From: Pseudanabaenaceae cyanobacterium SKYG29
Lineage (GTDB): Bacteria; Cyanobacteriota; Cyanobacteriia; Pseudanabaenales; Pseudanabaenaceae
Assembly (NCBI GenBank): GCA_025055675.1
Contig: JANWWT010000006.1
Span: 120,839-184,838 of the forward strand
Direction of reading: 5' to 3'
DNA: 64,000 nucleotides
In this document: piece by piece, positions 1 to 64,000 of the stretch
Position numbering within the stretch: position 1 is the stretch's first letter
How the letters are laid out: every line of letters begins with the position of its first letter
Made by a program: the position numbers and the translations under genes
The notes under the pieces: model-generated
What the model was told of the DNA's origin: nothing
Databases searched by the model: none
Seen by the model: the letters and a program-made list of their open reading frames with translations, nothing else

Positions 1-127
1 TCTTTCCTGTCGGTATGGGGACAAAGGCAGGCAAATTTGCCAGAAAGGGCACTGCCTAATCCCGTGTTAGCATACACCAAGTTGCCGAATGTGACTACTG
101 TTTTTGGCAAAGTCAGGAGAGTAATGC

Positions 128-2176
128 TCAGCCTTTTGGCAGGGGTGCCACATCCTTACAGGGGAGGGTCATTTTCAGGGTGCCCAGCCGGACGGAGATT
201 TCCCCTGCCCCATTGGGAGCCGTAAGGACTTGTCCAACTTTATCAAGGGGAATAATCTTCACCCGATCGCCTACCTGGGGTATATATTCCTGCTCTGTGG
301 CTGGGGGAGGGGGAGGCAGATGGCGTTTTTGCAGCTCTTCCACTCGTTTTTCTGCCCATTGCACATCAGCCACAGTTTGATTGCTGTTTTGCAGTTTGCG
401 GATGACGCGGGCAATTTCCTTTTTCGCTTGGGCGATTGCCTGTTTAACTTCCTGTTCCTGCTGGCGACGTAGTTCCTGGTACTGAGTGCGCAGATTACCC
501 GACTTGAGGAGAATTTCCTGATGGAGGCGCTCCGTATCCTTGAGGAGTTGGGTGACCAGGGCGGTTTTTTGCTCCTGTTCCCGCCGTTGCTGTTCGAGGG
601 CACCGATAACGCGGTTAATCTCTTCTGTCCCCAAACCGACTTGCGCCTGCGCCCGTTCTAAGATGGATTGTGGTACCCCTAATCTCTTAGCAATAATGAG
701 GGCTTTCGATCGTCCTGGGATACCCCATAGGAGGCGATAGGTGGGAGCTAAGGAAACATCGTCAAACTCAACAGAAGCGTTTTCAAAGCGGGGGTCGCGA
801 TACTTGAGGGCTTTCAGTTCGCCAAAGTGGGTAGTAGCAACGGTGAGGCGAGCATGCCCAGCAAAGTGTTCGAGGAGGGCGGCAGCCAGAGCACTGCCTT
901 CTGTGGGGTCTGTACCCGCTCCCACTTCGTCCAACAGTACTAGAGATTGGGGAGTAGCTTGGTGCAGTATGCGCACAATGCGAGTGATGTGCCCCGAAAA
1001 GGTGGAGAGGTTTTGCTCCAAGGACTGCTCATCGCCGATGTCGGCTAATACATGGTCAAACCAGGGCAGACAAACTGGCTCCTGGGCAGGGATGAATAAC
1101 CCCGCCTTTGCCATCAGGGCAGCTAGTCCCAAGGTTTTGAGCGTGGCAGTTTTCCCACCTGTGTTGGGACCAGTGATGACAACAGCGGTGACTGTGGGCG
1201 GGATTTTGATGTCGATGGGTACAACGGGGTGTCCCTGTTCATGGCGTTCTTGCCATACCAGGAGTGGGTGACGCAGTTGCTGGAGATTAATAGGTGTATC
1301 CCGATCGCCAAACTGAGGGGGAGATGCCTGTAACCAATAGGCGTAGCGGGCACGGGCAAGGGCTAGGTCAATCTTGGTGACCACTTCCACCATGTACAGG
1401 AGATCGGAGGCAACAGCGGTGACTTTTTCGCTGAGATGTCGTAATATCTGGGCAATTTCCCGCTCTTCCTGGGCTTGCAGTTGCCGTAGTTGATTATTTT
1501 TCGGTACGAGGGCTTCTGGTTCTACAAATAGGGTCATGCCACTACTAGAGCTGTCATGGACTACCCCTGGAATTTGGTCTTTATGGCTGGCTTTAACCGC
1601 AAGGACGTAACGATCGTTTCTCTGCATCACCACCAATTCCTGTAGGGCGGAGGCTTTCCGCTGCATGAGGGCTTGCAAACTTTGCCAGATGTGGTCTTTG
1701 AGGGTGCGTAGATTCTGGCGGATGCTAGCTAACTTATCAGAGGCTCGTTCCAGAACAGTGCCACTTTCATCAATACAGTGGTAGATTGCCTGCTCTAGTT
1801 CGGGATAGGTACGCAAGTCACCCACCATACTTTGCAACAGGGGAAACCCATCCCGATTTTCCAGGCTGCGGCGTAACTGGCGTGCACCATTGAGGGTACT
1901 GGCTATATCCACCAGCTCCATGGCTGAGAGGGTTCCCTGCCGTTCTGCCCGCTTCAAGGCATCGGTAATGTCGCGAATCCCCTCTAGGGATAGACCACCT
2001 GGTACCACTGCATCTAGGCGGTAGCACTCCGCCGTCTGTTGCAAGAGGATTTGACTGGTCTCGATCGAGTCTGGGATAGCCAGTGCCAATGCGCGATTTC
2101 TGCCCAATTTGGTGGTGGCAAAGGTAGAAAGATGTTTACATAGGCGTTGCCACTCCAGCAGTTCTAGGGTTTCCAT
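128..2176 (-). CDS. mutS2: MutS2-family DNA-binding ATPase lacking the Smr domain
   Basis: MutS2 proteins bind branched DNA or collided ribosomes and are ATP-driven clamps; they do not act in classical mismatch repair. The 682-residue product has the MutS core, Walker A (GPNTGGKT, near residue 334), Walker B (LVLLDEVGAGTD, near 411-423) and a glutamine- and charge-rich coiled coil (about 500-610). A KOW-like beta segment (about 632-682) follows, and then the protein stops. Most MutS2 proteins are about 780-820 residues and end with an Smr endonuclease domain carrying an LDLRG-type motif; none is present, nor in the 127 bases beyond the stop. The start ATG lies 38 bases downstream of a small gene on the same strand, suggesting co-transcription. 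The family call is firm. Confidence 0.93.
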   Translation of the reverse strand: METLELLEWQRLCKHLSTFATTKLGRNRALALAIPDSIETSQILLQQTAECYRLDAVVPGGLSLEGIRDITDALKRAERQGTLSAMELVDIASTLNGARQLRRSLENRDGFPLLQSMVGDLRTYPELEQAIYHCIDESGTVLERASDKLASIRQNLRTLKDHIWQSLQALMQRKASALQELVVMQRNDRYVLAVKASHKDQIPGVVHDSSSSGMTLFVEPEALVPKNNQLRQLQAQEEREIAQILRHLSEKVTAVASDLLYMVEVVTKIDLALARARYAYWLQASPPQFGDRDTPINLQQLRHPLLVWQERHEQGHPVVPIDIKIPPTVTAVVITGPNTGGKTATLKTLGLAALMAKAGLFIPAQEPVCLPWFDHVLADIGDEQSLEQNLSTFSGHITRIVRILHQATPQSLVLLDEVGAGTDPTEGSALAAALLEHFAGHARLTVATTHFGELKALKYRDPRFENASVEFDDVSLAPTYRLLWGIPGRSKALIIAKRLGVPQSILERAQAQVGLGTEEINRVIGALEQQRREQEQKTALVTQLLKDTERLHQEILLKSGNLRTQYQELRRQQEQEVKQAIAQAKKEIARVIRKLQNSNQTVADVQWAEKRVEELQKRHLPPPPPATEQEYIPQVGDRVKIIPLDKVGQVLTAPNGAGEISVRLGTLKMTLPCKDVAPLPKG

Positions 2177-2214
2177 CCAGTCTTGTGTAGGGTTATCTCA
2201 TTATAAGATTGCCC

Positions 2215-2451
2215 TCAATTCCCCTGCGACTCTTCTGCAGTTGCCTCTGGGGGCGGTGCTGGCTTTGGGGGCTGGGGCTTGGGACCACGCACGAGGGCAG
2301 GGGGGATGGCAGGTTTGGCGGCTTCTCGCTTCTGGTTGCGATCGCGGGAACGGGGTTTTTTACGGTTACGGTCTTGCTTTTCCGTTGGGGCAGGCTGATC
2401 AGTTGCTTCCTGGGGGGGCAAGTCAGATTTTTTAATGGGTCGCTCAACCAT
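2215..2451 (-). CDS. Small basic proline-rich conserved-type protein, function unknown
   Basis: A 78-residue reading frame just upstream of mutS2 on the same strand. The product is hydrophilic with three parts: an acidic and glutamine-containing start, a strongly basic middle (KQDRNRKKPRSRDRNQKRE), and a tail of alternating proline, lysine and alanine. There is no membrane segment or signal peptide. Such composition suggests an unstructured, nucleic-acid- or ribosome-associated protein, but this is inference. A longer overlapping frame on the same strand (to 2480) has a less protein-like composition and is disfavoured. The 38-base spacing to mutS2 supports a shared transcript. I do not recognise a named family. 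Confidence 0.6.
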   Translation of the reverse strand: MVERPIKKSDLPPQEATDQPAPTEKQDRNRKKPRSRDRNQKREAAKPAIPPALVRGPKPQPPKPAPPPEATAEESQGN

Positions 2452-2717
2452 AAAATTTTTGTTAAAAGCAATACATGCATCTTAACCTAGGTTTGCCTAA
2501 TTCCCTTGCCCAACATCAGCAGAACTGGCTAAGGTAGTAAACTTTGTCAACTGGGAAGTTTTCCAGGGGGAGTATCTGCCCCTAGCTCCCCTGATAATAG
2601 GTTACTCCCCAAAACTGAGGGACTGCAATATAAGTTAACAAATTTCTATCTAAATTCTGTAGTTTTTTTGTCTGCAGAAAAAGAGGGGCAAAATGGAAGA
2701 GACCTTAGGCAGTTGTT

Positions 2718-4208
2718 ATGGAATTTGACCTGCAACCGTTTCTGGAAGCCTTGCCGCTGCCTGTCATGGTGCGGAGTGAGCTAGGTATTATGACCAATCA
2801 GTTGTGGCAAGAACACTGTCGTGGGGAGCTGAGTAATTGGGAATTACACCAGGGCAAGTTAGGCGGTATTTTTGCTGATTGGGAGATCATTGTTGCTCAG
2901 CACAAACCTGTCTTTGACAACAGCGCCCAACAGGGGAGAGTAAAGCCCGAATTGCTAACCTGTGTTACCCATGAATTACGCTCCCCTTTGACGGTAGTTT
3001 TGGGCATGACAGAGCTCTTGGAGCGACAACTACATCACCACCTCACTGAACAACAACGGCATTACCTGAAAGCTATTCACCGCAGCGGTCATCGGCTAGC
3101 ACAGGTCATCAGCACAATGGTGGATGTCACCCAGGCGGAAACGGGACACCTCAAGCTGCACCTGACGACGGTTAAAATTCTTCCCCTCTGCCAGCAGGTC
3201 ATCCAACAACTACAACAGCAGGACTTACCCCGACCTCCCCGCATCAACTTGGCAATTGCCCCTGACGTTGACACGATCGTGGCTGATCCCTCTCGGCTGC
3301 AGCAAATGTTAGGGCATCTATTGCACAATGCCTGTCAGTTTAGTGCTAAAGACCAGGTGCCAGAAGTGGAACTCAGAGTAGAGGCATGGCAGAACTGGAT
3401 GGCTTTCTCTGTGTGGCACAGAAGCATTGCTAAGGGAGACCAGAGGTTGCCGCCGGGGGGAAATTTTAGTGACCCAGGCTTGGGGTTAATTCTCACGAGA
3501 CACCTAGCTCGCTTGCATGGGGGAGATGTGACGTTTCGTTCCTACTCAGGCAAAGGCAATGAGTTTACCCTGCTGCTGCCCTCGGCTCCCCTCAGCTGTC
3601 CCTATCGCCAGTTAGTCCTAATTGCCGAAGTCAATCCCCAGCAGATTACCACTATTGCCGACGCTGTTAGCCAAGCCCAGTTCTTCCCTGTGGTTGCCCG
3701 ATCGGGGGTTGAAGCCCTCGAAAAAGCTCGCCAGTTCCGTCCTGTGTGTATTTTTGCCAACTACAACCTACCGTTATTGGGGGGCAAGGACATAAGGTAT
3801 CTGTTGCAGCAGGATAGCCAGTGCCGATCGATTCCTCTCAAACTGTATCAGCAAATTAGTGCCGACCAAGTACGAGAATTCCTACCTAAAAGGACAGAAA
3901 AAATTCTCTGCATCGCTTGCCAGGATTGGACAGAAACCAATAGCCTGCCCTTCCGTTGTATGACCGTCGACGATGTGGAGCAAGCAGAACGATTTGCCCC
4001 CCTCTGGCAACCTAACTTGATTGTACTAGGGCAGGCAACAATGCTCGATCGGATTTACACAAACACTTACCTAGGTCGTGTACCGATCGTGGTGAGAAAT
4101 AGCCCCCCTTCTGTGCCGCGGCAAGTCAAATTAGTTAGTTGTCCAGAGGGAGAATTACTAGCGACTTTGCAGCAACTCTTAGGGACTATTCCGCCAGAGA
4201 GGAATTAA
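2718..4208 (+). CDS. Histidine-kinase-like protein with two degenerate receiver-like regions
   Basis: The 496-residue product has no membrane segment. A HisKA-type helix carries a candidate phospho-acceptor His in THELRSPL (near residue 85), followed by a HATPase_c region with an N-box-like LLHNACQF (near 205) and a G2-like GLGLILTRHLA. The DxGxG box is not recognisable: the strand where it belongs reads SVWHRSIAKG. After about residue 298 comes a receiver-like fold in which the usual DD pair and phospho-Asp are replaced (LIAEVN, then FANYNLPLLGG). A second alpha/beta segment without receiver residues fills 395-490. It is probably a scaffold or sensor rather than a conventional hybrid kinase. 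Its 3' end overlaps the convergent cyAbrB gene by 23 bases. Confidence 0.8.
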   Translation: MEFDLQPFLEALPLPVMVRSELGIMTNQLWQEHCRGELSNWELHQGKLGGIFADWEIIVAQHKPVFDNSAQQGRVKPELLTCVTHELRSPLTVVLGMTELLERQLHHHLTEQQRHYLKAIHRSGHRLAQVISTMVDVTQAETGHLKLHLTTVKILPLCQQVIQQLQQQDLPRPPRINLAIAPDVDTIVADPSRLQQMLGHLLHNACQFSAKDQVPEVELRVEAWQNWMAFSVWHRSIAKGDQRLPPGGNFSDPGLGLILTRHLARLHGGDVTFRSYSGKGNEFTLLLPSAPLSCPYRQLVLIAEVNPQQITTIADAVSQAQFFPVVARSGVEALEKARQFRPVCIFANYNLPLLGGKDIRYLLQQDSQCRSIPLKLYQQISADQVREFLPKRTEKILCIACQDWTETNSLPFRCMTVDDVEQAERFAPLWQPNLIVLGQATMLDRIYTNTYLGRVPIVVRNSPPSVPRQVKLVSCPEGELLATLQQLLGTIPPERN

Positions 4209-4566
4209 CTGGGCGCAGGTGGATATGTTTCCGTCCCAAGCGAATTTCCAATTCATCCCCCGGTTGCAACCCCATCATTTGCGTATAGGTAGAACCGATC
4301 AGCAGGTTACCATTTTTCTGCACACTAACACGATAGCTAGCACTTCTGCCCCCCCGACCAGAATGTTTACCACGAGTTAGTCCTTCTGCTTCAAACACAG
4401 CAGCATTCAAATTGTTGAGGAACTTCATCATATTGACGCGGTTCTTGCCATCGCGGGTAACAGTAATATACCCACAGGCTTTCGCCTTTTCCTTCTCGCT
4501 GAGGTGATCCAATTCTTTAACTTTCTTAAGGAGTGCTTCTCCCGTCAGTGCAACTTGTTTTACCAT
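4186..4566 (-). CDS. AbrB-family transcriptional regulator (cyAbrB)
   Basis: cyAbrB proteins are cyanobacteria-specific DNA-binding regulators of carbon/nitrogen balance, fermentation and hydrogenase genes. The product opens with TGEALLKKVKEL and KAKACGYITV, typical of the family, and its C-terminal half has the beta-rich AbrB-like part (RVSVQKNGNLLIGSTYTQMM, then GDELEIRLGRKHIHL). I chose the ATG at 4566 because the family begins just before TGEALL and an AGGT lies about 7 bases upstream. A GTG at 4620, behind AGGAA, would add 18 atypical residues. The gene converges on and overlaps the kinase-like gene. Regulation of the fermentation genes in this window by such a protein is possible but only inferred. 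Confidence 0.9.
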   Translation of the reverse strand: MVKQVALTGEALLKKVKELDHLSEKEKAKACGYITVTRDGKNRVNMMKFLNNLNAAVFEAEGLTRGKHSGRGGRSASYRVSVQKNGNLLIGSTYTQMMGLQPGDELEIRLGRKHIHLRPVNSSLAE

Positions 4567-4727
4567 TTGTTTACCTATATCCCTACACTTGTTAGTTGAA
4601 CTAATGGCTATTTTACTCACCTATTTCCTAATTTGTCACTACATTTCCTTGATAAGAAGCCCAAAATTGGGGGCGGACTTGCATCGGTGGGCAAATTCCT
4701 ATAAAACTAGCTAAGTACATCACCTAA

Positions 4728-5084
<357 letters not shown>

Positions 5085-5107
5085 GTGCCAGTCTTAGCCA
5101 CAAAATT

Positions 5108-6628
5108 ATGAAATTATTAAAAGCACAAGAAATGCAAGCCTTAGACCGTCAAGCGATCGAGGGGATAGGCATACCTAGTTTAGTTTTGATGGAGAGAGCC
5201 GCCTTAGGAGTAGTGACTGCTGTGAGGTGGGAGCTGGCCCATTGTCGGCGGTTTCTGGTAATAGCAGGTAAAGGCAATAACGGGGGGGATGGTTTAGCCA
5301 TAGTCCGTCAATTACATCTCCTGGGTTACTCCGTAGATTATGTTTTAGGTTTAGGGGATGACCTCAAGGGGGATGCCCAAGTCCAGTACCATATTCTCCA
5401 GAATTTGGGATTGTCGCCCCTGTCGGTTGTCGATTTTGCCCGCTATGACCTCATTGTGGATGCTCTATTCGGCACAGGATTTACGCCACCGCCAAGGGGG
5501 GCAGGGCAGATGTGGATCGAGAGGATGAATGGGGCAGGGCTACCGATCGTGGCTGTTGATATACCATCGGGACTGATGGCAGACAGTGGTAGGGCAGTTA
5601 CCCCTGCTGTGAGTGCAACTCTGACGGTGACATTTCAATTTCCTAAACTTTGTCATTTCCTCCATCCTGCTAGCAAAAACTGCGGCAAACTCTATGTGGC
5701 AGACATAGGTATCCCCAAGACCTTGGCAGAGGGCATCAACAGGGAAGTTCTCCTCACAGTCTCCCTCCCCCCTCGACCAGTGGATGCCCATAAGGGTTCG
5801 ATGGGTCATGTATTGTTGATTGGGGGCAGTAGTGGCAAGACTGGGGCAGTGATGATGGCAGCCAGGGCAAGTACCCGATCGGGGGCAGGTTTGGTGACGG
5901 TGGGTGTACCTAGCGGTCTCAACCAGATTGTGGAAACAGTGCTCCTAGAGGAGATGAGTATGCCTTTACCAGGGCAAGAGAGACTGGCAGCGGATTCTCC
6001 AGAACTAATCCTGGCAATGCAGGACAGATTTACGGCGGTGGCGGTGGGGATGGGTATGGATCGCTATAGTGGGGGTAGGGCGGTTGTGAGAGAATTAGTC
6101 CGCCAGGTGCAACCACCTCTTTTGTTAGACGCTGATGCCCTCAATAATCTGGCAGATGAGGGAGTTGACTTACTCAAAGAGCGGGTGGGGATAACCATCC
6201 TCACTCCCCATGTGGGGGAATTCCACAGATTGAGTGGATTGGCCAAAACAGAGATTGGCGAAAATCTAACCGATGTCGCCCAGGCATTTGCCCAGCGGTG
6301 GGGCTGTTACATCGTGCTCAAATCCGCCCGCACAGCGATCGCTACTCCCCAGGGGCAGGTCTATCTCTCAACCCGCGGCAGTGCTGCTATGGCGAAGGGA
6401 GGGATGGGAGATGTCCTAGCAGGTGTGCTCACGGCTCTCTTGGGCAGGGGATTAGAACCAATTGTTGCCCTGCAAATCGGTGTATTTGTCCATGGTCTAG
6501 CAGGGGAAGTAGCAGCCACAGAAAAACACCAAGAAAGTGTACGCACGATCGATGTTATAGAAGCTTTACCCCAGGCTTTTCGGCTAGTGGAAACAGGGAA
6601 ATTTTCCCCCTCTTTTATCAGTTTCTGA
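5108..6628 (+). CDS. nnr: Bifunctional NAD(P)H-hydrate epimerase / ADP-dependent NAD(P)H-hydrate dehydratase
   Basis: This enzyme repairs hydrated NADH and NADPH: the N-terminal half epimerises R and S forms and the C-terminal half dehydrates the S form using ADP (ATP in eukaryotes). Residues 1-210 are the YjeF_N part, with GKGNNGGDG as phosphate-binding motif and FGTGF downstream. Residues about 220-500 are the ribokinase-like dehydratase, with GGSSGKTGA, ILTPHVGEF and the catalytic-site AMAKGGMGDVLAG. The 506-residue length is normal for the fused form. The ATG at 5108 (MKLLKAQEMQALDRQAIE) matches the family start; an in-frame TTG at 5069 is possible but overlaps the HIT gene and adds unrelated residues. 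Confidence 0.95.
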   Translation: MKLLKAQEMQALDRQAIEGIGIPSLVLMERAALGVVTAVRWELAHCRRFLVIAGKGNNGGDGLAIVRQLHLLGYSVDYVLGLGDDLKGDAQVQYHILQNLGLSPLSVVDFARYDLIVDALFGTGFTPPPRGAGQMWIERMNGAGLPIVAVDIPSGLMADSGRAVTPAVSATLTVTFQFPKLCHFLHPASKNCGKLYVADIGIPKTLAEGINREVLLTVSLPPRPVDAHKGSMGHVLLIGGSSGKTGAVMMAARASTRSGAGLVTVGVPSGLNQIVETVLLEEMSMPLPGQERLAADSPELILAMQDRFTAVAVGMGMDRYSGGRAVVRELVRQVQPPLLLDADALNNLADEGVDLLKERVGITILTPHVGEFHRLSGLAKTEIGENLTDVAQAFAQRWGCYIVLKSARTAIATPQGQVYLSTRGSAAMAKGGMGDVLAGVLTALLGRGLEPIVALQIGVFVHGLAGEVAATEKHQESVRTIDVIEALPQAFRLVETGKFSPSFISF

Positions 6629-6672
6629 GGATAGCCTAGTATGGTATCAAAAAGGGCATTTCGGAGTAACAG

Positions 6673-7866
6673 ATGAACGATCGGTTTCTACGCATTTACG
6701 CTATGACCGAGGCAGAGGCGATTACTCTCCTAGACAAGCCCAAAGCTGACCTGGGGGTAGGGGATGTGAGGTATGTAGCCGCTGCCCACTTGGTTAACTT
6801 TAACACGCCAGAATCCCGATCGGCGCTGATGCGGGCTGTAGCCAGAAAAGACGACGACTTAGATAACAGAATTGTGCGACGGAAAGCAGCGGAGAGCTTA
6901 GGCAAACTCCAGGCAAAAGAAGCGATTCCCTTGTTAGTGGCATGCCTAGGGGAGACCGATCGTTATTTAGTGGAAAACTGTGTGTGGGCATTGGGGGAAA
7001 TGCAGGTCCAGGAGGAGGAAATTTTGGCTAAGATTGCCAGTTTATTGACCGCCCAAGACCAATCTTATCGCGTCATTTTGCAGACTTTACGGAAGCTAGG
7101 CTATCAGCCAGCCGTACCTCAAGTGAGAAAATTTGTTGACCATCCTGACCCAGGCATTGCCAGTGCGGCTTTGAGTGCTTTAGCAGTCTTAGATGGGGAT
7201 TTAACCAATTTTGCCCGGGTACTAGATTTCCTGTGGCATAGTAGTCCCATGGTGCGGCGGATGGCTATTCAAGATATTGTCGATGCCCAATATATTTCTG
7301 CTATCCCTGCGATTGCTTGTGCACCTGTCTCTTTGGTTTTTCGTGTGCGGGGAATTAAACTCCTGGCAGAAACTAATTCCTTACCTAAGGCACAATATCA
7401 GTCTTACTTAGAGCAGTGTTTAATTGACCATCCCTCTACCCTCCGCTTACTACACAAATATAATGATATGCCGAGCCTCGATCGATTAGTCCAAGACCTC
7501 TACGACACGGATTTTGGCAAGTGTTACTTAGCTACTCTGACAATTTTGCAACACTATCCTGATGTAGCAGGGGCGCGCCTGGTAGAGGAATTTTATACAG
7601 GGGAGGCTCGCAATGACTATGGTGCTCATTACCATGTGGTCAAGCTAATTGGCTGGCTTAAGTATACCCCTGGTTACGATGTCTTGATGGAGGCATTACA
7701 CAATACCCAACCGCAATTTCAAAAATCCCGATCGGGTGCTGCTATTAGCCTAGGCGAATTAGGGGATAAACGGGCAATACCTGAGCTAAAAAAATACCTA
7801 AATTCTCCTATTTGGGAGTTGCAATACTGTGCAGAAATGGCACTGCAGCGGTTAAATGGTGGATAA
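6673..7866 (+). CDS. HEAT-repeat phycobilin lyase-like protein (CpeY/CpcE type)
   Basis: The 397-residue all-helical product consists of HEAT/PBS-lyase repeats, for example RRKAAESLGKLQAKEAIPLL (about residue 75) and AISLGELGDKRAIPELKKYL near the C-terminus. Its length and the N-terminal pattern (xRFLxIYxMTEAEAI, then VRYVAAAHLVNF) resemble CpeY-type lyases, which attach phycoerythrobilin to phycoerythrin subunits, more than the shorter CpcE. A second HEAT protein of CpcF/CpeZ size lies at 37.4 kb. The exact substrate cannot be read from the sequence. The gene overlaps the following pseudouridine synthase by 11 bases, an arrangement consistent with coupled translation. Confidence 0.8.
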   Translation: MNDRFLRIYAMTEAEAITLLDKPKADLGVGDVRYVAAAHLVNFNTPESRSALMRAVARKDDDLDNRIVRRKAAESLGKLQAKEAIPLLVACLGETDRYLVENCVWALGEMQVQEEEILAKIASLLTAQDQSYRVILQTLRKLGYQPAVPQVRKFVDHPDPGIASAALSALAVLDGDLTNFARVLDFLWHSSPMVRRMAIQDIVDAQYISAIPAIACAPVSLVFRVRGIKLLAETNSLPKAQYQSYLEQCLIDHPSTLRLLHKYNDMPSLDRLVQDLYDTDFGKCYLATLTILQHYPDVAGARLVEEFYTGEARNDYGAHYHVVKLIGWLKYTPGYDVLMEALHNTQPQFQKSRSGAAISLGELGDKRAIPELKKYLNSPIWELQYCAEMALQRLNGG

Positions 7867-8866
7867 AACTATCTATCACAAGCTTGCCCAAATAAAACGC
7901 CGTATGCAAGAGCTAGCTGTATCCCCTGTGCGTGAGGAATACAATCGATTGTGGTCAGAATTTCAGAGGGAATACCAAGCCCTAGTGGCTAGGCATAAAC
8001 AACAAAAACAAGACCGGCTAGTTCTTAGACAGATGCTACAGCAGCAAGGAGCAGAAACAGAGTTAGCTCACCTCGATCGCCTCAGCTATTTGGAAAAACG
8101 GGAAAGACGAGATTTACGGCGCAGCTGGCAGCTAATACTGCAACCCTTAGCCGCAGAAATAAGAGCCATTGACAAAGAGCTACAACAACTGCAAGACGAA
8201 TACAGACAAACAGTAGCACAACAGCAGGAAAAGCTCCTGCAGGAGTACCTCTCATTACCAGAGCAAATGGTAGAGATTGTCTATCAGGATAGGGACATAG
8301 TGGTAATCAACAAACCTCCTGGACTCCTATCTGTACCTGGACTCCATTGTGTGGATAGTGCCTTCACGCGCTTAAAACGTCAACTGGTCACAGAGCATAT
8401 TTATCCCGTCCATCGTCTGGATCAAGCTACCTCTGGTCTGTTACTGTTTGCCTTAAATCCCCAAACACAACATCAGCTGGCGAAAAACTGGCACGATCGG
8501 GTGTATAAAATCTACGAAGCCCTCATAGCCAAAGAAATTACCGCAGAGGCAGGAGAAATTAACTTGCCCCTTGGCAGAATCGCTCCCCCCCGCTACGGTG
8601 TAGTAGCCCAAGGGAAAAACAGTCGCACTAAATTTCAGGTCACCGATCGGGGCATACCCAGCCGTTTGATTTTAGTTCCCCATACAGGACGTACCCACCA
8701 ACTGCGTGTACATTGCCTTGCCTACTTTGGCTGTCCCATTTGGGGAGACACTCTCTATGGCTGTCAACAGAATGCCCCCCGCCTCTATCTCCATGCTAGA
8801 GAATTACACTTTGTTCACCCCCGTACTGGTCAGGGGCTAGAACTAGTACAGCCCACGCCTTTTTAG
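7856..8866 (+). CDS. RluA-family RNA pseudouridine synthase with N-terminal coiled coil
   Basis: The C-terminal 200 residues are a RluA/TruC-type pseudouridine synthase. They contain [14 protein letters not shown], the catalytic-Asp motif [14 protein letters not shown] (near residue 186), a [10 protein letters not shown] motif and a terminal [10 protein letters not shown]. The first 135 residues are instead a glutamine- and charge-rich helical region, probably a coiled coil, in place of an S4 domain. The RNA target is unknown. The start overlaps the HEAT gene by 11 bases, and the end overlaps the convergent frr gene by 4 bases. Confidence 0.9.
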
Positions 8867-9411
8867 ATACTGGAAATTTCTTTTTCTTTATCCGCTTGAA
8901 TTTGCTCTAGCTTTTTGATGTATTTTTCTGTCAGTTTTTCCACCTGTTCCTGGAGCTTTTTCGCTTCATCTTCGGAAATAGTTTTGTTTTTCTCTTCCTT
9001 CTTCACCATGTCCATGGCATCACGGCGCACATTCCGAATAGCTACCTTTCCTTCCTCTGCTAATTTCCCCACCATCTTCACCAATTCCTTCCGTCGTTCT
9101 GCTGTCAAAGGCGGAATGTTCAAGCGAATACTATGACCATCGTTGTTGGGGGGCAACCCTAAATCCGATTCACTAATTGCTCGCTCGATTGAATTCAAGG
9201 TGCTGCGATCAAAGGGCTGAATTAACAAGGTAGTGGCATCCGGTGTGTTGATACTAGCTAGAGACTTTAAGGGCGTAGGAGTACCATAGTATTCCACCAT
9301 AATCCGATCGAGGAGCGCTGCGTTTGCCCGTCCCGTGCGCACCGTATTGAAATTACTCTGGGTGGCTTCAATACACTTTTGCATCCTTGCCTCTATTTCG
9401 TCTAACTTCAT
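8863..9411 (-). CDS. frr: Ribosome recycling factor
   Basis: The 182-residue protein splits post-termination ribosomes together with EF-G. It shows the complete family pattern: an N-terminal helix with [28 protein letters not shown], the beta domain with [14 protein letters not shown] and [13 protein letters not shown], and a long charged C-terminal helix. Length is normal. It follows bvdR on the same strand after a 25-base gap, so it is probably the third gene of a small operon. In many bacteria frr follows pyrH; here it does not. Confidence 0.97.
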
Positions 9412-9436
9412 AACCTTTCCTCCAGTCTTTCCCAGT

Positions 9437-10402
9437 CTATACTAAATCAATTATTTTGTCAGTCTCGGCTGCCAATCGGCAAGCTTCCGCGACTTGGAGG
9501 GCATAGAGAGAACTAGAGGGCTGGACGTAAAGTGGTTTTCCTTCTAACAAATGGGCTATCACCTGTTGCGTATCGATGGCAAAGAGACCCCGACTCGGAG
9601 CGACCGTCAGTGTAACTTCCCCCTCAGTATTGACCAACTTGCCACTATCACCCTGGAAGAATAAGCCCCCCCGCTCCCCGTGAATTTCTAAACTCCGTTC
9701 TGCTTGCCAACAGTATTCGCCTTTGCTGTAGTGCAGGTTAACGATCGTACCGTTACGGAAAATTAACTGGGCATCGCAGTAGCAATAACTGTACCTCTGG
9801 GGTAAATGCTCACCCCGATAACGCACCTGACAGCTTACCTGGGCTACCTCACCCCAAACGGCTGTAAATCGATGCAAGCGGGATAGAGCACCAATCAGGG
9901 GAAAGCCATAGCGATCGGGGTAATAGGTCCACTTATCAGGGGCAGGGCGCTGGGGAGATTTTGTCCCATAGCGAGCAAAAAATACCTGACCGATCTGGGG
10001 CAAATGTGTCACCATGGCTTGATGGACACCCCCTAAAAGTTCAATGTGTTCAATATGCAATAGTTTGCTGTGCCTTTGTGCTAGCTCCGCCAAAGCTAAC
10101 CCTTCATGGTAGGTCAGAGCAGGTGGATATTCTACTACCACATGTTTGCCAGATTCTAGGGCCAGTCTAGCTATGGGGTAATGGTCACTATTAGTATTAG
10201 CAACGACAATTAGGTCTACTGCTGGTAGGTTGATGAGGTCTTCACTGTGGGGAAAAACTGCACAATTAAACTTTTCCGCTAAGCTGGATAGACGGTGGGG
10301 AGTGCCTGCATAACCAACGATTTTTATGTCTGGATACTGGGCAAACAATTCTCCCCGCAAATTGGCAACAAAGCCTGTGCCGACAATACCAACGCCGATC
10401 AT
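9437..10402 (-). CDS. bvdR: Biliverdin reductase (Gfo/Idh/MocA fold)
   Basis: BvdR reduces biliverdin IXalpha to bilirubin with NAD(P)H; in cyanobacteria it is needed for normal phycobilisomes. The 321-residue product has a Rossmann nucleotide motif at its start ([10 protein letters not shown]). It then shows segments I recognise from the cyanobacterial enzyme: [75 protein letters not shown]. The glycine after HGERGG and the overall length fit. The ATG shares one base with the stop of the upstream 83-residue gene (TAATG), which indicates translational coupling. Confidence 0.88.
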
Positions 10403-10653
10403 TAGCGCAACCGCCGCAGACGGGAGGGAGGCAGCCGCTTCATTTTTGTCTTCAGGAGCGAGCGATTAGTGGTGCGATTGACCCAGCGGGCAAACTGTTC
10501 CCAGACAGGCTCAGGGATAAAGCGATTACCCAGGTAGGAGAGGGCAACGAGAATAGAAATAGGAACAAAGGTGTGACTATCTCTGCCACCAACAAAGAGC
10601 AGTAATGCTGAGGTAATGATCGTCGAGACGAGAAAAAATTGTAGTTTGGACAT
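10402..10653 (-). CDS. Small membrane protein of unknown function
   Basis: The 83-residue product has two hydrophobic segments, roughly residues 4-22 (FFLVSTIITSALLLFVGG) and 29-46, then a strongly basic tail (NRSLLKTKMKRLPPSRLRRLR). It is probably a two-pass inner- or thylakoid-membrane protein with a cytoplasmic basic end. I do not recognise the family. It is the first gene of the run 83aa-bvdR-frr, and its stop overlaps the bvdR start. The promoter should lie in the divergent region before 10772, which holds a strong inverted repeat. Confidence 0.75.
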   Translation of the reverse strand: MSKLQFFLVSTIITSALLLFVGGRDSHTFVPISILVALSYLGNRFIPEPVWEQFARWVNRTTNRSLLKTKMKRLPPSRLRRLR

Positions 10654-10688
10654 ACACCTCGGTTAGGGGTCTAGCTTGATTATACACA

Positions 10689-10730
10689 GAGGTAGGGGAC
10701 TTATTGCAGGCTAACATTCTCTCCTACCTC
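10689..10730. promoter_or_regulatory. Inverted repeat in divergent promoter region
   Basis: GAGGTAGGGGA (10689-10699) and TCTCCTACCTC (10720-10730) form an 11-bp stem with one G-U pair and a 20-base loop. It sits between the start codons of two divergent genes (10653 and 10772), so it could be an operator, or a hairpin in one leader. There is no T-tract making it a terminator. The function is inferred from position only. Confidence 0.4.
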
Positions 10731-10771
10731 ACAGAAATGTTACCTTAACTCTAGGGTCACTGGTTATAGGT

Positions 10772-13183
10772 ATGTTGTCGGGAAAAATCCTTGGCTTTTT
10801 TGCCCTGCTGCTCTACATTTTAGTTACTGTCACCCCCGATATTTACTGGCAGAATGTAGTGTTGACCCCCCACATGATTGCTTACCCCTTTGTTGTGTTT
10901 TGGCAGGGGGGACTGATTTTAATGGTTGTTTTATTCCTGCTCCGTCTGTATCCCCAGGGGCGACCCTTTTATCTATTTGGCAATGGCATCGATCGGTGGA
11001 TTCTAATTGTAATTGCTATTTTATTTGTTAACTGTGTTTTTGCCCAATTCAAACCCCAGGCAGTATGGCAGGGCAGTATAGCTTTGGCATTTATTACAGT
11101 CGCTTATGCTCTGTGGCAGGAATTGAAAATTAGCCAGAATCCAATTGGTCTGTTGAAGTTTCACGCTCTCCTACAAACAATTTATATTATCGAAAGTTTG
11201 CTCCTCTGGTCAAGTCAAAAATTATTACCCCAATGGCAACATATACAACTCCTAAATAAGGGAGGTATCGATCGTTATTTCCATCCCTTTAGGGAAAACT
11301 TACACAATGCTTTACCCTCTGGTGATAGTAATTATGTAGCTGGTTACGTAGTATTAGCACTGCCGCTACTTTGGACTTTAGCAATTACAGAAAAGGGCTT
11401 CTGGCAAAAGCTAGGATTGGGGGGATTTGTTTTGGGTTTGCTAGCTTTGTTTAGTACCAGTTCCTATGTTGGTTTAGTGGGTTTAACTATCATGCTACTT
11501 AGTTTTCTATTCTGCCTAGGCAAACGATCCCGTCTTAGTTGGGTTAGTGTTTTGGCAGTGGGGGTACTGTTGACAATTTTTGTGATGGCTAACAGCTACT
11601 TGCGCAATTTAGTTGTATCCCCAGGCAATCATAGGGAATGGTTTTACCGATCGGTTACTAACACAGTAGGCTGGGAAATTGGTGAATCCCATTGGTTAAT
11701 TGGTGCTGGGATAGGGTCAGTTCCTTTGCTGTATCAAAAATTTCGACCAAGTTGGGCAATTAATCTTGCTGAAATGGATTTTCAAGTGCACAGTACTCCC
11801 TTGCAAATTTGGGCGGAGCTAGGGATTGCGGGTATTTTACTATTGTTATGGCTATTATTTTTACTATTGCGAGTTAATTGGCGACCCCAGGCTAATGCCC
11901 GTTACAATATGTGGCGGGAGGGGGTAACAATTGGTTTAGTGGGCTATTTGGGTGTGGCGATTTTAGATTATCAGATCGATGTTTTAGCAATTAGTATAAC
12001 CCTGATAATTTATTTGTTAGTTTGGTTATACTGGAGTGATAGTCGGGAATGTATTTTTGTGCCCCGTTGGCGCAAGGCTGTCTCTTTATCAGGTTGGGCA
12101 TTATTGTTAGGCAGTATAGTTTGGGTTGTCCCGATAGACTGGGCTTGGTATTTATCTAGTCAAGCTTTTGCCGATTTACGGGTTTACCGCACTACGGAGG
12201 CAGAAACAGCCTTTGACCAATTTCAAACCAAGTTAAGCCGTGCTCTCCAACTAGCTCCTTGGGAAAGTTATTACGCTAGTCAATTGGGGTGGAATTTAGG
12301 TTGGAAGGGTTGGCATGGGCAAGATGAGCTAGAGACAGATAGGCAGTTAGGAATTGATTACTTACAGCAAGCTATAAAAACTAATCCCTACCAAGAGTTT
12401 AACTACCATCAGTTAGGCTGGTTACTCTACAAGCAAGGAAATGTACAATCGGCAGAAATAGCATTCCGTCGAGCCATAGAATTACTACCCCATCGACCCG
12501 CTTTGCATTTTGGTTTGGGATTGACTCTGTTGCGGCAGGGTAAAGATGAAGCCGCTATCAAGGCAATTGTGGAAGAATGTTTATTTCATCCCCTGTTTAT
12601 TACTAGCCCCCTGTGGCGTACTCAACAACTGCAGGGTATTTATGCTTCTGTTACTGATGTGTTAGCGCAGGAGTACCAGGCAAAAAAACGGGACTTAAAT
12701 TTAGCAGTACTAAATTGGTGGTTAGGTAAACCGCAGGCAGTGCAAGAATTACGATCGGTTAAACAACCAATTGCTACACTTCTAGCGGATGTAATCGAAG
12801 ACCGCCGTGATCAGCTCCAACAAATTATTGACCAGCCTAAAACGGCAACTGAGAAACTCATCAGTGCCTGGTATAATCCACAAAAGCGACCAAATCTGAT
12901 CCGCCAAGCTTGGCTACAGGCAACGGAGGATGCCTATTCCGATCGGGCGGAACTAATTATTCAATCTCTTACAAATAGAATGAATTCATCGACTAATTTT
13001 GATCAATTTCTCCGCTCCCCACTCCCACTTTTTACCCCCCTCAATTGGAAAAAGCCGACGGTCAGGACAGGATTTGGGGTGATGAGTCGTCATGTGGATG
13101 GTCCTGACCCCTTTGATTTATTTGTGGTGGAAAAGAATGCTATTTTTGCCCTTTTCTGGTCAGATTTATTCCGCGCCAACTAG
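10772..13183 (+). CDS. O-antigen-ligase-like (Wzy_C) polytopic membrane protein with TPR tail
   Basis: The first 465 residues hold about ten or more hydrophobic helices. They include the Wzy_C-type periplasmic loop with IGAGIGSVPLLYQKF and a downstream VHSTPLQIWAELGIAGILLLL, typical of O-antigen ligases and of the cyanobacterial IctB relatives. The last 320 residues are soluble and contain TPR-like units (HQLGWLLYKQGNVQSAEIAF, ALHFGLGLTLLRQGKDEAA, about 545-610). The probable role is polymer ligation or glycoconjugate assembly; a role in carbon uptake as once proposed for IctB is not supported by sequence. The 3' end overlaps the convergent decarboxylase by 18 bases. Confidence 0.85.
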   Translation: MLSGKILGFFALLLYILVTVTPDIYWQNVVLTPHMIAYPFVVFWQGGLILMVVLFLLRLYPQGRPFYLFGNGIDRWILIVIAILFVNCVFAQFKPQAVWQGSIALAFITVAYALWQELKISQNPIGLLKFHALLQTIYIIESLLLWSSQKLLPQWQHIQLLNKGGIDRYFHPFRENLHNALPSGDSNYVAGYVVLALPLLWTLAITEKGFWQKLGLGGFVLGLLALFSTSSYVGLVGLTIMLLSFLFCLGKRSRLSWVSVLAVGVLLTIFVMANSYLRNLVVSPGNHREWFYRSVTNTVGWEIGESHWLIGAGIGSVPLLYQKFRPSWAINLAEMDFQVHSTPLQIWAELGIAGILLLLWLLFLLLRVNWRPQANARYNMWREGVTIGLVGYLGVAILDYQIDVLAISITLIIYLLVWLYWSDSRECIFVPRWRKAVSLSGWALLLGSIVWVVPIDWAWYLSSQAFADLRVYRTTEAETAFDQFQTKLSRALQLAPWESYYASQLGWNLGWKGWHGQDELETDRQLGIDYLQQAIKTNPYQEFNYHQLGWLLYKQGNVQSAEIAFRRAIELLPHRPALHFGLGLTLLRQGKDEAAIKAIVEECLFHPLFITSPLWRTQQLQGIYASVTDVLAQEYQAKKRDLNLAVLNWWLGKPQAVQELRSVKQPIATLLADVIEDRRDQLQQIIDQPKTATEKLISAWYNPQKRPNLIRQAWLQATEDAYSDRAELIIQSLTNRMNSSTNFDQFLRSPLPLFTPLNWKKPTVRTGFGVMSRHVDGPDPFDLFVVEKNAIFALFWSDLFRAN

Positions 13184-14530
13184 GACTTCTATGCCTTTTT
13201 CCCACCCTGGGATAATGCCTCCCGCTGCCACCACTGCTTCTAAGTAGGCAATAGTTTCTTTCTCTACTATTTCCCCCGGTAAAATAACAGGAATGCCAGG
13301 GGGATAGGGGCAAATTATACTACCACTAATACGACCGATCGCGGCTGGAGGTGCTACGGTTTCTTTGGGAGCAAAATAGGCTTGGCGGGGAGTAAGGACG
13401 GGTTGCTGGATGGAAGAAAAGTCATAGGGAGGAATAGTAATTTTGCGGCAGGGCATAGGGTATTCCTGCAGCAGAGTAATTAACCGATCGATGTCTTCCA
13501 CCTCTGTACCAATTGTTAAAGCAAATACCAAATGTTGTAGTGTTGGCAATTCGGCAATGAGGGGAGGTGATTGATGACATAACCACTGATCGAGGTCAAA
13601 GCCTGTACCTGTAGGGGGAATTGCTGTAATGCGACTGGGGTCATCGAAACTTGTCAACCAATCCACTCTGGCTTTTAACTTTTCACTCCAAGTCAGCACC
13701 TTTTCTAATAAAAACTGCCCCTCTGTTGCTAGCAACCGTCGACTACTGTCAATAGAAGCTAACAAGGGCAAACTAGGACTAGTACTTTTCAACAAAGACA
13801 AAGCCCGATCGATCGTTTCTCCCCCAATCAAATCACTTTTGAGATGCAAAATAGCAGTCTGGGTCAAAGAAACAGCCGTTTTATGGGTGGATTGCACCAC
13901 TAAATCAGCCCCTAGAGAGAGGGGAGCAGGGGGAAACCCAGGATGAAACCCCAAATGGGCACCATGGGCACTGTCTAGGAGAAGGGGAATACCCTGATCG
14001 TGACACAACCTTACCCATTGCTCTACCTCCCCACACACCCCGTAGTAGTTGGGACTGACTAGAAATACTGCCTGAGTGTCAGGATGCTGCTGCAAAGCCA
14101 CCTCCAAAGTGCTGGGACTGACACCCAAATCTACCCCTGTGGTATCAAGTTCTGTGGCTAAATAAACAGGCACAGTGCCTGCCAAAACCATCCCCCCAAT
14201 AGTTGACCTGTGACAATTCCGCCCCACCAAAATTTTTGCTCCAGGAAAAGCCAGGAACATAGCCTGAATCCCGATCGTTGCCCCATTGGTGAGAAACCAT
14301 GACCGCTGCGCCCCCACCAAATCAGCCGCTAAACTTTCCGCCTCCTCGATCGCTGCCTCTACCCCTGGTAATTCTGGCACATCCGATCGCCATAGACCTC
14401 CTCCCCACAAATGGGATAAAAATGGGTCATACCCCTTACCCCGATGCCCTGGGAAATAGAAAGCTGTGGGTGGCTGTCTAAAATAACGATCGAGAATCGC
14501 CAGTATGGGAGCTTCCTGTTGGTCAGCCAT
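13166..14530 (-). CDS. Orn/Lys/Arg decarboxylase-family PLP enzyme
   Basis: A fold-type-I PLP enzyme of 454 residues, close to the Gram-positive-like short decarboxylases (SpeA/Cad type). Visible motifs: FYFPGHRGKGYDP at the start, LLLDSAHGAHLGFHP with the PLP-stacking region, and VVQSTHKTAVSLTQTA with the Schiff-base Lys (near residue 213). The C-terminal part has IIPYPPGIPV-like text (ICPYPPGIPVILPGE). Substrate (arginine, lysine or ornithine) cannot be told from sequence. The start lies six bases after the pflA stop on the same strand, so it appears to be the third gene of a pflB-pflA-decarboxylase operon. Decarboxylation consumes protons, which could offset fermentation acid; that link is inference. 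Confidence 0.88.
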   Translation of the reverse strand: MADQQEAPILAILDRYFRQPPTAFYFPGHRGKGYDPFLSHLWGGGLWRSDVPELPGVEAAIEEAESLAADLVGAQRSWFLTNGATIGIQAMFLAFPGAKILVGRNCHRSTIGGMVLAGTVPVYLATELDTTGVDLGVSPSTLEVALQQHPDTQAVFLVSPNYYGVCGEVEQWVRLCHDQGIPLLLDSAHGAHLGFHPGFPPAPLSLGADLVVQSTHKTAVSLTQTAILHLKSDLIGGETIDRALSLLKSTSPSLPLLASIDSSRRLLATEGQFLLEKVLTWSEKLKARVDWLTSFDDPSRITAIPPTGTGFDLDQWLCHQSPPLIAELPTLQHLVFALTIGTEVEDIDRLITLLQEYPMPCRKITIPPYDFSSIQQPVLTPRQAYFAPKETVAPPAAIGRISGSIICPYPPGIPVILPGEIVEKETIAYLEAVVAAGGIIPGWEKGIEVLVGAE

Positions 14531-14536
14531 GAATAC

Positions 14537-15286
14537 CTAAGGTGTGAACAAACCCCGATCGCGGAAAATAGCCTTTGTTGCTGCCACCAACTCTGGGCTA
14601 GGCTCAGGCGTATCTTTGAGCAGATATTCCAACCCCAGCCGCTCCCATTTGTATTCCCCTAGCTTGTGAAAAGGTAAAACCTCTACTCGTTCCACATTTT
14701 TGAGCGTAGCCACAAAATCTGCCAACCCTTCCACATTAGAGCGGGGGTCAGTTAAACCAGGGACAAGCACAAAACGAATCCAGGTGGGTTTGCCTATCCG
14801 ATCGAGGTGTCTAGCCATTGCCAACGTCGGCTCCAGGGACACATGGGTCACCCGTTGATAAAGTTCGGGGTCATAGGACTTAATATCCAACAACACCAGG
14901 TCAGTATGGGCTAAAACAGGCTCTGCCACCGCCACAGGACAATAGCCAGAGGTATCCAGGGCAGTATGCAAGCCGAGGGCATGACACCCCTGCAAAAGTG
15001 CCGCCGTAAATTCTGGTTGCATTAGAGGTTCTCCCCCGCTGACAGTCACCCCACCCCCCTGCAAGTAGGAACGATACTTGCCAATTTCTGCTAGTACCTC
15101 TGCTACCGTCACCTCCCGCCCACCGTAGATACTGCGACAATCAGGGTTATGACAATAAAGGCAACGGAGGGGACAGCCCTGGGTAAACACCACAAAGCGA
15201 ATTCCTGGACCATCCACCGTGCCCATAGTTTCGTAGGAGTGGATTCTGCCCCTAACAGCGTTCGTGGAAAGTGCGACTGATGACAT
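14537..15286 (-). CDS. pflA: Pyruvate formate-lyase activating enzyme (radical SAM)
   Basis: This enzyme uses SAM and a 4Fe-4S cluster to put the glycyl radical on PflB. The 249-residue product has [19 protein letters not shown] and the radical-SAM cysteine motif [13 protein letters not shown] (CxxxCxxC, about residues 35-42). A GGEP motif follows ([12 protein letters not shown]), then the DTSGYC and LLDIKSYDP segments typical of PflA. The ATG at 15286 lies inside the 3' end of pflB, a 35-base overlap; no better start exists because the codon before RGRIHS is GTT. It is transcribed with pflB upstream and the decarboxylase downstream. Confidence 0.95.
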
Positions 15287-17531
15287 CTAGTTGTTGCTCA
15301 CGGGTGAGTTTGATGAAGTTTACCGCATAGCCCGATACGCGGATAGTTAGCTGCGGGTATTTCTCAGGATGTTCCATAGCATCGAGGAGAGTCTCCCTTT
15401 GCAACACATTGACGTTGAGGTGATGCCCCCCATCATGGAAATAGCCATCCAGCATGTTTACTAAATTCAGCACCCGATCGGTTTCTGTCCGTCCCAAAGC
15501 AGGGGGCACGATGGAAAAAGTATTAGAAATGCCATCCAAGCTATCGGCATAGGGCAGTTTAGCCACCGAAGCCAGGGAAGCAATGGCACCACAGCAATCC
15601 CGTCCATGCATGGGGTTAGCGCCAGGGGCAAAGGGTTGACCAGCTTTACGCCCATCGGGGGTCGTGCCCGTCTTCTTGCCGTAGACCACGTTGGAAGTAA
15701 TCGTCAGAATAGATTGAGTAGGCACAGCATCGCGGTAGGTCTTGTGTTTGCGCAACTCCGACATCATCTTCTGCACTAGCCATACTGCCAGCTCATCCAC
15801 CCGATCGTCATTGTTGCCGTAGGTGGGATATTCCCCTGTCACAGTGAAATCGACAGCAATGCCCCGCTCATCCCGAATCGGTCGCACTTGGGCATACTTA
15901 ATTGCCGAGAGAGAATCAGCCACCACCGACAATCCCGCCATCCCACAAGCCATAGTGCGATAGACATCGCGGTCATGTAATGCCATCTCAATCCGTTCGT
16001 AGCAGTATTTGTCGTGCATGTAGTGGATGACATTAAGAGTGTTGATGTAAGTGCGAGCTAACCACGCCAAGACCTGTTCATAACGCTCTTTTACTTCCTC
16101 AAAGTCCAACACCTCGCTCGTAATCGGTGGTATCGGAGGAGCGACCTGCTCACCACTCTTTTCATCCCGACCGCCATTGATGGCATAGAGGAGAGCTTTT
16201 GCCAAATTCACCCTTGCGCCAAAGAACTGCATCTGTTTGCCGATCCGCATTGCCGAAACACAGCAGGCAATCCCGTAATCATCGCCGTAGTAGGGTCGCA
16301 TCAAGTCATCATTTTCGTATTGAATGGAACTGGTAGCGATGGAAGTTTGAGCACAGAACTGTTTGAAATTCGGCGGCAATTTTTCCGACCACAACACTGT
16401 CAAATTTGGCTCTGGCGCAGGTCCCAGGTTATAAAGCGTCTGCAAAAAGCGGAAGCTGTTCTTCGTCACTAGGGGTCTGCCATCTTCCCCCACTCCCCCG
16501 ATCGCTTCTGTTACCCAGGTGGGGTCACCGGAGAACAATTCGTTGTAGTCAGGCGTGCGCAGGAATCTGACCATCCGCAACTTCATGACAAAGTGATCCA
16601 CCAATTCCTGAATTTCCGCCTCGGTGATCTTGCCCTGGGCTAAATCCCGTTCACAGTAAATGTCCAAGAAAGTGGATACCCGACCGAGGGACATAGCTGC
16701 CCCGTTTTGTTCTTTTACCGCTGCCAGATAGCCGAAATACAACCACTGGAAGGCTTCCCGCACGTTACTGGCTGGTTTACTGATGTCAAACCCGTAGCTT
16801 TGTGCCATGGTTTGCAGTTCATAGAGTGCCTTGATCTGCTCGGAAATCTCCTCCCGCAGGCGAATCGTGGCTTCATCCATCACCTCCACTTCCAACGATC
16901 GCAGTTGTGCCTTTTTATCTTCCATCAGCAGGGCTGTACCATAGAGGGCTACACGGCGGTAATCCCCGATGATGCGACCCCGTCCATAGGCATCCGGCAA
17001 GCCCGTGATGATCCCCGATCGACGGCAGTTGCGCATTTCTGTGGTGTAGGCATCGAACACCCCATCGTTATGGGTCTTGCGGTATTTAGTGAAAATTTCC
17101 TCCGTTTTAGGATCAAGCTGATAGCCATAAGCCTCTAGGGCATTTTTGACCATGCGAATTCCCCCAAAAGGCATGATGGCACGTTTGAGGGGTTTATCGG
17201 TCTGCAATCCCACAATTTGTTCCAGTTCCCTGTCAATATACCCAGGGGGGTGAGAAGTAATAGAAGAAGGCAAAGCCGTATCGGCATCTAGCACTCCCTT
17301 TTCCCGCTCCTGGCGCATCAGTTCCTGCACCTGGGCCCATAGCTGCCTTGTCCGATCGGTTGCCCCTGTTAGAAATGTTCCATCCCCTGTGTAGGGCGTG
17401 TAGTTGTGTTGAATAAAGTCTCGCACATCGATCGTCTTCTGCCACACATGCGGCTTAAAGCCTTGCCATTCTGGTCTTAGTTCTACTACCTCCTCCGATC
17501 GCCATTCCGTATCAAACGTATCTCTATCCAT
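15252..17531 (-). CDS. pflB: Formate C-acetyltransferase (pyruvate formate-lyase)
   Basis: Converts pyruvate and CoA to acetyl-CoA and formate under anoxia. The 759-residue product is full length. The adjacent catalytic cysteines lie in GIACCVSAM (near residue 423), and the glycyl-radical loop RVSGYAVNF sits near residue 730, as in the E. coli enzyme. Other signatures are [15 protein letters not shown] and [20 protein letters not shown]. On the minus strand a good ribosome site (AAGGAGGGG) precedes the ATG. The gene leads the operon with pflA and a decarboxylase. Pfl is present in only some cyanobacteria and marks a fermentative lifestyle in the dark. Confidence 0.97.
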
Positions 17532-17719
17532 AGGTCATCCCCTCCTTGAGGGATTAGAAATTTCCTCTAGTTGTCATTATGGAACTCTCTACCCTGGGAG
17601 ATATACAGAAGTTACAAATCTATACACCCAACCACTTTTAGTTGACCACACACTCAGATGGATAAAATGATTGAGCCAAGTTGATGGTTAGTTACCGATG
17701 AATTGAAGCTTAGTTATTG

Positions 17720-19258
17720 TTATTCATATTCTAACCCCAAGAAAGAATTTACTTCCTCTGCTACTAGGTGGGCTAGCTCCTTAGTCATACCGGAGTGATT
17801 ATCGAACAAATCAACCACTTTTGCACCCTCATAAGCCCGCAGTCCATATTTTAGTTTGGGGTGACGTCTATCACCTTTAACTGTTGGTCGACAGGGGAAT
17901 ATAGCACTAACTTTGCTGACATCTACAGTAAACTGTTTCCGCTGAGACTCGAAAAATACTAACCAGAGAAAACTAGAGTGTATTGGATAAAACAATTTTA
18001 GATGTGTACCCTCTAGGCTGAGATATAGTGTATCTATCTTCTTTAGTTTTTCTGAACCAAAGTAGAAGAGGTTAATAAGAAATAGCCAGACCCGATATAC
18101 AAGATACACAGGTAACAAATAGTACACAAAATCAATGAATGGTGTAAACCCCAGAAGGAAGACAAAGAAACCCTGGACTACATAAAATCCGACTATCACA
18201 CTTAAAACTACAGATACAAAAATATCACCTATTGATGTTGGCGGGGGAAGGAAGGAGCTACGTTCCGCAGTTCCCTTTGCTATAATTTCCAGTTCCCCTG
18301 ATTTTGTATTAGTGTATACTTCTATTTCTTTTATCTGAGCAAACCTTGCCTTAAGAGTAGTATTTATTCTTTTCTCAACTCTGCACGCTTTCGATTTTTG
18401 GTCATTGGTTACGGCAACTTCAGGTTCGGTTATTTCTGGTAGGTTAGTACCTGTTAGACTGGTAAAAGCTCGCTTTGTACTCACTGGTCTGTGTTCAGGG
18501 ATAGGCTGTAATAGTTCGTCCAACCACTGCCCCAACTTAGGAGAAATGTTCACCTTAGCCAATCTACGCCAGTCCACCACCATGCGTTTCTGGGGTAGGT
18601 CTGCTGGGTTAATTCCTGTTATTAAATACACAAGTGTAGCTGCCAAACTGTAAAGATCACTAGCAAAGCTCACCTGTCCAAGGTACTGTTCTGGTGCAGT
18701 AAAACCTAGAGTCCCTACCAGAGTTAGCCCATAACTAAATGTATTGCGATACACATCCTGCACTGAACCAAAGTCTATGAGGAATGCTCGCCCATGTTCT
18801 GGGTCATAGATAATATTTTGCGGCTTTATATCTCGATGAATTACAGGGGGACTGAGACTGTGTAAATAAACCAAAGCTTCCATCACTTGCTTGGCGATTT
18901 CTGTAATTTCTTCCTCTTCAGGCTGCCAACCCTCATCATAAAATTTATCTAGAGACTTACCACTAGCTAGCTGCTGCACCAGACAGAAATAAATGTCTGT
19001 ATCTGTATCGATCGTGAAGTAGTCAACATACTTGGGTATGTGGGGGTGATCAAGAGATGCTAGGACTTTAGCTTCCCGCTCAAATAATTCTATAACTTTC
19101 CAATCTCTAACCCCTCGTAATGAAACTACCTTGATGGCAACATCAGTATCTTGATCTTGGTTTTGACCCCGGTACGTTGTGCCAGTAGTACCTCTGCCTA
19201 GCTCGGTGATAATTTGATAGTGTTTTGTGGCTAGTTGCTCTGCTAAAACTGTGTCCAT
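17720..19258 (-). CDS. Membrane-anchored Ser/Thr protein kinase, second of a tandem pair
   Basis: Residues 12-275 form a bacterial Hanks-type kinase with glycine loop ELGRGTTGTTY, VAIKVV lysine, catalytic HRDIKPQNIIYD (near residue 138), DFGSV and a TAPEQYLG activation segment. A linker follows, then a hydrophobic hairpin (about residues 345-395) and a C-terminal 110-residue beta-rich region that I do not recognise. The C-terminal part may face the cytoplasm, because the two hydrophobic stretches form an even-numbered hairpin. Its start overlaps the end of the paralogous kinase gene upstream by 16 bases. Substrates are unknown. Confidence 0.92.
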   Translation of the reverse strand: MDTVLAEQLATKHYQIITELGRGTTGTTYRGQNQDQDTDVAIKVVSLRGVRDWKVIELFEREAKVLASLDHPHIPKYVDYFTIDTDTDIYFCLVQQLASGKSLDKFYDEGWQPEEEEITEIAKQVMEALVYLHSLSPPVIHRDIKPQNIIYDPEHGRAFLIDFGSVQDVYRNTFSYGLTLVGTLGFTAPEQYLGQVSFASDLYSLAATLVYLITGINPADLPQKRMVVDWRRLAKVNISPKLGQWLDELLQPIPEHRPVSTKRAFTSLTGTNLPEITEPEVAVTNDQKSKACRVEKRINTTLKARFAQIKEIEVYTNTKSGELEIIAKGTAERSSFLPPPTSIGDIFVSVVLSVIVGFYVVQGFFVFLLGFTPFIDFVYYLLPVYLVYRVWLFLINLFYFGSEKLKKIDTLYLSLEGTHLKLFYPIHSSFLWLVFFESQRKQFTVDVSKVSAIFPCRPTVKGDRRHPKLKYGLRAYEGAKVVDLFDNHSGMTKELAHLVAEEVNSFLGLEYE

Positions 19259-20757
19259 AGTTTGTCAACTACAATGTGTTTAGTAACTAGGAAACGAGAT
19301 AGTGTACTGTAAATAAAGTGTAACTCAGGAGGGCTTAGAAATATAGTTCCGCGTAGTGATTGGAAATGCACAGACCCATCTCGATCTAACTTCCTGGATA
19401 TGCTCAATACTTCACCGTTCTGACTGGATATGCTGACAGAGTAGTAGTCAAGGGGGTGCTCAGCAGTCTCCTTCGATAGAGAGAATGTCTTCAATTTACC
19501 GCGAACAATAGTTGATTTAGAATTACTTTTTATTTCTAGGTAACCATTGTCAATTATGATAGTTCTGAAACCTCTCTGAGCATTCGCTCGTATGGTCTTC
19601 AACCTATCCTGCAGGACTAACTTAATTGGTTTAGGTATAGCTTGAACTAGTGCCCGTAGCTCTGCCCATAGATTCTTGGCATCAGTCAAAATAGTCCAAA
19701 AAATGTTAATCAAACTATACAAACCATCTACAATAAAGAGTAGAGTAATAAATAACAGAATAAATAACAGAATAAGGTATACTAACCCACAGACTGTGAG
19801 GTAGAGGGGAAAAACTAAAGTAAAATATAAAACGAGATTTATTAAATTTTTTGTCGGTATGAATAGATATGGTAGGGAGATTTCCAACCGATTGTTCTCA
19901 TGCTTTACTTTTATACTGGAACCTGCGGGTACAGCTAGGTCACTAGGCAGTAATTTAGATAGCCTGCTTCTCAAGTCATATAGGGCAACCCTGGCAGAAG
20001 CAAATCTATCTTCAGGGATGGGTTCGTTTGCCCGATCGAGCCACTCTAGTAACTGAGGAGAAGCGTTGACCCGTGACGATCGTAAATCCAATTTTAATTC
20101 TTTGCGTGGTAGTTCGCTGGGTTCTCTACCTGTCAGTAGGAAAGCTAGGGTCATAGCCACACTGTAAATATCGGACTGGGGACTGACTTCCCCCCGCATC
20201 TGTTCGGGAGCAATATAGCCGTATGTACCAACAAATGTGCCGATACCACTAGCCGTTGCCTGAAACACGGAGCCGAAATCAATTAAAAATACTTTCCTGC
20301 TGTCAGGCTGATAAATAATGTTAGAAGGTTTGATGTCTCGGTGGATAACAGGAGGGTTTAGTTCGTGCAGATAAATCATTATTTTTAGTAGTTCTCTGAT
20401 AATGTGTCTAATTTCTGCCTCTGTTGCCCGCCAGCCTCGTTTGATTAATTTCTCCAAGGATTCCCCTACTGCCAACTCCCGCACCAAGTAAAAGACCCGA
20501 TCGGTTTCCGTATCTTCATAAAAAGAGTCAATATATTTGGGGATGCCAGGGTGGTCTAACTTGCTTAAAGCTTCTACTTCCCGCTGAAAGAAATCCAGAG
20601 CTTTCCAGTCTTGCATCTGAGCAAAGGAGATAGTTTTGATGGCTACGGGGCTGTTTGTAGCACGATCGAGACCCTCGTAGGTTTTACCAAACCCTCCCTC
20701 TCCCAGCAAACCTTGGATTTCATACCTCTGCCTTAGCAAGGTACCTTCGGTTGTCAT
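19243..20757 (-). CDS. Membrane-anchored Ser/Thr protein kinase, first of a tandem pair
   Basis: Hanks-type kinase with LLGEGGFGKTYEG, VAIKTISF, HRDIKPSNIIYQPD (near residue 137), LIDFGSVFQ and APEQMRGEVSP. After the kinase domain come a linker, a very hydrophobic double segment (about residues 315-365) and a C-terminal region rich in beta strands (RTIIIDNGYLEIKS). The arrangement mirrors its neighbour downstream, so the pair probably arose by duplication and diverged strongly outside the kinase domain. I prefer the ATG at 20757 (MTTEGTLLRQRYEIQG), directly before the kinase fold; an upstream in-frame start at 20805 would add 16 residues. It overlaps the next kinase by 16 bases. Confidence 0.92.
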   Translation of the reverse strand: MTTEGTLLRQRYEIQGLLGEGGFGKTYEGLDRATNSPVAIKTISFAQMQDWKALDFFQREVEALSKLDHPGIPKYIDSFYEDTETDRVFYLVRELAVGESLEKLIKRGWRATEAEIRHIIRELLKIMIYLHELNPPVIHRDIKPSNIIYQPDSRKVFLIDFGSVFQATASGIGTFVGTYGYIAPEQMRGEVSPQSDIYSVAMTLAFLLTGREPSELPRKELKLDLRSSRVNASPQLLEWLDRANEPIPEDRFASARVALYDLRSRLSKLLPSDLAVPAGSSIKVKHENNRLEISLPYLFIPTKNLINLVLYFTLVFPLYLTVCGLVYLILLFILLFITLLFIVDGLYSLINIFWTILTDAKNLWAELRALVQAIPKPIKLVLQDRLKTIRANAQRGFRTIIIDNGYLEIKSNSKSTIVRGKLKTFSLSKETAEHPLDYYSVSISSQNGEVLSISRKLDRDGSVHFQSLRGTIFLSPPELHFIYSTLSRFLVTKHIVVDKLWTQF

Positions 20758-21525
20758 TGTGGCACTTATGGGTTGCAGGACAAGCTTGAGTTCTATTATA
20801 GGCAATAAAGTTTAAGTTAAGGTTAAAAATTTCCCGAAGAGAGTACCCCAACCCCAAAGATTTTCGCTTCTATATACTGTCGGTAAAATATTAGAGTCAA
20901 GCTCCAATAAAACAGCAGGAAAAACTAATATGTACTATCGATCCATAGAAAAAAAGTGTGACAGGACAGGGAAAAATGTTGCACAGGGTATTGCAGCAGT
21001 AGAACTTTTCTGCCAAGTTGCTCAGCAGTAGAGCTATAGTGTTTTCCCCTCTAAGAAAGAGTAGGATATCAATTAACATTGGGATTATCTACTAGAAAAA
21101 GGGGAGCTGTTACAAGTCAAAGCTATGAAGAAGATTAAGCGAACTGGTAAAGAAACCCAGGATAAATATGCATGAATTGAATTGAGGGATGTAAGGGGGA
21201 TGGCTCTACAATGGTCACTCTGACTGGATTGCTTTTGCAACTCCCACATCTTGCCTACTCGTTAAGCGAGAGCATCTATTACGTTTTGTGGAAGAAAATA
21301 TAGATTAAGTCAGACATCGTTCACTCCCCTGAAGCAGCCTTTGTGCAAAACTCCCAAGGGAAGTACCCCATTTACTAGGGACGGAGAGAAGGGTGGAAAC
21401 GGAAATTCTAGGACGCTTACCTGAGACCCAGGAATGGGAAGTTCAAAATATATCGCAGTGAACATTATCCCTCCAGGGTCAGAGATTATGCTATACCTAA
21501 CACTATGACTAAAGATAGAGATTCT
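20758..21525. other. Long intergenic region without a supported protein gene
   Basis: About 770 bases separate the kinase pair from argZ, the longest gap in a tightly packed window. Reading frames here are short or antisense to argZ and lack ribosome sites. The left part should contain the kinase promoter. The right part (about 21299-21480) has a possible structured RNA, listed separately. CTCG-TTAAG-CGAG near 21259 is a small hairpin only. I see no tRNA, insertion-sequence end or CRISPR repeat. Confidence 0.6.
21311..21480 (+). ncRNA. Candidate 6S-like regulatory RNA
   Basis: GTTCACT (21319-21325) is the exact complement of AGTGAAC (21457-21463), closing a 145-base segment. Directly inside the 5' arm is TCCCCTGA, the same string found at the 5' side of the central bubble of E. 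coli 6S RNA. The interior can form an imperfect hairpin: CTCC/GGAG around GT-CCC/GGGAC, with CCTT/AAGG outside. Size, closing stem and bubble motif fit 6S RNA (about 185 nt). A TATAGA at 21299-21304 could be a -10 box. An alternative is a long structured leader of argZ. A covariance search was not possible, so this stays tentative. Confidence 0.35.
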
Positions 21526-23616
21526 ATGACGATCCGCTACTTGATGTGTGCTCCTGAATTCTACGACGTGGACTATGTGATTAACCCCTGGATGGAAGGC
21601 AATATCCACCGATCGAATCAAACCAAGGCTAAGGAGCAATGGCAAGCACTATATGAAATTCTCAAGGAGTTAGCCACGATCGATTTGGTTGCGCCCCGGC
21701 CGGGTTTACCGGATATGGTGTTTACAGCAAATGCGGGGTTGGTGTTAGGGAATAAGGTAGTAGTTAGTCGCTTTTTCCACAAAGAAAGGCAGGGAGAGGA
21801 ACCCTATTTTAAGGAGTGGTTTGTCGCCCAGGGATTTGAGACCTTTGAATTGCCCCAGGATTTGCCCTTTGAGGGTGCAGGGGATGCCTTACTCGATCGG
21901 GAGGGGCGCTGGCTTTGGGCTGGCTATGGATTTCGCTCGGAGTTGGACTCCCATCCTCTAATTGCCCAGTGGTTAGATATTGAGGTGTTGTCTCTGCATC
22001 TGGTAGATAGTCGCTTTTACCACTTAGACACTTGTTTCTGTCCGTTGACGGGGGGCTATCTCCTCTACTATCCCGATGCCTTTGACACTTACTCTAACCG
22101 CTTGATTGAAATGCGCGTACCCGCCAGTAAACGGATTGCTATTAGTGAGCCGGATGCAGTCAATTTTGCTTGCAATGCTGTCAATGTTGGGCAAACTATT
22201 ATTCTCAACAAGGCTAGTGACAGTCTCAAACAACGCTTAGCGGCAGAGGGATTTACAGTTGTTGAAACACCACTGACAGAATTTTTGAAAGCAGGGGGAG
22301 CTGCTAAGTGTTTGACCCTCAGAATTACAGAGCCAGTTATGCCTGCCCCCCAGGAAGTCAGCCATGTGGAATCGACTGTGATTCAAATGCAGGGTCATTT
22401 GTTGGATACGGGATTGATCAATCGAGCCTTGGATTTAGTAGTAGATGCTGGGGGTAGTTTTCAAGTCCTGGAATTTAAGTTAGGGGTGCAAAAGCAAAGT
22501 ACTTCAGAAGCAAAAATCCGTGTCTCCGCCCCAGACGGGGAAATCCTCAAAACTATCCTCAACCAGTTGATTGAAATTGGCGCGATTCTGCCAACGGAGA
22601 CCGATCGGGATGCCCATTTAGTGGCTGTTGATCAAGCGGGAGTGGCACCTGATGATTTCTACGTCACGACGATCTACCCTACGGAAGTAAAAGTTAAGGG
22701 TGAGTGGATTAGGGCAACCCGCCAGCGGATGGATGCCTGTGTAGTAGTTGATCCGCAAGCAAAAACAGCAGTGTGTAAGTTGATTAGAGACCTGCAAGTG
22801 GGGGATTTAGTGGTTGTTGGGGTAGACGGAATTCGCACTGCCCATCGCCCGGAGGTGCGGGAGAAAGCCAGCAGAGAGTTTTCCTTCATGGGGTCGGGGG
22901 TCTCCAGTGAACGCCGAGTAGAGTTGGTAGTGGAACAAATTGCCTGGGAGTTGCGGCAAATTCGCGATCGGGGCGGTAAAACGGTGGTTACAGCGGGACC
23001 AGTGGTTGTGCATACCGGCGGTGCTCCCCACTTGGCGTATTTAATTCGGGAGGGGTTTGTCCATGCCCTCTTGGGCGGCAATGCCATTGCTGTTCATGAT
23101 ATGGAACAAGCGATTATGGGAACTTCCCTAGGGGTTGATTTGCAACGGGGAGTCAGCGTCAGTGGTGGTCACCGCCATCACCTCAAGGTCATCAATCTTA
23201 TTCGCCGCTATGGGGGCATCAGACAAGCAGTAGAGGCAGGCATTCTCACTTCCGGCATTATGTACGAGTGCATCAAAAATAATGTGCCTTTCTCCTTAGC
23301 TGGTTCCATTCGCGATGACGGTCCCCTACCGGATACGGAGATGGACTTGATCAAAGCCCAAAAACACTACAGCGAACTAATCCAGGGCGCGGATTTAATC
23401 CTCATGCTCTCCTCTATGCTCCACTCCATCGGCGTAGGTAACATGACACCGGCGGGAGTAAAACTGGTCTGCGTAGACATCAATCCTGCCGTAGTCACTA
23501 AATTGGCTGACCGCGGCTCCCTGGAGTCGGTGGGTGTGGTGACGGATGTGGGGTTATTTTTGAGCCTCTTGGTGCAACAGTTACAGAAACTGGGTAGTGC
23601 GGTTTTGGGCAGTTAG
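21526..23616 (+). CDS. argZ: Bifunctional arginine dihydrolase / ornithine cyclodeaminase
   Basis: In cyanobacteria ArgZ (AgrE) hydrolyses arginine to ornithine, CO2 and ammonia. Family members with the C-terminal LOR/SDH-like domain can also turn ornithine into proline. The N-terminal 275 residues are a guanidino-group-modifying fold: LMCAPEFYDVDYVINPWMEGN, DMVFTANAGLV, EGAGDAL and the catalytic-Cys region GGAAKCLTL. The remaining 420 residues carry the conserved TldD-unrelated LOR-type domain (GPVVVHTGGAPHLAYLIREGFV, GGNAIAVHDME). Length is as expected for the two-domain form. I favour the ATG at 21526, next to the conserved IRYLMC; the ATG at 21505 adds seven residues. argZ is also known as agrE. 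Confidence 0.92.
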   Translation: MTIRYLMCAPEFYDVDYVINPWMEGNIHRSNQTKAKEQWQALYEILKELATIDLVAPRPGLPDMVFTANAGLVLGNKVVVSRFFHKERQGEEPYFKEWFVAQGFETFELPQDLPFEGAGDALLDREGRWLWAGYGFRSELDSHPLIAQWLDIEVLSLHLVDSRFYHLDTCFCPLTGGYLLYYPDAFDTYSNRLIEMRVPASKRIAISEPDAVNFACNAVNVGQTIILNKASDSLKQRLAAEGFTVVETPLTEFLKAGGAAKCLTLRITEPVMPAPQEVSHVESTVIQMQGHLLDTGLINRALDLVVDAGGSFQVLEFKLGVQKQSTSEAKIRVSAPDGEILKTILNQLIEIGAILPTETDRDAHLVAVDQAGVAPDDFYVTTIYPTEVKVKGEWIRATRQRMDACVVVDPQAKTAVCKLIRDLQVGDLVVVGVDGIRTAHRPEVREKASREFSFMGSGVSSERRVELVVEQIAWELRQIRDRGGKTVVTAGPVVVHTGGAPHLAYLIREGFVHALLGGNAIAVHDMEQAIMGTSLGVDLQRGVSVSGGHRHHLKVINLIRRYGGIRQAVEAGILTSGIMYECIKNNVPFSLAGSIRDDGPLPDTEMDLIKAQKHYSELIQGADLILMLSSMLHSIGVGNMTPAGVKLVCVDINPAVVTKLADRGSLESVGVVTDVGLFLSLLVQQLQKLGSAVLGS

Positions 23617-23667
23617 TAGTCAGCAGGGGGATATGCTAATCTACAGCAGATAGTTTATGGCGTTGGT

Positions 23668-24945
23668 ATGTCCCCCTCTCAACTCCTGGAATATGCTCTT
23701 AAGGGTGGTGCGCAAGCGGCGGAGGTTTATTGCTATGACTCGCACAGCGCGCCTGTTTATTTTGAGGCAAATCAGTTAAAGCAGCTAGAATTTATCGATG
23801 CCACGGGGGTAGCGTTACGCCTATGGCGGCAGGGAAAACCGGGCTTAGCGGTGGCTTACGGGGTCTATGATCCCCAGGATTTGGTCGATCGTGCCTTTGC
23901 TCTTAGTGACCTCAATGCCCCTGAGGAAGTCTGTCTCAACTCTGCCTACGAGGGGGATTATCTAGCGACTTGGGGGGAACCTGTTACCACGGAACCGTTG
24001 ATAGAGCAGGGAAAAACGGCGATTGCCCAGGTGCGTGCCCTCCATCCTGAAGTGATCTGCAGTGGGCAGTGGGAATGTAGCACGGTGACAATGCGCCTAC
24101 TGAACAGTCAGGGCTTGGATATTAGTTTCACTGATACCAGTGTGGAAGCCTTTCTCAGTGGGGAGTTGGTGCGGGGGGATGACTTTTTACAGGTCTATGT
24201 TGCCCGCTCGGGGGTCAAGCTGTTTGCCTTTAATGATTTAGTCGATCGGTTAGGGCAATACATCAAATGGGCGGAACAGAATGTAGCAGCTCCCCAGGGA
24301 AATGTACCTGTGATTTTGACACCCAAGGTTGCGGAATTACTCTGGTCGGTGGTATCCCTGGCAATGAGCGCCAAACAGGTGGAACAACAATCTACACCTT
24401 GGTTAGAAAAGCGGGGCAGTCAGGTTGTTTCTCCGGCAATCACTTGGCAGCAGTTACCCCAGTTTGATCAGTTTTACTTGCCCTTTGATGATGAGGGGAC
24501 ACCCACCCAAACTTTTACCTGGATTGACCGTGGGGTCTTGCAGGATTTTTACACCGATCGGAAACTCGCGGCGCAGCTACAGCTCATCCCCAGGGGCAAC
24601 GGTTATCGAGCTTTGGGTTCTCCCCCTACACCGGGATTGTTCAACGTGATTGTGGCAGCGGGAGAAAAAAGTTTACAGGAGTTAGTGAGCACAATCGACT
24701 GTGGTCTATTAGTCGACCAGGTGTTAGGAGGCGGTGCAGGCATCAGTGGGGATTTTTCTGTTAACGTGGACTTAGGCTATCGCATCGACAAAGGAGAAAT
24801 AGTAGGTAGAGTCAAGGATACGATGATAGCAGGCAATGTTTATTCTGTTTTACAGAATGTCATTCTAGGGAACGATCGGGAATGGCAGGGCAATCTCTAT
24901 ACCCCTTCGGTGCTGGTGGAATTAGCAGTGAGTACCCGGTCGTGA
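23668..24945 (+). CDS. TldD/PmbA-family metalloprotease-like protein (PmbA/TldE type)
   Basis: The TldD-PmbA (TldE) heterodimer cleaves peptides and matures some modified peptides; the PmbA subunit itself lacks the zinc site. The 425-residue product has the N-terminal ALKGGAQAAEVYCYDS, mid-protein NSQGLDISFTDT and the C-terminal part with GNGYRALGSPPTPGLFNVIV and GEIVGRVKDTMIAGNVY. I saw no HExxxH, which fits PmbA rather than TldD. No tldD partner is in the window. The stop overlaps the start of the next gene by four bases (GTGA). Confidence 0.87.
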   Translation: MSPSQLLEYALKGGAQAAEVYCYDSHSAPVYFEANQLKQLEFIDATGVALRLWRQGKPGLAVAYGVYDPQDLVDRAFALSDLNAPEEVCLNSAYEGDYLATWGEPVTTEPLIEQGKTAIAQVRALHPEVICSGQWECSTVTMRLLNSQGLDISFTDTSVEAFLSGELVRGDDFLQVYVARSGVKLFAFNDLVDRLGQYIKWAEQNVAAPQGNVPVILTPKVAELLWSVVSLAMSAKQVEQQSTPWLEKRGSQVVSPAITWQQLPQFDQFYLPFDDEGTPTQTFTWIDRGVLQDFYTDRKLAAQLQLIPRGNGYRALGSPPTPGLFNVIVAAGEKSLQELVSTIDCGLLVDQVLGGGAGISGDFSVNVDLGYRIDKGEIVGRVKDTMIAGNVYSVLQNVILGNDREWQGNLYTPSVLVELAVSTRS

Positions 24946-25400
24946 TTGAGGCTTTACAACAAGACATCAACAACCACCCCGACAGATGGCGACCATTAGT
25001 ATTGACCAATGGCTGTTTTGATATTCTACACGCTGGTCATGTACGCTATCTCACCCAAGCCCGTGCCCTAGGTCGCGCTCTAGTTGTTGGTCTCAACAGT
25101 GATCATTCTGTCAGACAACTAAAAGGAAATACTAGACCGATCGTACCCCAAGCACAACGGGCAGAAGTCCTACTAGGGTTGAAAGCCGTCGATGCAGTGG
25201 TAATTTTTGAGGAACTGACTGCCGATCGGTTGATTACTGCCCTCCGCCCCGATATTTATGTCAAAGGCGGTGACTACACTCCTGATACCCTTCCCGAAGC
25301 CCCCACTGTAGCAGCCACAGGCGGTAAAATAGTAATAATACCGATCGAAATACAGACTTCCACTAGCCACATCTTGCGACGGATTTTGACTATGATATAG
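24942..25400 (+). CDS. HldE/RfaE2-type nucleotidyltransferase (heptose-1-phosphate adenylyltransferase-like)
   Basis: A 152-residue stand-alone cytidylyltransferase-fold protein that resembles the C-terminal half of HldE, which makes ADP-heptose for lipopolysaccharide. It has VLTNGCFDILHAGHVRYL (the NGCFD and HxGH motifs), a GLNSDHSVRQLKG segment, and a downstream RPDIYVKGGDYTP followed by TSTSHILRRI. I place the start at GTG 24942 because it overlaps the pmbA stop as GTGA. A longer in-frame ATG at 24882 would overlap pmbA by 64 bases and add no conserved residues. The separate kinase half of HldE is not nearby. Confidence 0.88.
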   Translation: MIEALQQDINNHPDRWRPLVLTNGCFDILHAGHVRYLTQARALGRALVVGLNSDHSVRQLKGNTRPIVPQAQRAEVLLGLKAVDAVVIFEELTADRLITALRPDIYVKGGDYTPDTLPEAPTVAATGGKIVIIPIEIQTSTSHILRRILTMI

Positions 25401-25671
25401 TCTTCAATATATAGTTAGTTACTTCTCACCGCAACAGTCAGTTTAGAACTCGTCTCAAAGTTCCAATTCTCTGTCAACAAGACTGCCATACCTCGTTTAT
25501 CAACTGGGGAAGAGCGCCAACAGGAGAAAAGCCCTCCCTAGATTCAATCTGAGTAAAACTACGGATAAACCTAACACTCACCTGTATTTCTCCGCGAGCT
25601 GCTATCCCACCGACCCAATGGTAAAGATCGATACGCTTCTGCCCAGGGATGTACTATAGCTTATAATCTGG

Positions 25672-26925
25672 TTGTGGCGGTGTAGGTCAGCATTGGATTT
25701 ATCTATTTTAATTTTGGTATCTCTGGTGGCAGGGATTGTATTCGGCGGGGCAGTGCATGAGTTTTTCCCTCTGTGGATATATCCCCTCGATCATTACTTA
25801 CTGACTCCCCTGGGACAAATATTTCTGAGACTGATTCAGTTTGTTGTTGTCCCGATCGTTTTCTGCTCTCTTTTGATTGGTCTCACTCGTATTAAGGATG
25901 CCCAGCAGGTAGGTCGCTATTTAATCAAGTTATTTTCTAGCTATCTGGCAAGCAGTGTTATTGCTATCAGTTTGGGATTAGTGATTGTACTTGTTACCCA
26001 TCCTGGCACAGGTGTAGTGGGCTTACAGGGGGAAGAAACTGCCACTGCTACTGCTAGTACCAATTTACTAGACTGGCTGATTAGTCTAGTGCCTACAAAT
26101 CCCTTCCAAGCCCTCAGTGAAAGTAACTTATTGCAGGTGATCATCTGTGGGGGACTAGTAGCGATCGGGATTCAGAAAAGCGGAGGAAAGGCTAATAGTT
26201 TTGTTGCCCTAGTAGAAAGTATCTATGCCATTAGCGAAAACATTCTTGCCGTTATTTTGTACCTTGCTCCCTTGGGTGTATTTGGCCTGATTGGTTCCAT
26301 TATTGCTAACCAGGGTGTCCATATTCTATTACAGTTATTTAGCTATATGGCAGTGGTGGTACTGGCAATTGGGTCTATGTTTAGCTTCTACTTAGTTGTC
26401 CTGTTCTTGATTCAACGTCCACCGATTTCTTTCCTGCAAAAATTCTTCCCTAGCCTGTCTCTTGCCTTTGCCACTGCCAGCTCTAATGCTGCTTTACCCA
26501 TCGCTCTTAACGATGCTGCAAACTTTAATCTCCCCCCCGAAATTGCTAATTTTGCTATTCCTTTGGGCACAGCCCTCAAACGGGATGGTATGGCAGTTGG
26601 TCAGATAGTCAACGCTCTGTTTATTGCTCAGCTCTATCAAATTCCTGTCGATACTACTCTCCTAGTCAGTGTTGCTCTAAGTACTCTTTTAGTATCTTTC
26701 AGTACTGCGGGTGTGCCAGGGGCAGGGATTGTTATGATGACTACTATTTTTAGTGCTGCGGGATTGCCATTGGAAGGAGTAGCTCTGTTAGCAGGAGTCG
26801 ATCGATTGATGGATAGTTTCCACACTATTTTGAATTTGCAAGGTAATTTAGTCAATGCCATATTCCTGGACTGGTGGGAAAATAGACAAGTGCAACCTGC
26901 GATTCCCAGTACAGAACAGCAATAA
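25672..26925 (+). CDS. Dicarboxylate/amino acid:cation symporter (DAACS, GltP/DctA type)
   Basis: A roughly 415-residue transporter with eight transmembrane helices and two re-entrant hairpins. The serine-rich re-entrant loop is FATASSNAALPIAL, the substrate motif NDAANFNLPPEIANFAIPLGT follows, and the second hairpin carries STAGVPGAGIVM. A membrane role importing glutamate, aspartate or C4-dicarboxylates with sodium or protons is expected. No ATG suits the start: TTG at 25672 or TTG at 25693 (with GTAGGT just upstream) are the candidates. The 270-base gap before it holds short stop-free stretches on the minus strand without start codons, and no gene I can support. Confidence 0.92.
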   Translation: MWRCRSALDLSILILVSLVAGIVFGGAVHEFFPLWIYPLDHYLLTPLGQIFLRLIQFVVVPIVFCSLLIGLTRIKDAQQVGRYLIKLFSSYLASSVIAISLGLVIVLVTHPGTGVVGLQGEETATATASTNLLDWLISLVPTNPFQALSESNLLQVIICGGLVAIGIQKSGGKANSFVALVESIYAISENILAVILYLAPLGVFGLIGSIIANQGVHILLQLFSYMAVVVLAIGSMFSFYLVVLFLIQRPPISFLQKFFPSLSLAFATASSNAALPIALNDAANFNLPPEIANFAIPLGTALKRDGMAVGQIVNALFIAQLYQIPVDTTLLVSVALSTLLVSFSTAGVPGAGIVMMTTIFSAAGLPLEGVALLAGVDRLMDSFHTILNLQGNLVNAIFLDWWENRQVQPAIPSTEQQ

Positions 26926-26998
26926 TAGTTCTAGGATGCTCCCATTGACTGATTAAACTATGGCACAATTGAACAGTGATAGCTACTCTTAATTGTTT

Positions 26999-27664
26999 AT
27001 GCATCCTACAATAACAGAAGCGGAAATTTTTTACCCTTGTGAGGACGAGGAGTCATTGGCGGAAACACGAGAACATCTACTCGCTATTGTGCACATCTTG
27101 TCTGTGCTGTCTCTTTATCTCAAAGGTAGAGCAATTGTCTTCTCCCATCAGTTTTTCTATCCAGTTAAAGGCAATCCTGATACGCGGGTAACACCAGACA
27201 TCATGGTTGTTTTCGGTATTCCTGAAAAAGAGTATCCCAACTACAAACTATGGGAAGGGAACAAACCATCGCTGGTGTTGGAAGTCACCTCAGAAAGTAC
27301 GATACAGCGGGATTGGGGCATCAAGAGGGAGATATATAGTGAGGTGGGCATAGATGAGTATTGGTTGTTTGACCCTTACGGTGAGTGGATTCCCCAACAG
27401 TTACAAGGGTATCGGTTAAATCAAGGGGGAGCCTATCAGCCGATCGTGGACAACATCAGCACAGTCTTGCAACTGCGCCTGGTGGTAGAGGGTCATTTCG
27501 TGCACTTCTACAGATTGGACAACAACCAGAAATTACTGACAATGGAAGAACTACAGTTAGCTCTTGAGCAATACAAAGCGCAGGCAGATGCGGCAACCAG
27601 AAGAGCAAGACGTTTAGAAGAGATTCTTCGTCAACTAGGATATAGGGATGTCATAGATGAGTAA
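26999..27664 (+). CDS. Uma2-family (DUF820) PD-(D/E)XK nuclease-like protein
   Basis: Uma2/DUF820 proteins are abundant in cyanobacteria and have a restriction-endonuclease fold; their role is unsettled, with links to mobile elements. The product has VTPDIMVVFGIP (the catalytic Asp), a LVLEVTSESTIQRDWGIKR motif (E-x-K-like core) and the terminal YWLFDPYGEW typical of the family, followed by a short C-terminal coiled coil (about residues 185-218). I prefer the ATG at 26999; a TTG two codons upstream is possible. The stop codon is immediately followed by the ATG of the next gene. Confidence 0.9.
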   Translation: MHPTITEAEIFYPCEDEESLAETREHLLAIVHILSVLSLYLKGRAIVFSHQFFYPVKGNPDTRVTPDIMVVFGIPEKEYPNYKLWEGNKPSLVLEVTSESTIQRDWGIKREIYSEVGIDEYWLFDPYGEWIPQQLQGYRLNQGGAYQPIVDNISTVLQLRLVVEGHFVHFYRLDNNQKLLTMEELQLALEQYKAQADAATRRARRLEEILRQLGYRDVIDE

Positions 27665-28246
27665 ATGAGTAAAAAGACTGAGCTACTCAACCTACTGGTT
27701 CCCCTCGATCGGGGTTTGAAAGTCAGCACCAATGCACTGGAGCAAGTATTATCGATCGTTTCTGCGTTGGAAAAGGAGAATCCCAACCCTACACCTACTT
27801 CTGATCCTCAGCTGTTACAGGGGAATTGGCGGATGTTATTTACCACCAGTCGATCGCTTTTAGTCTTTGGTCGTTTGCCCCTGAGTAGTTTGGGGGGTGT
27901 TTATCAATACATTGATACCGATCGCCAGCAGGTTTACAATGTTGCCGAGATCAGAAGCCTACCGTTGTTTGACAGTATAGTCAGTGTTGTAGCTGATTTT
28001 ACCATCTTGTCGGAAAAGAGAATTGGCGTGCAGTTCACTCGCTCGATCGTTGGTTTGCAGACATTACTTGGTTATCAGAATGTCGATCGGTTTATAGAGC
28101 AACTGCAGTCTGGGACTAGGTTAGTGGCATTGGATACGCCAATTACTCGCCGTGGTAATTCCTGGGTAGATGTCACCTACATCGACGATGACTTGCGCAT
28201 CACCAGGGGCAATGAAGGGAATATCTTTATTTTACAGCGGGTTTAA
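27665..28246 (+). CDS. PAP/fibrillin-family protein
   Basis: Plastid lipid-associated proteins (fibrillins) are lipid-binding, lipocalin-like proteins of thylakoids and plastoglobules. The 193-residue product matches in length and pattern: a helical start, LLQGNWRMLFTTSRSLLVFGR, LGGVYQYIDTDRQQVYNVAE, and a C-terminal WVDVTYIDDDLRITRGNEGNIFIL. No signal peptide. It abuts the Uma2 gene (TAA then ATG), so the two share a transcript. It overlaps the stop of the convergent aspA gene by four bases. Confidence 0.9.
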   Translation: MSKKTELLNLLVPLDRGLKVSTNALEQVLSIVSALEKENPNPTPTSDPQLLQGNWRMLFTTSRSLLVFGRLPLSSLGGVYQYIDTDRQQVYNVAEIRSLPLFDSIVSVVADFTILSEKRIGVQFTRSIVGLQTLLGYQNVDRFIEQLQSGTRLVALDTPITRRGNSWVDVTYIDDDLRITRGNEGNIFILQRV

Positions 28247-29637
28247 TCGTGGGGACGACTCATCTTGAGTAAGTCTAAAACCTGTTCTAGTTGTTCAGCG
28301 GGCAGTAGTTGTTTTTCTAAAATTAATTGACGAAAAGATTTCCCTGTTTGTAAGGATTCTTTGGCGAGGGAGGCACATTGTAAATAACCCAGATAGGGAT
28401 TAAGAGCAGTAACAAGGGAAAGAGTACCCTCAGCGTACTCTAAACATCGTTGGGGGTTGGCTTCGATCCCCGCTATGCACCGATCGGCTAACACTTGCAA
28501 ACAATTCCCCAGAATTTGAATCATGTGTAACAAATCATAGGCAATCAAGGGCATCATCACGTTTAATTCCAACTGCCCTGCCTGGGCTGCCAGGAGAATA
28601 GCTGTATCTAAGCCCATCACCTGAAAACAGACCATGTTTGTCATCTCTGCGATAACGGGATTGTATTTTCCTGGCATAATGGAAGAACCAGGCTGTACGG
28701 GTGGCAACTGAATCTCTTTCAAGCCTGTTTTCGGTCCAGAGTCCATCAAACGGAGATCATTAGCAATCTTACTGACATCCTGCGCCAGGTTGCGTAACGC
28801 TCCCGCTAGGCTGACAAAGGGTGACATACTCTGCATCGCTGCCATCAAATTATCTGCCGATCGGATGGGATAACCGGTCAACCGTCCCAACTCTTCTGCC
28901 ACACGACGTGGATAATCGGGATGGTTGTTCAACCCTGTGCCCGCGGCACTGCCCCCCAGACCAATTTCCAGTAAATCCGTGGTGGCTTGTTTGACCCGAT
29001 CGTGATGTTTTGCCAGGATCACACTGTAGGCGGAAAATTCATCTCCTAGGCGTACAGGGACAGCATCTTGTAAGTGAGTGCGACCCGCCTTGACAATTGT
29101 GGCGAATTCTTCTCCTTTTTGTTGCAATTGGCTGATACAAGCAGCGAGACCAGGGTAGAGAAACCGATCGAGACTCAACAACGCCCCTAAACGAATGGCA
29201 GTGGGGATCACGTCGTTGGTGGATTGACCGTAGTTGACATGATCATTGGGACTGACTCTCTTATAGTTGCCCTTGGCTTCCCCCAATAGTTCTAAGGCAC
29301 GGTTAGCAATCACCTCGTTGATGTTCATGTGATGGGAAGTGCCCGCCCCCGCTTGATAGATGTCCACTACAAACTGATCCCGCAACTGTCCCCCCAGGAT
29401 TTCATCACAGACCCGCTCGATCGTGGCTGCCAGTTCACTTGGGATACAACCCAGCTGCCCATTAACCCGCGCTGCCGCCTTTTTGATATACACACAGGCA
29501 TCGACAAATAAAGGTAGAGGCTTGATCCCACTAATGGGAAAATTTTCCAACGCCCTGACTGTCTGAATACCGTAATAAACAGAGTCAGGAAGAGAGCGTG
29601 ATCCCATGGAATCGGTTTCCGTGCGGTAGTTGGGCAC
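28243..29637 (-). CDS. aspA: Aspartate ammonia-lyase
   Basis: Releases ammonia from aspartate to give fumarate, in the aspartase/fumarase superfamily. The 464-residue protein has the family start (YYGIQTVRALENFPIS), the substrate loops GAGTSHHMNINEV, YGQSTNDVIPTA and GRTHLQDAVPVRLG. The signature GSSIMPGKYNPV (near residue 318) carries Tyr where Val is usual (GKVNP). Fumarase is the main alternative, but the FPISG/NFPI start is aspartase-like. It begins with GTG at 29637, preceded by a good AGGAGAA ribosome site. With argZ, it forms a second ammonia-releasing amino-acid step in this window. Confidence 0.88.
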   Translation of the reverse strand: MPNYRTETDSMGSRSLPDSVYYGIQTVRALENFPISGIKPLPLFVDACVYIKKAAARVNGQLGCIPSELAATIERVCDEILGGQLRDQFVVDIYQAGAGTSHHMNINEVIANRALELLGEAKGNYKRVSPNDHVNYGQSTNDVIPTAIRLGALLSLDRFLYPGLAACISQLQQKGEEFATIVKAGRTHLQDAVPVRLGDEFSAYSVILAKHHDRVKQATTDLLEIGLGGSAAGTGLNNHPDYPRRVAEELGRLTGYPIRSADNLMAAMQSMSPFVSLAGALRNLAQDVSKIANDLRLMDSGPKTGLKEIQLPPVQPGSSIMPGKYNPVIAEMTNMVCFQVMGLDTAILLAAQAGQLELNVMMPLIAYDLLHMIQILGNCLQVLADRCIAGIEANPQRCLEYAEGTLSLVTALNPYLGYLQCASLAKESLQTGKSFRQLILEKQLLPAEQLEQVLDLLKMSRPHD

Positions 29638-29886
29638 TGTGGTTCTCCTGAGACAGCATCAGTCATTGTAGCACTGGTTTCTCTGTTGCCAAGCAGCAAA
29701 ACGATCGATGTCTTCTTGCCGATGGAAAGACAAATCTGTCTGTAGGTGTATGCACCTCTGTGATCCCCTTGTTACGGTGAAGCAGAGTTTAGTTGTTTGT
29801 CTGTCGTTTTCTTTTATCTTTCAGTTGCAGCTACTTGATTATTGTTGTTCGTACAGACATCCTTATCCCTGTAAGGAGGAAATGTT

Positions 29887-30683
29887 ATGCAGATTGCTGG
29901 TAAAACTGCCCTAATTACTGGTGCTTCTCGCGGGATTGGCAGAGCGATCGCTTTGGAATTTGCCCGCCAAGGAGCAAAGCAGATACTGATCTGGGCACGC
30001 AATGGCGAAGCCCTCAAGGCAGTGGCAGAGGAGATCAAAGAGATTGGCAGTCAAGCAACTCCGATCGTCTGTGATTTGTTACACATCGAACAAGTGAGTA
30101 TTGCTGTTGCTCAAGCCTGGCGAGATCACGGACCGATCGATATTTTGGTAAACTGCGCTGGGATCGCCCATCAACAATTGTTTTGCCATGCCCATCCCCG
30201 CAAACTACAGGAAGAAGTGGGAGTCAATTTCCTTGGTTTGTTGACCGTAACTCGTTTGATAGCCCGACGGATGATGAAACAAAACAGGGATTGATTGTGA
30301 ATGTCTCTAGCTTGATGGGAAAACTAGCCGCACCGACAATGGCGACTTATTCCGCTACCAAATTTGCTATTCTAGGCTTGACCCAGGCTCTGCGGGCTGA
30401 ATTGGAACCCTACAACATCAAAGTTTTAGCTCTGCTCCCTTCTCTCACTGATACTGATATGGTTAAATCCCAACAACATTTCCGCTGGGTGAAGTCCTAC
30501 AGTGCTGAAGAAGTAGCCCGTGCCCTTGTGCGGGGGATTAAACGAGAAACACCAGAGATTTTGGTAGGTTGGCAAGCCCAATTGGCGGATTTGCTCCATC
30601 GTTTACTGCCAACGATCGCAGAACAACTGGTACGTCTTGCTGCCCCTGACTACTCTGCCCCCCAGACAGAAATGCAAAACTAA
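29887..30683 (+). pseudogene. Short-chain dehydrogenase/reductase gene split by a single frameshift
   Basis: The first frame (to 30294) encodes the SDR start: TGASRGIGRAIALEF (NAD(P)-binding) and ILVNCAGIAHQQ. It then stops after MMKQNRD. A second frame continues without loss of homology from about 30289: LIVNVSSLMGK, then TYSATKFAILGLTQALRAEL (the YxxxK active site) to 30683. Adding one G to the GGG run at about 30287-30290 would restore one 265-residue protein. The region otherwise looks intact and has a strong ribosome site (AAGGAGGA, 29873-29880), so it is either a recent mutation, a programmed shift or a sequencing error in a homopolymer. Product class: FabG-like oxidoreductase. Confidence 0.85.
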
Positions 30684-30765
30684 ATGTCCTGGGGGATAAG
30701 ACTACTTGCCCTGTTTGTCATCTATCAATTATTTTTTTAAGGAGGTGTTGCAGACAAGCCTATCA

Positions 30766-31677
30766 ATGCCGATCGTTGGTTACCAAGACCTGATGCTACC
30801 CCTGTTGCAACTAGCCCAGCGTGCAGGGGAGGAAATTTCCAACAGTAGAGCGATCGATCTTCTGGCGCAGCAATTTAATCTGACGAAAGCAGAGCTGCAG
30901 GAAATGCTCCCCAGTGGCAGGCAGACAGTTTTTGCTAATCGGGTAGGTTGGGCAGCCACCTATCTGAAGAAAGCAGGGTTGCTAGAGAAGACACGGCGGG
31001 GATATTTTCGTATTACGCAAAGAGGAGCGGAACTATTAGCGACAAAACCCCGTAAGATTGACAATAAAACCCTACAGCAGTATCCAGAATTCCTGGAATT
31101 CAAGAAGTCCAGGCGAGAAAATGAAGATGGAGAAGAAAGCAGTAGCGATGATCCAACACCTTTAGAAAGTTTGGAAAACAGCTATCGCCTTCTGCGCCAG
31201 GAATTGATTAATGAAATCCTTGCCAAACTCAGAACGGTTAGTCCTTCTTTCTTTGAACAGATTGTTGTTGATTTGGTAGTCAAGCTGGGATATGGGGGCT
31301 CCAGAGCGGATGCAGGTAAAGCGATCGGTAAACCAGGGGATGACGGTATTGATGGCATAATCAAACAGGATAAACTCGGCTTAGATGTGATTTATCTACA
31401 GGCAAAACGATATGGGGAAGACCACCCCGTCACAAAAGCAGATGTCGCCCAGTTTGCTGGTGCTCTGCAGGCAAAAAAAGCAACCAAGGGTATTTTCATC
31501 ACTACATCCAGGTTTACAGCCAGTGCCAAAGACTTTATCAGGCAAGTCAGCAATCAGATCATGCTAATAGATGGAGAAGACCTGGCAGAGCTGATGATTG
31601 ACCACGATGTGGGAGTAACCACCACTGTAACTTACACTCTCAAACGGATTGATAGCGATTACTTTGTCGAAGAGTAA
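30766..31677 (+). CDS. Mrr-type restriction endonuclease
   Basis: Mrr enzymes cut methylated DNA. The N-terminal winged-helix part starts MPIVGYQDLMLPLLQLAQ and includes RVGWAATYLKKAGLLEK. The C-terminal nuclease has LVVKLGYGGSRADAG, the catalytic Asp in GDDGIDGIIKQD, and QAKRYGEDHPVTKADVAQFAGAL, ending with TTSRFTASAKDFI and LIDGEDLAELM. About 304 residues, normal. The ATG at 30766 gives the usual Mrr start. A GGAGGTG lies 18 bases upstream, farther than normal, so a TTG at 30748 cannot be dismissed. No methylase or specificity partner lies beside it. Confidence 0.9.
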   Translation: MPIVGYQDLMLPLLQLAQRAGEEISNSRAIDLLAQQFNLTKAELQEMLPSGRQTVFANRVGWAATYLKKAGLLEKTRRGYFRITQRGAELLATKPRKIDNKTLQQYPEFLEFKKSRRENEDGEESSSDDPTPLESLENSYRLLRQELINEILAKLRTVSPSFFEQIVVDLVVKLGYGGSRADAGKAIGKPGDDGIDGIIKQDKLGLDVIYLQAKRYGEDHPVTKADVAQFAGALQAKKATKGIFITTSRFTASAKDFIRQVSNQIMLIDGEDLAELMIDHDVGVTTTVTYTLKRIDSDYFVEE

Positions 31678-31917
31678 CAGTGAATTTACCCCCCACACTG
31701 ACCAAAACTTGCCAAATATTTAGATACAATTTACATTAACTGCAACACTTTGACACAGCTTGGTTGTTAAGATTCTTTAATTGTTAAAAAATACTTAGTT
31801 TAGGTTGGTCTGGGCTGGGAAATACCCTACTGTTGGTATAAGCATTTATGCTAGTGGTTAAACGAACGATCGTCATGTTCTGCCCAATGCTCACGGTTTG
31901 ACCAGGGAAAGTTCAAA

Positions 31918-31924
31918 AGGAGGA
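31918..31924 (+). promoter_or_regulatory. Strong Shine-Dalgarno site of adhE
   Basis: AAGGAGG at 31918-31924, seven bases before the adhE ATG at 31932, is a near-perfect anti-16S match, so translation initiation should be efficient. The preceding leader (31678-31917) is AT-rich and should contain the promoter, but I cannot assign a specific regulator site there. Confidence 0.6.
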
Positions 31925-31931
31925 GGGAGCT

Positions 31932-34562
31932 ATGCTGGTGACAAATGAACAAGAGTTAAACGAATTGATTGCCAAGGTTAAGGTTGCCCAAGAGGAGTTT
32001 GGCAATTTTTCCCAGGAACAAGTCGATCGGATTTTTCAACAGGCGGCGTTGGCAGCTAACGAGGCGCGCATTCCCCTGGCTAAAATGGCGGTGGCGGAGA
32101 CAGGCATGGGGATTGTGGAAGACAAGGTAATTAAAAATCACTTTGCCGCAGAGATGGTCTACAACAAGTACAAAAATGAAAAGACCTGCGGTGTAATTGA
32201 GGAAGACCCCCACTTTGGTATCAAAAAGATTGCCGAACCCGTGGGCATCATTGCTGGGATTGTCCCTACCACTAACCCCACTTCCACCGCGATCTTCAAA
32301 GCCCTGTTGGCGATCAAAACTCGCAATGCCATCATCTTTTCTCCTCACCCCAGGGCAAAGAAGTGCACGATCGAGGCCGCTCGCATCATCAAGGAAGCAG
32401 CGGTAGCAGCGGGTGCCCCTGATCCCATCATTGGCTGGATCGATGAACCGACTGTCCCCCTGTCCCAGGCATTGATGCAACATCCCGACATTAAGTTAAT
32501 TCTGGCAACGGGGGGTCCCGCGATGGTAAAAGCTGCCTACTCTTCTGGTCATCCTTCCTTGGGGGTGGGTGCGGGCAACACGCCAGCTTTGATCGATGCC
32601 AGTGCTGATATTCCCATGGCGGTCAGCTCTATTCTGCTCAGTAAAACTTTTGACCATGGCATGATCTGTGCCTCGGAACAGGCAGTAATTGTAGTCGATG
32701 CCATCTATGACCAGGTGAAAGCAGAATTCCAACGGCGGGGTGCTCACATTCTGTCGGCGGCAGAGGTGGCAAAACTGCGACAGATTATTTTGACGGAAGG
32801 CAGGTTGAACCCAGCGATCGTGGGGCAATCAGTGGAAAAAATCGCGGAATTAGCAGGATTTACTGTGCCAGCGGGGACAAGGTTGCTGATTGGGGAAGTG
32901 CAAGAGGTGGGGGAACAGGAACCCTTCTCCTACGAAAAGTTAGCCCCAATTTTGGCGATGTATCGTGTACCCAACTTCCATGCGGGGGTAGAGGTAGCTG
33001 CCCAGGTAGTGAATTTCGGCGGTAAGGGGCATACAGCGGTTCTCTACACTGACCCCGCCAATAAAGATGACCTCGCCTACTTTGAACACCATGTCACTGC
33101 CAGTCGGGTATTGTTGAATACGCCCTCTTCCCAGGGAGCGATCGGGGATTTGTATAACTTCAAGCTCGACCCCTCATTAACGTTGGGTTGTGGGACATGG
33201 GGCGGCAATTCTGTGTCAGAGAATGTGGGACCTCACCATCTTCTCAACATCAAAACGGTGACAGAGCGCCGAGAAAATATGCTGTGGTTCCGCGTACCTC
33301 CCAAAATTTACTTCAAGTACGGTTGTTTGCCTGTAGCATTGCAGGAATTGAAGGGCAAACAAAGGGCATTCATTGTTACAGATAAACCCCTGTTTGACAT
33401 GGGGATGCTCAAGGAAGTGGAGGAGGTACTGGAAGAACTGGGGATTGAGTTTCAGATTTTCTTTGAAGTGGAGCCAGACCCCAAACTCAGTGATGTGCAA
33501 AAGGGACTCGATCGCTGCCGCAACTTTAAGCCGGACGTGATTATTGCTTTTGGGGGTGGTTCACCGATGGATGCTGCCAAGGTGATGTGGCTGATGTACG
33601 AACATCCAGAGGTGGAATTTTCTGGGGTTGCCATGCGGTTTATGGACATTCGCAAGCGAGTCTATGTCCTGCCGCCCTTGGGACAAAAGGCAATTATGGT
33701 GGCAATTCCTACCACTTCGGGGACGGGTTCGGAAGTCACTCCCTTTGCTGTAGTTACGGATGACAAGACGGGCATTAAGTATCCGCTGGCAGACTATGCC
33801 TTGACACCAACGATGGCGATCGTTGACCCCGAATTAGTGATGCATATGCCTAAGAAACTGACCGCCTACGGGGGAATTGATGCTCTGACCCATGCGTTGG
33901 AAGCCTATGTGTCTGTTCTGGCAACGGAATTTACGGAAGGGCTGGCATTGGAGGCAATCAAGTTGTTGTTTGAGTATTTGCCCCGCGCCTACAAACATGG
34001 TGCCAAAGACCCGCTTGCCCGTGAAAAAGTCCACTATGCTGCCACGATCGCGGGGATGGCTTTTGCCAATGCCTTCCTGGGAATTTGTCACTCCCTGGCG
34101 CACAAACTGGGTTCAACCTTCCACCTGCCCCACGGTCTAGCTAACGCCTTGATGATTTCCCATGTCATTCGCTACAACGCTACGGATGCTCCCTTCAAAC
34201 AAGCCATCTTCCCGCAGTACACCTACCCCCACGCCAAACAGCGCTATGCGGAAATTGCCGACTTTCTCGGTCTAGGGGGAAGAACGGAGGAGGAAAAAGT
34301 GGAGAGGTTGGTAGAGGCGATCGACAATCTCAAACAGCAACTGGACATTCCCCTGTCCATCAAGGAGGCGTTGCCTGATAAGGAGCGGGAGTTTTACGAA
34401 CAGGTGGAAAAAATGGCAGAACAGGCCTTTGACGACCAGTGCACAGGCGCTAATCCCCGCTACCCCCTCATTCGCGACCTCAAGGAGCTATACGTTCTCT
34501 CCTTCCAGGGCTGTCGTTTAGATAGCGCTCTCTACCACCAACCCCTGACCCCCATTAGCTAG
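31932..34562 (+). CDS. adhE: Bifunctional acetaldehyde/alcohol dehydrogenase
   Basis: AdhE reduces acetyl-CoA to acetaldehyde and then ethanol with NADH, reoxidising fermentation NADH. Residues 1-440 are the aldehyde dehydrogenase half, with [10 protein letters not shown] and the catalytic Cys in [11 protein letters not shown] (near residue 246). A linker (about 445-460) leads to the iron alcohol dehydrogenase half with [31 protein letters not shown], and the Fe-binding His residues ([24 protein letters not shown]). The full length of 876 residues fits. The next gene follows after 11 bases, so acetyl-CoA disposal genes look co-transcribed. pflB, the acetyl-CoA source, is 14 kb away. Confidence 0.97.
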
Positions 34563-34573
34563 AGGTAATTACT

Positions 34574-37336
34574 ATGGTATTAGCCACCGCTCCTACCCAG
34601 GAATCTGTCTATGATATTTGGCGTGCAGGACAGCGCTACCCCCTCGATGCCATCTTTCGTCCCCAGAATGTGGCGGTAATTGGGGCAACGGAACGCCCAG
34701 GGAGTGTGGGACGGACGCTCCTATGGAATTTAATCAGCACGCCTTTTGGCGGGACAGTCTTCCCCATCAATCCTAAACGCCCCAGTGTGTTGGGGATCAA
34801 AGCCTACCCCAGTATCAAAGAAGTACCCGATCGGGTTGATCTGGCAGTCATTGCTACCCCTGCTCCCAGTGTGCCTAGTGTGATTGCCGAATGTGCCCAG
34901 GCGGGGGTAAAGGGGGCAATAGTGGTGTCAGCAGGATTTCGGGAGGTTGGACCGGAGGGGGTGGAGTTGGAGCGGCAAATTCTGGCTAAGGCGGGACAGA
35001 TGCGCATCATTGGTCCCAACTGCCTAGGGGTAATGAATCCCGTGATTGGCTTGAATGCTACTTTTGCTAGCACGATCGCCCGTCCTGGCTCGGTAGGATT
35101 TATCTCCCAAAGTGGGGCGCTGTGTACCTCTATCCTCGATTTGAGTTTCCAGGAAAACATTGGTTTTAGTGCCTTTATTTCCATCGGGGCAATGGTGGAT
35201 GTGAGCTGGGGGGATTTAATCTACTACCTCGGCGACGACCCCAACACCAAAAGCATAGTGCTGTATATGGAATCGATCGGGGATGCCCGTTCTTTCCTCT
35301 CGGCGGCTAGGGAGGTAGCTCTAACCAAGCCAATCATTGTGCTGAAGGCGGGGCGGACAGAGGCGGCTGCCCAGGCAGCTACTTCCCATACAGGGGCACT
35401 GGCGGGGAGTGATGAAGTTTTGAGTGCGGCGTTTCGGCGCTGCGGGGTGTTGCGGGTGGATAACATCTCTGACCTATTCGACATGGCGGAAGTCCTCTCC
35501 AAGCAACCCAAACTGCCTAAGGGCAATCGGCTAACCATCCTCACCAATGCGGGGGGACCGGGGGTAATCGCCACCGATGCCTTTATCCAAGGGGGGGGAA
35601 GATTGGCAGAACTAGCCCCAGAAACCATAGCCAAGCTAGATCAGATTTTGCCTAGCCACTGGAGTCACGGCAACCCCGTAGACATTTTGGGGGATGCGGA
35701 TGCCGATCGCTATGCCCAGGCCCTGGAGGTTGTCGCTACTGACCCCAACAGCGATGCCATTTTGGTGATTCTCACGCCCCAAGCGATGTCCCAACCGACG
35801 GAGACAGCGACCAAATTGATTGAATGTGCCCAGCATTGCCAAAAGCCAATTCTTGCCAGTTGGATGGGGGGAGAGGGAGTAGCCCCTGCTATGCATGCCC
35901 TCAATGATGCCGCTATTCCCACCTTCAATTACCCGGATACGGCAGCCCACATTTTCAACTACATGTGTCGCTACAGCAGCAATCTGCGTGCCCTCTACGA
36001 AACACCCCAACTGCCCCCCGATTCCGATGACTTCACCCCCGATCGCCATCTCGTGCAACAAATCTGTGAGCAAGCCCTGCGCCACGATCGCTATATCCTG
36101 ACGGAGTACGAAGCTAAGCAAGTCCTCACCGCTTATGGGATTCCCACCGTGCCCACGGAAATTGCTCTCACCGTGGAAGAAGCGGTAGCCATTGCCGATC
36201 GGATGGGCTATCCCGTGGTGTTGAAGTTGCTATCGGAGGTAATCACGCACAAGAGCGATGTAGGGGGCGTACAGTTAAATCTTGCCAATGCCGACGCAGT
36301 GCGAGCAGCTTTTCAGTTGATTCGAACGAATGTACGGGCTTGGGAGGAGCAGTATCCCGATGTATTTTTGGGAGTAACGGTGCAACCCATGTTCCGTGCC
36401 CAGGGCTATGAGTTGATTCTGGGCAGTAGCGTAGATGTGCAGTTTGGTCCAGTAATCCTGTTTGGCACAGGGGGACAACTGGTGGAAGTCTATCAGGACA
36501 GAGCACTAGCGCTACCGCCTCTTAACAGTACCTTGGCAAAACGGATGATGGAACGTACTCGCATTTACCATGCTCTCCAGGGGGTAAGGGGCAATCGCCC
36601 GGTGGATATAGACGCTCTAGCGCAAATTTTGGTGCAGTTTAGTCAACTGGTAGTAGAACAACCACAAATTCAGGAAATTGACATTAACCCGCTGCTGGCT
36701 TCTGCTGATCATCTCATTGCCCTCGATGCCCGCGTGGTACTTAGAGAGGGGAAACCGCCCAAACTAGCAATCCGTCCTTATCCCGGTCATTACATGAGTT
36801 GTTTTACCCTCAAGAATGGCTTACATGTCACTATCCGCCCCATCCGTCCTGAGGATGAACCCCTCATGGTGGAATTCCACAAGCTCCTCTCGGAAGAGAG
36901 CGTCTATATGCGCTATGCCCATATGGTCAACCTGCAGTACCGCATCTCCCACGATCGGTTAACCCGCATCTGCTTTATTGACTATGACCGCGAAATGGTA
37001 CTGGTAGCTGACTACAAAGACCCTGCCACGGGCAAGCATTTAATTATTGGTGTAGGGCGGTTAACGCGCTTCCACAATTCCCATAATGCTGAATTTGCCA
37101 TGATTGTTGCCGATCGGTATCAACGGCAGGGCTTAGGCACAGAAATCCTACGACGCTTAGTGGAAATTGCCAGGGTTGAGCAGGTTAGTCAGATTGAAGC
37201 CTACATGCTTCCCACGAATACGGCGATGCGGAAAATTTGTGAGGGTTTGGGTTTCCACTGGGAGAAGGGAGAGGATGACCTCCTAAAGGGGGTTTTGGTT
37301 TTGAATAGCGATGCAGGACATCAGACCCATCTTTGA
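34574..37336 (+). CDS. ADP-forming acyl-CoA synthetase fused to GNAT acetyltransferase
   Basis: The 920-residue protein has a CoA-binding Rossmann domain ([15 protein letters not shown]), a flavodoxin-like CoA-ligase part, an ATP-grasp domain (about 510-700) and a C-terminal GNAT domain (about 750-905; [19 protein letters not shown] is its acetyl-CoA motif). The layout matches the Pat/PatZ lysine acetyltransferases and the bifunctional acetate-CoA ligases of databases. The candidate phospho-His site reads [10 protein letters not shown] (near residue 271) with His retained, so the synthetase half may be active in making acetate and ATP from acetyl-CoA. Position directly after adhE supports an acetyl-CoA role. 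Whether it is catabolic, regulatory (protein acetylation) or both is open. Confidence 0.92.
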
Positions 37337-37423
37337 CTCTCACCCGTACCTATTCCCCTGAGCGTAGCAAAGGCACCCTATCGATCGTGCTACCCTTAGG
37401 CATATATTCGACGCAAGAAATCT

Positions 37424-38053
37424 ATGACAACTAACTGGGATGAATTATTTGAGCAGTTGAAGCACCCCAATCCCCATCTGCGGGAGCGAGCAATGGCAGC
37501 GATCGTGGAACAACAAGATGAAACCACTATCCCGCGCCTCATGGCATTATTGGGAGAAACGGACACCACCTATCGCCGCGCAGCGGTAAAAACGATCGGG
37601 GCAATTGGCTACGAGGCTGTACCCTTTTTGGCGGATTCCCTCTTAAACAGCAGTGATGTCACCGTGCGAGGTAGTGCAGCAAAGGCGTTGGCACAGGTAG
37701 CCGTCAACTTTGGCGCCGAGGGTTTTCCTGAAGTAGGCATTAGAGCCTTAGAACAAGCCATGCAAGACCTCAACCCCGTTGTGCATATTGCTGCTGTTAT
37801 GGCACTGGGAGAAATTGGCACACCCGTTGTCGATGTCCTCATCCGCGGGTTGGAAACTACCGATAATCCTGCTTTGGCAGTCTCCATCGTGGGGGCACTG
37901 GGTTCGATCGGGGATGAACGGGGGGTAGCAGTCCTGACCCGCCTAATTGAAGCTGAAACCACTGATAGCTACGTCCGTGAGGCTGCTGTCAGTTCCCTCT
38001 CCCGTTTGGAATTAATTCAGTCTCGCTTGACCCCTAATAGACCGGTAGGGTGA
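37424..38053 (+). CDS. HEAT-repeat protein of CpcF/CpeZ/NblB-like type
   Basis: The 209-residue all-helical product is built from HEAT repeats, for example RRAAVKTIGAIGYEAVPFL, HIAAVMALGEIGTPVVDVL and VSIVGALGSIGDERGVAVL. The size and repeat spacing fit CpcF, CpeZ and related phycobilisome lyase/chaperone or degradation proteins, but also IaiH-like proteins, so the partner cannot be named. CpeZ acts with CpeY, and a CpeY-like protein is at 6.7 kb. It ends in a 20-base overlap with the convergent sasA gene. Confidence 0.82.
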   Translation: MTTNWDELFEQLKHPNPHLRERAMAAIVEQQDETTIPRLMALLGETDTTYRRAAVKTIGAIGYEAVPFLADSLLNSSDVTVRGSAAKALAQVAVNFGAEGFPEVGIRALEQAMQDLNPVVHIAAVMALGEIGTPVVDVLIRGLETTDNPALAVSIVGALGSIGDERGVAVLTRLIEAETTDSYVREAAVSSLSRLELIQSRLTPNRPVG

Positions 38054-39125
38054 CATGGAAACTCGATCCCCCTTTGGGGGGACTGTCCACCCAGATTTTG
38101 CCGTAGTGGGCACGGATGATACGTTTACAGACCGCCAGACCAATACCATACCCTTCCGTTTGTTGATCCCGACTGAGGCGGAACTGTTCCTCAAAAATTT
38201 TTTCCCGCAACTCAGCGGGGACACCTGGACCTGTATCTGTAACGGTGATTTCCACCTTTTGCGATGTACGATGGAGAGCGGTGACCTGAATCTTGCCCCC
38301 CACAGGCGTATATTTAATGGCGTTATCCATCAAGTTAGCTAACACCTGCTGTACCCTTTCCCCATCAGCATAAACATAGGGCAAATCGTTGGGAATGTCC
38401 GTGACCAAATCCTGTTGTTTTTCCTTCAATTTATGTAGCAGGTAATAATCTTCCACCACCCGCCGACAGACTTCACTGATATTAGTGCGTTGGGGATGAA
38501 TGGGAAAGTGAAAGACCTCCCCGCGCCCTGACTCCAAAATTTCTGTAATCATATTGTCTGCTGTGCGTACCTGTTTGCGGGCATGCAGCAAAACCTGTTC
38601 CCGTTGCTCAGGGTCTAACTTCTCCCCACTGTTGTCCAGCGTCTCCAAAGCCAAGGAAATCGCTGTAATCGGATTGCGCAAGTCATGGGCAAGCATCGCA
38701 ATAATGCGGTCTTTGAAATGCAGTTGCTGTTGCAGATAATTCTTCTCCTGCGTCAGGCGGAAAACTTCATCTGTCATCTTAATTATTTCTGCCGATCGAT
38801 CGATTTGATTCTTTCTGTCAATGTTATTTGACTGCAAATTCTGGAGGGCTAACTGCCAACTATGCCAGGAATTCCTGAGTTGCACCATCAAACTCTTGCC
38901 CGCAATGGTCTGACGGGGGGCAGGATAAATTTTTAACAGGGCAGGGGTGAGGACAACGCGAAAATGTTCTGCCAGATAGGGCTGCCCCGTCACATCGATC
39001 ACTTGCAATTCCGCACTCTCTGGTGGACAACCCTGCAAAAACTCCTCTACTGCCTTCACCACCTCGAAGGAACTGGGACGATCGTCTATAAACAATATGA
39101 GTTGGATAGGAGAACTTACCTGCAC
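38034..39125 (-). CDS. sasA: Circadian output histidine kinase SasA
   Basis: SasA reads the KaiC phosphorylation state and phosphorylates RpaA, timing global gene expression. The 363-residue product starts with the KaiB-like thioredoxin-fold sensor (LILFIDDRPSSFEVVKAVEEFL, VLTPALLKIYPAP, about residues 1-95). HisKA follows with phospho-His in AHDLRNPI (near residue 145). HATPase_c has LANLMDNAIKYT, VTDTGPGVP and YGIGLAVCKRIIRAHYG. Length and domain order are standard. No kai genes are in the window. Confidence 0.95.
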   Translation of the reverse strand: MQVSSPIQLILFIDDRPSSFEVVKAVEEFLQGCPPESAELQVIDVTGQPYLAEHFRVVLTPALLKIYPAPRQTIAGKSLMVQLRNSWHSWQLALQNLQSNNIDRKNQIDRSAEIIKMTDEVFRLTQEKNYLQQQLHFKDRIIAMLAHDLRNPITAISLALETLDNSGEKLDPEQREQVLLHARKQVRTADNMITEILESGRGEVFHFPIHPQRTNISEVCRRVVEDYYLLHKLKEKQQDLVTDIPNDLPYVYADGERVQQVLANLMDNAIKYTPVGGKIQVTALHRTSQKVEITVTDTGPGVPAELREKIFEEQFRLSRDQQTEGYGIGLAVCKRIIRAHYGKIWVDSPPKGGSSFHVTLPVY

Positions 39126-39181
39126 ACCGCTAATCCTGACCAGTTTAACCTTATTTTAACTTAATTTGCCTTGCTCAGTCT

Positions 39182-39210
39182 AGGGGAAAAATAGCGTAAA
39201 TTCTAACGCT
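39182..39210 (-). terminator. Candidate rho-independent terminator after the Cache-PP2C gene
   Basis: On the minus strand AGCGT-TAGAATTT-ACGCT is followed by ATTTTTCCCC, a short 5-bp hairpin with a T-tract. The 5' arm overlaps the last codons and the stop of the phosphatase gene. The stem is short, so this is a weak prediction. Confidence 0.35.
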
Positions 39211-41305
39211 GTTTCATTACTAAAAGGGTAATATCATCATACACTTTGTGCTTACCAATGTGCTTTTTCACATCGTAAATGACAGCATTGTTAATCTCCT
39301 GTGCCGAACATCCAAGATGATCCCTGACCACCCCTACTAACCGATCGATACCGTAGTATTCTCCCCGATCGTTTTCCGCTTCCGTAATTCCATCTGTGTA
39401 CAAAACTACCACATCTCCCTGCTGTAGTTTCACTTCATAAACAGCGAGAAAATCCCTAATTTCTGGCTCTAAACCAATGGGAAAACCCAGGTCTATTGTG
39501 TCAATTCTCTCTATATTGCCATCCGATCGGACAATTATCACCTCCTCATGCTGCCCGACAATTCTTAAGTCACCTCTATCATATTCCAGGAGAGCCAAAG
39601 TTAGATTCTTATCCGACCGCATGCGTTGTACGTTGTGCCAAATCACTTGATTGATGTTCTGTAAAACCTCCTCAATGTTGCCATTACTCTGGCTAGCTAA
39701 AGCGCGTACAGCTGTTTGAGCCATTAACATAATCATCCCACTTTCCAGTCCATGCCCTGTGACATCGCCAATGCCAATTTTAATCTTACCGTTGTGGGAA
39801 AAAACGTCATAATAGTCACCCCCTACTTCATCAGCAGGCATAATAAATTCAGCAATTTCTAGGTCACAAATGTGGTGTAGCTCCTGTCCCCTGGGTAAGA
39901 TCATCTGCTGGATTTTGCGTGTTGCTGCTAGCTCAGAAGTAAGACGTAAATTTTCCTCCTTTAACTTTTCACTGAGTAAACGAATTTCCCGATTTGCCTC
40001 TTGTAACTCTTGGGTGCGCTCCTCTACTTTTTCCTCTAGGTCAGTTACTAAAATTTGTATATCCTCTGCCATTTGATTGAAAGCAGTTTCTAGCTGCTGA
40101 GTTTCCATTGTACCTGCAATCGTTACCTTTTGCATCAATTGACCTTCTGCTAGTCTTTTGGCTGCCTTTGCCAAATTGAGAATGGGTTGGCTCAGCCATT
40201 CAGCTGTAATAATACCTGTAACGACAGCAATTGTTGATGTAATAGCTAAAATAATCAGAGTAGTGTAAAAATTTTGCTCAACCCTCACCATAAAATCTGA
40301 CTCAGGGAACACTGTCACAATTAACCAGTCGATGCTATCTTTGTCTTGAAATGGTTGCACTTGTACAAAAAACTGTTCTCCCTTAAATTTGTGGGCAAAA
40401 GTTGATAACCCTTGCACCGTCGGCAATTTATCCTGCAAGTAGATGCCGATTTCTCTAATTAGGGGGTGGGCACTTTCCTTTGCTAACAGGCGCTCTAAAT
40501 TCTCTCCCTCACCCCTAGTAGTTGGTTCAGGGGTAGACGTGGAAACTAATCTGCCCGATCGTTCCACAATGAAAGCAATGCCTGTTTTCCCAACAGACAG
40601 GGAAGATAAAAACATGTTGACCTCTCGCGGTAAGAAATAATCAACAGCACAGACTCCCAGCAGTTTGCGATCGGAATTGTAGACAGGAAAACTAGCAGTT
40701 ACTGTCGGTAACAGTGTGCCAAAATCCAGATATATTTCACTCCAGGTAGGTTTGCCTTTTTGCTTAGCAGCCGTGTACCAGGGACGACGACGAGCATCAA
40801 AGGGTTTGTGGGTGCTCCTCAAAGGCAGTAATTCTGCCACCTCACCCCTATCATTTAGTCTATAGTTTTCCTTAAGGTATTTGGTTTTGGCATTACTGTA
40901 GCTTAGTACCTTTGTGTCTATATCATCAGCCAAACGCCCAACGCCAAAAGAGGAACCATCTTTTTCGGCACCGCAGTACACAAAACTAATCCCAGGATAA
41001 ACTATAATTTGTTGCCAAAATAAATTTTTACCCCTGGAGGCATTTAAGACATCAATATCACCATTCAGGAAGGCTTCGGCATTGAGTTGGTTGATGACAT
41101 CGGGAGTTTCTGTGTAACTACGCAATTTACCCACAATTCTCGTATTAACTTCCTGCTGGAACAACACCGCTACTTCCTGGACTGATTTTTGGCCCGCCCG
41201 CAGGGAAGTAACACCTACGATAACGACTGCGACTAGGAGTTGTAAGGCGAAAGGAACGACTATAACATTCCTCAGTGACTGTTTTTGAATAATTTTTCCT
41301 AGCAT
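39203..41305 (-). CDS. Cache-HAMP sensor with SpoIIE-type PP2C phosphatase output
   Basis: A 700-residue membrane sensor. Transmembrane helices lie near residues 15-35 and 347-370, bracketing a periplasmic dCache-like ligand domain (IYLDFGTLLPTVTASFPVYN region). HAMP (about 371-425) and a coiled coil (about 430-470) lead to a PP2C (SpoIIE/RsbU) domain: GGDYYDVF (near 492), IGDVTGHGLESG, VLYTDGITEAEND and YDDITLLV all keep their metal-binding Asp residues. Such phosphatases usually reset anti-anti-sigma (STAS) proteins. The PP2C part is very close to that of the Amt fusion at 59.6 kb. It starts at ATG 41305. Confidence 0.93.
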   Translation of the reverse strand: MLGKIIQKQSLRNVIVVPFALQLLVAVVIVGVTSLRAGQKSVQEVAVLFQQEVNTRIVGKLRSYTETPDVINQLNAEAFLNGDIDVLNASRGKNLFWQQIIVYPGISFVYCGAEKDGSSFGVGRLADDIDTKVLSYSNAKTKYLKENYRLNDRGEVAELLPLRSTHKPFDARRRPWYTAAKQKGKPTWSEIYLDFGTLLPTVTASFPVYNSDRKLLGVCAVDYFLPREVNMFLSSLSVGKTGIAFIVERSGRLVSTSTPEPTTRGEGENLERLLAKESAHPLIREIGIYLQDKLPTVQGLSTFAHKFKGEQFFVQVQPFQDKDSIDWLIVTVFPESDFMVRVEQNFYTTLIILAITSTIAVVTGIITAEWLSQPILNLAKAAKRLAEGQLMQKVTIAGTMETQQLETAFNQMAEDIQILVTDLEEKVEERTQELQEANREIRLLSEKLKEENLRLTSELAATRKIQQMILPRGQELHHICDLEIAEFIMPADEVGGDYYDVFSHNGKIKIGIGDVTGHGLESGMIMLMAQTAVRALASQSNGNIEEVLQNINQVIWHNVQRMRSDKNLTLALLEYDRGDLRIVGQHEEVIIVRSDGNIERIDTIDLGFPIGLEPEIRDFLAVYEVKLQQGDVVVLYTDGITEAENDRGEYYGIDRLVGVVRDHLGCSAQEINNAVIYDVKKHIGKHKVYDDITLLVMKQR

Positions 41306-41552
41306 AAAAAACTTCCCGTCTCAACTACTAGGTATCCCTAGAAGATGACTGGCAATGACTACAAAACAGATTTACAGAGGTTTGCATCACTACTTAAATT
41401 GGGGACAGCTCCTTAATAGTTTAAGGTATTTTGCTCAACAGGCAAGAATACAAAGATTAAGATATTTTTAATATTTTTAATAGGAGGGAAAGACTGATGC
41501 TTTAGCCCAAAGCGGTGTGATATGCTAGAGTTGGGGCTGTCATGGGGCTACA

Positions 41553-42008
41553 ATGCAAGACAAGAAGGAGAAAATCGTTGCGGCTCTGTTAGCATTCTTC
41601 CTGGGGGGGTTGGGGGTACACAAGTTTTACCTAGGGGAGATGGGTTGGGGTATTCTCTACTTCCTCTTTTGTTGGACAGGCATAACGTGGATAATTGCTT
41701 TTATAGAAGGGATTGGGCTGTTGTTAATGCCCCAGGAGAGATTTGACCTCAAGTTTAATTATCCGCTGGTTGTCAGACAGATTGGTTATCCTACGGAAAG
41801 GGCTTCCAGCAAGGAAAAGGAAAAACTGGAGGTAGCAATCCTGCGTATTTGTCGCGAGCGCAACGGCGCAACGGTTTCCGACTGTGTGATTGAAACGGGT
41901 GAAGACCCTGCCAAAGTGAGAAAGACTATAGAGGCTCTCTATACCCAGGGCTTGCTGACGGTGGGAAATAGAATGGAAGATGGGGCAGTAGTTTACTACG
42001 CTAGTTAG
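41553..42008 (+). CDS. TM2-domain membrane protein with C-terminal winged-helix-like region
   Basis: The 151-residue product opens with a TM2 domain: [27 protein letters not shown] followed by a second hydrophobic segment ([14 protein letters not shown]). After a short hydrophilic stretch, residues about 90-150 ([45 protein letters not shown], then [11 protein letters not shown]) look like a winged helix-turn-helix. A membrane-tethered DNA- or partner-binding protein is plausible. The ATG is uncertain by a few codons but TM2 begins right after it. The 3' end overlaps the convergent ylqF gene by eight bases. Confidence 0.8.
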
Positions 42009-42831
42009 GTGGGTACTCTAACCCAATCTTGCCCAGCCTGCCGCGGCGAAAATCATGGAGAATTTGCTGGGCGGTGCGCTCCTGCTGCTGCTTGGTTTTG
42101 GCACTGAGGGCTACTAAATAGTCTGCGCCACTGGGGAAGTCCTCTAGGTTGAGATTGTACCGATCGGTAATATTCACTCCCAATTCCCGCAACATGTCCA
42201 GGAGGGCGCTGCTAACAGAGATGGGGTCGTAGGCGGCTTGTCCAATGTCATCACAGATAGCCAGCTTGAGGGCAGCATTTTGGTCTTCCAGGCGGGGGGG
42301 GAGAATGCCAGGGGTGTCTAGCAGTTCAATTTGCTCAGATATGCGAATCCACCGCAGTTGCCTGGTTACACCGGGTTTGTTGGCGCTGGGAGCGACGCGC
42401 CGCTTGAGCAGACGATTGATCAACGCCGATTTCCCCACGTTGGGATAGCCCACCACCACTGCCCGCACGGGACGGGGTAACATCCCCCGCTGCTGCCGTT
42501 TTTGATTGATAGCTATACCTACCTGTTGCGCTGCTTGCATTAACTGGGCTACTCCTTCCCCTGTCTGCCCATTGGTGCCATAGACTACCATTTCCTGGGC
42601 ACGAAACCACCCATACCACTGCTGTAATAATTCTTCACCAATTAGGTCAATCCGATTAAGTATACATAAGTGGTGTTTGCCTTTACTCCACTCCCTCAGA
42701 CGGGGATTGGCACTCGATCGGGGTATGCGGGCATCGCGCACTTCCAATACTAGATCGACCAGCTTGAGTTGTTCTTTGAGGGCCGCTTCTGCCTTGGCGA
42801 TGTGTCCGGGATACCACTGAATCAAAGCCAT
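42001..42831 (-). CDS. ylqF: Ribosome biogenesis GTPase YlqF/RbgA
   Basis: A circularly permuted GTPase that acts late in 50S subunit assembly. The N-terminus has the signature [13 protein letters not shown]. The G4 motif appears first (LNRIDLIGE), then G1 ([16 protein letters not shown], near residue 125) and G3 ([11 protein letters not shown]). A C-terminal helical domain ends at [15 protein letters not shown]. Length 276 is normal. Convergent with the TM2 gene. Confidence 0.94.
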
Positions 42832-42905
42832 GTTAAAAGATAAGAAAATTTACATAAACTTGAGCAGAAATACTTATGCTAATAACAAAGGGTTAAGGTG
42901 AGGTC

Positions 42906-43781
42906 GTGATTCATCAATTGGTAGCGGGAAAGCTGCAGGTGGATTATGTCACTGTTCCGATCGCTGCCTTACCACAGAGGTTAGCTGGTCTTCGTATTGT
43001 ACACCTTTCTGACTTCCATTTTGACGGGTTGCGCCTGGGGGTGAAGCTGCTTAGGGAGACGATCGCTCAAGCTAATGCCTTTGCCCCTGATTTGGTAGCG
43101 TTGACGGGAGATTTTGTCACCCATGAACCGGAGCCAATCCTGGAGTTAGCCCCCTACCTGGGGCAGTTGCGGGCAAAGGTGGGGATATTTGCTGTTCTGG
43201 GTAACCACGACTTGGAGTTGCCCCATTCCCGTGAGTTAATCACCAAGACTTTGACCCGCTGGGGGCTGCAGGTGTTGGAAAATGCGGTGGTCTATCCCTG
43301 GGGAGAGGAATTAGCGATCGTGGGTTTAGGGGATTACTGGTCGGATTTGTTCTTGCCCCAGCAGGTGTTGCCCTCTATTCCCCCCCATATCCCGCGCCTT
43401 GTCCTCTCCCATAACCCTGATACGGCGGCAGTTCTGCAGAAGTGGCGGGTGGATTTACAACTCTCTGGACATACCCACGGCGGTCAAATTGTTTTACCCC
43501 ACCTTGGTCCCATTATGGCTTACGCCCGCAGATTGCGCTTGAGTATGCCCCGATCGGTACGTAAGCTGTTATGGCGTTCTACCCATGAGGTGGTCAAACA
43601 CTGGGAATGGGCGCAGGGCTTGCATCGCATTGGGCAGAATTGGCTCTATGTCAATCGGGGCTTGGGCACCTATCTCCCTGGTCGTCTCAACTGTCCCCCT
43701 GAGTTGACTTGTATTACTCTTATTCCTGCTGACGCTGGGATTGAGTCAATACCCCATCTGGCAGTGGCAAAATCTGCCTAG
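42906..43781 (+). CDS. Metallophosphoesterase, YkuE/calcineurin-like
   Basis: The 291-residue product has the ordered metal-binding motifs LRIVHLSDFHFD, LVALTGDFV, AVLGNHDLEL and LQLSGHTHGGQIVLP. Substrate is unknown; relatives cleave phosphodiesters in lipids or nucleotides. No obvious signal peptide. It begins with GTG at 42906, after AAGGTGAGG, a serviceable ribosome site. The stop region overlaps the convergent methyltransferase by four bases. Confidence 0.9.
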   Translation: MIHQLVAGKLQVDYVTVPIAALPQRLAGLRIVHLSDFHFDGLRLGVKLLRETIAQANAFAPDLVALTGDFVTHEPEPILELAPYLGQLRAKVGIFAVLGNHDLELPHSRELITKTLTRWGLQVLENAVVYPWGEELAIVGLGDYWSDLFLPQQVLPSIPPHIPRLVLSHNPDTAAVLQKWRVDLQLSGHTHGGQIVLPHLGPIMAYARRLRLSMPRSVRKLLWRSTHEVVKHWEWAQGLHRIGQNWLYVNRGLGTYLPGRLNCPPELTCITLIPADAGIESIPHLAVAKSA

Positions 43782-44665
43782 TCCTTACGGGCGATTACTG
43801 CGCGATGGCGGGGGCTGACAGGGATAATCTCCACACCCACAAACCCTGCTGCTGTCAGGGCTTGCCCCATGTCTAAACTGAAGTATTGATCGAGGTAGGG
43901 TTCTGTGCTTTTTAGGAGAGTCAGGATCAGGGGGGGCATCCGCCGATAGACTTCTGATTGGGGATTCATATCTAACATGGCGAAAGTTCCCCCTGGGCGC
44001 AAAATGCGGTGCATTTCTGCCAAAATTTCCCTGGTGGCGGACTGGGGTAGTTCATGGCAGATTAAACTAAGGGAGACAAGGTCAAAAGAGCGATCGGGTA
44101 AGCCCGTCTGTTCAGCAGGGGCGTGCACCCACTGGATGGGCGAGGGTTCTAGCTGGGCAATTGCTAGAAAGTAGGGCGACAAGTCCAGTCCTATTACTTC
44201 TGCTTGGGGGTAGACGGCTTGCATAGCTCTGGTACTCATACCTACACTACAGCCCACGTCGAGAATGCGTTGGGGGTTAGCTAGGCGAGGGAACAGTTGT
44301 TGGTGATAGCTAGCGCGCAGTTGGGCATCCCCCCCTTTTTCCCCTGTTTTTGACCAGATGCGGGAATGGACAGCATAGGCAGCTACTTCCACCTCTAGGG
44401 CGGGTTCCCAGCCTAAATTGCCATATTCGTAGCCATGAAACGATCGGAGATAGTAACCAGGATACTTAACTTGGGGATTGCGTACTTTTGCCAGAGCTGC
44501 TTCCAAATCATGTTTCTGTAACTGTGCTACCCGATCGTGCCAATCTATGCCAATCTGGGCAGCGCGGTTGATCATCATTTGGCGGGCTTGCTGTTTTGCC
44601 CAGGAGGCTATAGGCTTGTAGGAGAGCAAAGCATTTACCAGGTTAGACGCGACATTGGGGGTCAT
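43778..44665 (-). CDS. Class I SAM-dependent methyltransferase
   Basis: The 295-residue product has a helical N-terminal region (residues 1-135) and a Rossmann methyltransferase core. Visible motifs: ILDVGCSVGMSTRAMQ (motif I), VIGLDLSPYFLA, DLVSLSLICHELP and EMHRILRPGGTFAMLD. Substrate is not predictable. The gene is divergent from the DUF21/CBS gene (start 44701), leaving only 35 bases between their starts. Confidence 0.88.
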   Translation of the reverse strand: MTPNVASNLVNALLSYKPIASWAKQQARQMMINRAAQIGIDWHDRVAQLQKHDLEAALAKVRNPQVKYPGYYLRSFHGYEYGNLGWEPALEVEVAAYAVHSRIWSKTGEKGGDAQLRASYHQQLFPRLANPQRILDVGCSVGMSTRAMQAVYPQAEVIGLDLSPYFLAIAQLEPSPIQWVHAPAEQTGLPDRSFDLVSLSLICHELPQSATREILAEMHRILRPGGTFAMLDMNPQSEVYRRMPPLILTLLKSTEPYLDQYFSLDMGQALTAAGFVGVEIIPVSPRHRAVIARKD

Positions 44666-44700
44666 GGGCAGTTCTAGTCCTTGTACACTAAGACTTTACT

Positions 44701-45750
44701 ATGGGTGAGGGTTCCCCAGGGCAGAGTTTCTGGGATATTTTTTGGGTTAATGGGCTGATTTTATTTGTACTGCTGGCGGTCTCAGCCCTCTGTTCAGCGG
44801 CAGAAACGGCTATTACTGCCCTTGATAACCTGAAACTGCGCTCCATTATCCAAGACCAAGGCGATCGGGGCGGGATTTATTCCCTGGTACTGCAAAAGCG
44901 GGGCAGATTCATTACGACTCTACTTATTCTCAATAACGTTGTCAACACGGGGATAGCGGTACTGGCTTCCAGTCTGTGTGTGACTTTATTTGGGCAGGGG
45001 GGGCTGGCACTGACGATCGCTACTACTGCTACCACCCTGGTCATTCTCATCGTCGGCGAGATTACACCCAAGTCCCTAGCCATTGCCAACAGTCAACCCC
45101 TCTTTCGGCTAGTGGTGCGTCCTGTCTATGTTCTCTCCTTACTGTTGCAACCTCTGCTACTGCTGTTTGAATGGATTGCCGAGTCAGTGTTGCGATCTTG
45201 GGGGGTGCGGGAGCGGGGCACAGGGGAATCACTGCAGGATTTGCAACTCTTAATTGAAGTGCTCAACCGCAAGGGGCATATTGACCTGGATAGACGGCAA
45301 TTGTTGGATAAAGTACTGGTACTCGATCGGCTTTGCGCTGGGGATGTGGTCAAACCCCGCATTGATATGCAGACGATTAGCTTTACCTGTTACCTGGAAG
45401 ATGTAGTAGATCTGTGTTTACAGACAGGGTTTTCCCGCCTGCCTGTCCAGGAGGAGTCCAAAGACACGATCGTGGGCATTATCACTCTCAAGATGGCATT
45501 GCAAACCCTCAAGACCAGGGGCAATATTCCTGTGAGCGAAGTGATGGTGACACCTGTGTTTATTCCTGAAACCAAGCGCCTAGCGGATTTACTCAGGGAA
45601 ATGTTGCAACAGAGATTACACATGGCAATTGTCGTAGATGAGTACGGCGGTACAGTGGGATTAGTCACGCTAGAAGATGTCCTCGAAGAGATCGTGGGGG
45701 AAATCTACGACGAAAGTGATGCGATTAGTCGGCGGCGACAGAATTTCTAG
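44701..45750 (+). CDS. DUF21 (CNNM/CorC-type) membrane protein with CBS pair, short form
   Basis: Members transport or sense Mg2+ or other cations. Residues 1-190 are the DUF21 membrane domain with AETAITALDNLKLRSI, LLILNNVVNTGIAVLAS and EITPKSLAIAN. CBS domains follow (about 205-335), with IVGIITLKMAL and MAIVVDEYGGTVGLVTLEDVLEEIVGEI. The protein then stops within 20 residues, so the C-terminal CorC/HlyC domain common in the family is missing. Two bases after the stop begins larB, so the genes are probably co-transcribed. Confidence 0.9.
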   Translation: MGEGSPGQSFWDIFWVNGLILFVLLAVSALCSAAETAITALDNLKLRSIIQDQGDRGGIYSLVLQKRGRFITTLLILNNVVNTGIAVLASSLCVTLFGQGGLALTIATTATTLVILIVGEITPKSLAIANSQPLFRLVVRPVYVLSLLLQPLLLLFEWIAESVLRSWGVRERGTGESLQDLQLLIEVLNRKGHIDLDRRQLLDKVLVLDRLCAGDVVKPRIDMQTISFTCYLEDVVDLCLQTGFSRLPVQEESKDTIVGIITLKMALQTLKTRGNIPVSEVMVTPVFIPETKRLADLLREMLQQRLHMAIVVDEYGGTVGLVTLEDVLEEIVGEIYDESDAISRRRQNF

Positions 45751-45752
45751 CT

Positions 45753-46493
45753 ATGGAAGAAAAACTCAAACAACTGTTCAACCAAGTTGCCCAAGGTAGC
45801 CTGTCCCCAGAAAAGGCACTAGCAGAATGCTTGGGCTACCAAACAGTGGGAGACTTTGCCAGAGTAGATAGCGATCGGTTGCGTCGCCAAAGCTTCCCTG
45901 AAGTGGTGTTGGGTCTAGGCAAAACCCCCGCCCAAATTAGCGCTATCATGCAGACTTTGCGGCAACATCACCCCATTGTCATGGCAACTCGCATCACGCC
46001 AGAAGTTTATCAGGCAGTGCAACGGGACATAAGCAACTTGTACTACTACCCCCTTGCCAGAATTGCGGTTCTGGGAGAAGTGGTAAAACGATCGGGACGG
46101 GTCACCATTCTCACAGGGGGGACAGGGGATATACCAGTAGCGGAAGAGGCGGCAGTGACAGTGGAGTGTTGGGGTTTCAGCGTGGAAAGAGTGTGGGATG
46201 TGGGAGTGGCGGGGCTGCATCGGCTCCTGGCACAGCAGGACATTCTGCAAAAAGCCCAGGTAGTAATTGTGGTAGCGGGGATGGAAGGAGCCTTAGCCAG
46301 TGTCGTAGGGGGACTGGTGGCTTGTCCTGTAATTGGCGTACCCACCAGTATCGGCTATGGTGCCCACCTAGGGGGAATTGCCCCCCTTTTGACCATGCTC
46401 AACAGTTGCAGTGCGGGTGTAGCAGTCGTCAATATCGACAACGGCTTTGGCGCAGGTATGCTGGCGGCGCGGATTCTCCTAACAACTTGTTAG
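45753..46493 (+). CDS. larB: LarB, nickel-pincer cofactor biosynthesis carboxylase/hydrolase
   Basis: LarB carboxylates and hydrolyses nicotinic acid adenine dinucleotide in the first step of the nickel-pincer cofactor used by lactate racemase. The 246-residue product has an N-terminal helical part and a PurE-like domain: VTILTGGTGDIPVAEEAA, DVGVAGLHRLLA, VVIVVAGMEGALASVVGGL and VPTSIGYGAHLGGIAPLLTMLNSCS. Length fits LarB. No larC, larE or larA is adjacent, so the cofactor use is unknown. It follows the DUF21/CBS gene by two bases. Confidence 0.92.
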   Translation: MEEKLKQLFNQVAQGSLSPEKALAECLGYQTVGDFARVDSDRLRRQSFPEVVLGLGKTPAQISAIMQTLRQHHPIVMATRITPEVYQAVQRDISNLYYYPLARIAVLGEVVKRSGRVTILTGGTGDIPVAEEAAVTVECWGFSVERVWDVGVAGLHRLLAQQDILQKAQVVIVVAGMEGALASVVGGLVACPVIGVPTSIGYGAHLGGIAPLLTMLNSCSAGVAVVNIDNGFGAGMLAARILLTTC

Positions 46494-46570
46494 GTGTAAC
46501 TGCTAACAACCCAACAGGTGGCTAACTTGACCAACTCCCCTAAAGTGATTGTGTAGATTCACCCGTTGCC

Positions 46571-47323
46571 ATGTTCACCCCCAGCCACAAGTTAGAAATC
46601 CACACTCTCCTGCAGCAATATCAGCAGTGCCCCTCCCAGCGGTTGAAAGAACAAATAGTCAAACTCAATACGGGCTTAGTGAAAAAAGAGGTTGCCTACT
46701 GGCTAAACCAGACCAGCGAAAGCTATGAAGACCTCTTGCAAATTGGTTTCATGGGGCTACTGGCAGCCATCGATCGTTACGACAGCAAGCGCGGCTATGC
46801 CTTTAGTTCCTTTGCCACCCGTTATATCAGGGGTGAAATTCAACATTATTTGAGAGACCGCAGTTTTGCTGTACGTCTACCTCGCCGTTATAGCGAACTG
46901 TATCAACAATCCCTGCGAGCAGTACAGGAACTACGGCAAAAACTAGGGCGCGAACCCCAAGACGCAGAAATTGCCCAAGCCCTAGGTATCAGCCCCAGGG
47001 ACTGGCAGGACATCAAACTAGCCCATCGCAACCGCGTCCCCCTCAGCCTGGATGCCCCCCTCAGGGACGATACCGAGTCCAACCTGGGCGAAACCGTCTG
47101 TGATCCCCGCAGCTCCCATCAGAGCCAGGAAGACATTTGGCGATTACAGCAGGCGCTGGCAGAACTGGAGCACCGCACCAGGCAGATTCTGGAGTATGTC
47201 TTTTTAGAGGATATGCCCCAAAAACAAGTTGCCCAGATGTTGGGGCTGACCACCGTCACCGTCTCCCGCCAGGTGAAAAAAGGCATCACTGCCCTCCGCT
47301 CCTCCCTGGAGAAGGCAGCCTGA
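46571..47323 (+). CDS. sigF: RNA polymerase sigma factor SigF (group 3)
   Basis: Cyanobacterial SigF directs motility/pilus and stress genes. The 250-residue product has region 2 (ESYEDLLQIGFMGLLAAIDRYD, then AFSSFATRYIRGEIQHYLRD), region 3 (REPQDAEIAQALGISPRDW) and region 4 with the helix-turn-helix VAQMLGLTTVTVSRQVKKGI. The RGEIQHYLRD and APLSLDAPL-like segments (PLSLDAPLRDD) are typical of the cyanobacterial SigF branch. Two PP2C phosphatases, the usual partner-switching regulators of such sigma factors, are also in this window, but a direct link is inference. Confidence 0.9.
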   Translation: MFTPSHKLEIHTLLQQYQQCPSQRLKEQIVKLNTGLVKKEVAYWLNQTSESYEDLLQIGFMGLLAAIDRYDSKRGYAFSSFATRYIRGEIQHYLRDRSFAVRLPRRYSELYQQSLRAVQELRQKLGREPQDAEIAQALGISPRDWQDIKLAHRNRVPLSLDAPLRDDTESNLGETVCDPRSSHQSQEDIWRLQQALAELEHRTRQILEYVFLEDMPQKQVAQMLGLTTVTVSRQVKKGITALRSSLEKAA

Positions 47324-47359
47324 TGTGCTAACATGGGGAGCTAGTGAAAAACTCTTGGC

Positions 47360-48760
47360 ATGAAAATCACCTCCGAACTACTCCCCGGTAGTCAGATTCG
47401 CTTCCATATTGAGATTGACGGTGAGCAATCCCGCCGAATTTACGATCGGGTACTCACTGACCTCATGCGCAAAGTGCGCGTGCCTGGATTTCGTCCTGGC
47501 AAAGCTCCAAGGCAGATTGTCATTAACCAGGTAGGGACAGAATCCCTGAAAGCCTCTGTATTTGATGAACTGCTCCAAGATGCCCTCAAGCAGGTATTTT
47601 CCCAAGCCCAAGAGAAGGGCAAGTCCCTGATTGGCCGCCCCCAAATTGAACCAGAGGGGGAACAACTCCTCAACAGTTTGCAGATTGGCTCCCAGTTCTC
47701 CTTTTCTCTTACCCTTGACTACGAGCCAGAAGTTCAACTGGGGGACTATAAAAATCTGCAAGTGACAGCGGGCAAGGTCAAGCCTGACCCTGAGTATGTC
47801 GACAAAATCCTCAAGCAGTATCGCCGCCGCCACGCTACCCTCGTACCCGTAGACGATCGTCCTGTCCAAGCGGAAGATGTGGTGACCTTGGATTCTGTCA
47901 TCATTGACCCTGAGAGCAACGAAGTCATAGAAACGATGGCAGGGGAAGCAGCGCAAATAGCCCTAGAAGAGAATGTATTGCAGTATGAACTCTTCCGTAT
48001 GCTGCTGGGAATGAACGTAGGGGCAGAAAAAGAGCAGGAGATGACTCTGCCGGAGGATTTTCCCCTGGAGCATTTGCGGGAAAAACGGGTAAGGGTAAAA
48101 CACAAAATCGTCGACATCAAGTACCGTGATTTACCACCCCTCGACGATGAATTTGCCCGCACTATCAGCAACAAACAAACCCTAGCGGAGTTACAGGAAT
48201 ATCTGCAGCAACAAGCGATCGAGGAAGCAGCAGCAGCAACCGATGCCAATATTACGGAAGCGCTACTCGCCGCCCTAGAGGCGATTACCACCGTCGACCT
48301 GCCCCAGAGTATGGTTCAAGCCGAAGTTGACAAGCTCACCAAGCAACGGGCGCGGCACATCTTGACAATGGTAGGTACTGACCCCGACCAAGCTGAACAG
48401 CTGTTGGCAGATGAAGACCTGACTAAGAAGTTGCGGGATCTCGTAACACCAGAGGCAATCAGCAGCCTAAAGCAAAGCTTTGCCCTCCTCAAGATAGCGG
48501 AATTAGAGAATCTCACCCCCAAGCCAGAAGCGGTAGAAGAACAACTGCGGGAGTACAAAGAAGCCCTGCGCGGTCGCAACTATGATAAAGACACGCTGGC
48601 GGAGTTTGTAGCAGAATCCCTCAAAAAAGACCTGGCACTGGATTGGTTGAAACACCATGCCACGATCGAGCTAGTGGATGAACTAGAATCGTCTGACCCA
48701 GACCAGGAGGAACACCCTACCCCAGAGGCAGCGGATTTAGGGCATAATACGGACAGTTAG
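47360..48760 (+). CDS. tig: Trigger factor (ribosome-bound chaperone)
   Basis: Trigger factor binds at the ribosomal exit tunnel and folds nascent chains. The 466-residue product starts with the ribosome-binding domain ([15 protein letters not shown], near residue 40-55, the exit-tunnel signature). A PPIase-type middle and a long helical C-terminal arm follow, with an acidic tail ending [14 protein letters not shown]. It heads the widely conserved order tig-clpP-clpX; clpP begins 11 bases after its stop. Confidence 0.96.
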
Positions 48761-48771
48761 GCAAAGTAACT

Positions 48772-49416
48772 ATGGATCACATTTGGGCAAACGATCGGGT
48801 GCCTATTATTGTAGAAACGACCGATCGAGGGGAGCGCAGCTGCGACATTTATTCCCGTTTATTACAGGAGCGCATAGTATTTTTGGGTACAGGGATTGAC
48901 GACAAGGTAGCCAATGTAGTCATCTCCCAACTCCTATACTTGGAAGCAGAAGACCCAGAAAAGGACATATACTTGTACATTCACTCGCCAGGGGGGTCGG
49001 TGACGGCAGGCATGGGTATTTACGACACCATGCAACACATTCGCCCTGATGTGTGCACCATCTGCATGGGATTAGCCGCTAGTATGGGGGCATTCTTGTT
49101 AGCGGCGGGTGCCAAGGGCAAGCGTTATTCCCTCCCGAGTGCGCGCATTATGATTCACCAACCCCTAGGGGGAGCCCAGGGGCAGGCTATCGACATTGAA
49201 ATTAGAGCTAGGGAAATCCTTTACATCAAAGGCTTACTCAATCGTATCTTGGCAGAACGCACAGGACAACCCCTGGAAAAAATCGAACGGGACACCGATC
49301 GGGATTTCTTCATGTCCCCTGAAGAAGCTAAGGCTTACGGCATAATTGATGAGGTGATGTACAGTCCCCGTTCCGCCCTCGCGCCCAAACCACCCACCGT
49401 AATTGAAGTTCTGTGA
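48772..49416 (+). CDS. clpP: ATP-dependent Clp protease proteolytic subunit
   Basis: The 214-residue serine peptidase has the catalytic Ser in [11 protein letters not shown], the His in [10 protein letters not shown] and an Asp in the [14 protein letters not shown] region, with the substrate-channel [16 protein letters not shown]. It forms the ClpXP barrel with the product of the next gene. It lies between tig and clpX (gap 12 bases before clpX), so it should be co-expressed. Cyanobacteria usually have several ClpP paralogues; this is the clpX-linked one. Confidence 0.96.
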
Positions 49417-49428
49417 GGAGAAACAGCC

Positions 49429-50736
49429 ATGCCTAAGTACGACACTCACCTCAAATGCTCCTTCTGTGGTAAGTCCCAAGAACAGGTGCGCAAATTGATT
49501 GCCGGTCCTGGGGTTTACATATGTGATGAGTGTGTGGAGTTATGCAACGAAATCCTCGAGGAAGAACTGGTACCGCAGCAGCAGCGGCGGGAGCCGGGGG
49601 ACAAGCGCAAACGCAGGGGCAAGAATCTACACCAGGTGCCCAAACCGAGGGAGATCAAGAAATTCCTCGATGAGCACGTTGTGGGTCAGGAAGAGGCGAA
49701 GAAGATTCTTGCAGTTGCCGTCTATAACCACTACAAGCGCCTAAATTGCCTCGATGAAGATGAGGACGGCGTGGAGTTACAAAAATCCAACATCCTCCTC
49801 ATTGGTCCGACGGGGTGTGGTAAGACCCTCCTTGCCCAAACTCTAGCGAAATTACTGGATGTCCCCTTTGCGGTTGCCGATGCTACTACTCTGACGGAAG
49901 CAGGCTACGTGGGGGAAGATGTGGAAAATATTTTGTTGCGCCTCCTCCAAGCAGCTGACCTAGACGTGGAGGAAGCCCAAAGGGGTATCGTTTATATTGA
50001 CGAAATCGACAAGATTGCCCGTAAAGGAGAAAACACATCTATTACTCGCGATGTGTCAGGGGAAGGTGTCCAACAGGCATTGCTAAAGATTCTGGAGGGC
50101 ACGATCGCCAATGTCCCCCCCCAAGGGGGCAGAAAGCATCCCTACCAAGAGTGCATCCAAATCGACACCAAGAACATTCTATTTATCTGTGGGGGAGCCT
50201 TTGAGGGCTTAGACAAAATCATTGAACAGCGCTGTCGCAAACGCTCGCCCATTGGCTTTGAAATTGAACCGAACCAAATTGCCAGCAAGGAAGACCGCAA
50301 AGCCGATTTGCTGAAAGAACTACAGCCAGAAGACCTTGTCCGCTACGGTATGATTCCTGAATTTATTGGGCGCGTACCTGTTACAGCTGTCATCACCCCC
50401 CTAGATGAGGAAGCCCTAGTTTCCATTCTCACTACTCCCCGCAACAGCTTAGTGAAGCAATACCAAAAGCTACTGCTGATGGACAACATCCACCTGGAAT
50501 TTCAAGAGGAGGCACTGCGAGCGATCGCCCAGGAAGCCTATCGGCGCAAGACAGGGGCAAGGGCACTGCGCAGCATTGTGGAGCAGTTGATGCTGGATAT
50601 AATGTACGAGCTGCCTTCCCGCAAAGACTCCAGTGTACCCAGGAGGTGTGTAATTACTACCGAGATGGTACGGGAATTATCCACCGCCAGGGTTCTCATG
50701 CACCCATCTTCTCTCCCCAAAACGGAATCGGCATAG
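49429..50736 (+). CDS. clpX: ATP-dependent Clp protease ATP-binding subunit ClpX
   Basis: AAA+ unfoldase for ClpP. The 435-residue protein starts with the zinc finger ([13 protein letters not shown], then [10 protein letters not shown]). It has Walker [13 protein letters not shown] (near residue 130), Walker [11 protein letters not shown], and the pore and IGF region ([11 protein letters not shown]). The C-terminal small domain includes [26 protein letters not shown]. Length is normal. The preceding gene is clpP. Confidence 0.97.
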
Positions 50737-50770
50737 GGCACAATAGGGGTAGACGTTACAAAAATTCACT

Positions 50771-51292
50771 ATGTCTCCCCCTGTGATGCTGGTAGATGGA
50801 TACAATGTAGTAGGAACTTGGCAGTCCCTGCAGGAATTAAAATCAACAGGTAATATCGCCCTGGCCAGGGACAGGTTAGTGGAAATTCTCGCTAGCTACA
50901 GTGCCTACAGGGGGTTTCATACCACGATCGTTTTTGATGCCTACAACCAGCCCCACCCCGGGTCAACGGAGGATGTAACCCAGTACTTGAAACTTCATTA
51001 CACTGACTATCACCAAACAGCAGACAGCTACATTGAGAAAGTTTGTGCCCAGCTGCGCAAGCTCAGGCGGATAATTGTAGTGACATCCGATCGTGCCCAG
51101 CAGCTGACAGTGGGGGGATTTGGTGCCGAGTGGATGTCTGCCCTCCACCTGGAACAGGATGTACGGTCTGCCCAGAAGAGTATGCACAGGAAGCAGAGAG
51201 CAAAAATTGCTCCCCAGAGGCGATTGCACAGTGTCATGAAGGAGGAAGTGAGAAAGAAACTCACCGAGTGGCGAACCCAACTAAGTCAGTAA
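50771..51292 (+). CDS. NYN-domain (YacP/Rae1-like) RNase
   Basis: PIN-like NYN proteins cleave RNA; the Bacillus relative Rae1 cuts mRNA on the ribosome. The 173-residue product has VMLVDGYNVVGTW with the first catalytic Asp, TTIVFDAYNQPHPG, TADSYIEKV and IVVTSDRAQQLTVGGFGAEWMSA, matching the family order of acidic residues. The basic C-terminus (MHRKQRAKIAPQRRLHSVMKEEVRKKL) may contact RNA. It follows clpX by 34 bases on the same strand. Confidence 0.9.
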   Translation: MSPPVMLVDGYNVVGTWQSLQELKSTGNIALARDRLVEILASYSAYRGFHTTIVFDAYNQPHPGSTEDVTQYLKLHYTDYHQTADSYIEKVCAQLRKLRRIIVVTSDRAQQLTVGGFGAEWMSALHLEQDVRSAQKSMHRKQRAKIAPQRRLHSVMKEEVRKKLTEWRTQLSQ

Positions 51293-51327
51293 CCTTTAGA
51301 TGTTAGAGCGGGATACAGCACAGCACT

Positions 51328-51360
51328 AGGAGCCGAGATGTTTCAACCTAGCAGGCTCCT
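51328..51360. other. Hairpin downstream of the NYN gene
   Basis: AGGAGCC (51328-51334) and GGCTCCT (51354-51360) are perfect complements separated by 19 bases. The site lies 36 bases after the stop of the NYN-domain gene. There is no T-tract after it, so it is a possible transcript-stabilising structure or a weak terminator rather than a typical rho-independent terminator. The rest of the gap to 51531 shows nothing else I can name. Confidence 0.35.
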
Positions 51361-51531
51361 CGAGTAGTACATTATCGGGCTTTTGCAAAATTTGGAGTCA
51401 ACGAAAATTTAGACAATTTTGAGGGAGTTATTACGGTAAAGATGTTTATAGTGAGGGTCAGTTAGCTGCTTAGCGACGGGTATATTATTGTACTTGCCCC
51501 TTTTAAAATAGTACCAGTAGGGGGCAGGCAA

Positions 51532-51900
51532 CTAATACAGGGATATACTAGCAATTGTTTTGCCAAGCTCGATAGTTCTTGAAGCGATGATTTGCTCTAT
51601 GTCATAAGGGATATTGAGAGCAGGGACACCGTATTCATCTTGCAGGAAAGTTTCCCCGTCCAGGTGATATTGCCATAGCTCTGCCAAGCTGTCAGTAGTT
51701 AGCTGTTGAAAGAAACTCCCCTGTGCTAGTGGGAACAAAAAGCTATCTAAGTTATTAGAAGAAGTAAGGGAAACATTTTCTGTAAATAGGGTCATGAATT
51801 CTGCAATTTGATAGTTGTGCACGCCAAAGTATCGCTGCGTTTTAGACTGTTGCCAGATGAGCAAGGGAATATTTTCGTATTCGAAAGCCCCGTAAAACAA
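51532..51900 (-). CDS. ORF of unknown function, possibly the 3' part of a gene interrupted by TAG
   Basis: A 122-residue soluble-looking product without a recognised family. It includes FYGAFEYENIPLLIWQQS, FMTLFTENVSLTS and a tail rich in Ile and Ala. The only start is TTG at 51900, preceded by AGGAG only three bases away. The frame is open upstream to a TAG at 51946-51948. That TAG is also the stop of the 60-residue membrane protein, so the two are in the same frame. This may be a real gene, a degenerating one, or part of a longer protein read through the stop. Confidence that it is expressed alone is low. Confidence 0.4.
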   Translation of the reverse strand: MFYGAFEYENIPLLIWQQSKTQRYFGVHNYQIAEFMTLFTENVSLTSSNNLDSFLFPLAQGSFFQQLTTDSLAELWQYHLDGETFLQDEYGVPALNIPYDIEQIIASRTIELGKTIASISLY

Positions 51901-51945
51901 AAACTCCTGATCGGTCAGAAAATCCAGGTCAGATTGGGGTATACA

Positions 51946-52128
51946 CTATAGCAGTCGCTGCGCTCTAGTGGCAGCTATTCTGTTTAAGTTAGGTTCTCCT
52001 CGTTTCATCTTTTGTACTTGATCGTATATCACAAACATCGTTACTAATAAACGCAAGGCTAGATTTACTAACACAATCACTAGTTCAACCAGGAAAAACA
52101 ATAGTAAAAATAGGAAAATTGTTGTCAT
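51946..52128 (-). CDS. Small hydrophobic membrane protein, unknown function
   Basis: A 60-residue product with a long hydrophobic N-terminal half (IFLFLLLFFLVELVIVLVNLALRLLVTMFVIYD) and a short basic tail (KMKRGEPNLNRIAATRAQRLL). It is probably one or two membrane passes. Its ATG overlaps the stop of the ABC permease gene (ATGA), which supports a real, coupled gene. Function is not known. Confidence 0.65.
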   Translation of the reverse strand: MTTIFLFLLLFFLVELVIVLVNLALRLLVTMFVIYDQVQKMKRGEPNLNRIAATRAQRLL

Positions 52129-52970
52129 AATCCCTCTGATACATGCATCTCCCTGCGTCTATCTCCGTGGACTTTTAATCCTTCTCCTACTAAAGATAAA
52201 CCTGTAACTAATAGAGTAATGGCAAGTCCAGGGAAAAAGGTTGTCCACCAAATCGGTTCTCCTGTAGACAGGGCATCGAGGGCTTGTTTGAGGTCATGTC
52301 CCCATTCTGGTATCTCTGGCGGTACCCCTAAGCCTAAAAATCCCAGCCCCGCCAGGGTCAAAACGGCATCAGCGCTATTCAAACTCAGCAGTACCGGTAG
52401 GCTAGGTAATACATTCGGTAACACATACCGCCATAAAATCCAAAACTGACTGGCTCCCAACGATCGGGCTGCCTCAATATATAATTCATTTTTTACGCTG
52501 ACGGTCTGATTACGGAATAGGCGAAAATACTGGGGAATATATACCACACTCAGAGCAATCACAGCATTTCCCACTCCCTTGCCCACCACAAAGGCAATAG
52601 CGATTGATAACAGTAGGCTGGGAATTGTATAGATAGCATCCATGAGGAAAACCAGGCAACGATCGAGCCAGCCACCACTATAACCACTCCACAAACCCAG
52701 CGGCAGACCGATCGTGACACTAACCACTGTGGAAAACAACACCACCTGTAAAGCTACCCCTGTTCCTGCCAGTACCCGTGCCAAGACATCATGTCCCTGT
52801 AAATCTGTCCCTAGCCAGTGACTCCAGGAAGGAGGGGAATGAACAGGGAAATCCAGGAAAGTATTGGGGTCGTAGAGCCAACCCGATCGGATGAGAAGAG
52901 GGGTAAGGACAGCCACCAGACAAAATACCAGCGTTATCCCTAACCCCACGCGAAACAGAAGGCGGTGCAC
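52125..52970 (-). CDS. Oligopeptide/nickel-type ABC transporter permease (DppC/OppC-like), unaccompanied
   Basis: The 281-residue membrane protein has the EAA loop of the family (LYIEAARSLGASQFWILWRYVLPNVLPSL) and a DppC-like C-terminus (LGLGVPPEIPEWGHDLKQAL). Six hydrophobic segments are visible. It begins with GTG at 52970, which shares one base with the gloA stop (TAGTG). No matching permease, ATPase or binding protein is next to it, so the other parts must be encoded elsewhere or the gene is an orphan. Confidence 0.9.
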   Translation of the reverse strand: MHRLLFRVGLGITLVFCLVAVLTPLLIRSGWLYDPNTFLDFPVHSPPSWSHWLGTDLQGHDVLARVLAGTGVALQVVLFSTVVSVTIGLPLGLWSGYSGGWLDRCLVFLMDAIYTIPSLLLSIAIAFVVGKGVGNAVIALSVVYIPQYFRLFRNQTVSVKNELYIEAARSLGASQFWILWRYVLPNVLPSLPVLLSLNSADAVLTLAGLGFLGLGVPPEIPEWGHDLKQALDALSTGEPIWWTTFFPGLAITLLVTGLSLVGEGLKVHGDRRREMHVSEGL

Positions 52971-53365
52971 TAGTCTTGGCGGTTCTTCAATTGGATTAAC
53001 TCAATTTTGTAGCCATCGGGGTCTTCCACAAAAGCAATTTCCGTGGTGCCGTGCCTCATGGGACCGGGTTCGCGCACAATTTTGCCCCCTTTTTCCCGAA
53101 TTGCCTGACAGGCACTGTAAATATCTTCTACCCCTAGAGCTACGTGACCAAAGCCATCACCAATATTGTAGGAGGGCGTATCCCAGTTGTGGGTCAGTTC
53201 AATGACTGCTCCCTCTTCTTCACTGCCATAACCGACAAATGCCAAGGTAAAACGACCCCCTGGATAATCCTTGCGCCGAATGAGATTCATACCCAAAACA
53301 TTGCAGTAAAAATCAAGGGACTTCTCCAAATCCCCTACCCGCAACATGGTGTGCAGAATACGCAT
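52970..53365 (-). CDS. gloA: Lactoylglutathione lyase (glyoxalase I)
   Basis: Converts the glutathione hemithioacetal of methylglyoxal to lactoylglutathione, a detoxification step. The 131-residue product shows MRILHTMLRVGDLEKSLDFYCNVLGM, then EEEGAVIELTHNWD, GFGHVALGVEDIY and IAFVEDPDGYKIELIQ. The metal-binding residues are His5, Glu (IELTHN), His (FGHVAL) and Glu (YKIELI). It lies between a DUF3318-like gene and the permease in a minus-strand run. Confidence 0.95.
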   Translation of the reverse strand: MRILHTMLRVGDLEKSLDFYCNVLGMNLIRRKDYPGGRFTLAFVGYGSEEEGAVIELTHNWDTPSYNIGDGFGHVALGVEDIYSACQAIREKGGKIVREPGPMRHGTTEIAFVEDPDGYKIELIQLKNRQD

Positions 53366-53385
53366 AACTATTCCTCAGAGCTACT

Positions 53386-54012
53386 TCAACCATCGTAGTT
53401 GCGTTTAGCGCGGGCGGCATCTGCCCTGAGAGCTTCTAGCCGTGCCTCTAGGACCATCTTTTGTCTACCCTTAGCTTGGTTCAGCATGGTTTTCAGCGCT
53501 GTTCCCAAACTCTTGTAGGCATCAGGGAGTTTATAACCGTTTTTCACGGCTAGGCGAATTGCCCCCTGGTCTGCCTCAATCAAACGGCGAATATCCTTTT
53601 TGGTTGTCCCCTTGCGCCAGAGTTGAAATCCTGCCACCGCACAGACAGCTAACGCCGCCAAAAAGAGAGCACCATTTTGTACCCACAGCTCACCCACAGC
53701 GCCACCCAGACCCACCGCTAAGGCTGCTACTTCCCAGCCATCCTTGGGCACATTGTCATTTTGAATGCGAGCTACCTCATGCCAAAATAGCAAGTTGCGT
53801 TGGTCTTCCGAGAGACGTTCCCATTTGGGCATGTCAATTAAGATGACCACCTCGTCTCCCCCCGCCTCCTCACAGGAGATAAGCTTGGGACGCACCCCAT
53901 CCGCCTGGATCACCTTGACCCATGCTTGTAGTTCAGGCGGCAGCAGAGCCTGTAAGCGCATTGATTCATAGCGGGCAAAGGTATTGCGCAGGGAACGGTT
54001 GGGGGCTGGCAT
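53386..54012 (-). CDS. Cyanobacterial conserved membrane protein (DUF3318-like)
   Basis: The 208-residue product has a soluble N-terminal region with the acidic stretch CEEAGGDEVVILIDM and LSEDQRNLLFWHEVARIQND. Two hydrophobic segments (about residues 93-135) follow, then a charged helical tail (RRLIEADQGAIRLAVKNGY, LEALRADAARAKRN). The HEVARI motif resembles a protease-like or structural helix but lacks a full HExxH. I place it in the cyanobacterial DUF3318 group from its general pattern; this is not certain. It lies 44 bases after atpC on the same strand. Confidence 0.75.
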   Translation of the reverse strand: MPAPNRSLRNTFARYESMRLQALLPPELQAWVKVIQADGVRPKLISCEEAGGDEVVILIDMPKWERLSEDQRNLLFWHEVARIQNDNVPKDGWEVAALAVGLGGAVGELWVQNGALFLAALAVCAVAGFQLWRKGTTKKDIRRLIEADQGAIRLAVKNGYKLPDAYKSLGTALKTMLNQAKGRQKMVLEARLEALRADAARAKRNYDG

Positions 54013-54056
54013 GGAACTAGAGTGGTAGTTGGTCTAATTCTACTTCTCCTATTTTA

Positions 54057-55007
54057 TCAGGAGGAGACGGGAGCGGCACCAGATACCACTTCAATAATTT
54101 CCTGGGTGATGGCAGCTTGGCGGGCTTTGTTGTAGCTCAGGGTCAGTACACGGGCAAGTTCCGCCGCGTTGTCACTGGCGTTGCTCATGGCAGTCATCCG
54201 CGCCGCAAGTTCACTAGCAGCCGCTTCCCGTAACGCGCGCAGCAGTTGGTTGTTGACATAAAGGGGTAGCAGAGCATTCAACAGTTGTACGGCATCCTGC
54301 TCAAAAATCATATCGCGGGGAATTTCTCTAACGGTGGTCTCCAGGACTTCTCGCTCTACACCAAACTTACCGCCCCTAATGACTAAACGAAAGATTTCAT
54401 CATCCTTGGGTTCAAGACCTTGGGGTTCCAGGGGTAAGAGGGTTTGGGTGACGGGTCTGGAACTGATCAAAGATACGAAGCGACTGTAGAGCAACTCCAC
54501 CCGATCGAGTTTACCTGCCAAAAAGTTATCGGTAAATTCAGTGGCAATCTTGGCAGATTCAGTGGCGCTGGGGATTTGGGGCAAATTAGTGTAGGAGGCT
54601 AGAATGGGTTGCTGGCGACGGCTGAAGTACTGTAGGGCTTTTCTGCCAATAATAATAAATTGATAGCTCAAACCTTTTTCCTGCAGTTCCTTGGCGCGGT
54701 TTTCCGCATAGCGAATGATATTGGCGTTATAAGCGCCACAGAGACCCCGATCCCCCGAAATTACTAATAACCCTACGGTTTTCACTTGCCGTGTCCGCAG
54801 TAGGGGTAAGTCCACATCTTCTAGCTTGAGGCGGGTCTGTAACCGGTAGAGAACCTGGGCTAAGCGATCGGCAAAGGGTCTAGCATCGATCACCTGTTGT
54901 TGGGCACGCCGCACTTTTGCTGCTGCCACTAGGCGCATGGCTTCAGTGATTTTGCGGGTGTTTTTGACACTGTTGATGCGGTCGCGAATACTCTTGAGAT
55001 TTGCCAT
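54057..55007 (-). CDS. atpC: ATP synthase F1 gamma subunit
   Basis: The rotor stalk of F1. The 316-residue product has [30 protein letters not shown] at the start, [20 protein letters not shown], and the terminal [34 protein letters not shown]. Residues about 195-235 form the longer central loop of cyanobacterial and chloroplast gamma subunits. Cyanobacteria normally have it right after atpA in the atpI-H-G-F-D-A-C run. Here the upstream gene is an asparaginase and no atpA is in the window, so it is separated from its usual operon. Confidence 0.96.
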
Positions 55008-55055
55008 AGTGCTGTGGGATTGTTTCCTTGTCGATCATAGTATCGATGGTCACCT

Positions 55056-55940
55056 TTAGCTTAACGTGTCTCCCACTTGCTCCCCGTCATGGTAGGCGGC
55101 AAACAGCACGGGGCAGGTTTTATCCCACCCGATCGCTCCTGTGTGGTCAATGGCGATCGCACCAAAATCACGGTGACGGCTGCGAGCTTCGGCAAAGGAT
55201 TTTTCCAGGGCTGCTTGGAGAGTCATGCCATCGGTGACACGGGTAACGATTTTGACGGCTAAGCCTTCATCCAGGATGTCTTCCCCTACCCCTGTACAAC
55301 TGACGGCAGCAAAACTGTTGGCGTAATTGCCAGCGGGGGTGGCGGAATCGCTCACTCTGCCAATGCGTTCAAAGCCCCTGCCCCCTGTGGAGGTGCCGGC
55401 ACACAGTCTCCCTTCCTGGTCAAGGGCGACAGCCCCGATCGTACCTTTTTCCCTGAGTATTACCTCTGCCATTTTGCGCTGGAAGTTGCTTTTTCTTTCT
55501 TCTACCCACTCCTGGAGTCTTTGGTCAGTCAAGGGGTTGTAAGGAGGGATATTTAACTCCCTGGCTAGTTCCAAAGCACCGTAGTCAGAGAGGACTCGAT
55601 CGGGACTATTTTGTAAAAACTGGGCAAGGTGGATAGGGTTTTTTACACGGCTGACGTTGATGACGCCGCTAAAACTTTGGCGCTGCCCATCCATGAGGGA
55701 AGCACTCATTCTAATTTGCCCATCGGACTGCAGGACAGAGCCAGTACCAGCGTTGAAACGGGGTTCATCCTCTAGGAGTTGACAGGCATAAATCACCGCT
55801 TCCAGGGCGCTTGCCCCCTCCAGGAGCTTACTGTAAACCGCTCTAGTTATTTGTTGCAGGATAGCCCTAGTTTCCGCTTGGTTACCTTTGCCTTCGGGGT
55901 CATCCCCTGCCCCACCGTGAATGATCAGCTTGGGGGTCAT
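55056..55940 (-). CDS. Isoaspartyl peptidase / L-asparaginase (plant-type Ntn-hydrolase)
   Basis: The 294-residue precursor is expected to self-cleave. The nucleophile Thr sits in EKGTIGAVALDQEGRLC (near residue 160). Other signs are KLIIHGGAGDDPE at the start, SVLQSDGQIRMSASLMDG, and CAGTSTGGRGFERIGRVSDSATPAGNYAN after the cleavage site. Length fits. It shares one base with the ssb stop (TAATG), so it is coupled. It hydrolyses asparagine or iso-aspartyl dipeptides. Confidence 0.93.
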   Translation of the reverse strand: MTPKLIIHGGAGDDPEGKGNQAETRAILQQITRAVYSKLLEGASALEAVIYACQLLEDEPRFNAGTGSVLQSDGQIRMSASLMDGQRQSFSGVINVSRVKNPIHLAQFLQNSPDRVLSDYGALELARELNIPPYNPLTDQRLQEWVEERKSNFQRKMAEVILREKGTIGAVALDQEGRLCAGTSTGGRGFERIGRVSDSATPAGNYANSFAAVSCTGVGEDILDEGLAVKIVTRVTDGMTLQAALEKSFAEARSRHRDFGAIAIDHTGAIGWDKTCPVLFAAYHDGEQVGDTLS

Positions 55941-56296
55941 TAAAAGTCATTTCCTCCTGTTGCCATAGCTTCCGCTTCTTTTTTGGAAGTCAGGAGTTCC
56001 AGCTCATCTACCAGCACTACTGGACGGGAGCGGTCTTCCCCTGTGGTTTTGTCTTTCCACCGATCGAATTTCAAAGAGCCTACAATCCCCACCAGGTGTC
56101 CCTTTTTCACGTAATTGGCTGCTACCTCTGCTCTTTTTCCCCATATTTCTATATCGAACCAGTCGGGTTGCTCATCACGGTTACTGGTACGCCGATTAAC
56201 AGCCAAAGTGAATTTGGAGACACAGTTACCCGACTCAAAAAAGGTAATCTCAGGGTCTTTGCCAGCTCGCCCTACTAGGTGGACTCTATTGATCAT
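55940..56296 (-). CDS. ssb: Single-stranded DNA-binding protein, short form
   Basis: The 118-residue OB-fold protein has NRVHLVGRAGKDPEITFFESG, FTLAVNRRTSNRDEQPDWFDIEIWG and VKKGHLVGIVGSLKFDRWKDK. It keeps the OB core but ends in MATGGNDF, so the usual acidic tail with DDDIPF is reduced to a bare NDF. It may be an accessory SSB or a short cyanobacterial form. It is the first gene of a run ssb-asparaginase, separated by one base of overlap. Confidence 0.93.
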   Translation of the reverse strand: MINRVHLVGRAGKDPEITFFESGNCVSKFTLAVNRRTSNRDEQPDWFDIEIWGKRAEVAANYVKKGHLVGIVGSLKFDRWKDKTTGEDRSRPVVLVDELELLTSKKEAEAMATGGNDF

Positions 56297-56387
56297 ATAG
56301 TTTAGTGCCTATCTAGCATCCTATGATACTGCAAAGTGTATCTATCCTTATAACGGGTTTCGTGGTATTTCTACTACTTGTGGCTAG

Positions 56388-57893
56388 TTGGAAGGGTTAG
56401 AGAGTATTTTCGTCCTAGTCGGTTTTTTGACGGTATTTAATGGCTTAGTCGCCCTGTGGCTGCTTCTCTATGGGCTAAATTCCCTCTTTTTGACTTTGAT
56501 GAATAAGCCTGCTCCCCGTTCGACCACATCTCTGCCACCAGAGGAATTGCCTGTCGTGACAGTACAGTTACCAATCTACAACGAACGGTATGTAGTGCAA
56601 CGCCTGGTGGATGCGGTCTGTCAGTTGGATTACCCACGGGATCGGTTGTTTATTCAGGTTTTGGATGACTCTACGGACGATACACGCACAATTTTGCAGA
56701 CGATCGTGGCGGAATATCAGGCTAAAGGACACTGGATTAGCTATACCCACCGCTCCCATCGCGAGGGGTTCAAGGCAGGGGCATTACAGGCAGGTCTAAC
56801 CGCTGCTCAAGGGGAATTTATTGCTATGTTTGATGCCGATTTTGTGCCTGAACCGAGCTGGTTAAAGGAGACTATCAGTCACTTTTTTAACTATCCTGCT
56901 GCCGATCGCATTGGTGTGGTGCAAACGCGCTGGGGACATCTCAACCCCAATTATTCCCTCTTGACCAAACTGCAGGCGGTTTGTCTGGATGGGCATTTTA
57001 TGGTAGAGCAACAGTCCCGATCGGTCAACAACTGGCTGTTGAATTTCAACGGCACGGCGGGGATTTGGCGCAAAGAAGCAATTTTAAGTAGTGGGGGCTG
57101 GCAGGGGGACACTTTGGCAGAGGATACGGATTTGAGTTATCGGGCGCAGTTGCAGGGCTGGCGGATTTTGTTCGACCGCACGATCGTGGCTCCCGCTGAA
57201 CTACCTGTGGCAATGGCAGCCTTTAAGTTACAACAGTTTCGCTGGGCTAAGGGAACTATCCAATGTGCCAAGAAATTATTGCCCCAGGTGTGGTCCCATC
57301 CCCAACTATCCTATCTGGCAAAAATTCAGGCGACTATTCATCTCACGGGCTATGCTACTCAGTTATTTGCTCTGGGGGCACTGTTGCTGGCAATTCCCAC
57401 TATGCTACTTTTGCCCCAAGATGTTCCCACCCTTAAGGAATCAGTGATGAGTTTTTGGGGCTTTATTACGCCAGCGGCTCTGGGACCAACTATCCTCTAC
57501 CTAGCAGGACAGAGGGCAATCTATCCTAAAAGTTGGTGGCAGCATATTGATCGGGTGTTTCTCCTCTCTCTGTTGGGGACAGGGCTATCCCTGAATAATA
57601 GCCGAGCGGTCTTGGAAGGTTTGTTTAACTACGGTGTCCATTTTCGTCGTACACCTAAGTTCAATATCAAAACTACGGCTGATCGCTGGCAAGATAAAGT
57701 GTATAAGCTACCCTTTGACCCCATGGCTTTGGGGGAACTTGCTCTCTGTGTCTATGGTCTAATAGCTATGGTGGTGGCATGGCGGGAGTCGTTTTTCACT
57801 TCTTTGCCCTATCTGCTCATGTACACGATCGGTTATGGTTATGTGGGGGGGCTAACTCTGTGGCAGGCGTGGCAACAACAAGGGAGACAATAG
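56388..57893 (+). CDS. Family 2 glycosyltransferase, cellulose synthase-like
   Basis: The 501-residue membrane enzyme has an N-terminal hydrophobic segment and then a GT2 domain: TVQLPIYNERYVVQRLVDAV, QVLDDSTDDT, MFDADFVPEPSW (the DxD), LAEDTDLSYRAQLQGW and QQFRWAKG (the QxxRW motif). Two to four C-terminal helices follow. It is likely a beta-glycan or glycolipid synthase; the acceptor is not known. No ATG is available near the start; TTG at 56388 is the most likely. Its end overlaps the next open frame, and gene order suggests a run with the phosphodiester glycosidase and Amt fusion. Confidence 0.9.
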   Translation: MEGLESIFVLVGFLTVFNGLVALWLLLYGLNSLFLTLMNKPAPRSTTSLPPEELPVVTVQLPIYNERYVVQRLVDAVCQLDYPRDRLFIQVLDDSTDDTRTILQTIVAEYQAKGHWISYTHRSHREGFKAGALQAGLTAAQGEFIAMFDADFVPEPSWLKETISHFFNYPAADRIGVVQTRWGHLNPNYSLLTKLQAVCLDGHFMVEQQSRSVNNWLLNFNGTAGIWRKEAILSSGGWQGDTLAEDTDLSYRAQLQGWRILFDRTIVAPAELPVAMAAFKLQQFRWAKGTIQCAKKLLPQVWSHPQLSYLAKIQATIHLTGYATQLFALGALLLAIPTMLLLPQDVPTLKESVMSFWGFITPAALGPTILYLAGQRAIYPKSWWQHIDRVFLLSLLGTGLSLNNSRAVLEGLFNYGVHFRRTPKFNIKTTADRWQDKVYKLPFDPMALGELALCVYGLIAMVVAWRESFFTSLPYLLMYTIGYGYVGGLTLWQAWQQQGRQ

Positions 57894-59557
57894 GGTTTTT
57901 ACTCCTTGTCCTGTGCTGGTGGGGGGGGGCAGAGGCAGGTAGCAAAATTGAACTCAATGGCAAACCCTACAATGTACCCTGGCAACAGAATGATAAGGGG
58001 CAGATATTTATCCAAGACCACTGGGTGCGGCGGGCTGTAGGTGTCACATTCTTAAGCTCCGATCGTCCAGAGCAGCAGCGGTATCAGTGGTATGGCGCTC
58101 CTACTTTTGCCAACAGTTTGTTTGTCCCCCCTAGTCGGCTCTTGCAAATCGACAACATCAAAGCAGATTGGCGCACAGAAATTACAGGGGATACCTTGAA
58201 AATCTTTACCCCCGATGCCAAGGTGACAGAAATTAGACGCAATAGCACCGACAAAGGGGAGCGCATAACCCTGCTCCTCAGTCGTCCTACCCCCTGGCAG
58301 CAAAGTCAAGTAGGCAATCAGTTGACTGTGACCGTTGCCGCGGAAACTAATAACCCCAACTCCCCTCGCCTGACCCAGAGCACCGATCGGATAACGCAAC
58401 TACAAATCCGCCCTGCAGGAAAAGAGACAACTATCGATCTGCAATTCAACCCGAACTTAATTCCCCAGGTGCGCACCCTCAGCAATCCCCCCCGTTTAGT
58501 GATTGACCTAGAAGAAAACTTTTTGCCCCCACCCCAGAGAATTGCCTGGTTACCTGGCATTACCTGGCGGGAAGAATGGCTAGCAGTAGAGGGAAAACGC
58601 TGGCAGTTTTACGGACTAGAAATCAACCCCCAGCAACAGGGGATTAGCTTTCGCCCCATCTGGGCAAATCAGGGCATGACAGGCACAGTTCCCTTAAATA
58701 CTATTGCCACTGTCAATAGGGCCGTCGCTGCGATCAATGGGGGATTTTTCAATCGTGACCGCCAACTACCTGTATCGCCGATTAAACGGGAGGGGGTCTG
58801 GTACAGTGGCGCAGTGTTTGAGCGGGGGGCAGTTGCCTGGAACGATCGCCATGAATTTACCTTCGATCGCCTCAACTACAGGGAAACGATTACCTTGCCG
58901 GACAACCAAAAAATTAACTTAACCAATCTCAACAGTGGCTTTGTCCAAAAAGGGATTGCCCGCTATCTACCCAGCTGGGGAGAATACACCAACTTGACGG
59001 ATAACGAAACGATCGTGACTGTCCAGGACAACCGCGTTGTGCAGAATATCACTGTTGCTACTAGTTTCACCCAGAAATTTCTACCTCCCCCTAACGGCTA
59101 TCTGTTAGTAGCTAGACAGGTGCCTGAAATCACAACCCTCCTGGCTCCCCAAACCCTGGTCAAGGGGGAGGTCAGTGTCCGTCCCTCTGCTTTTAATCAA
59201 CTGCCCCATTTGTTGGGTGGCGGTCCTTTACTCTTGCAGAACGGCAAACCTGTTGCCGATGCCCACAAAGAAGGTTTTAGTAAAACTTTCGCTACCCAAG
59301 CTGCTCCCCGCAGTGTCATTGCTAGGCTAAAAAATAACAACTTACTTTTGCTCACCCTTTACCCTAACCCCACCCTAGAGGAAACGACCAAAATTCTGCA
59401 ACAACTAGGAGCAGTGGATGCCCTCAACTTAGATGGCGGTAGTTCGACAGGTCTATGGCTTGGTGGTACTACTGTGGACAAGCAGGGAGAGACGCGACCA
59501 GTCCATAACGCTCTTGCTGTATTCTATGACACAAATGCTGGTAAAAATTCCTTTTAA
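57869..59557 (+). CDS. Secreted phosphodiester glycosidase-family (NAGPA-like) protein
   Basis: NAGPA-type proteins remove sugar phosphates or act on exopolysaccharide. The product has a signal peptide (GFLLLVLCWWGGAEA, cut near AEA). A central beta-rich AMIN-like region (about residues 150-235) is followed by the glycosidase domain: AVAAINGGFFNRDRQLPVS, RLPDN-like strands and the C-terminal DALNLDGGSSTGLWLGG. I start at GTG 57869, which gives a good signal peptide; an in-frame ATG at 57779 would overlap the upstream gene by 115 bases. The stop is six bases before the Amt fusion. Confidence 0.85.
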   Translation: MATTRETIGFLLLVLCWWGGAEAGSKIELNGKPYNVPWQQNDKGQIFIQDHWVRRAVGVTFLSSDRPEQQRYQWYGAPTFANSLFVPPSRLLQIDNIKADWRTEITGDTLKIFTPDAKVTEIRRNSTDKGERITLLLSRPTPWQQSQVGNQLTVTVAAETNNPNSPRLTQSTDRITQLQIRPAGKETTIDLQFNPNLIPQVRTLSNPPRLVIDLEENFLPPPQRIAWLPGITWREEWLAVEGKRWQFYGLEINPQQQGISFRPIWANQGMTGTVPLNTIATVNRAVAAINGGFFNRDRQLPVSPIKREGVWYSGAVFERGAVAWNDRHEFTFDRLNYRETITLPDNQKINLTNLNSGFVQKGIARYLPSWGEYTNLTDNETIVTVQDNRVVQNITVATSFTQKFLPPPNGYLLVARQVPEITTLLAPQTLVKGEVSVRPSAFNQLPHLLGGGPLLLQNGKPVADAHKEGFSKTFATQAAPRSVIARLKNNNLLLLTLYPNPTLEETTKILQQLGAVDALNLDGGSSTGLWLGGTTVDKQGETRPVHNALAVFYDTNAGKNSF

Positions 59558-59563
59558 TCTTCT

Positions 59564-61762
59564 ATGGGTCTGGAACTTGTCTCTGCTGATGTCTTCCTGG
59601 CAGCTTTATCCCGCGTACCCCTGGGGACGAAAGGCAACGTGTTAGATACTCTGTGGTTAGTTTTGGCAGCGGGGTTGGTGTTTTTAATGCAAGCAGGCTT
59701 TATGTGCCTGGAGTCGGGTTTGACCCGCTCGAAGAACAGCATCAATGTGGCTGCCAAAAATGCCGCTGATTTTGCCATATCTGTGGCTCTGTTTTGGTCT
59801 TTAGGCTATGGGCTGATGTTTGGTTCTAGTGCGGCGGGGTGGCTGGGAGTTTCCCAATTTTTTGTCTCTCCTGGGACTGACTTTAAGCTGAGTGCTTTTT
59901 TTTTGTTTCAGTTGATGTTCTGTGGCACGGCGACAACTATTGTGTCAGGGGCAGTGGCAGAGCGCTTAAAGTTTCTTGCTTATCTCATCATCAGCAGCTT
60001 GTGTTCAGGGCTAGTTTACCCTCTCTATGGCCATTGGGTGTGGAATGGCGTTGATCAGGGACAGGCGCTGGGCTGGCTAGGCAAATTGGGGTTTATTGAT
60101 TTTGCTGGCTCAACGGTAGTACATAGTATTGGCGGTTGGATTTCTCTAGCGGTGCTGGTGATCATTGGCCCACGGCAGGGACGATTTGACGATCGGGGCA
60201 GGGTACAAAAACTCCACAGCTCCAATCTCCCCATGGCAGTTTTGGGCATGCTGCTATTGTGGTTTGGTTGGTTGGGCTTCAATGGCGGCAGTACCCTGGA
60301 ATTCAATGCCATGGTTGCCCCCATCATTCTCAATACAGTTATGGGGGGCGGTGGCGGCATGTTGATGGGTATTTGGTTGAGCTATCACCGCTACCGCATT
60401 TTGGATATGGATTTTTTAATCAATGGTTGTCTGGCGGGTCTGGTGGGGGTGACAGCCAATTGTTTTGCTATCTCCACGGGTTCAGCCTTTGTGATCGGCG
60501 CGATCGGGGCGGCGGTCATGGTTTTAGTCGCCGACCTGTTGGAGCACTACCGCATCGATGATGCTGTGGGTGCAATTCCTGTGCACCTGGGGGCAGGGGT
60601 GTGGGGGACGCTAGCATTGCCCTTGTTTGGCGATCGGGAAGTAATTAACACAGGTTTGTCAGTCTGGCAACAGTTGGGTGTTCAGACTTTAGGCATAGTC
60701 GTGGCGGGGGTGTGGGCTTTTGGCTTGACCTATCTGGTTTTGCGTTTGATTCATCCCCACTATCCCCTACGGGTAACGAAGCAGGAAGAGGAAAAGGGGT
60801 TAAACTGGGCAGAACACAAGGCAAAGACAGAAGCTTACGACCTTGTTCAGGTTATGGAAGCCCACGCGGAGGGGCAAGACCTGCATCGGCGCGCACCCGT
60901 AGATACCTTTACGGAGTTGGGACCAATCGCTCTGCGCTACAACCGTGTCATGGATGCCCTGCAGAGTGCCCAGCAGGAAATCCTAGCCCTCAATGACAAG
61001 TTAAAGTCAGAAAATCTCAAACTAGCGGCGGAACTAGACCTCACCCGTCAGCTACAGCAGATGATCCTACCCAAGGAGGAGGAGCTAAAAAGTATTGCCA
61101 ATTTAGATATTTCAGGGTTTATGTCCCCAGCAGAAGCCGTGGGGGGTGACTACTACGATGTGCTGCGGCAGGGGGAGAGAATCAAAATTAGCATTGGCGA
61201 CGTTACAGGGCACGGTATAGAAAGTGGGGTATTGATGATCATGGCGCAGACAGCAATTAGTACCATGTGTCATGCGGCGGAAGTTGACCCTAGGCGATTT
61301 TTCCAGATTGTCAATCGGGTGCTCTACGAAAACGTGCAGCGCATGGGTTCAGACAAAAGTATGACCCTGATCGTTTTGGATTACCAAGACCGTACCCTAC
61401 ATATCAGTGGTCAGCATGAAGAAGTTATTGTCCTGCGCCACCATGGGGAAATAGAACGGATTGATACCATTGACCTGGGTTTTCCCGTGGCCCTTACAGA
61501 TGACATCACCGACTATGTGCAGCAATACCAAGTTACGCTTGCTCCTGGGGATATTGTTGTGCTCTATACCGATGGCATTACAGAGGCAGAGAATCCGCAC
61601 AAGGAGTTATTCGGCATCGATCGGCTGTGCCAGGTGCTGCGGGAGAACGCTACTAAAACCGCCAATCAAATCAGAGCTGCCATCATCCAGGCTGTGGATG
61701 CGTTCATTGGCAGTAACCAGGTTTACGACGACATCACCCTTGTGGTGATCAGGCAACTCTGA
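59564..61762 (+). CDS. Ammonium transporter (Amt) fused to SpoIIE-type PP2C phosphatase
   Basis: Residues about 20-410 are a full Amt/Rh channel: FMCLESGLTRSKNSINVAAKN, the Phe-gate region (QLMFCGTATTIVSGAVAER), FAGSTVVHSIGGW with the first twin His, and DDAVGAIPVHLGAGVWGT with the second. A cytoplasmic linker (GLNWAEHKAKTEAYDL) and a coiled coil (about 480-520) lead to a PP2C domain (about 525-732). Its GGDYYDVL, IGDVTGHGIESG, LYTDGITEAEN and YDDITLVV keep the metal Asp residues. Both parts look functional. It follows a phosphodiester glycosidase by six bases and has its own ATG. The likely role is ammonium sensing, discussed in the findings. Confidence 0.93.
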   Translation: MGLELVSADVFLAALSRVPLGTKGNVLDTLWLVLAAGLVFLMQAGFMCLESGLTRSKNSINVAAKNAADFAISVALFWSLGYGLMFGSSAAGWLGVSQFFVSPGTDFKLSAFFLFQLMFCGTATTIVSGAVAERLKFLAYLIISSLCSGLVYPLYGHWVWNGVDQGQALGWLGKLGFIDFAGSTVVHSIGGWISLAVLVIIGPRQGRFDDRGRVQKLHSSNLPMAVLGMLLLWFGWLGFNGGSTLEFNAMVAPIILNTVMGGGGGMLMGIWLSYHRYRILDMDFLINGCLAGLVGVTANCFAISTGSAFVIGAIGAAVMVLVADLLEHYRIDDAVGAIPVHLGAGVWGTLALPLFGDREVINTGLSVWQQLGVQTLGIVVAGVWAFGLTYLVLRLIHPHYPLRVTKQEEEKGLNWAEHKAKTEAYDLVQVMEAHAEGQDLHRRAPVDTFTELGPIALRYNRVMDALQSAQQEILALNDKLKSENLKLAAELDLTRQLQQMILPKEEELKSIANLDISGFMSPAEAVGGDYYDVLRQGERIKISIGDVTGHGIESGVLMIMAQTAISTMCHAAEVDPRRFFQIVNRVLYENVQRMGSDKSMTLIVLDYQDRTLHISGQHEEVIVLRHHGEIERIDTIDLGFPVALTDDITDYVQQYQVTLAPGDIVVLYTDGITEAENPHKELFGIDRLCQVLRENATKTANQIRAAIIQAVDAFIGSNQVYDDITLVVIRQL

Positions 61763-63001
61763 CTATTTGACCATAATTGACCAACTCCACAGTCCCCCCG
61801 CCAGAGCCACCAGTGCCAGACTCCAGAGCACGATCGTTAGGCCGAAATAGGATTCTGCCACTCCCGCCAAAGCCAAGGGCAAACTGAGAGCCACATTGAT
61901 GATATTGTTTTGTAAGCCAAACACCTTTCCCCGCAGTTGTTCGGGGGTTTTTTCCTGAATTAGAGTCTGCATAGGGATTGCACACAAACCGGCAAAGACC
62001 CCAATCAGGGTAGTAGTAATCAGAGCAGGGAACAAATCTTTGGCTGTCAGGGAAAGTAGAGCCAGGGCAATTGCCATTCCGATCGTGCCATAGAGGGTGG
62101 TGCGGCGGTAGGGGAGGATCTGGCCAAAGCGGGCTAGAATTCCTGCGGCAAGGGCAATCCCCACACTGGAAACCGACAGTAAGTAACCAAAATCATCCGC
62201 CCGCAACTGGGGCATCTGTTCAGCAATTTGCACAGCCAGCACTGTCAAAGCGGCAATGACAGAATAGGTAGTGACCAACTGTACTAATGCTCCCTGCACG
62301 AGGGGTTGAGTTTGGACATAGGCAAATCCTTCCTGCAGGTCTGTCCAGATATGGGGTTGGCTGTGCCCCCTTTCCCTCTCCCCTGTTACCAAGGACAGCA
62401 AAATCACCCCCGCTAGGGTATAACAGCCCCCCACCAGCACTTCCTTGCCCCAAATGCCCAAAATTCGGTCAGCCAGTTCTAAGGCAGGTTTACCTACAGC
62501 AAAGCCCAAGATGAGTGCCCCCATGACCGTCGTCGCATAGACAGAATTGGCGGTCAGGAGTTGGTCCCGCTGCACCACCAAAGTAATTGCCGATTGCTCA
62601 GCGGGTGTAAAAAACTGGGTCAATGTGGAGACTAGGAAGGTAATAACCAACAACACGCCATAGGCTTTTACTCCCTTGCCCAACAGCCCCATCACCACGG
62701 GCAGCAGCAAAATTAACGTCCCCCGTAGCAAATTGGAAGCAATTAACACCCATTTTTTTGACCACCGATCGACGAATACCCCCGCCAGGGAGCCGAACAG
62801 AATAGCTGGGATTGTGAAAGCTACCATCACTCCCGTAACAAAAGGGCGAATTTCTGTGCCCTCGTTAAACAGTTGTTGAGAAATCAAAGCGATCGTGAAC
62901 ACCAGGTAAATCTTGTCCGCAATTTGGGAAAAGACCTGGGACAACCAAATGGAGAGAAAATTGAAATTGCGAGTGAGAGGCAGGGACTGCATTAAGGTCA
63001 T
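61763..63001 (-). CDS. Major facilitator superfamily exporter-like protein
   Basis: About twelve hydrophobic segments; the pattern (FSQIADKIYLVFTIALIS, GSLAGVFVDRWSKKWVLIASNLLRG, GKVFGLQNNIINVALSLPLALAG) resembles the drug/siderophore export branch of MFS (EntS-like). The ATG at 63001 overlaps the recO stop as ATGA, so translation is coupled; the longer frame to 63013 starts inside recO and is less likely. The end is directly adjacent to the convergent Amt fusion stop. Substrate unknown. Confidence 0.9.
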   Translation of the reverse strand: MTLMQSLPLTRNFNFLSIWLSQVFSQIADKIYLVFTIALISQQLFNEGTEIRPFVTGVMVAFTIPAILFGSLAGVFVDRWSKKWVLIASNLLRGTLILLLPVVMGLLGKGVKAYGVLLVITFLVSTLTQFFTPAEQSAITLVVQRDQLLTANSVYATTVMGALILGFAVGKPALELADRILGIWGKEVLVGGCYTLAGVILLSLVTGERERGHSQPHIWTDLQEGFAYVQTQPLVQGALVQLVTTYSVIAALTVLAVQIAEQMPQLRADDFGYLLSVSSVGIALAAGILARFGQILPYRRTTLYGTIGMAIALALLSLTAKDLFPALITTTLIGVFAGLCAIPMQTLIQEKTPEQLRGKVFGLQNNIINVALSLPLALAGVAESYFGLTIVLWSLALVALAGGLWSWSIMVK

Positions 63002-63765
63002 ACAGGGAAACAACGATCGATGAGATCAGCTGATTGCAGGTGCATTTCCAGATGATACTGGGTATAGGCGCGTAACACCCTTTCCAATACTAGCCAAGAA
63101 TCGATCGATAACGATAACACTTCTGGGGGTAACTCTTTGGCCGCCAGAGTTTGCAATACCCGTAACTCCTGGGCAGTGAGATAATGGCTAACGGGGGCGC
63201 TCACCCCTGGCTTGACCACACCACCCCCCACCACACTAAAGGGGATTTTCCTGCCTGCTGCCCTGGAGAAGTCCCACAACTCCTGGGAAATACAACAACG
63301 GTACAACTGAGGCGCAAAACCAGCTAGGGCCAAGAGACGGTAAATGCCCTGGACAAATATGGGCAAAGTATGGGGTGACTCCGCTTGGCTTTGTATGCGG
63401 TGCAATAGGTCAGTAAAAACACTGAATAATTCTACCTGGGGCTGATCAGTCAACGCCTGTTTGAGGACAATTTCTGCCAGGTATTGGGCACAGGTCAATT
63501 TGGCTAAGTTCTGCCCCAGGACTAAAAAGCTCTCCTGGGTCTCTGCCTGGGTGATGCGATCGAGGGTGCGCCCCTGGGTGATGAGCAAATCATTGACGAC
63601 AAACAGTTCTGCCCGCCCCCCCAACTTGGAGCCATACTTCCTTGCCCCTGGCGCTACTACCCGAATCAACCCATATTCCTTGGTCAATACAGTCAAGAGC
63701 TTGTCCTTTTCTCCCAGGGGCATCCCCTTCAGATTTATCCCCGTTGCCCGATAGGTCCTAGCCAT
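62998..63765 (-). CDS. recO: DNA repair protein RecO
   Basis: RecO loads RecA and anneals DNA in the RecFOR pathway. The 255-residue product has an OB-fold start (YRATGINLKGMPLGEKDKLLTVLTKEYGLI, GARKYGSKLGGRAELF) and the helical middle (IYRLLALAGFAPQLYRC). Only one adjacent Cys pair (RCC) is seen where many RecO proteins have a four-Cys zinc site. The ATG at 63765 lies eight bases after the LivF-type stop, and its stop overlaps the MFS start, so these three genes appear to form a run. Confidence 0.92.
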   Translation of the reverse strand: MARTYRATGINLKGMPLGEKDKLLTVLTKEYGLIRVVAPGARKYGSKLGGRAELFVVNDLLITQGRTLDRITQAETQESFLVLGQNLAKLTCAQYLAEIVLKQALTDQPQVELFSVFTDLLHRIQSQAESPHTLPIFVQGIYRLLALAGFAPQLYRCCISQELWDFSRAAGRKIPFSVVGGGVVKPGVSAPVSHYLTAQELRVLQTLAAKELPPEVLSLSIDSWLVLERVLRAYTQYHLEMHLQSADLIDRCFPV

Positions 63766-63773
63766 GGCAATTT

Positions 63774-64000
63774 CTACCCCAGGTAGGCAAGTTGTACCCT
63801 AGGGTCATGGAGGAGGTCAGCGCCACTACATTTAATTTCCCCTGCTTCCAGGACATAACCCCGATCGGCAATCTCCAGTGCCAATTTAGCATTTTGTTCC
63901 ACTAGAAGAATTGTCATGCCTGCCTGGTTCAGCTCCTGAATTACGCGGAAGATGTCTTGGACGATTTGGGGAGCTAGCCCTAAACTAGGTTCATCCAGGA
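63774..64000 (-). CDS. Branched-chain-type ABC transporter ATP-binding protein (LivF/UrtE-like), 3' end
   Basis: Only the last 75 codons are in the window; the gene continues past the right edge. The translation begins LDEPSLGLAPQIVQDIF (Walker B and D-loop), then MTILLVEQNAKLALEIADRGYVLEAGEI (H-loop region replaced by the LivF-type Q), ending DPRVQLAYLG. The pattern is that of LivF-family ATPases of amino-acid or urea ABC importers. The stop (63774-63776) is eight bases before recO. Confidence 0.9.
   Translation of the reverse strand, partial: LDEPSLGLAPQIVQDIFRVIQELNQAGMTILLVEQNAKLALEIADRGYVLEAGEIKCSGADLLHDPRVQLAYLG

Follow-up and report, generated by a model that had tools for sequence, protein, structure and literature searches.

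The gene at positions 59564-61762 (plus strand) of the window, the whole 64,000-nucleotide stretch of cyanobacterial DNA analysed here, raises the question of what an ammonium channel joined to a phosphatase is for. A preliminary description of the sequence had reported an ammonium transporter (Amt) domain fused in one gene to a SpoIIE-type PP2C domain, and its coordinates proved to be exact. The gene is a single open frame of 732 aa with an ATG at 59564, a stop codon at 61760-61762, and zero internal stops or frameshifts, and both domains are complete within this uninterrupted frame. A frame check for two genes, singled out beforehand as a way to overturn the fusion, was run and returned one frame. 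Two genes, a frameshift, or an assembly artefact are ruled out by this frame and by the continuous helix that joins both domains in the predicted structure. As independent relatives also have the identical co-linear Amt-PP2C order, the probability of an artefact is negligible. The start codon lies 6 bp past the stop of a co-directional upstream gene (AMIN/NAGPA-type phosphodiester glycosidase). At the other end, the gene and a convergent MFS gene abut stop to stop, with recO behind the MFS gene. Elsewhere in the window (38034-41305, minus strand), a dCache-HAMP-PP2C phosphatase gene adjoins a KaiB-HisKA-HATPase gene with the layout of a SasA-like clock kinase.

The Amt domain covers residues 30-421 (59651-60826, plus strand), as delimited by a Pfam profile, residue alignment, and predicted structure. 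It matches Pfam Ammonium_transp (PF00909) with an E-value of 7e-112 and 374 bits against a cut-off of 23, scores 387 against a cut-off of 343 for TIGR00836, and has 11 TM helices in the predicted structure. E. coli AmtB, Ks-Amt5, and 8qj3 were used as references for the residue alignment. The twin His (H187/H341) and the Phe gate (F119/F239), which had been noted earlier, are present, and the selectivity filter (W160/S243) is intact as well. In Ks-Amt5, two intramembrane ammonium ions are reported to be bound via Q24, E31, N47, D50, T51, T109, and T112 (PMC5764959). The window protein has Q43, E50, N66, D69, F70, T125, and S128 at these positions, with T112 changed to Ser (S128) and T51 to Phe (F70). 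According to the alignment, the site residues Q43, E50, N66, D69, T125, and S128 are encoded within 59690-59947 (plus strand). The Ks-Amt5 pore is blocked by F27, Y30, and F34 (PMC5764959); the corresponding residues here are F46, L49, and L53, and only F27 is kept. Because two of the three pore-closing residues are Leu, the window Amt may still transport. Since Sd-Amt1 also differs at these positions (F, F, N), the block is a trait of Ks-Amt5 that is not known to define the class.

A comparison of 145 aligned Amts was used to relate the acidic site to fusion. The E+D pair of this site occurs in 121/121 fused Amts, which are those with a C-terminal extension of at least 60 aa, and in 5/24 plain Amts, which are those without one (Fisher p 1.5e-19, a statistic that ignores relatedness). 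An acidic ammonium site unique to sensor Amts is ruled out by the plain Amts that keep it. The window's genome also encodes two plain Amts. One of them (G000:C1:498629-499894), which aligned fully across this position, has Val at the place of the acidic-site Asp, and the second has Ile there in a smaller alignment.

Behind the channel lies a linker at residues 423-465 (60830-60958, plus strand), delimited by the predicted structure, a sub-threshold Pfam HAMP match, and alignment to HAMP-PP2C proteins. It consists of a helix (423-437), a connector, and then a continuous helix of residues 452-500 (60917-61063, plus strand; predicted structure) that runs into the PP2C domain. The match to Pfam HAMP (PF00672) reaches 16 bits (E 0.016) and is under the cut-off of 25. 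Residues 436-466 align with residues 366-396 of the HAMP-PP2C protein L182, located in the Pfam HAMP match of that protein (357-395), and the HAMP-to-PP2C spacing is equal in the window protein and in HAMP-PP2C proteins. The linker is best described as HAMP-like, short of a HAMP domain assignment.

The SpoIIE/PPM-type PP2C domain occupies residues 537-730 (61172-61753, plus strand) by its Pfam match (PF07228, E 3e-39, 135 bits against a cut-off of 25), and the fold starts near residue 514. The metal-binding Asp residues, already reported as intact, are D529, D546, D670, and D723; all four are present and are invariant in 28/28 sequences (27 Amt-PP2C proteins and one neighbouring PP2C). Degenerate pore or metal sites, a check set beforehand, are ruled out by the residue alignments. 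An AlphaFold2 model built from a 39-sequence alignment (mean pLDDT 88) has the Amt bundle of 11 TM helices, the two-helix linker, the 49-residue helix, and the PP2C fold in this order. In Foldseek searches against the PDB, the Amt half retrieved 'Receptor Sd-Amt1' in its OFF and ON states at the top, followed by Ks-Amt5, and the best structural match of the PP2C half was the PP2C domain of SiaA (6k4e). Membership of the SiaA family (NCBIfam NF038263) was rejected, with 56 bits against an equivalog cut-off of 700 and a match in the PP2C part only.

A database search for the Amt-PP2C architecture, as suggested in the preliminary description, returned co-linear proteins in other cyanobacteria, SAR11, and a Pirellulales MAG. 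Judging from such co-linear relatives in several lineages, the arrangement is no chance join. Among 386 cyanobacterial genomes sampled across the phylum, six others carry the fusion, and their proteins are 843-862 aa long and have extra sequence between the halves, with a PAS domain in the one scanned. Many Pelagibacteraceae encode full-length co-linear Amt-PP2C proteins with 36-40% identity to the window protein, usually as a tandem pair, and the protein of the Pirellulales MAG has 42% identity to it. The Amt-linker unit, about 50-60% identical in cyanobacteria, carries a variety of outputs in its relatives: HK (HisKA/HATPase), HK-REC, HK-REC-cyclase, PAS-HK, PAS-GGDEF-EAL, MCP, and PP2C. In other relatives, the tail is short and has no recognised domain. 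In a planctomycete MAG (L077:7971-10034), an Amt is fused to an MCP signalling domain (Pfam MCPsignal, E 2e-29); this protein would be a predicted ammonium-channel chemoreceptor.

The PP2C domains of the SAR11 and cyanobacterial fusions form separate supported groups in a tree. One ancestral Amt-PP2C common to both was rejected for the PP2C half by the AU test (p = 2e-5), a result that is strong but model-bound, with some long branches, and a common clade for the cyanobacterial fusions was not rejected (p 0.46). Because the joint grouping is rejected, the layout is taken to have arisen at least twice. Within the family of the window's genome (38 genomes, 8 genera), amt-pp2c is found in 1/38, the window's genome only, and its absence from congeners places it outside a conserved core pathway. 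The congener G408 has a clean empty site, where 81 bp stand against 2296 bp in the window and the flanks are adjacent. At this empty site (L229; G408:C1:252500-256000), the two flanking genes abut stop to stop. The GC3 of amt-pp2c is 0.57, and that of its neighbours is 0.52-0.58. Gain by transfer appears more likely than loss in all other family members.

In 5/6 of the other cyanobacterial Amt-PP2C loci, an slr1658-type kinase gene and an slr1659-type STAS gene are directly downstream on the same strand. These five loci (L169-L173) come from five genomes of two genera in one family. The kinase belongs to the slr1658 family and is weakly SiaB-like, and the STAS protein belongs to the slr1659 family and has the motif NSSG; profiles were used to assign the families at L169 and L171, and the assignment at L170, L172, and L173 follows from similarity. 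Both genes are absent at the sixth locus, L174. No kinase and STAS pair was found beside cyanobacterial Amts with other sensor layouts (short, Amt-kinase, and Amt-cyclase), most of which had flanks of only 1-8 kb. At L169 (6713-8071), and also at L170, L172, and L173, a second PP2C gene lies directly upstream of the Amt-PAS-PP2C gene in an operon-like run; its product has 453-459 aa and an N-terminal part without a Pfam match.

In SAR11, an RsbW-like kinase gene and a gene for a canonical STAS protein (MDSSG) are located about 1.3 kb from Amt-PP2C at 36/39 of the loci with enough upstream DNA. The pair is on the strand opposite to Amt-PP2C, with pilin-like genes between, and the gene order is kept although the RsbW at these loci has diverged to 50% identity. 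The cyanobacterial and SAR11 neighbourhoods represent few lineages (one family each) and are not independent draws. A STAS gene was found in 18/19 SAR11 genomes searched, with exactly one in 17. Amt-PP2C itself is present in 14/147 genomes of the SAR11 family, many of which are probably incomplete. At L060 (8001-12810), and similarly in L061-L123, the tandem Amt-PP2C genes have a small heavy-metal-associated-type ORF between them and adjoin RsbW/STAS and type IV pilus genes. In the second copy, the filter Ser (S227 in Ks-Amt5) is replaced by Ala. According to a 2025 phosphoproteome study of strain HTCC1062, RsbW (SAR11_0057) is the only Ser/Thr kinase, and none of the annotated phosphatases is predicted to have protein substrates (PMC13198564). 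For this missing phosphatase, the Amt-PP2C genes located close to rsbW-like genes in related SAR11 genomes are clear candidates.

The window itself contains no STAS or kinase gene near amt-pp2c. The genome has one slr1658-slr1659 pair, at L176, which is unlinked to amt-pp2c. It also has 10 SpoIIE domains (nine besides that of amt-pp2c), at least four small STAS proteins (the slr1659-type protein and three further ones), and at least three RsbW/SiaB-like kinases (the slr1658-type kinase and two RsbW-like ones). Because there are several of each, the STAS/kinase partner of the window protein is a candidate and not an assignment. The preliminary description had proposed a STAS anti-anti-sigma protein as the target, a suggestion backed by the neighbourhoods in two other lineages but not by that of the window gene. 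Likewise, the co-occurring STAS gene that it had expected was found at the loci of relatives and in the unlinked pair of the genome, but not beside the window gene. In the same genome (L139:5775-6559), the gene for an RsbW-like kinase has a 4-bp overlap with that for a STAS protein which lacks the usual Ser-Ser-Gly site (SRGVG); a plain Amt gene (L139:7600-9072) is about 1 kb away.

With a probability of roughly 0.6, the window protein is an ammonium-receptor phosphatase of a STAS partner switch, with the slr1658-slr1659 pair as candidate partner. The computational results establish one intact gene, undamaged catalytic and binding residues, the fold, homologues that share its layout, and the partners in their neighbourhoods; the ligand response and the STAS substrate are what we infer. 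External NH4+ would be taken up at the selectivity filter of the Amt and would bind within the membrane, close to the twin-His pair, where the acidic Q/E/N/D/T/S site first described in Ks-Amt5 is located. The resulting change may pass from the last TM helix through the HAMP-like linker to the continuous helix 452-500, which would govern how the C-terminal PP2C domains pair and how active they are, in the manner of the RsbU helical linker. The PP2C domain would then remove phosphate from a serine of a small STAS protein and oppose an RsbW/SiaB-like kinase; in the window's genome, this kinase/STAS pair is most plausibly of the slr1658-slr1659 type. External ammonium could thereby alter gene expression or activity. 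Such coupling is not straightforward, because Amt proteins are trimers and SpoIIE-class phosphatases work as dimers.

A more general proposal is that Amt-PP2C proteins form a recurrent class of receptor phosphatases, gated by ammonium and driving partner switches, which arose independently in cyanobacteria and SAR11. In SAR11, they may provide a PII-independent ammonium input and the missing phosphatase of HTCC1062. This proposal is tentative, with chances a little short of even. If true, a phosphatase output on a STAS partner switch would link external ammonium to regulation by a new route. Amt-PP2C would also be a defined case for studying the control that a trimeric channel exerts over an enzyme class working as dimers, and its position by RsbV/RsbW in SAR11 makes the phosphatase gap of HTCC1062 (PMC13198564) directly testable.

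Other uses of an Amt-PP2C protein are conceivable. A working ammonium channel might employ its PP2C domain, or the localisation of this domain, for the control of transport, for example by dephosphorylating a channel-regulating phosphoprotein, instead of signalling external ammonium to gene expression. Every transport residue is intact, Leu is found at two of the three Ks-Amt5 pore-blocking positions, and structural similarity to true transporters is high too. Nevertheless, a self-regulated transporter seems unlikely, as fused Amts retain the sensor-site Asp without exception, relatives carry unrelated kinds of signalling domain as outputs, two plain Amts are already available in the genome, and the kinase/STAS neighbours of relatives point to signalling. 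The PP2C domain may also act on a substrate other than a STAS protein, such as a nitrogen-control phosphoprotein (PII) or a SiaC-like cyclase regulator. In cyanobacteria, the PP2C PphA dephosphorylates PII, and SiaA is the closest named NCBIfam relative of the PP2C part, although far below the cut-off (56 bits vs 700). However, PphA is a group I PP2C, unlike the SpoIIE/RsbU group, and a kinase and a STAS protein with a Ser-Ser-Gly phosphosite are neighbours in two lineages, so a non-STAS substrate is rather improbable.

A further explanation is that the gene was recently acquired and has no settled role, being a lineage-specific fusion without a coupled pathway in its host. The presence of the gene in 1/38 family genomes, the clean empty site of the congener, and the absence of linked partners are in line with this idea. 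We consider it very unlikely, since the catalytic and binding residues are intact, the frame is undamaged, the GC3 is close to that of the neighbours, and the host has an slr1658-slr1659 pair. Reception of ammonium by the Amt half and dephosphorylation of a STAS protein by the PP2C half is the reading that we prefer.

The Amt half is assigned to the signalling branch of the Amt family. The signalling role that the preliminary description had ascribed to it, in a proposed transceptor for nitrogen status, is supported by named receptors as its nearest solved structures, by the conserved ammonium site, and by the interchangeable outputs in the family. Its nearest solved relative is Sd-Amt1 of Shewanella denitrificans (PDB 8qj3, 'Receptor Sd-Amt1 (OFF-state)'; 8qj4, ON-state; 8qpf). 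The Amt and linker align with Sd-Amt1 over residues 27-475 of the window protein (E 9e-125), with 47% identity and a TM-score of 0.95 across the Amt, and the E/D acidic site is common to both. Sd-Amt1 is 644-661 aa long, and the sequence search found no match to the PP2C half in it. Ks-Amt5 of Kuenenia stuttgartiensis (PDB 6eu6, PMC5764959) is likewise an Amt receptor whose C-terminus carries an enzymatic output, and it too has an intramembrane two-ammonium site and a 20-residue loop 5. It differs in its histidine kinase output, in that a HAMP is unreported (PMC5764959), and in a pore closed by F27/Y30/F34, where the window protein has F46, L49, and L53.

The kinase and STAS families beside cyanobacterial Amt-PP2C are those of slr1658 and slr1659 of Synechocystis (NCBIfam NF052618 and NF047705), which are known from an iron-starvation-recovery mutant and from pgr5 control (PMC7555055). 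The literature searched does not connect slr1658/slr1659 with ammonium or with a receptor phosphatase. A search for 'ammonium transporter', 'SpoIIE', and 'fusion' together found no paper, and a wider search of titles and abstracts found no description of an Amt-PP2C fusion; the architecture may nevertheless have been mentioned earlier.

PPM phosphatases of the SpoIIE/RsbU class act on STAS proteins (PMC11418112). The window protein shares with RsbU, SpoIIE, and SiaA the PP2C fold, the four metal Asp residues, and a helical linker ahead of the domain. The sensors of these phosphatases are PAS, GAF, receiver, or HAMP domains (PMC12143880), or Cache as in the example in the window; Amt is absent from the list in PMC12143880. 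RsbU is switched by the ordering of crossing linker helices, and the same authors propose that phosphatases, kinases, and GGDEF enzymes exchange sensors as modules (PMC12143880). The order of Amt, HAMP-like linker, and 49-residue helix fits this scheme. Kinase outputs are already known for Amt receptors, and PP2C represents a new output variant.
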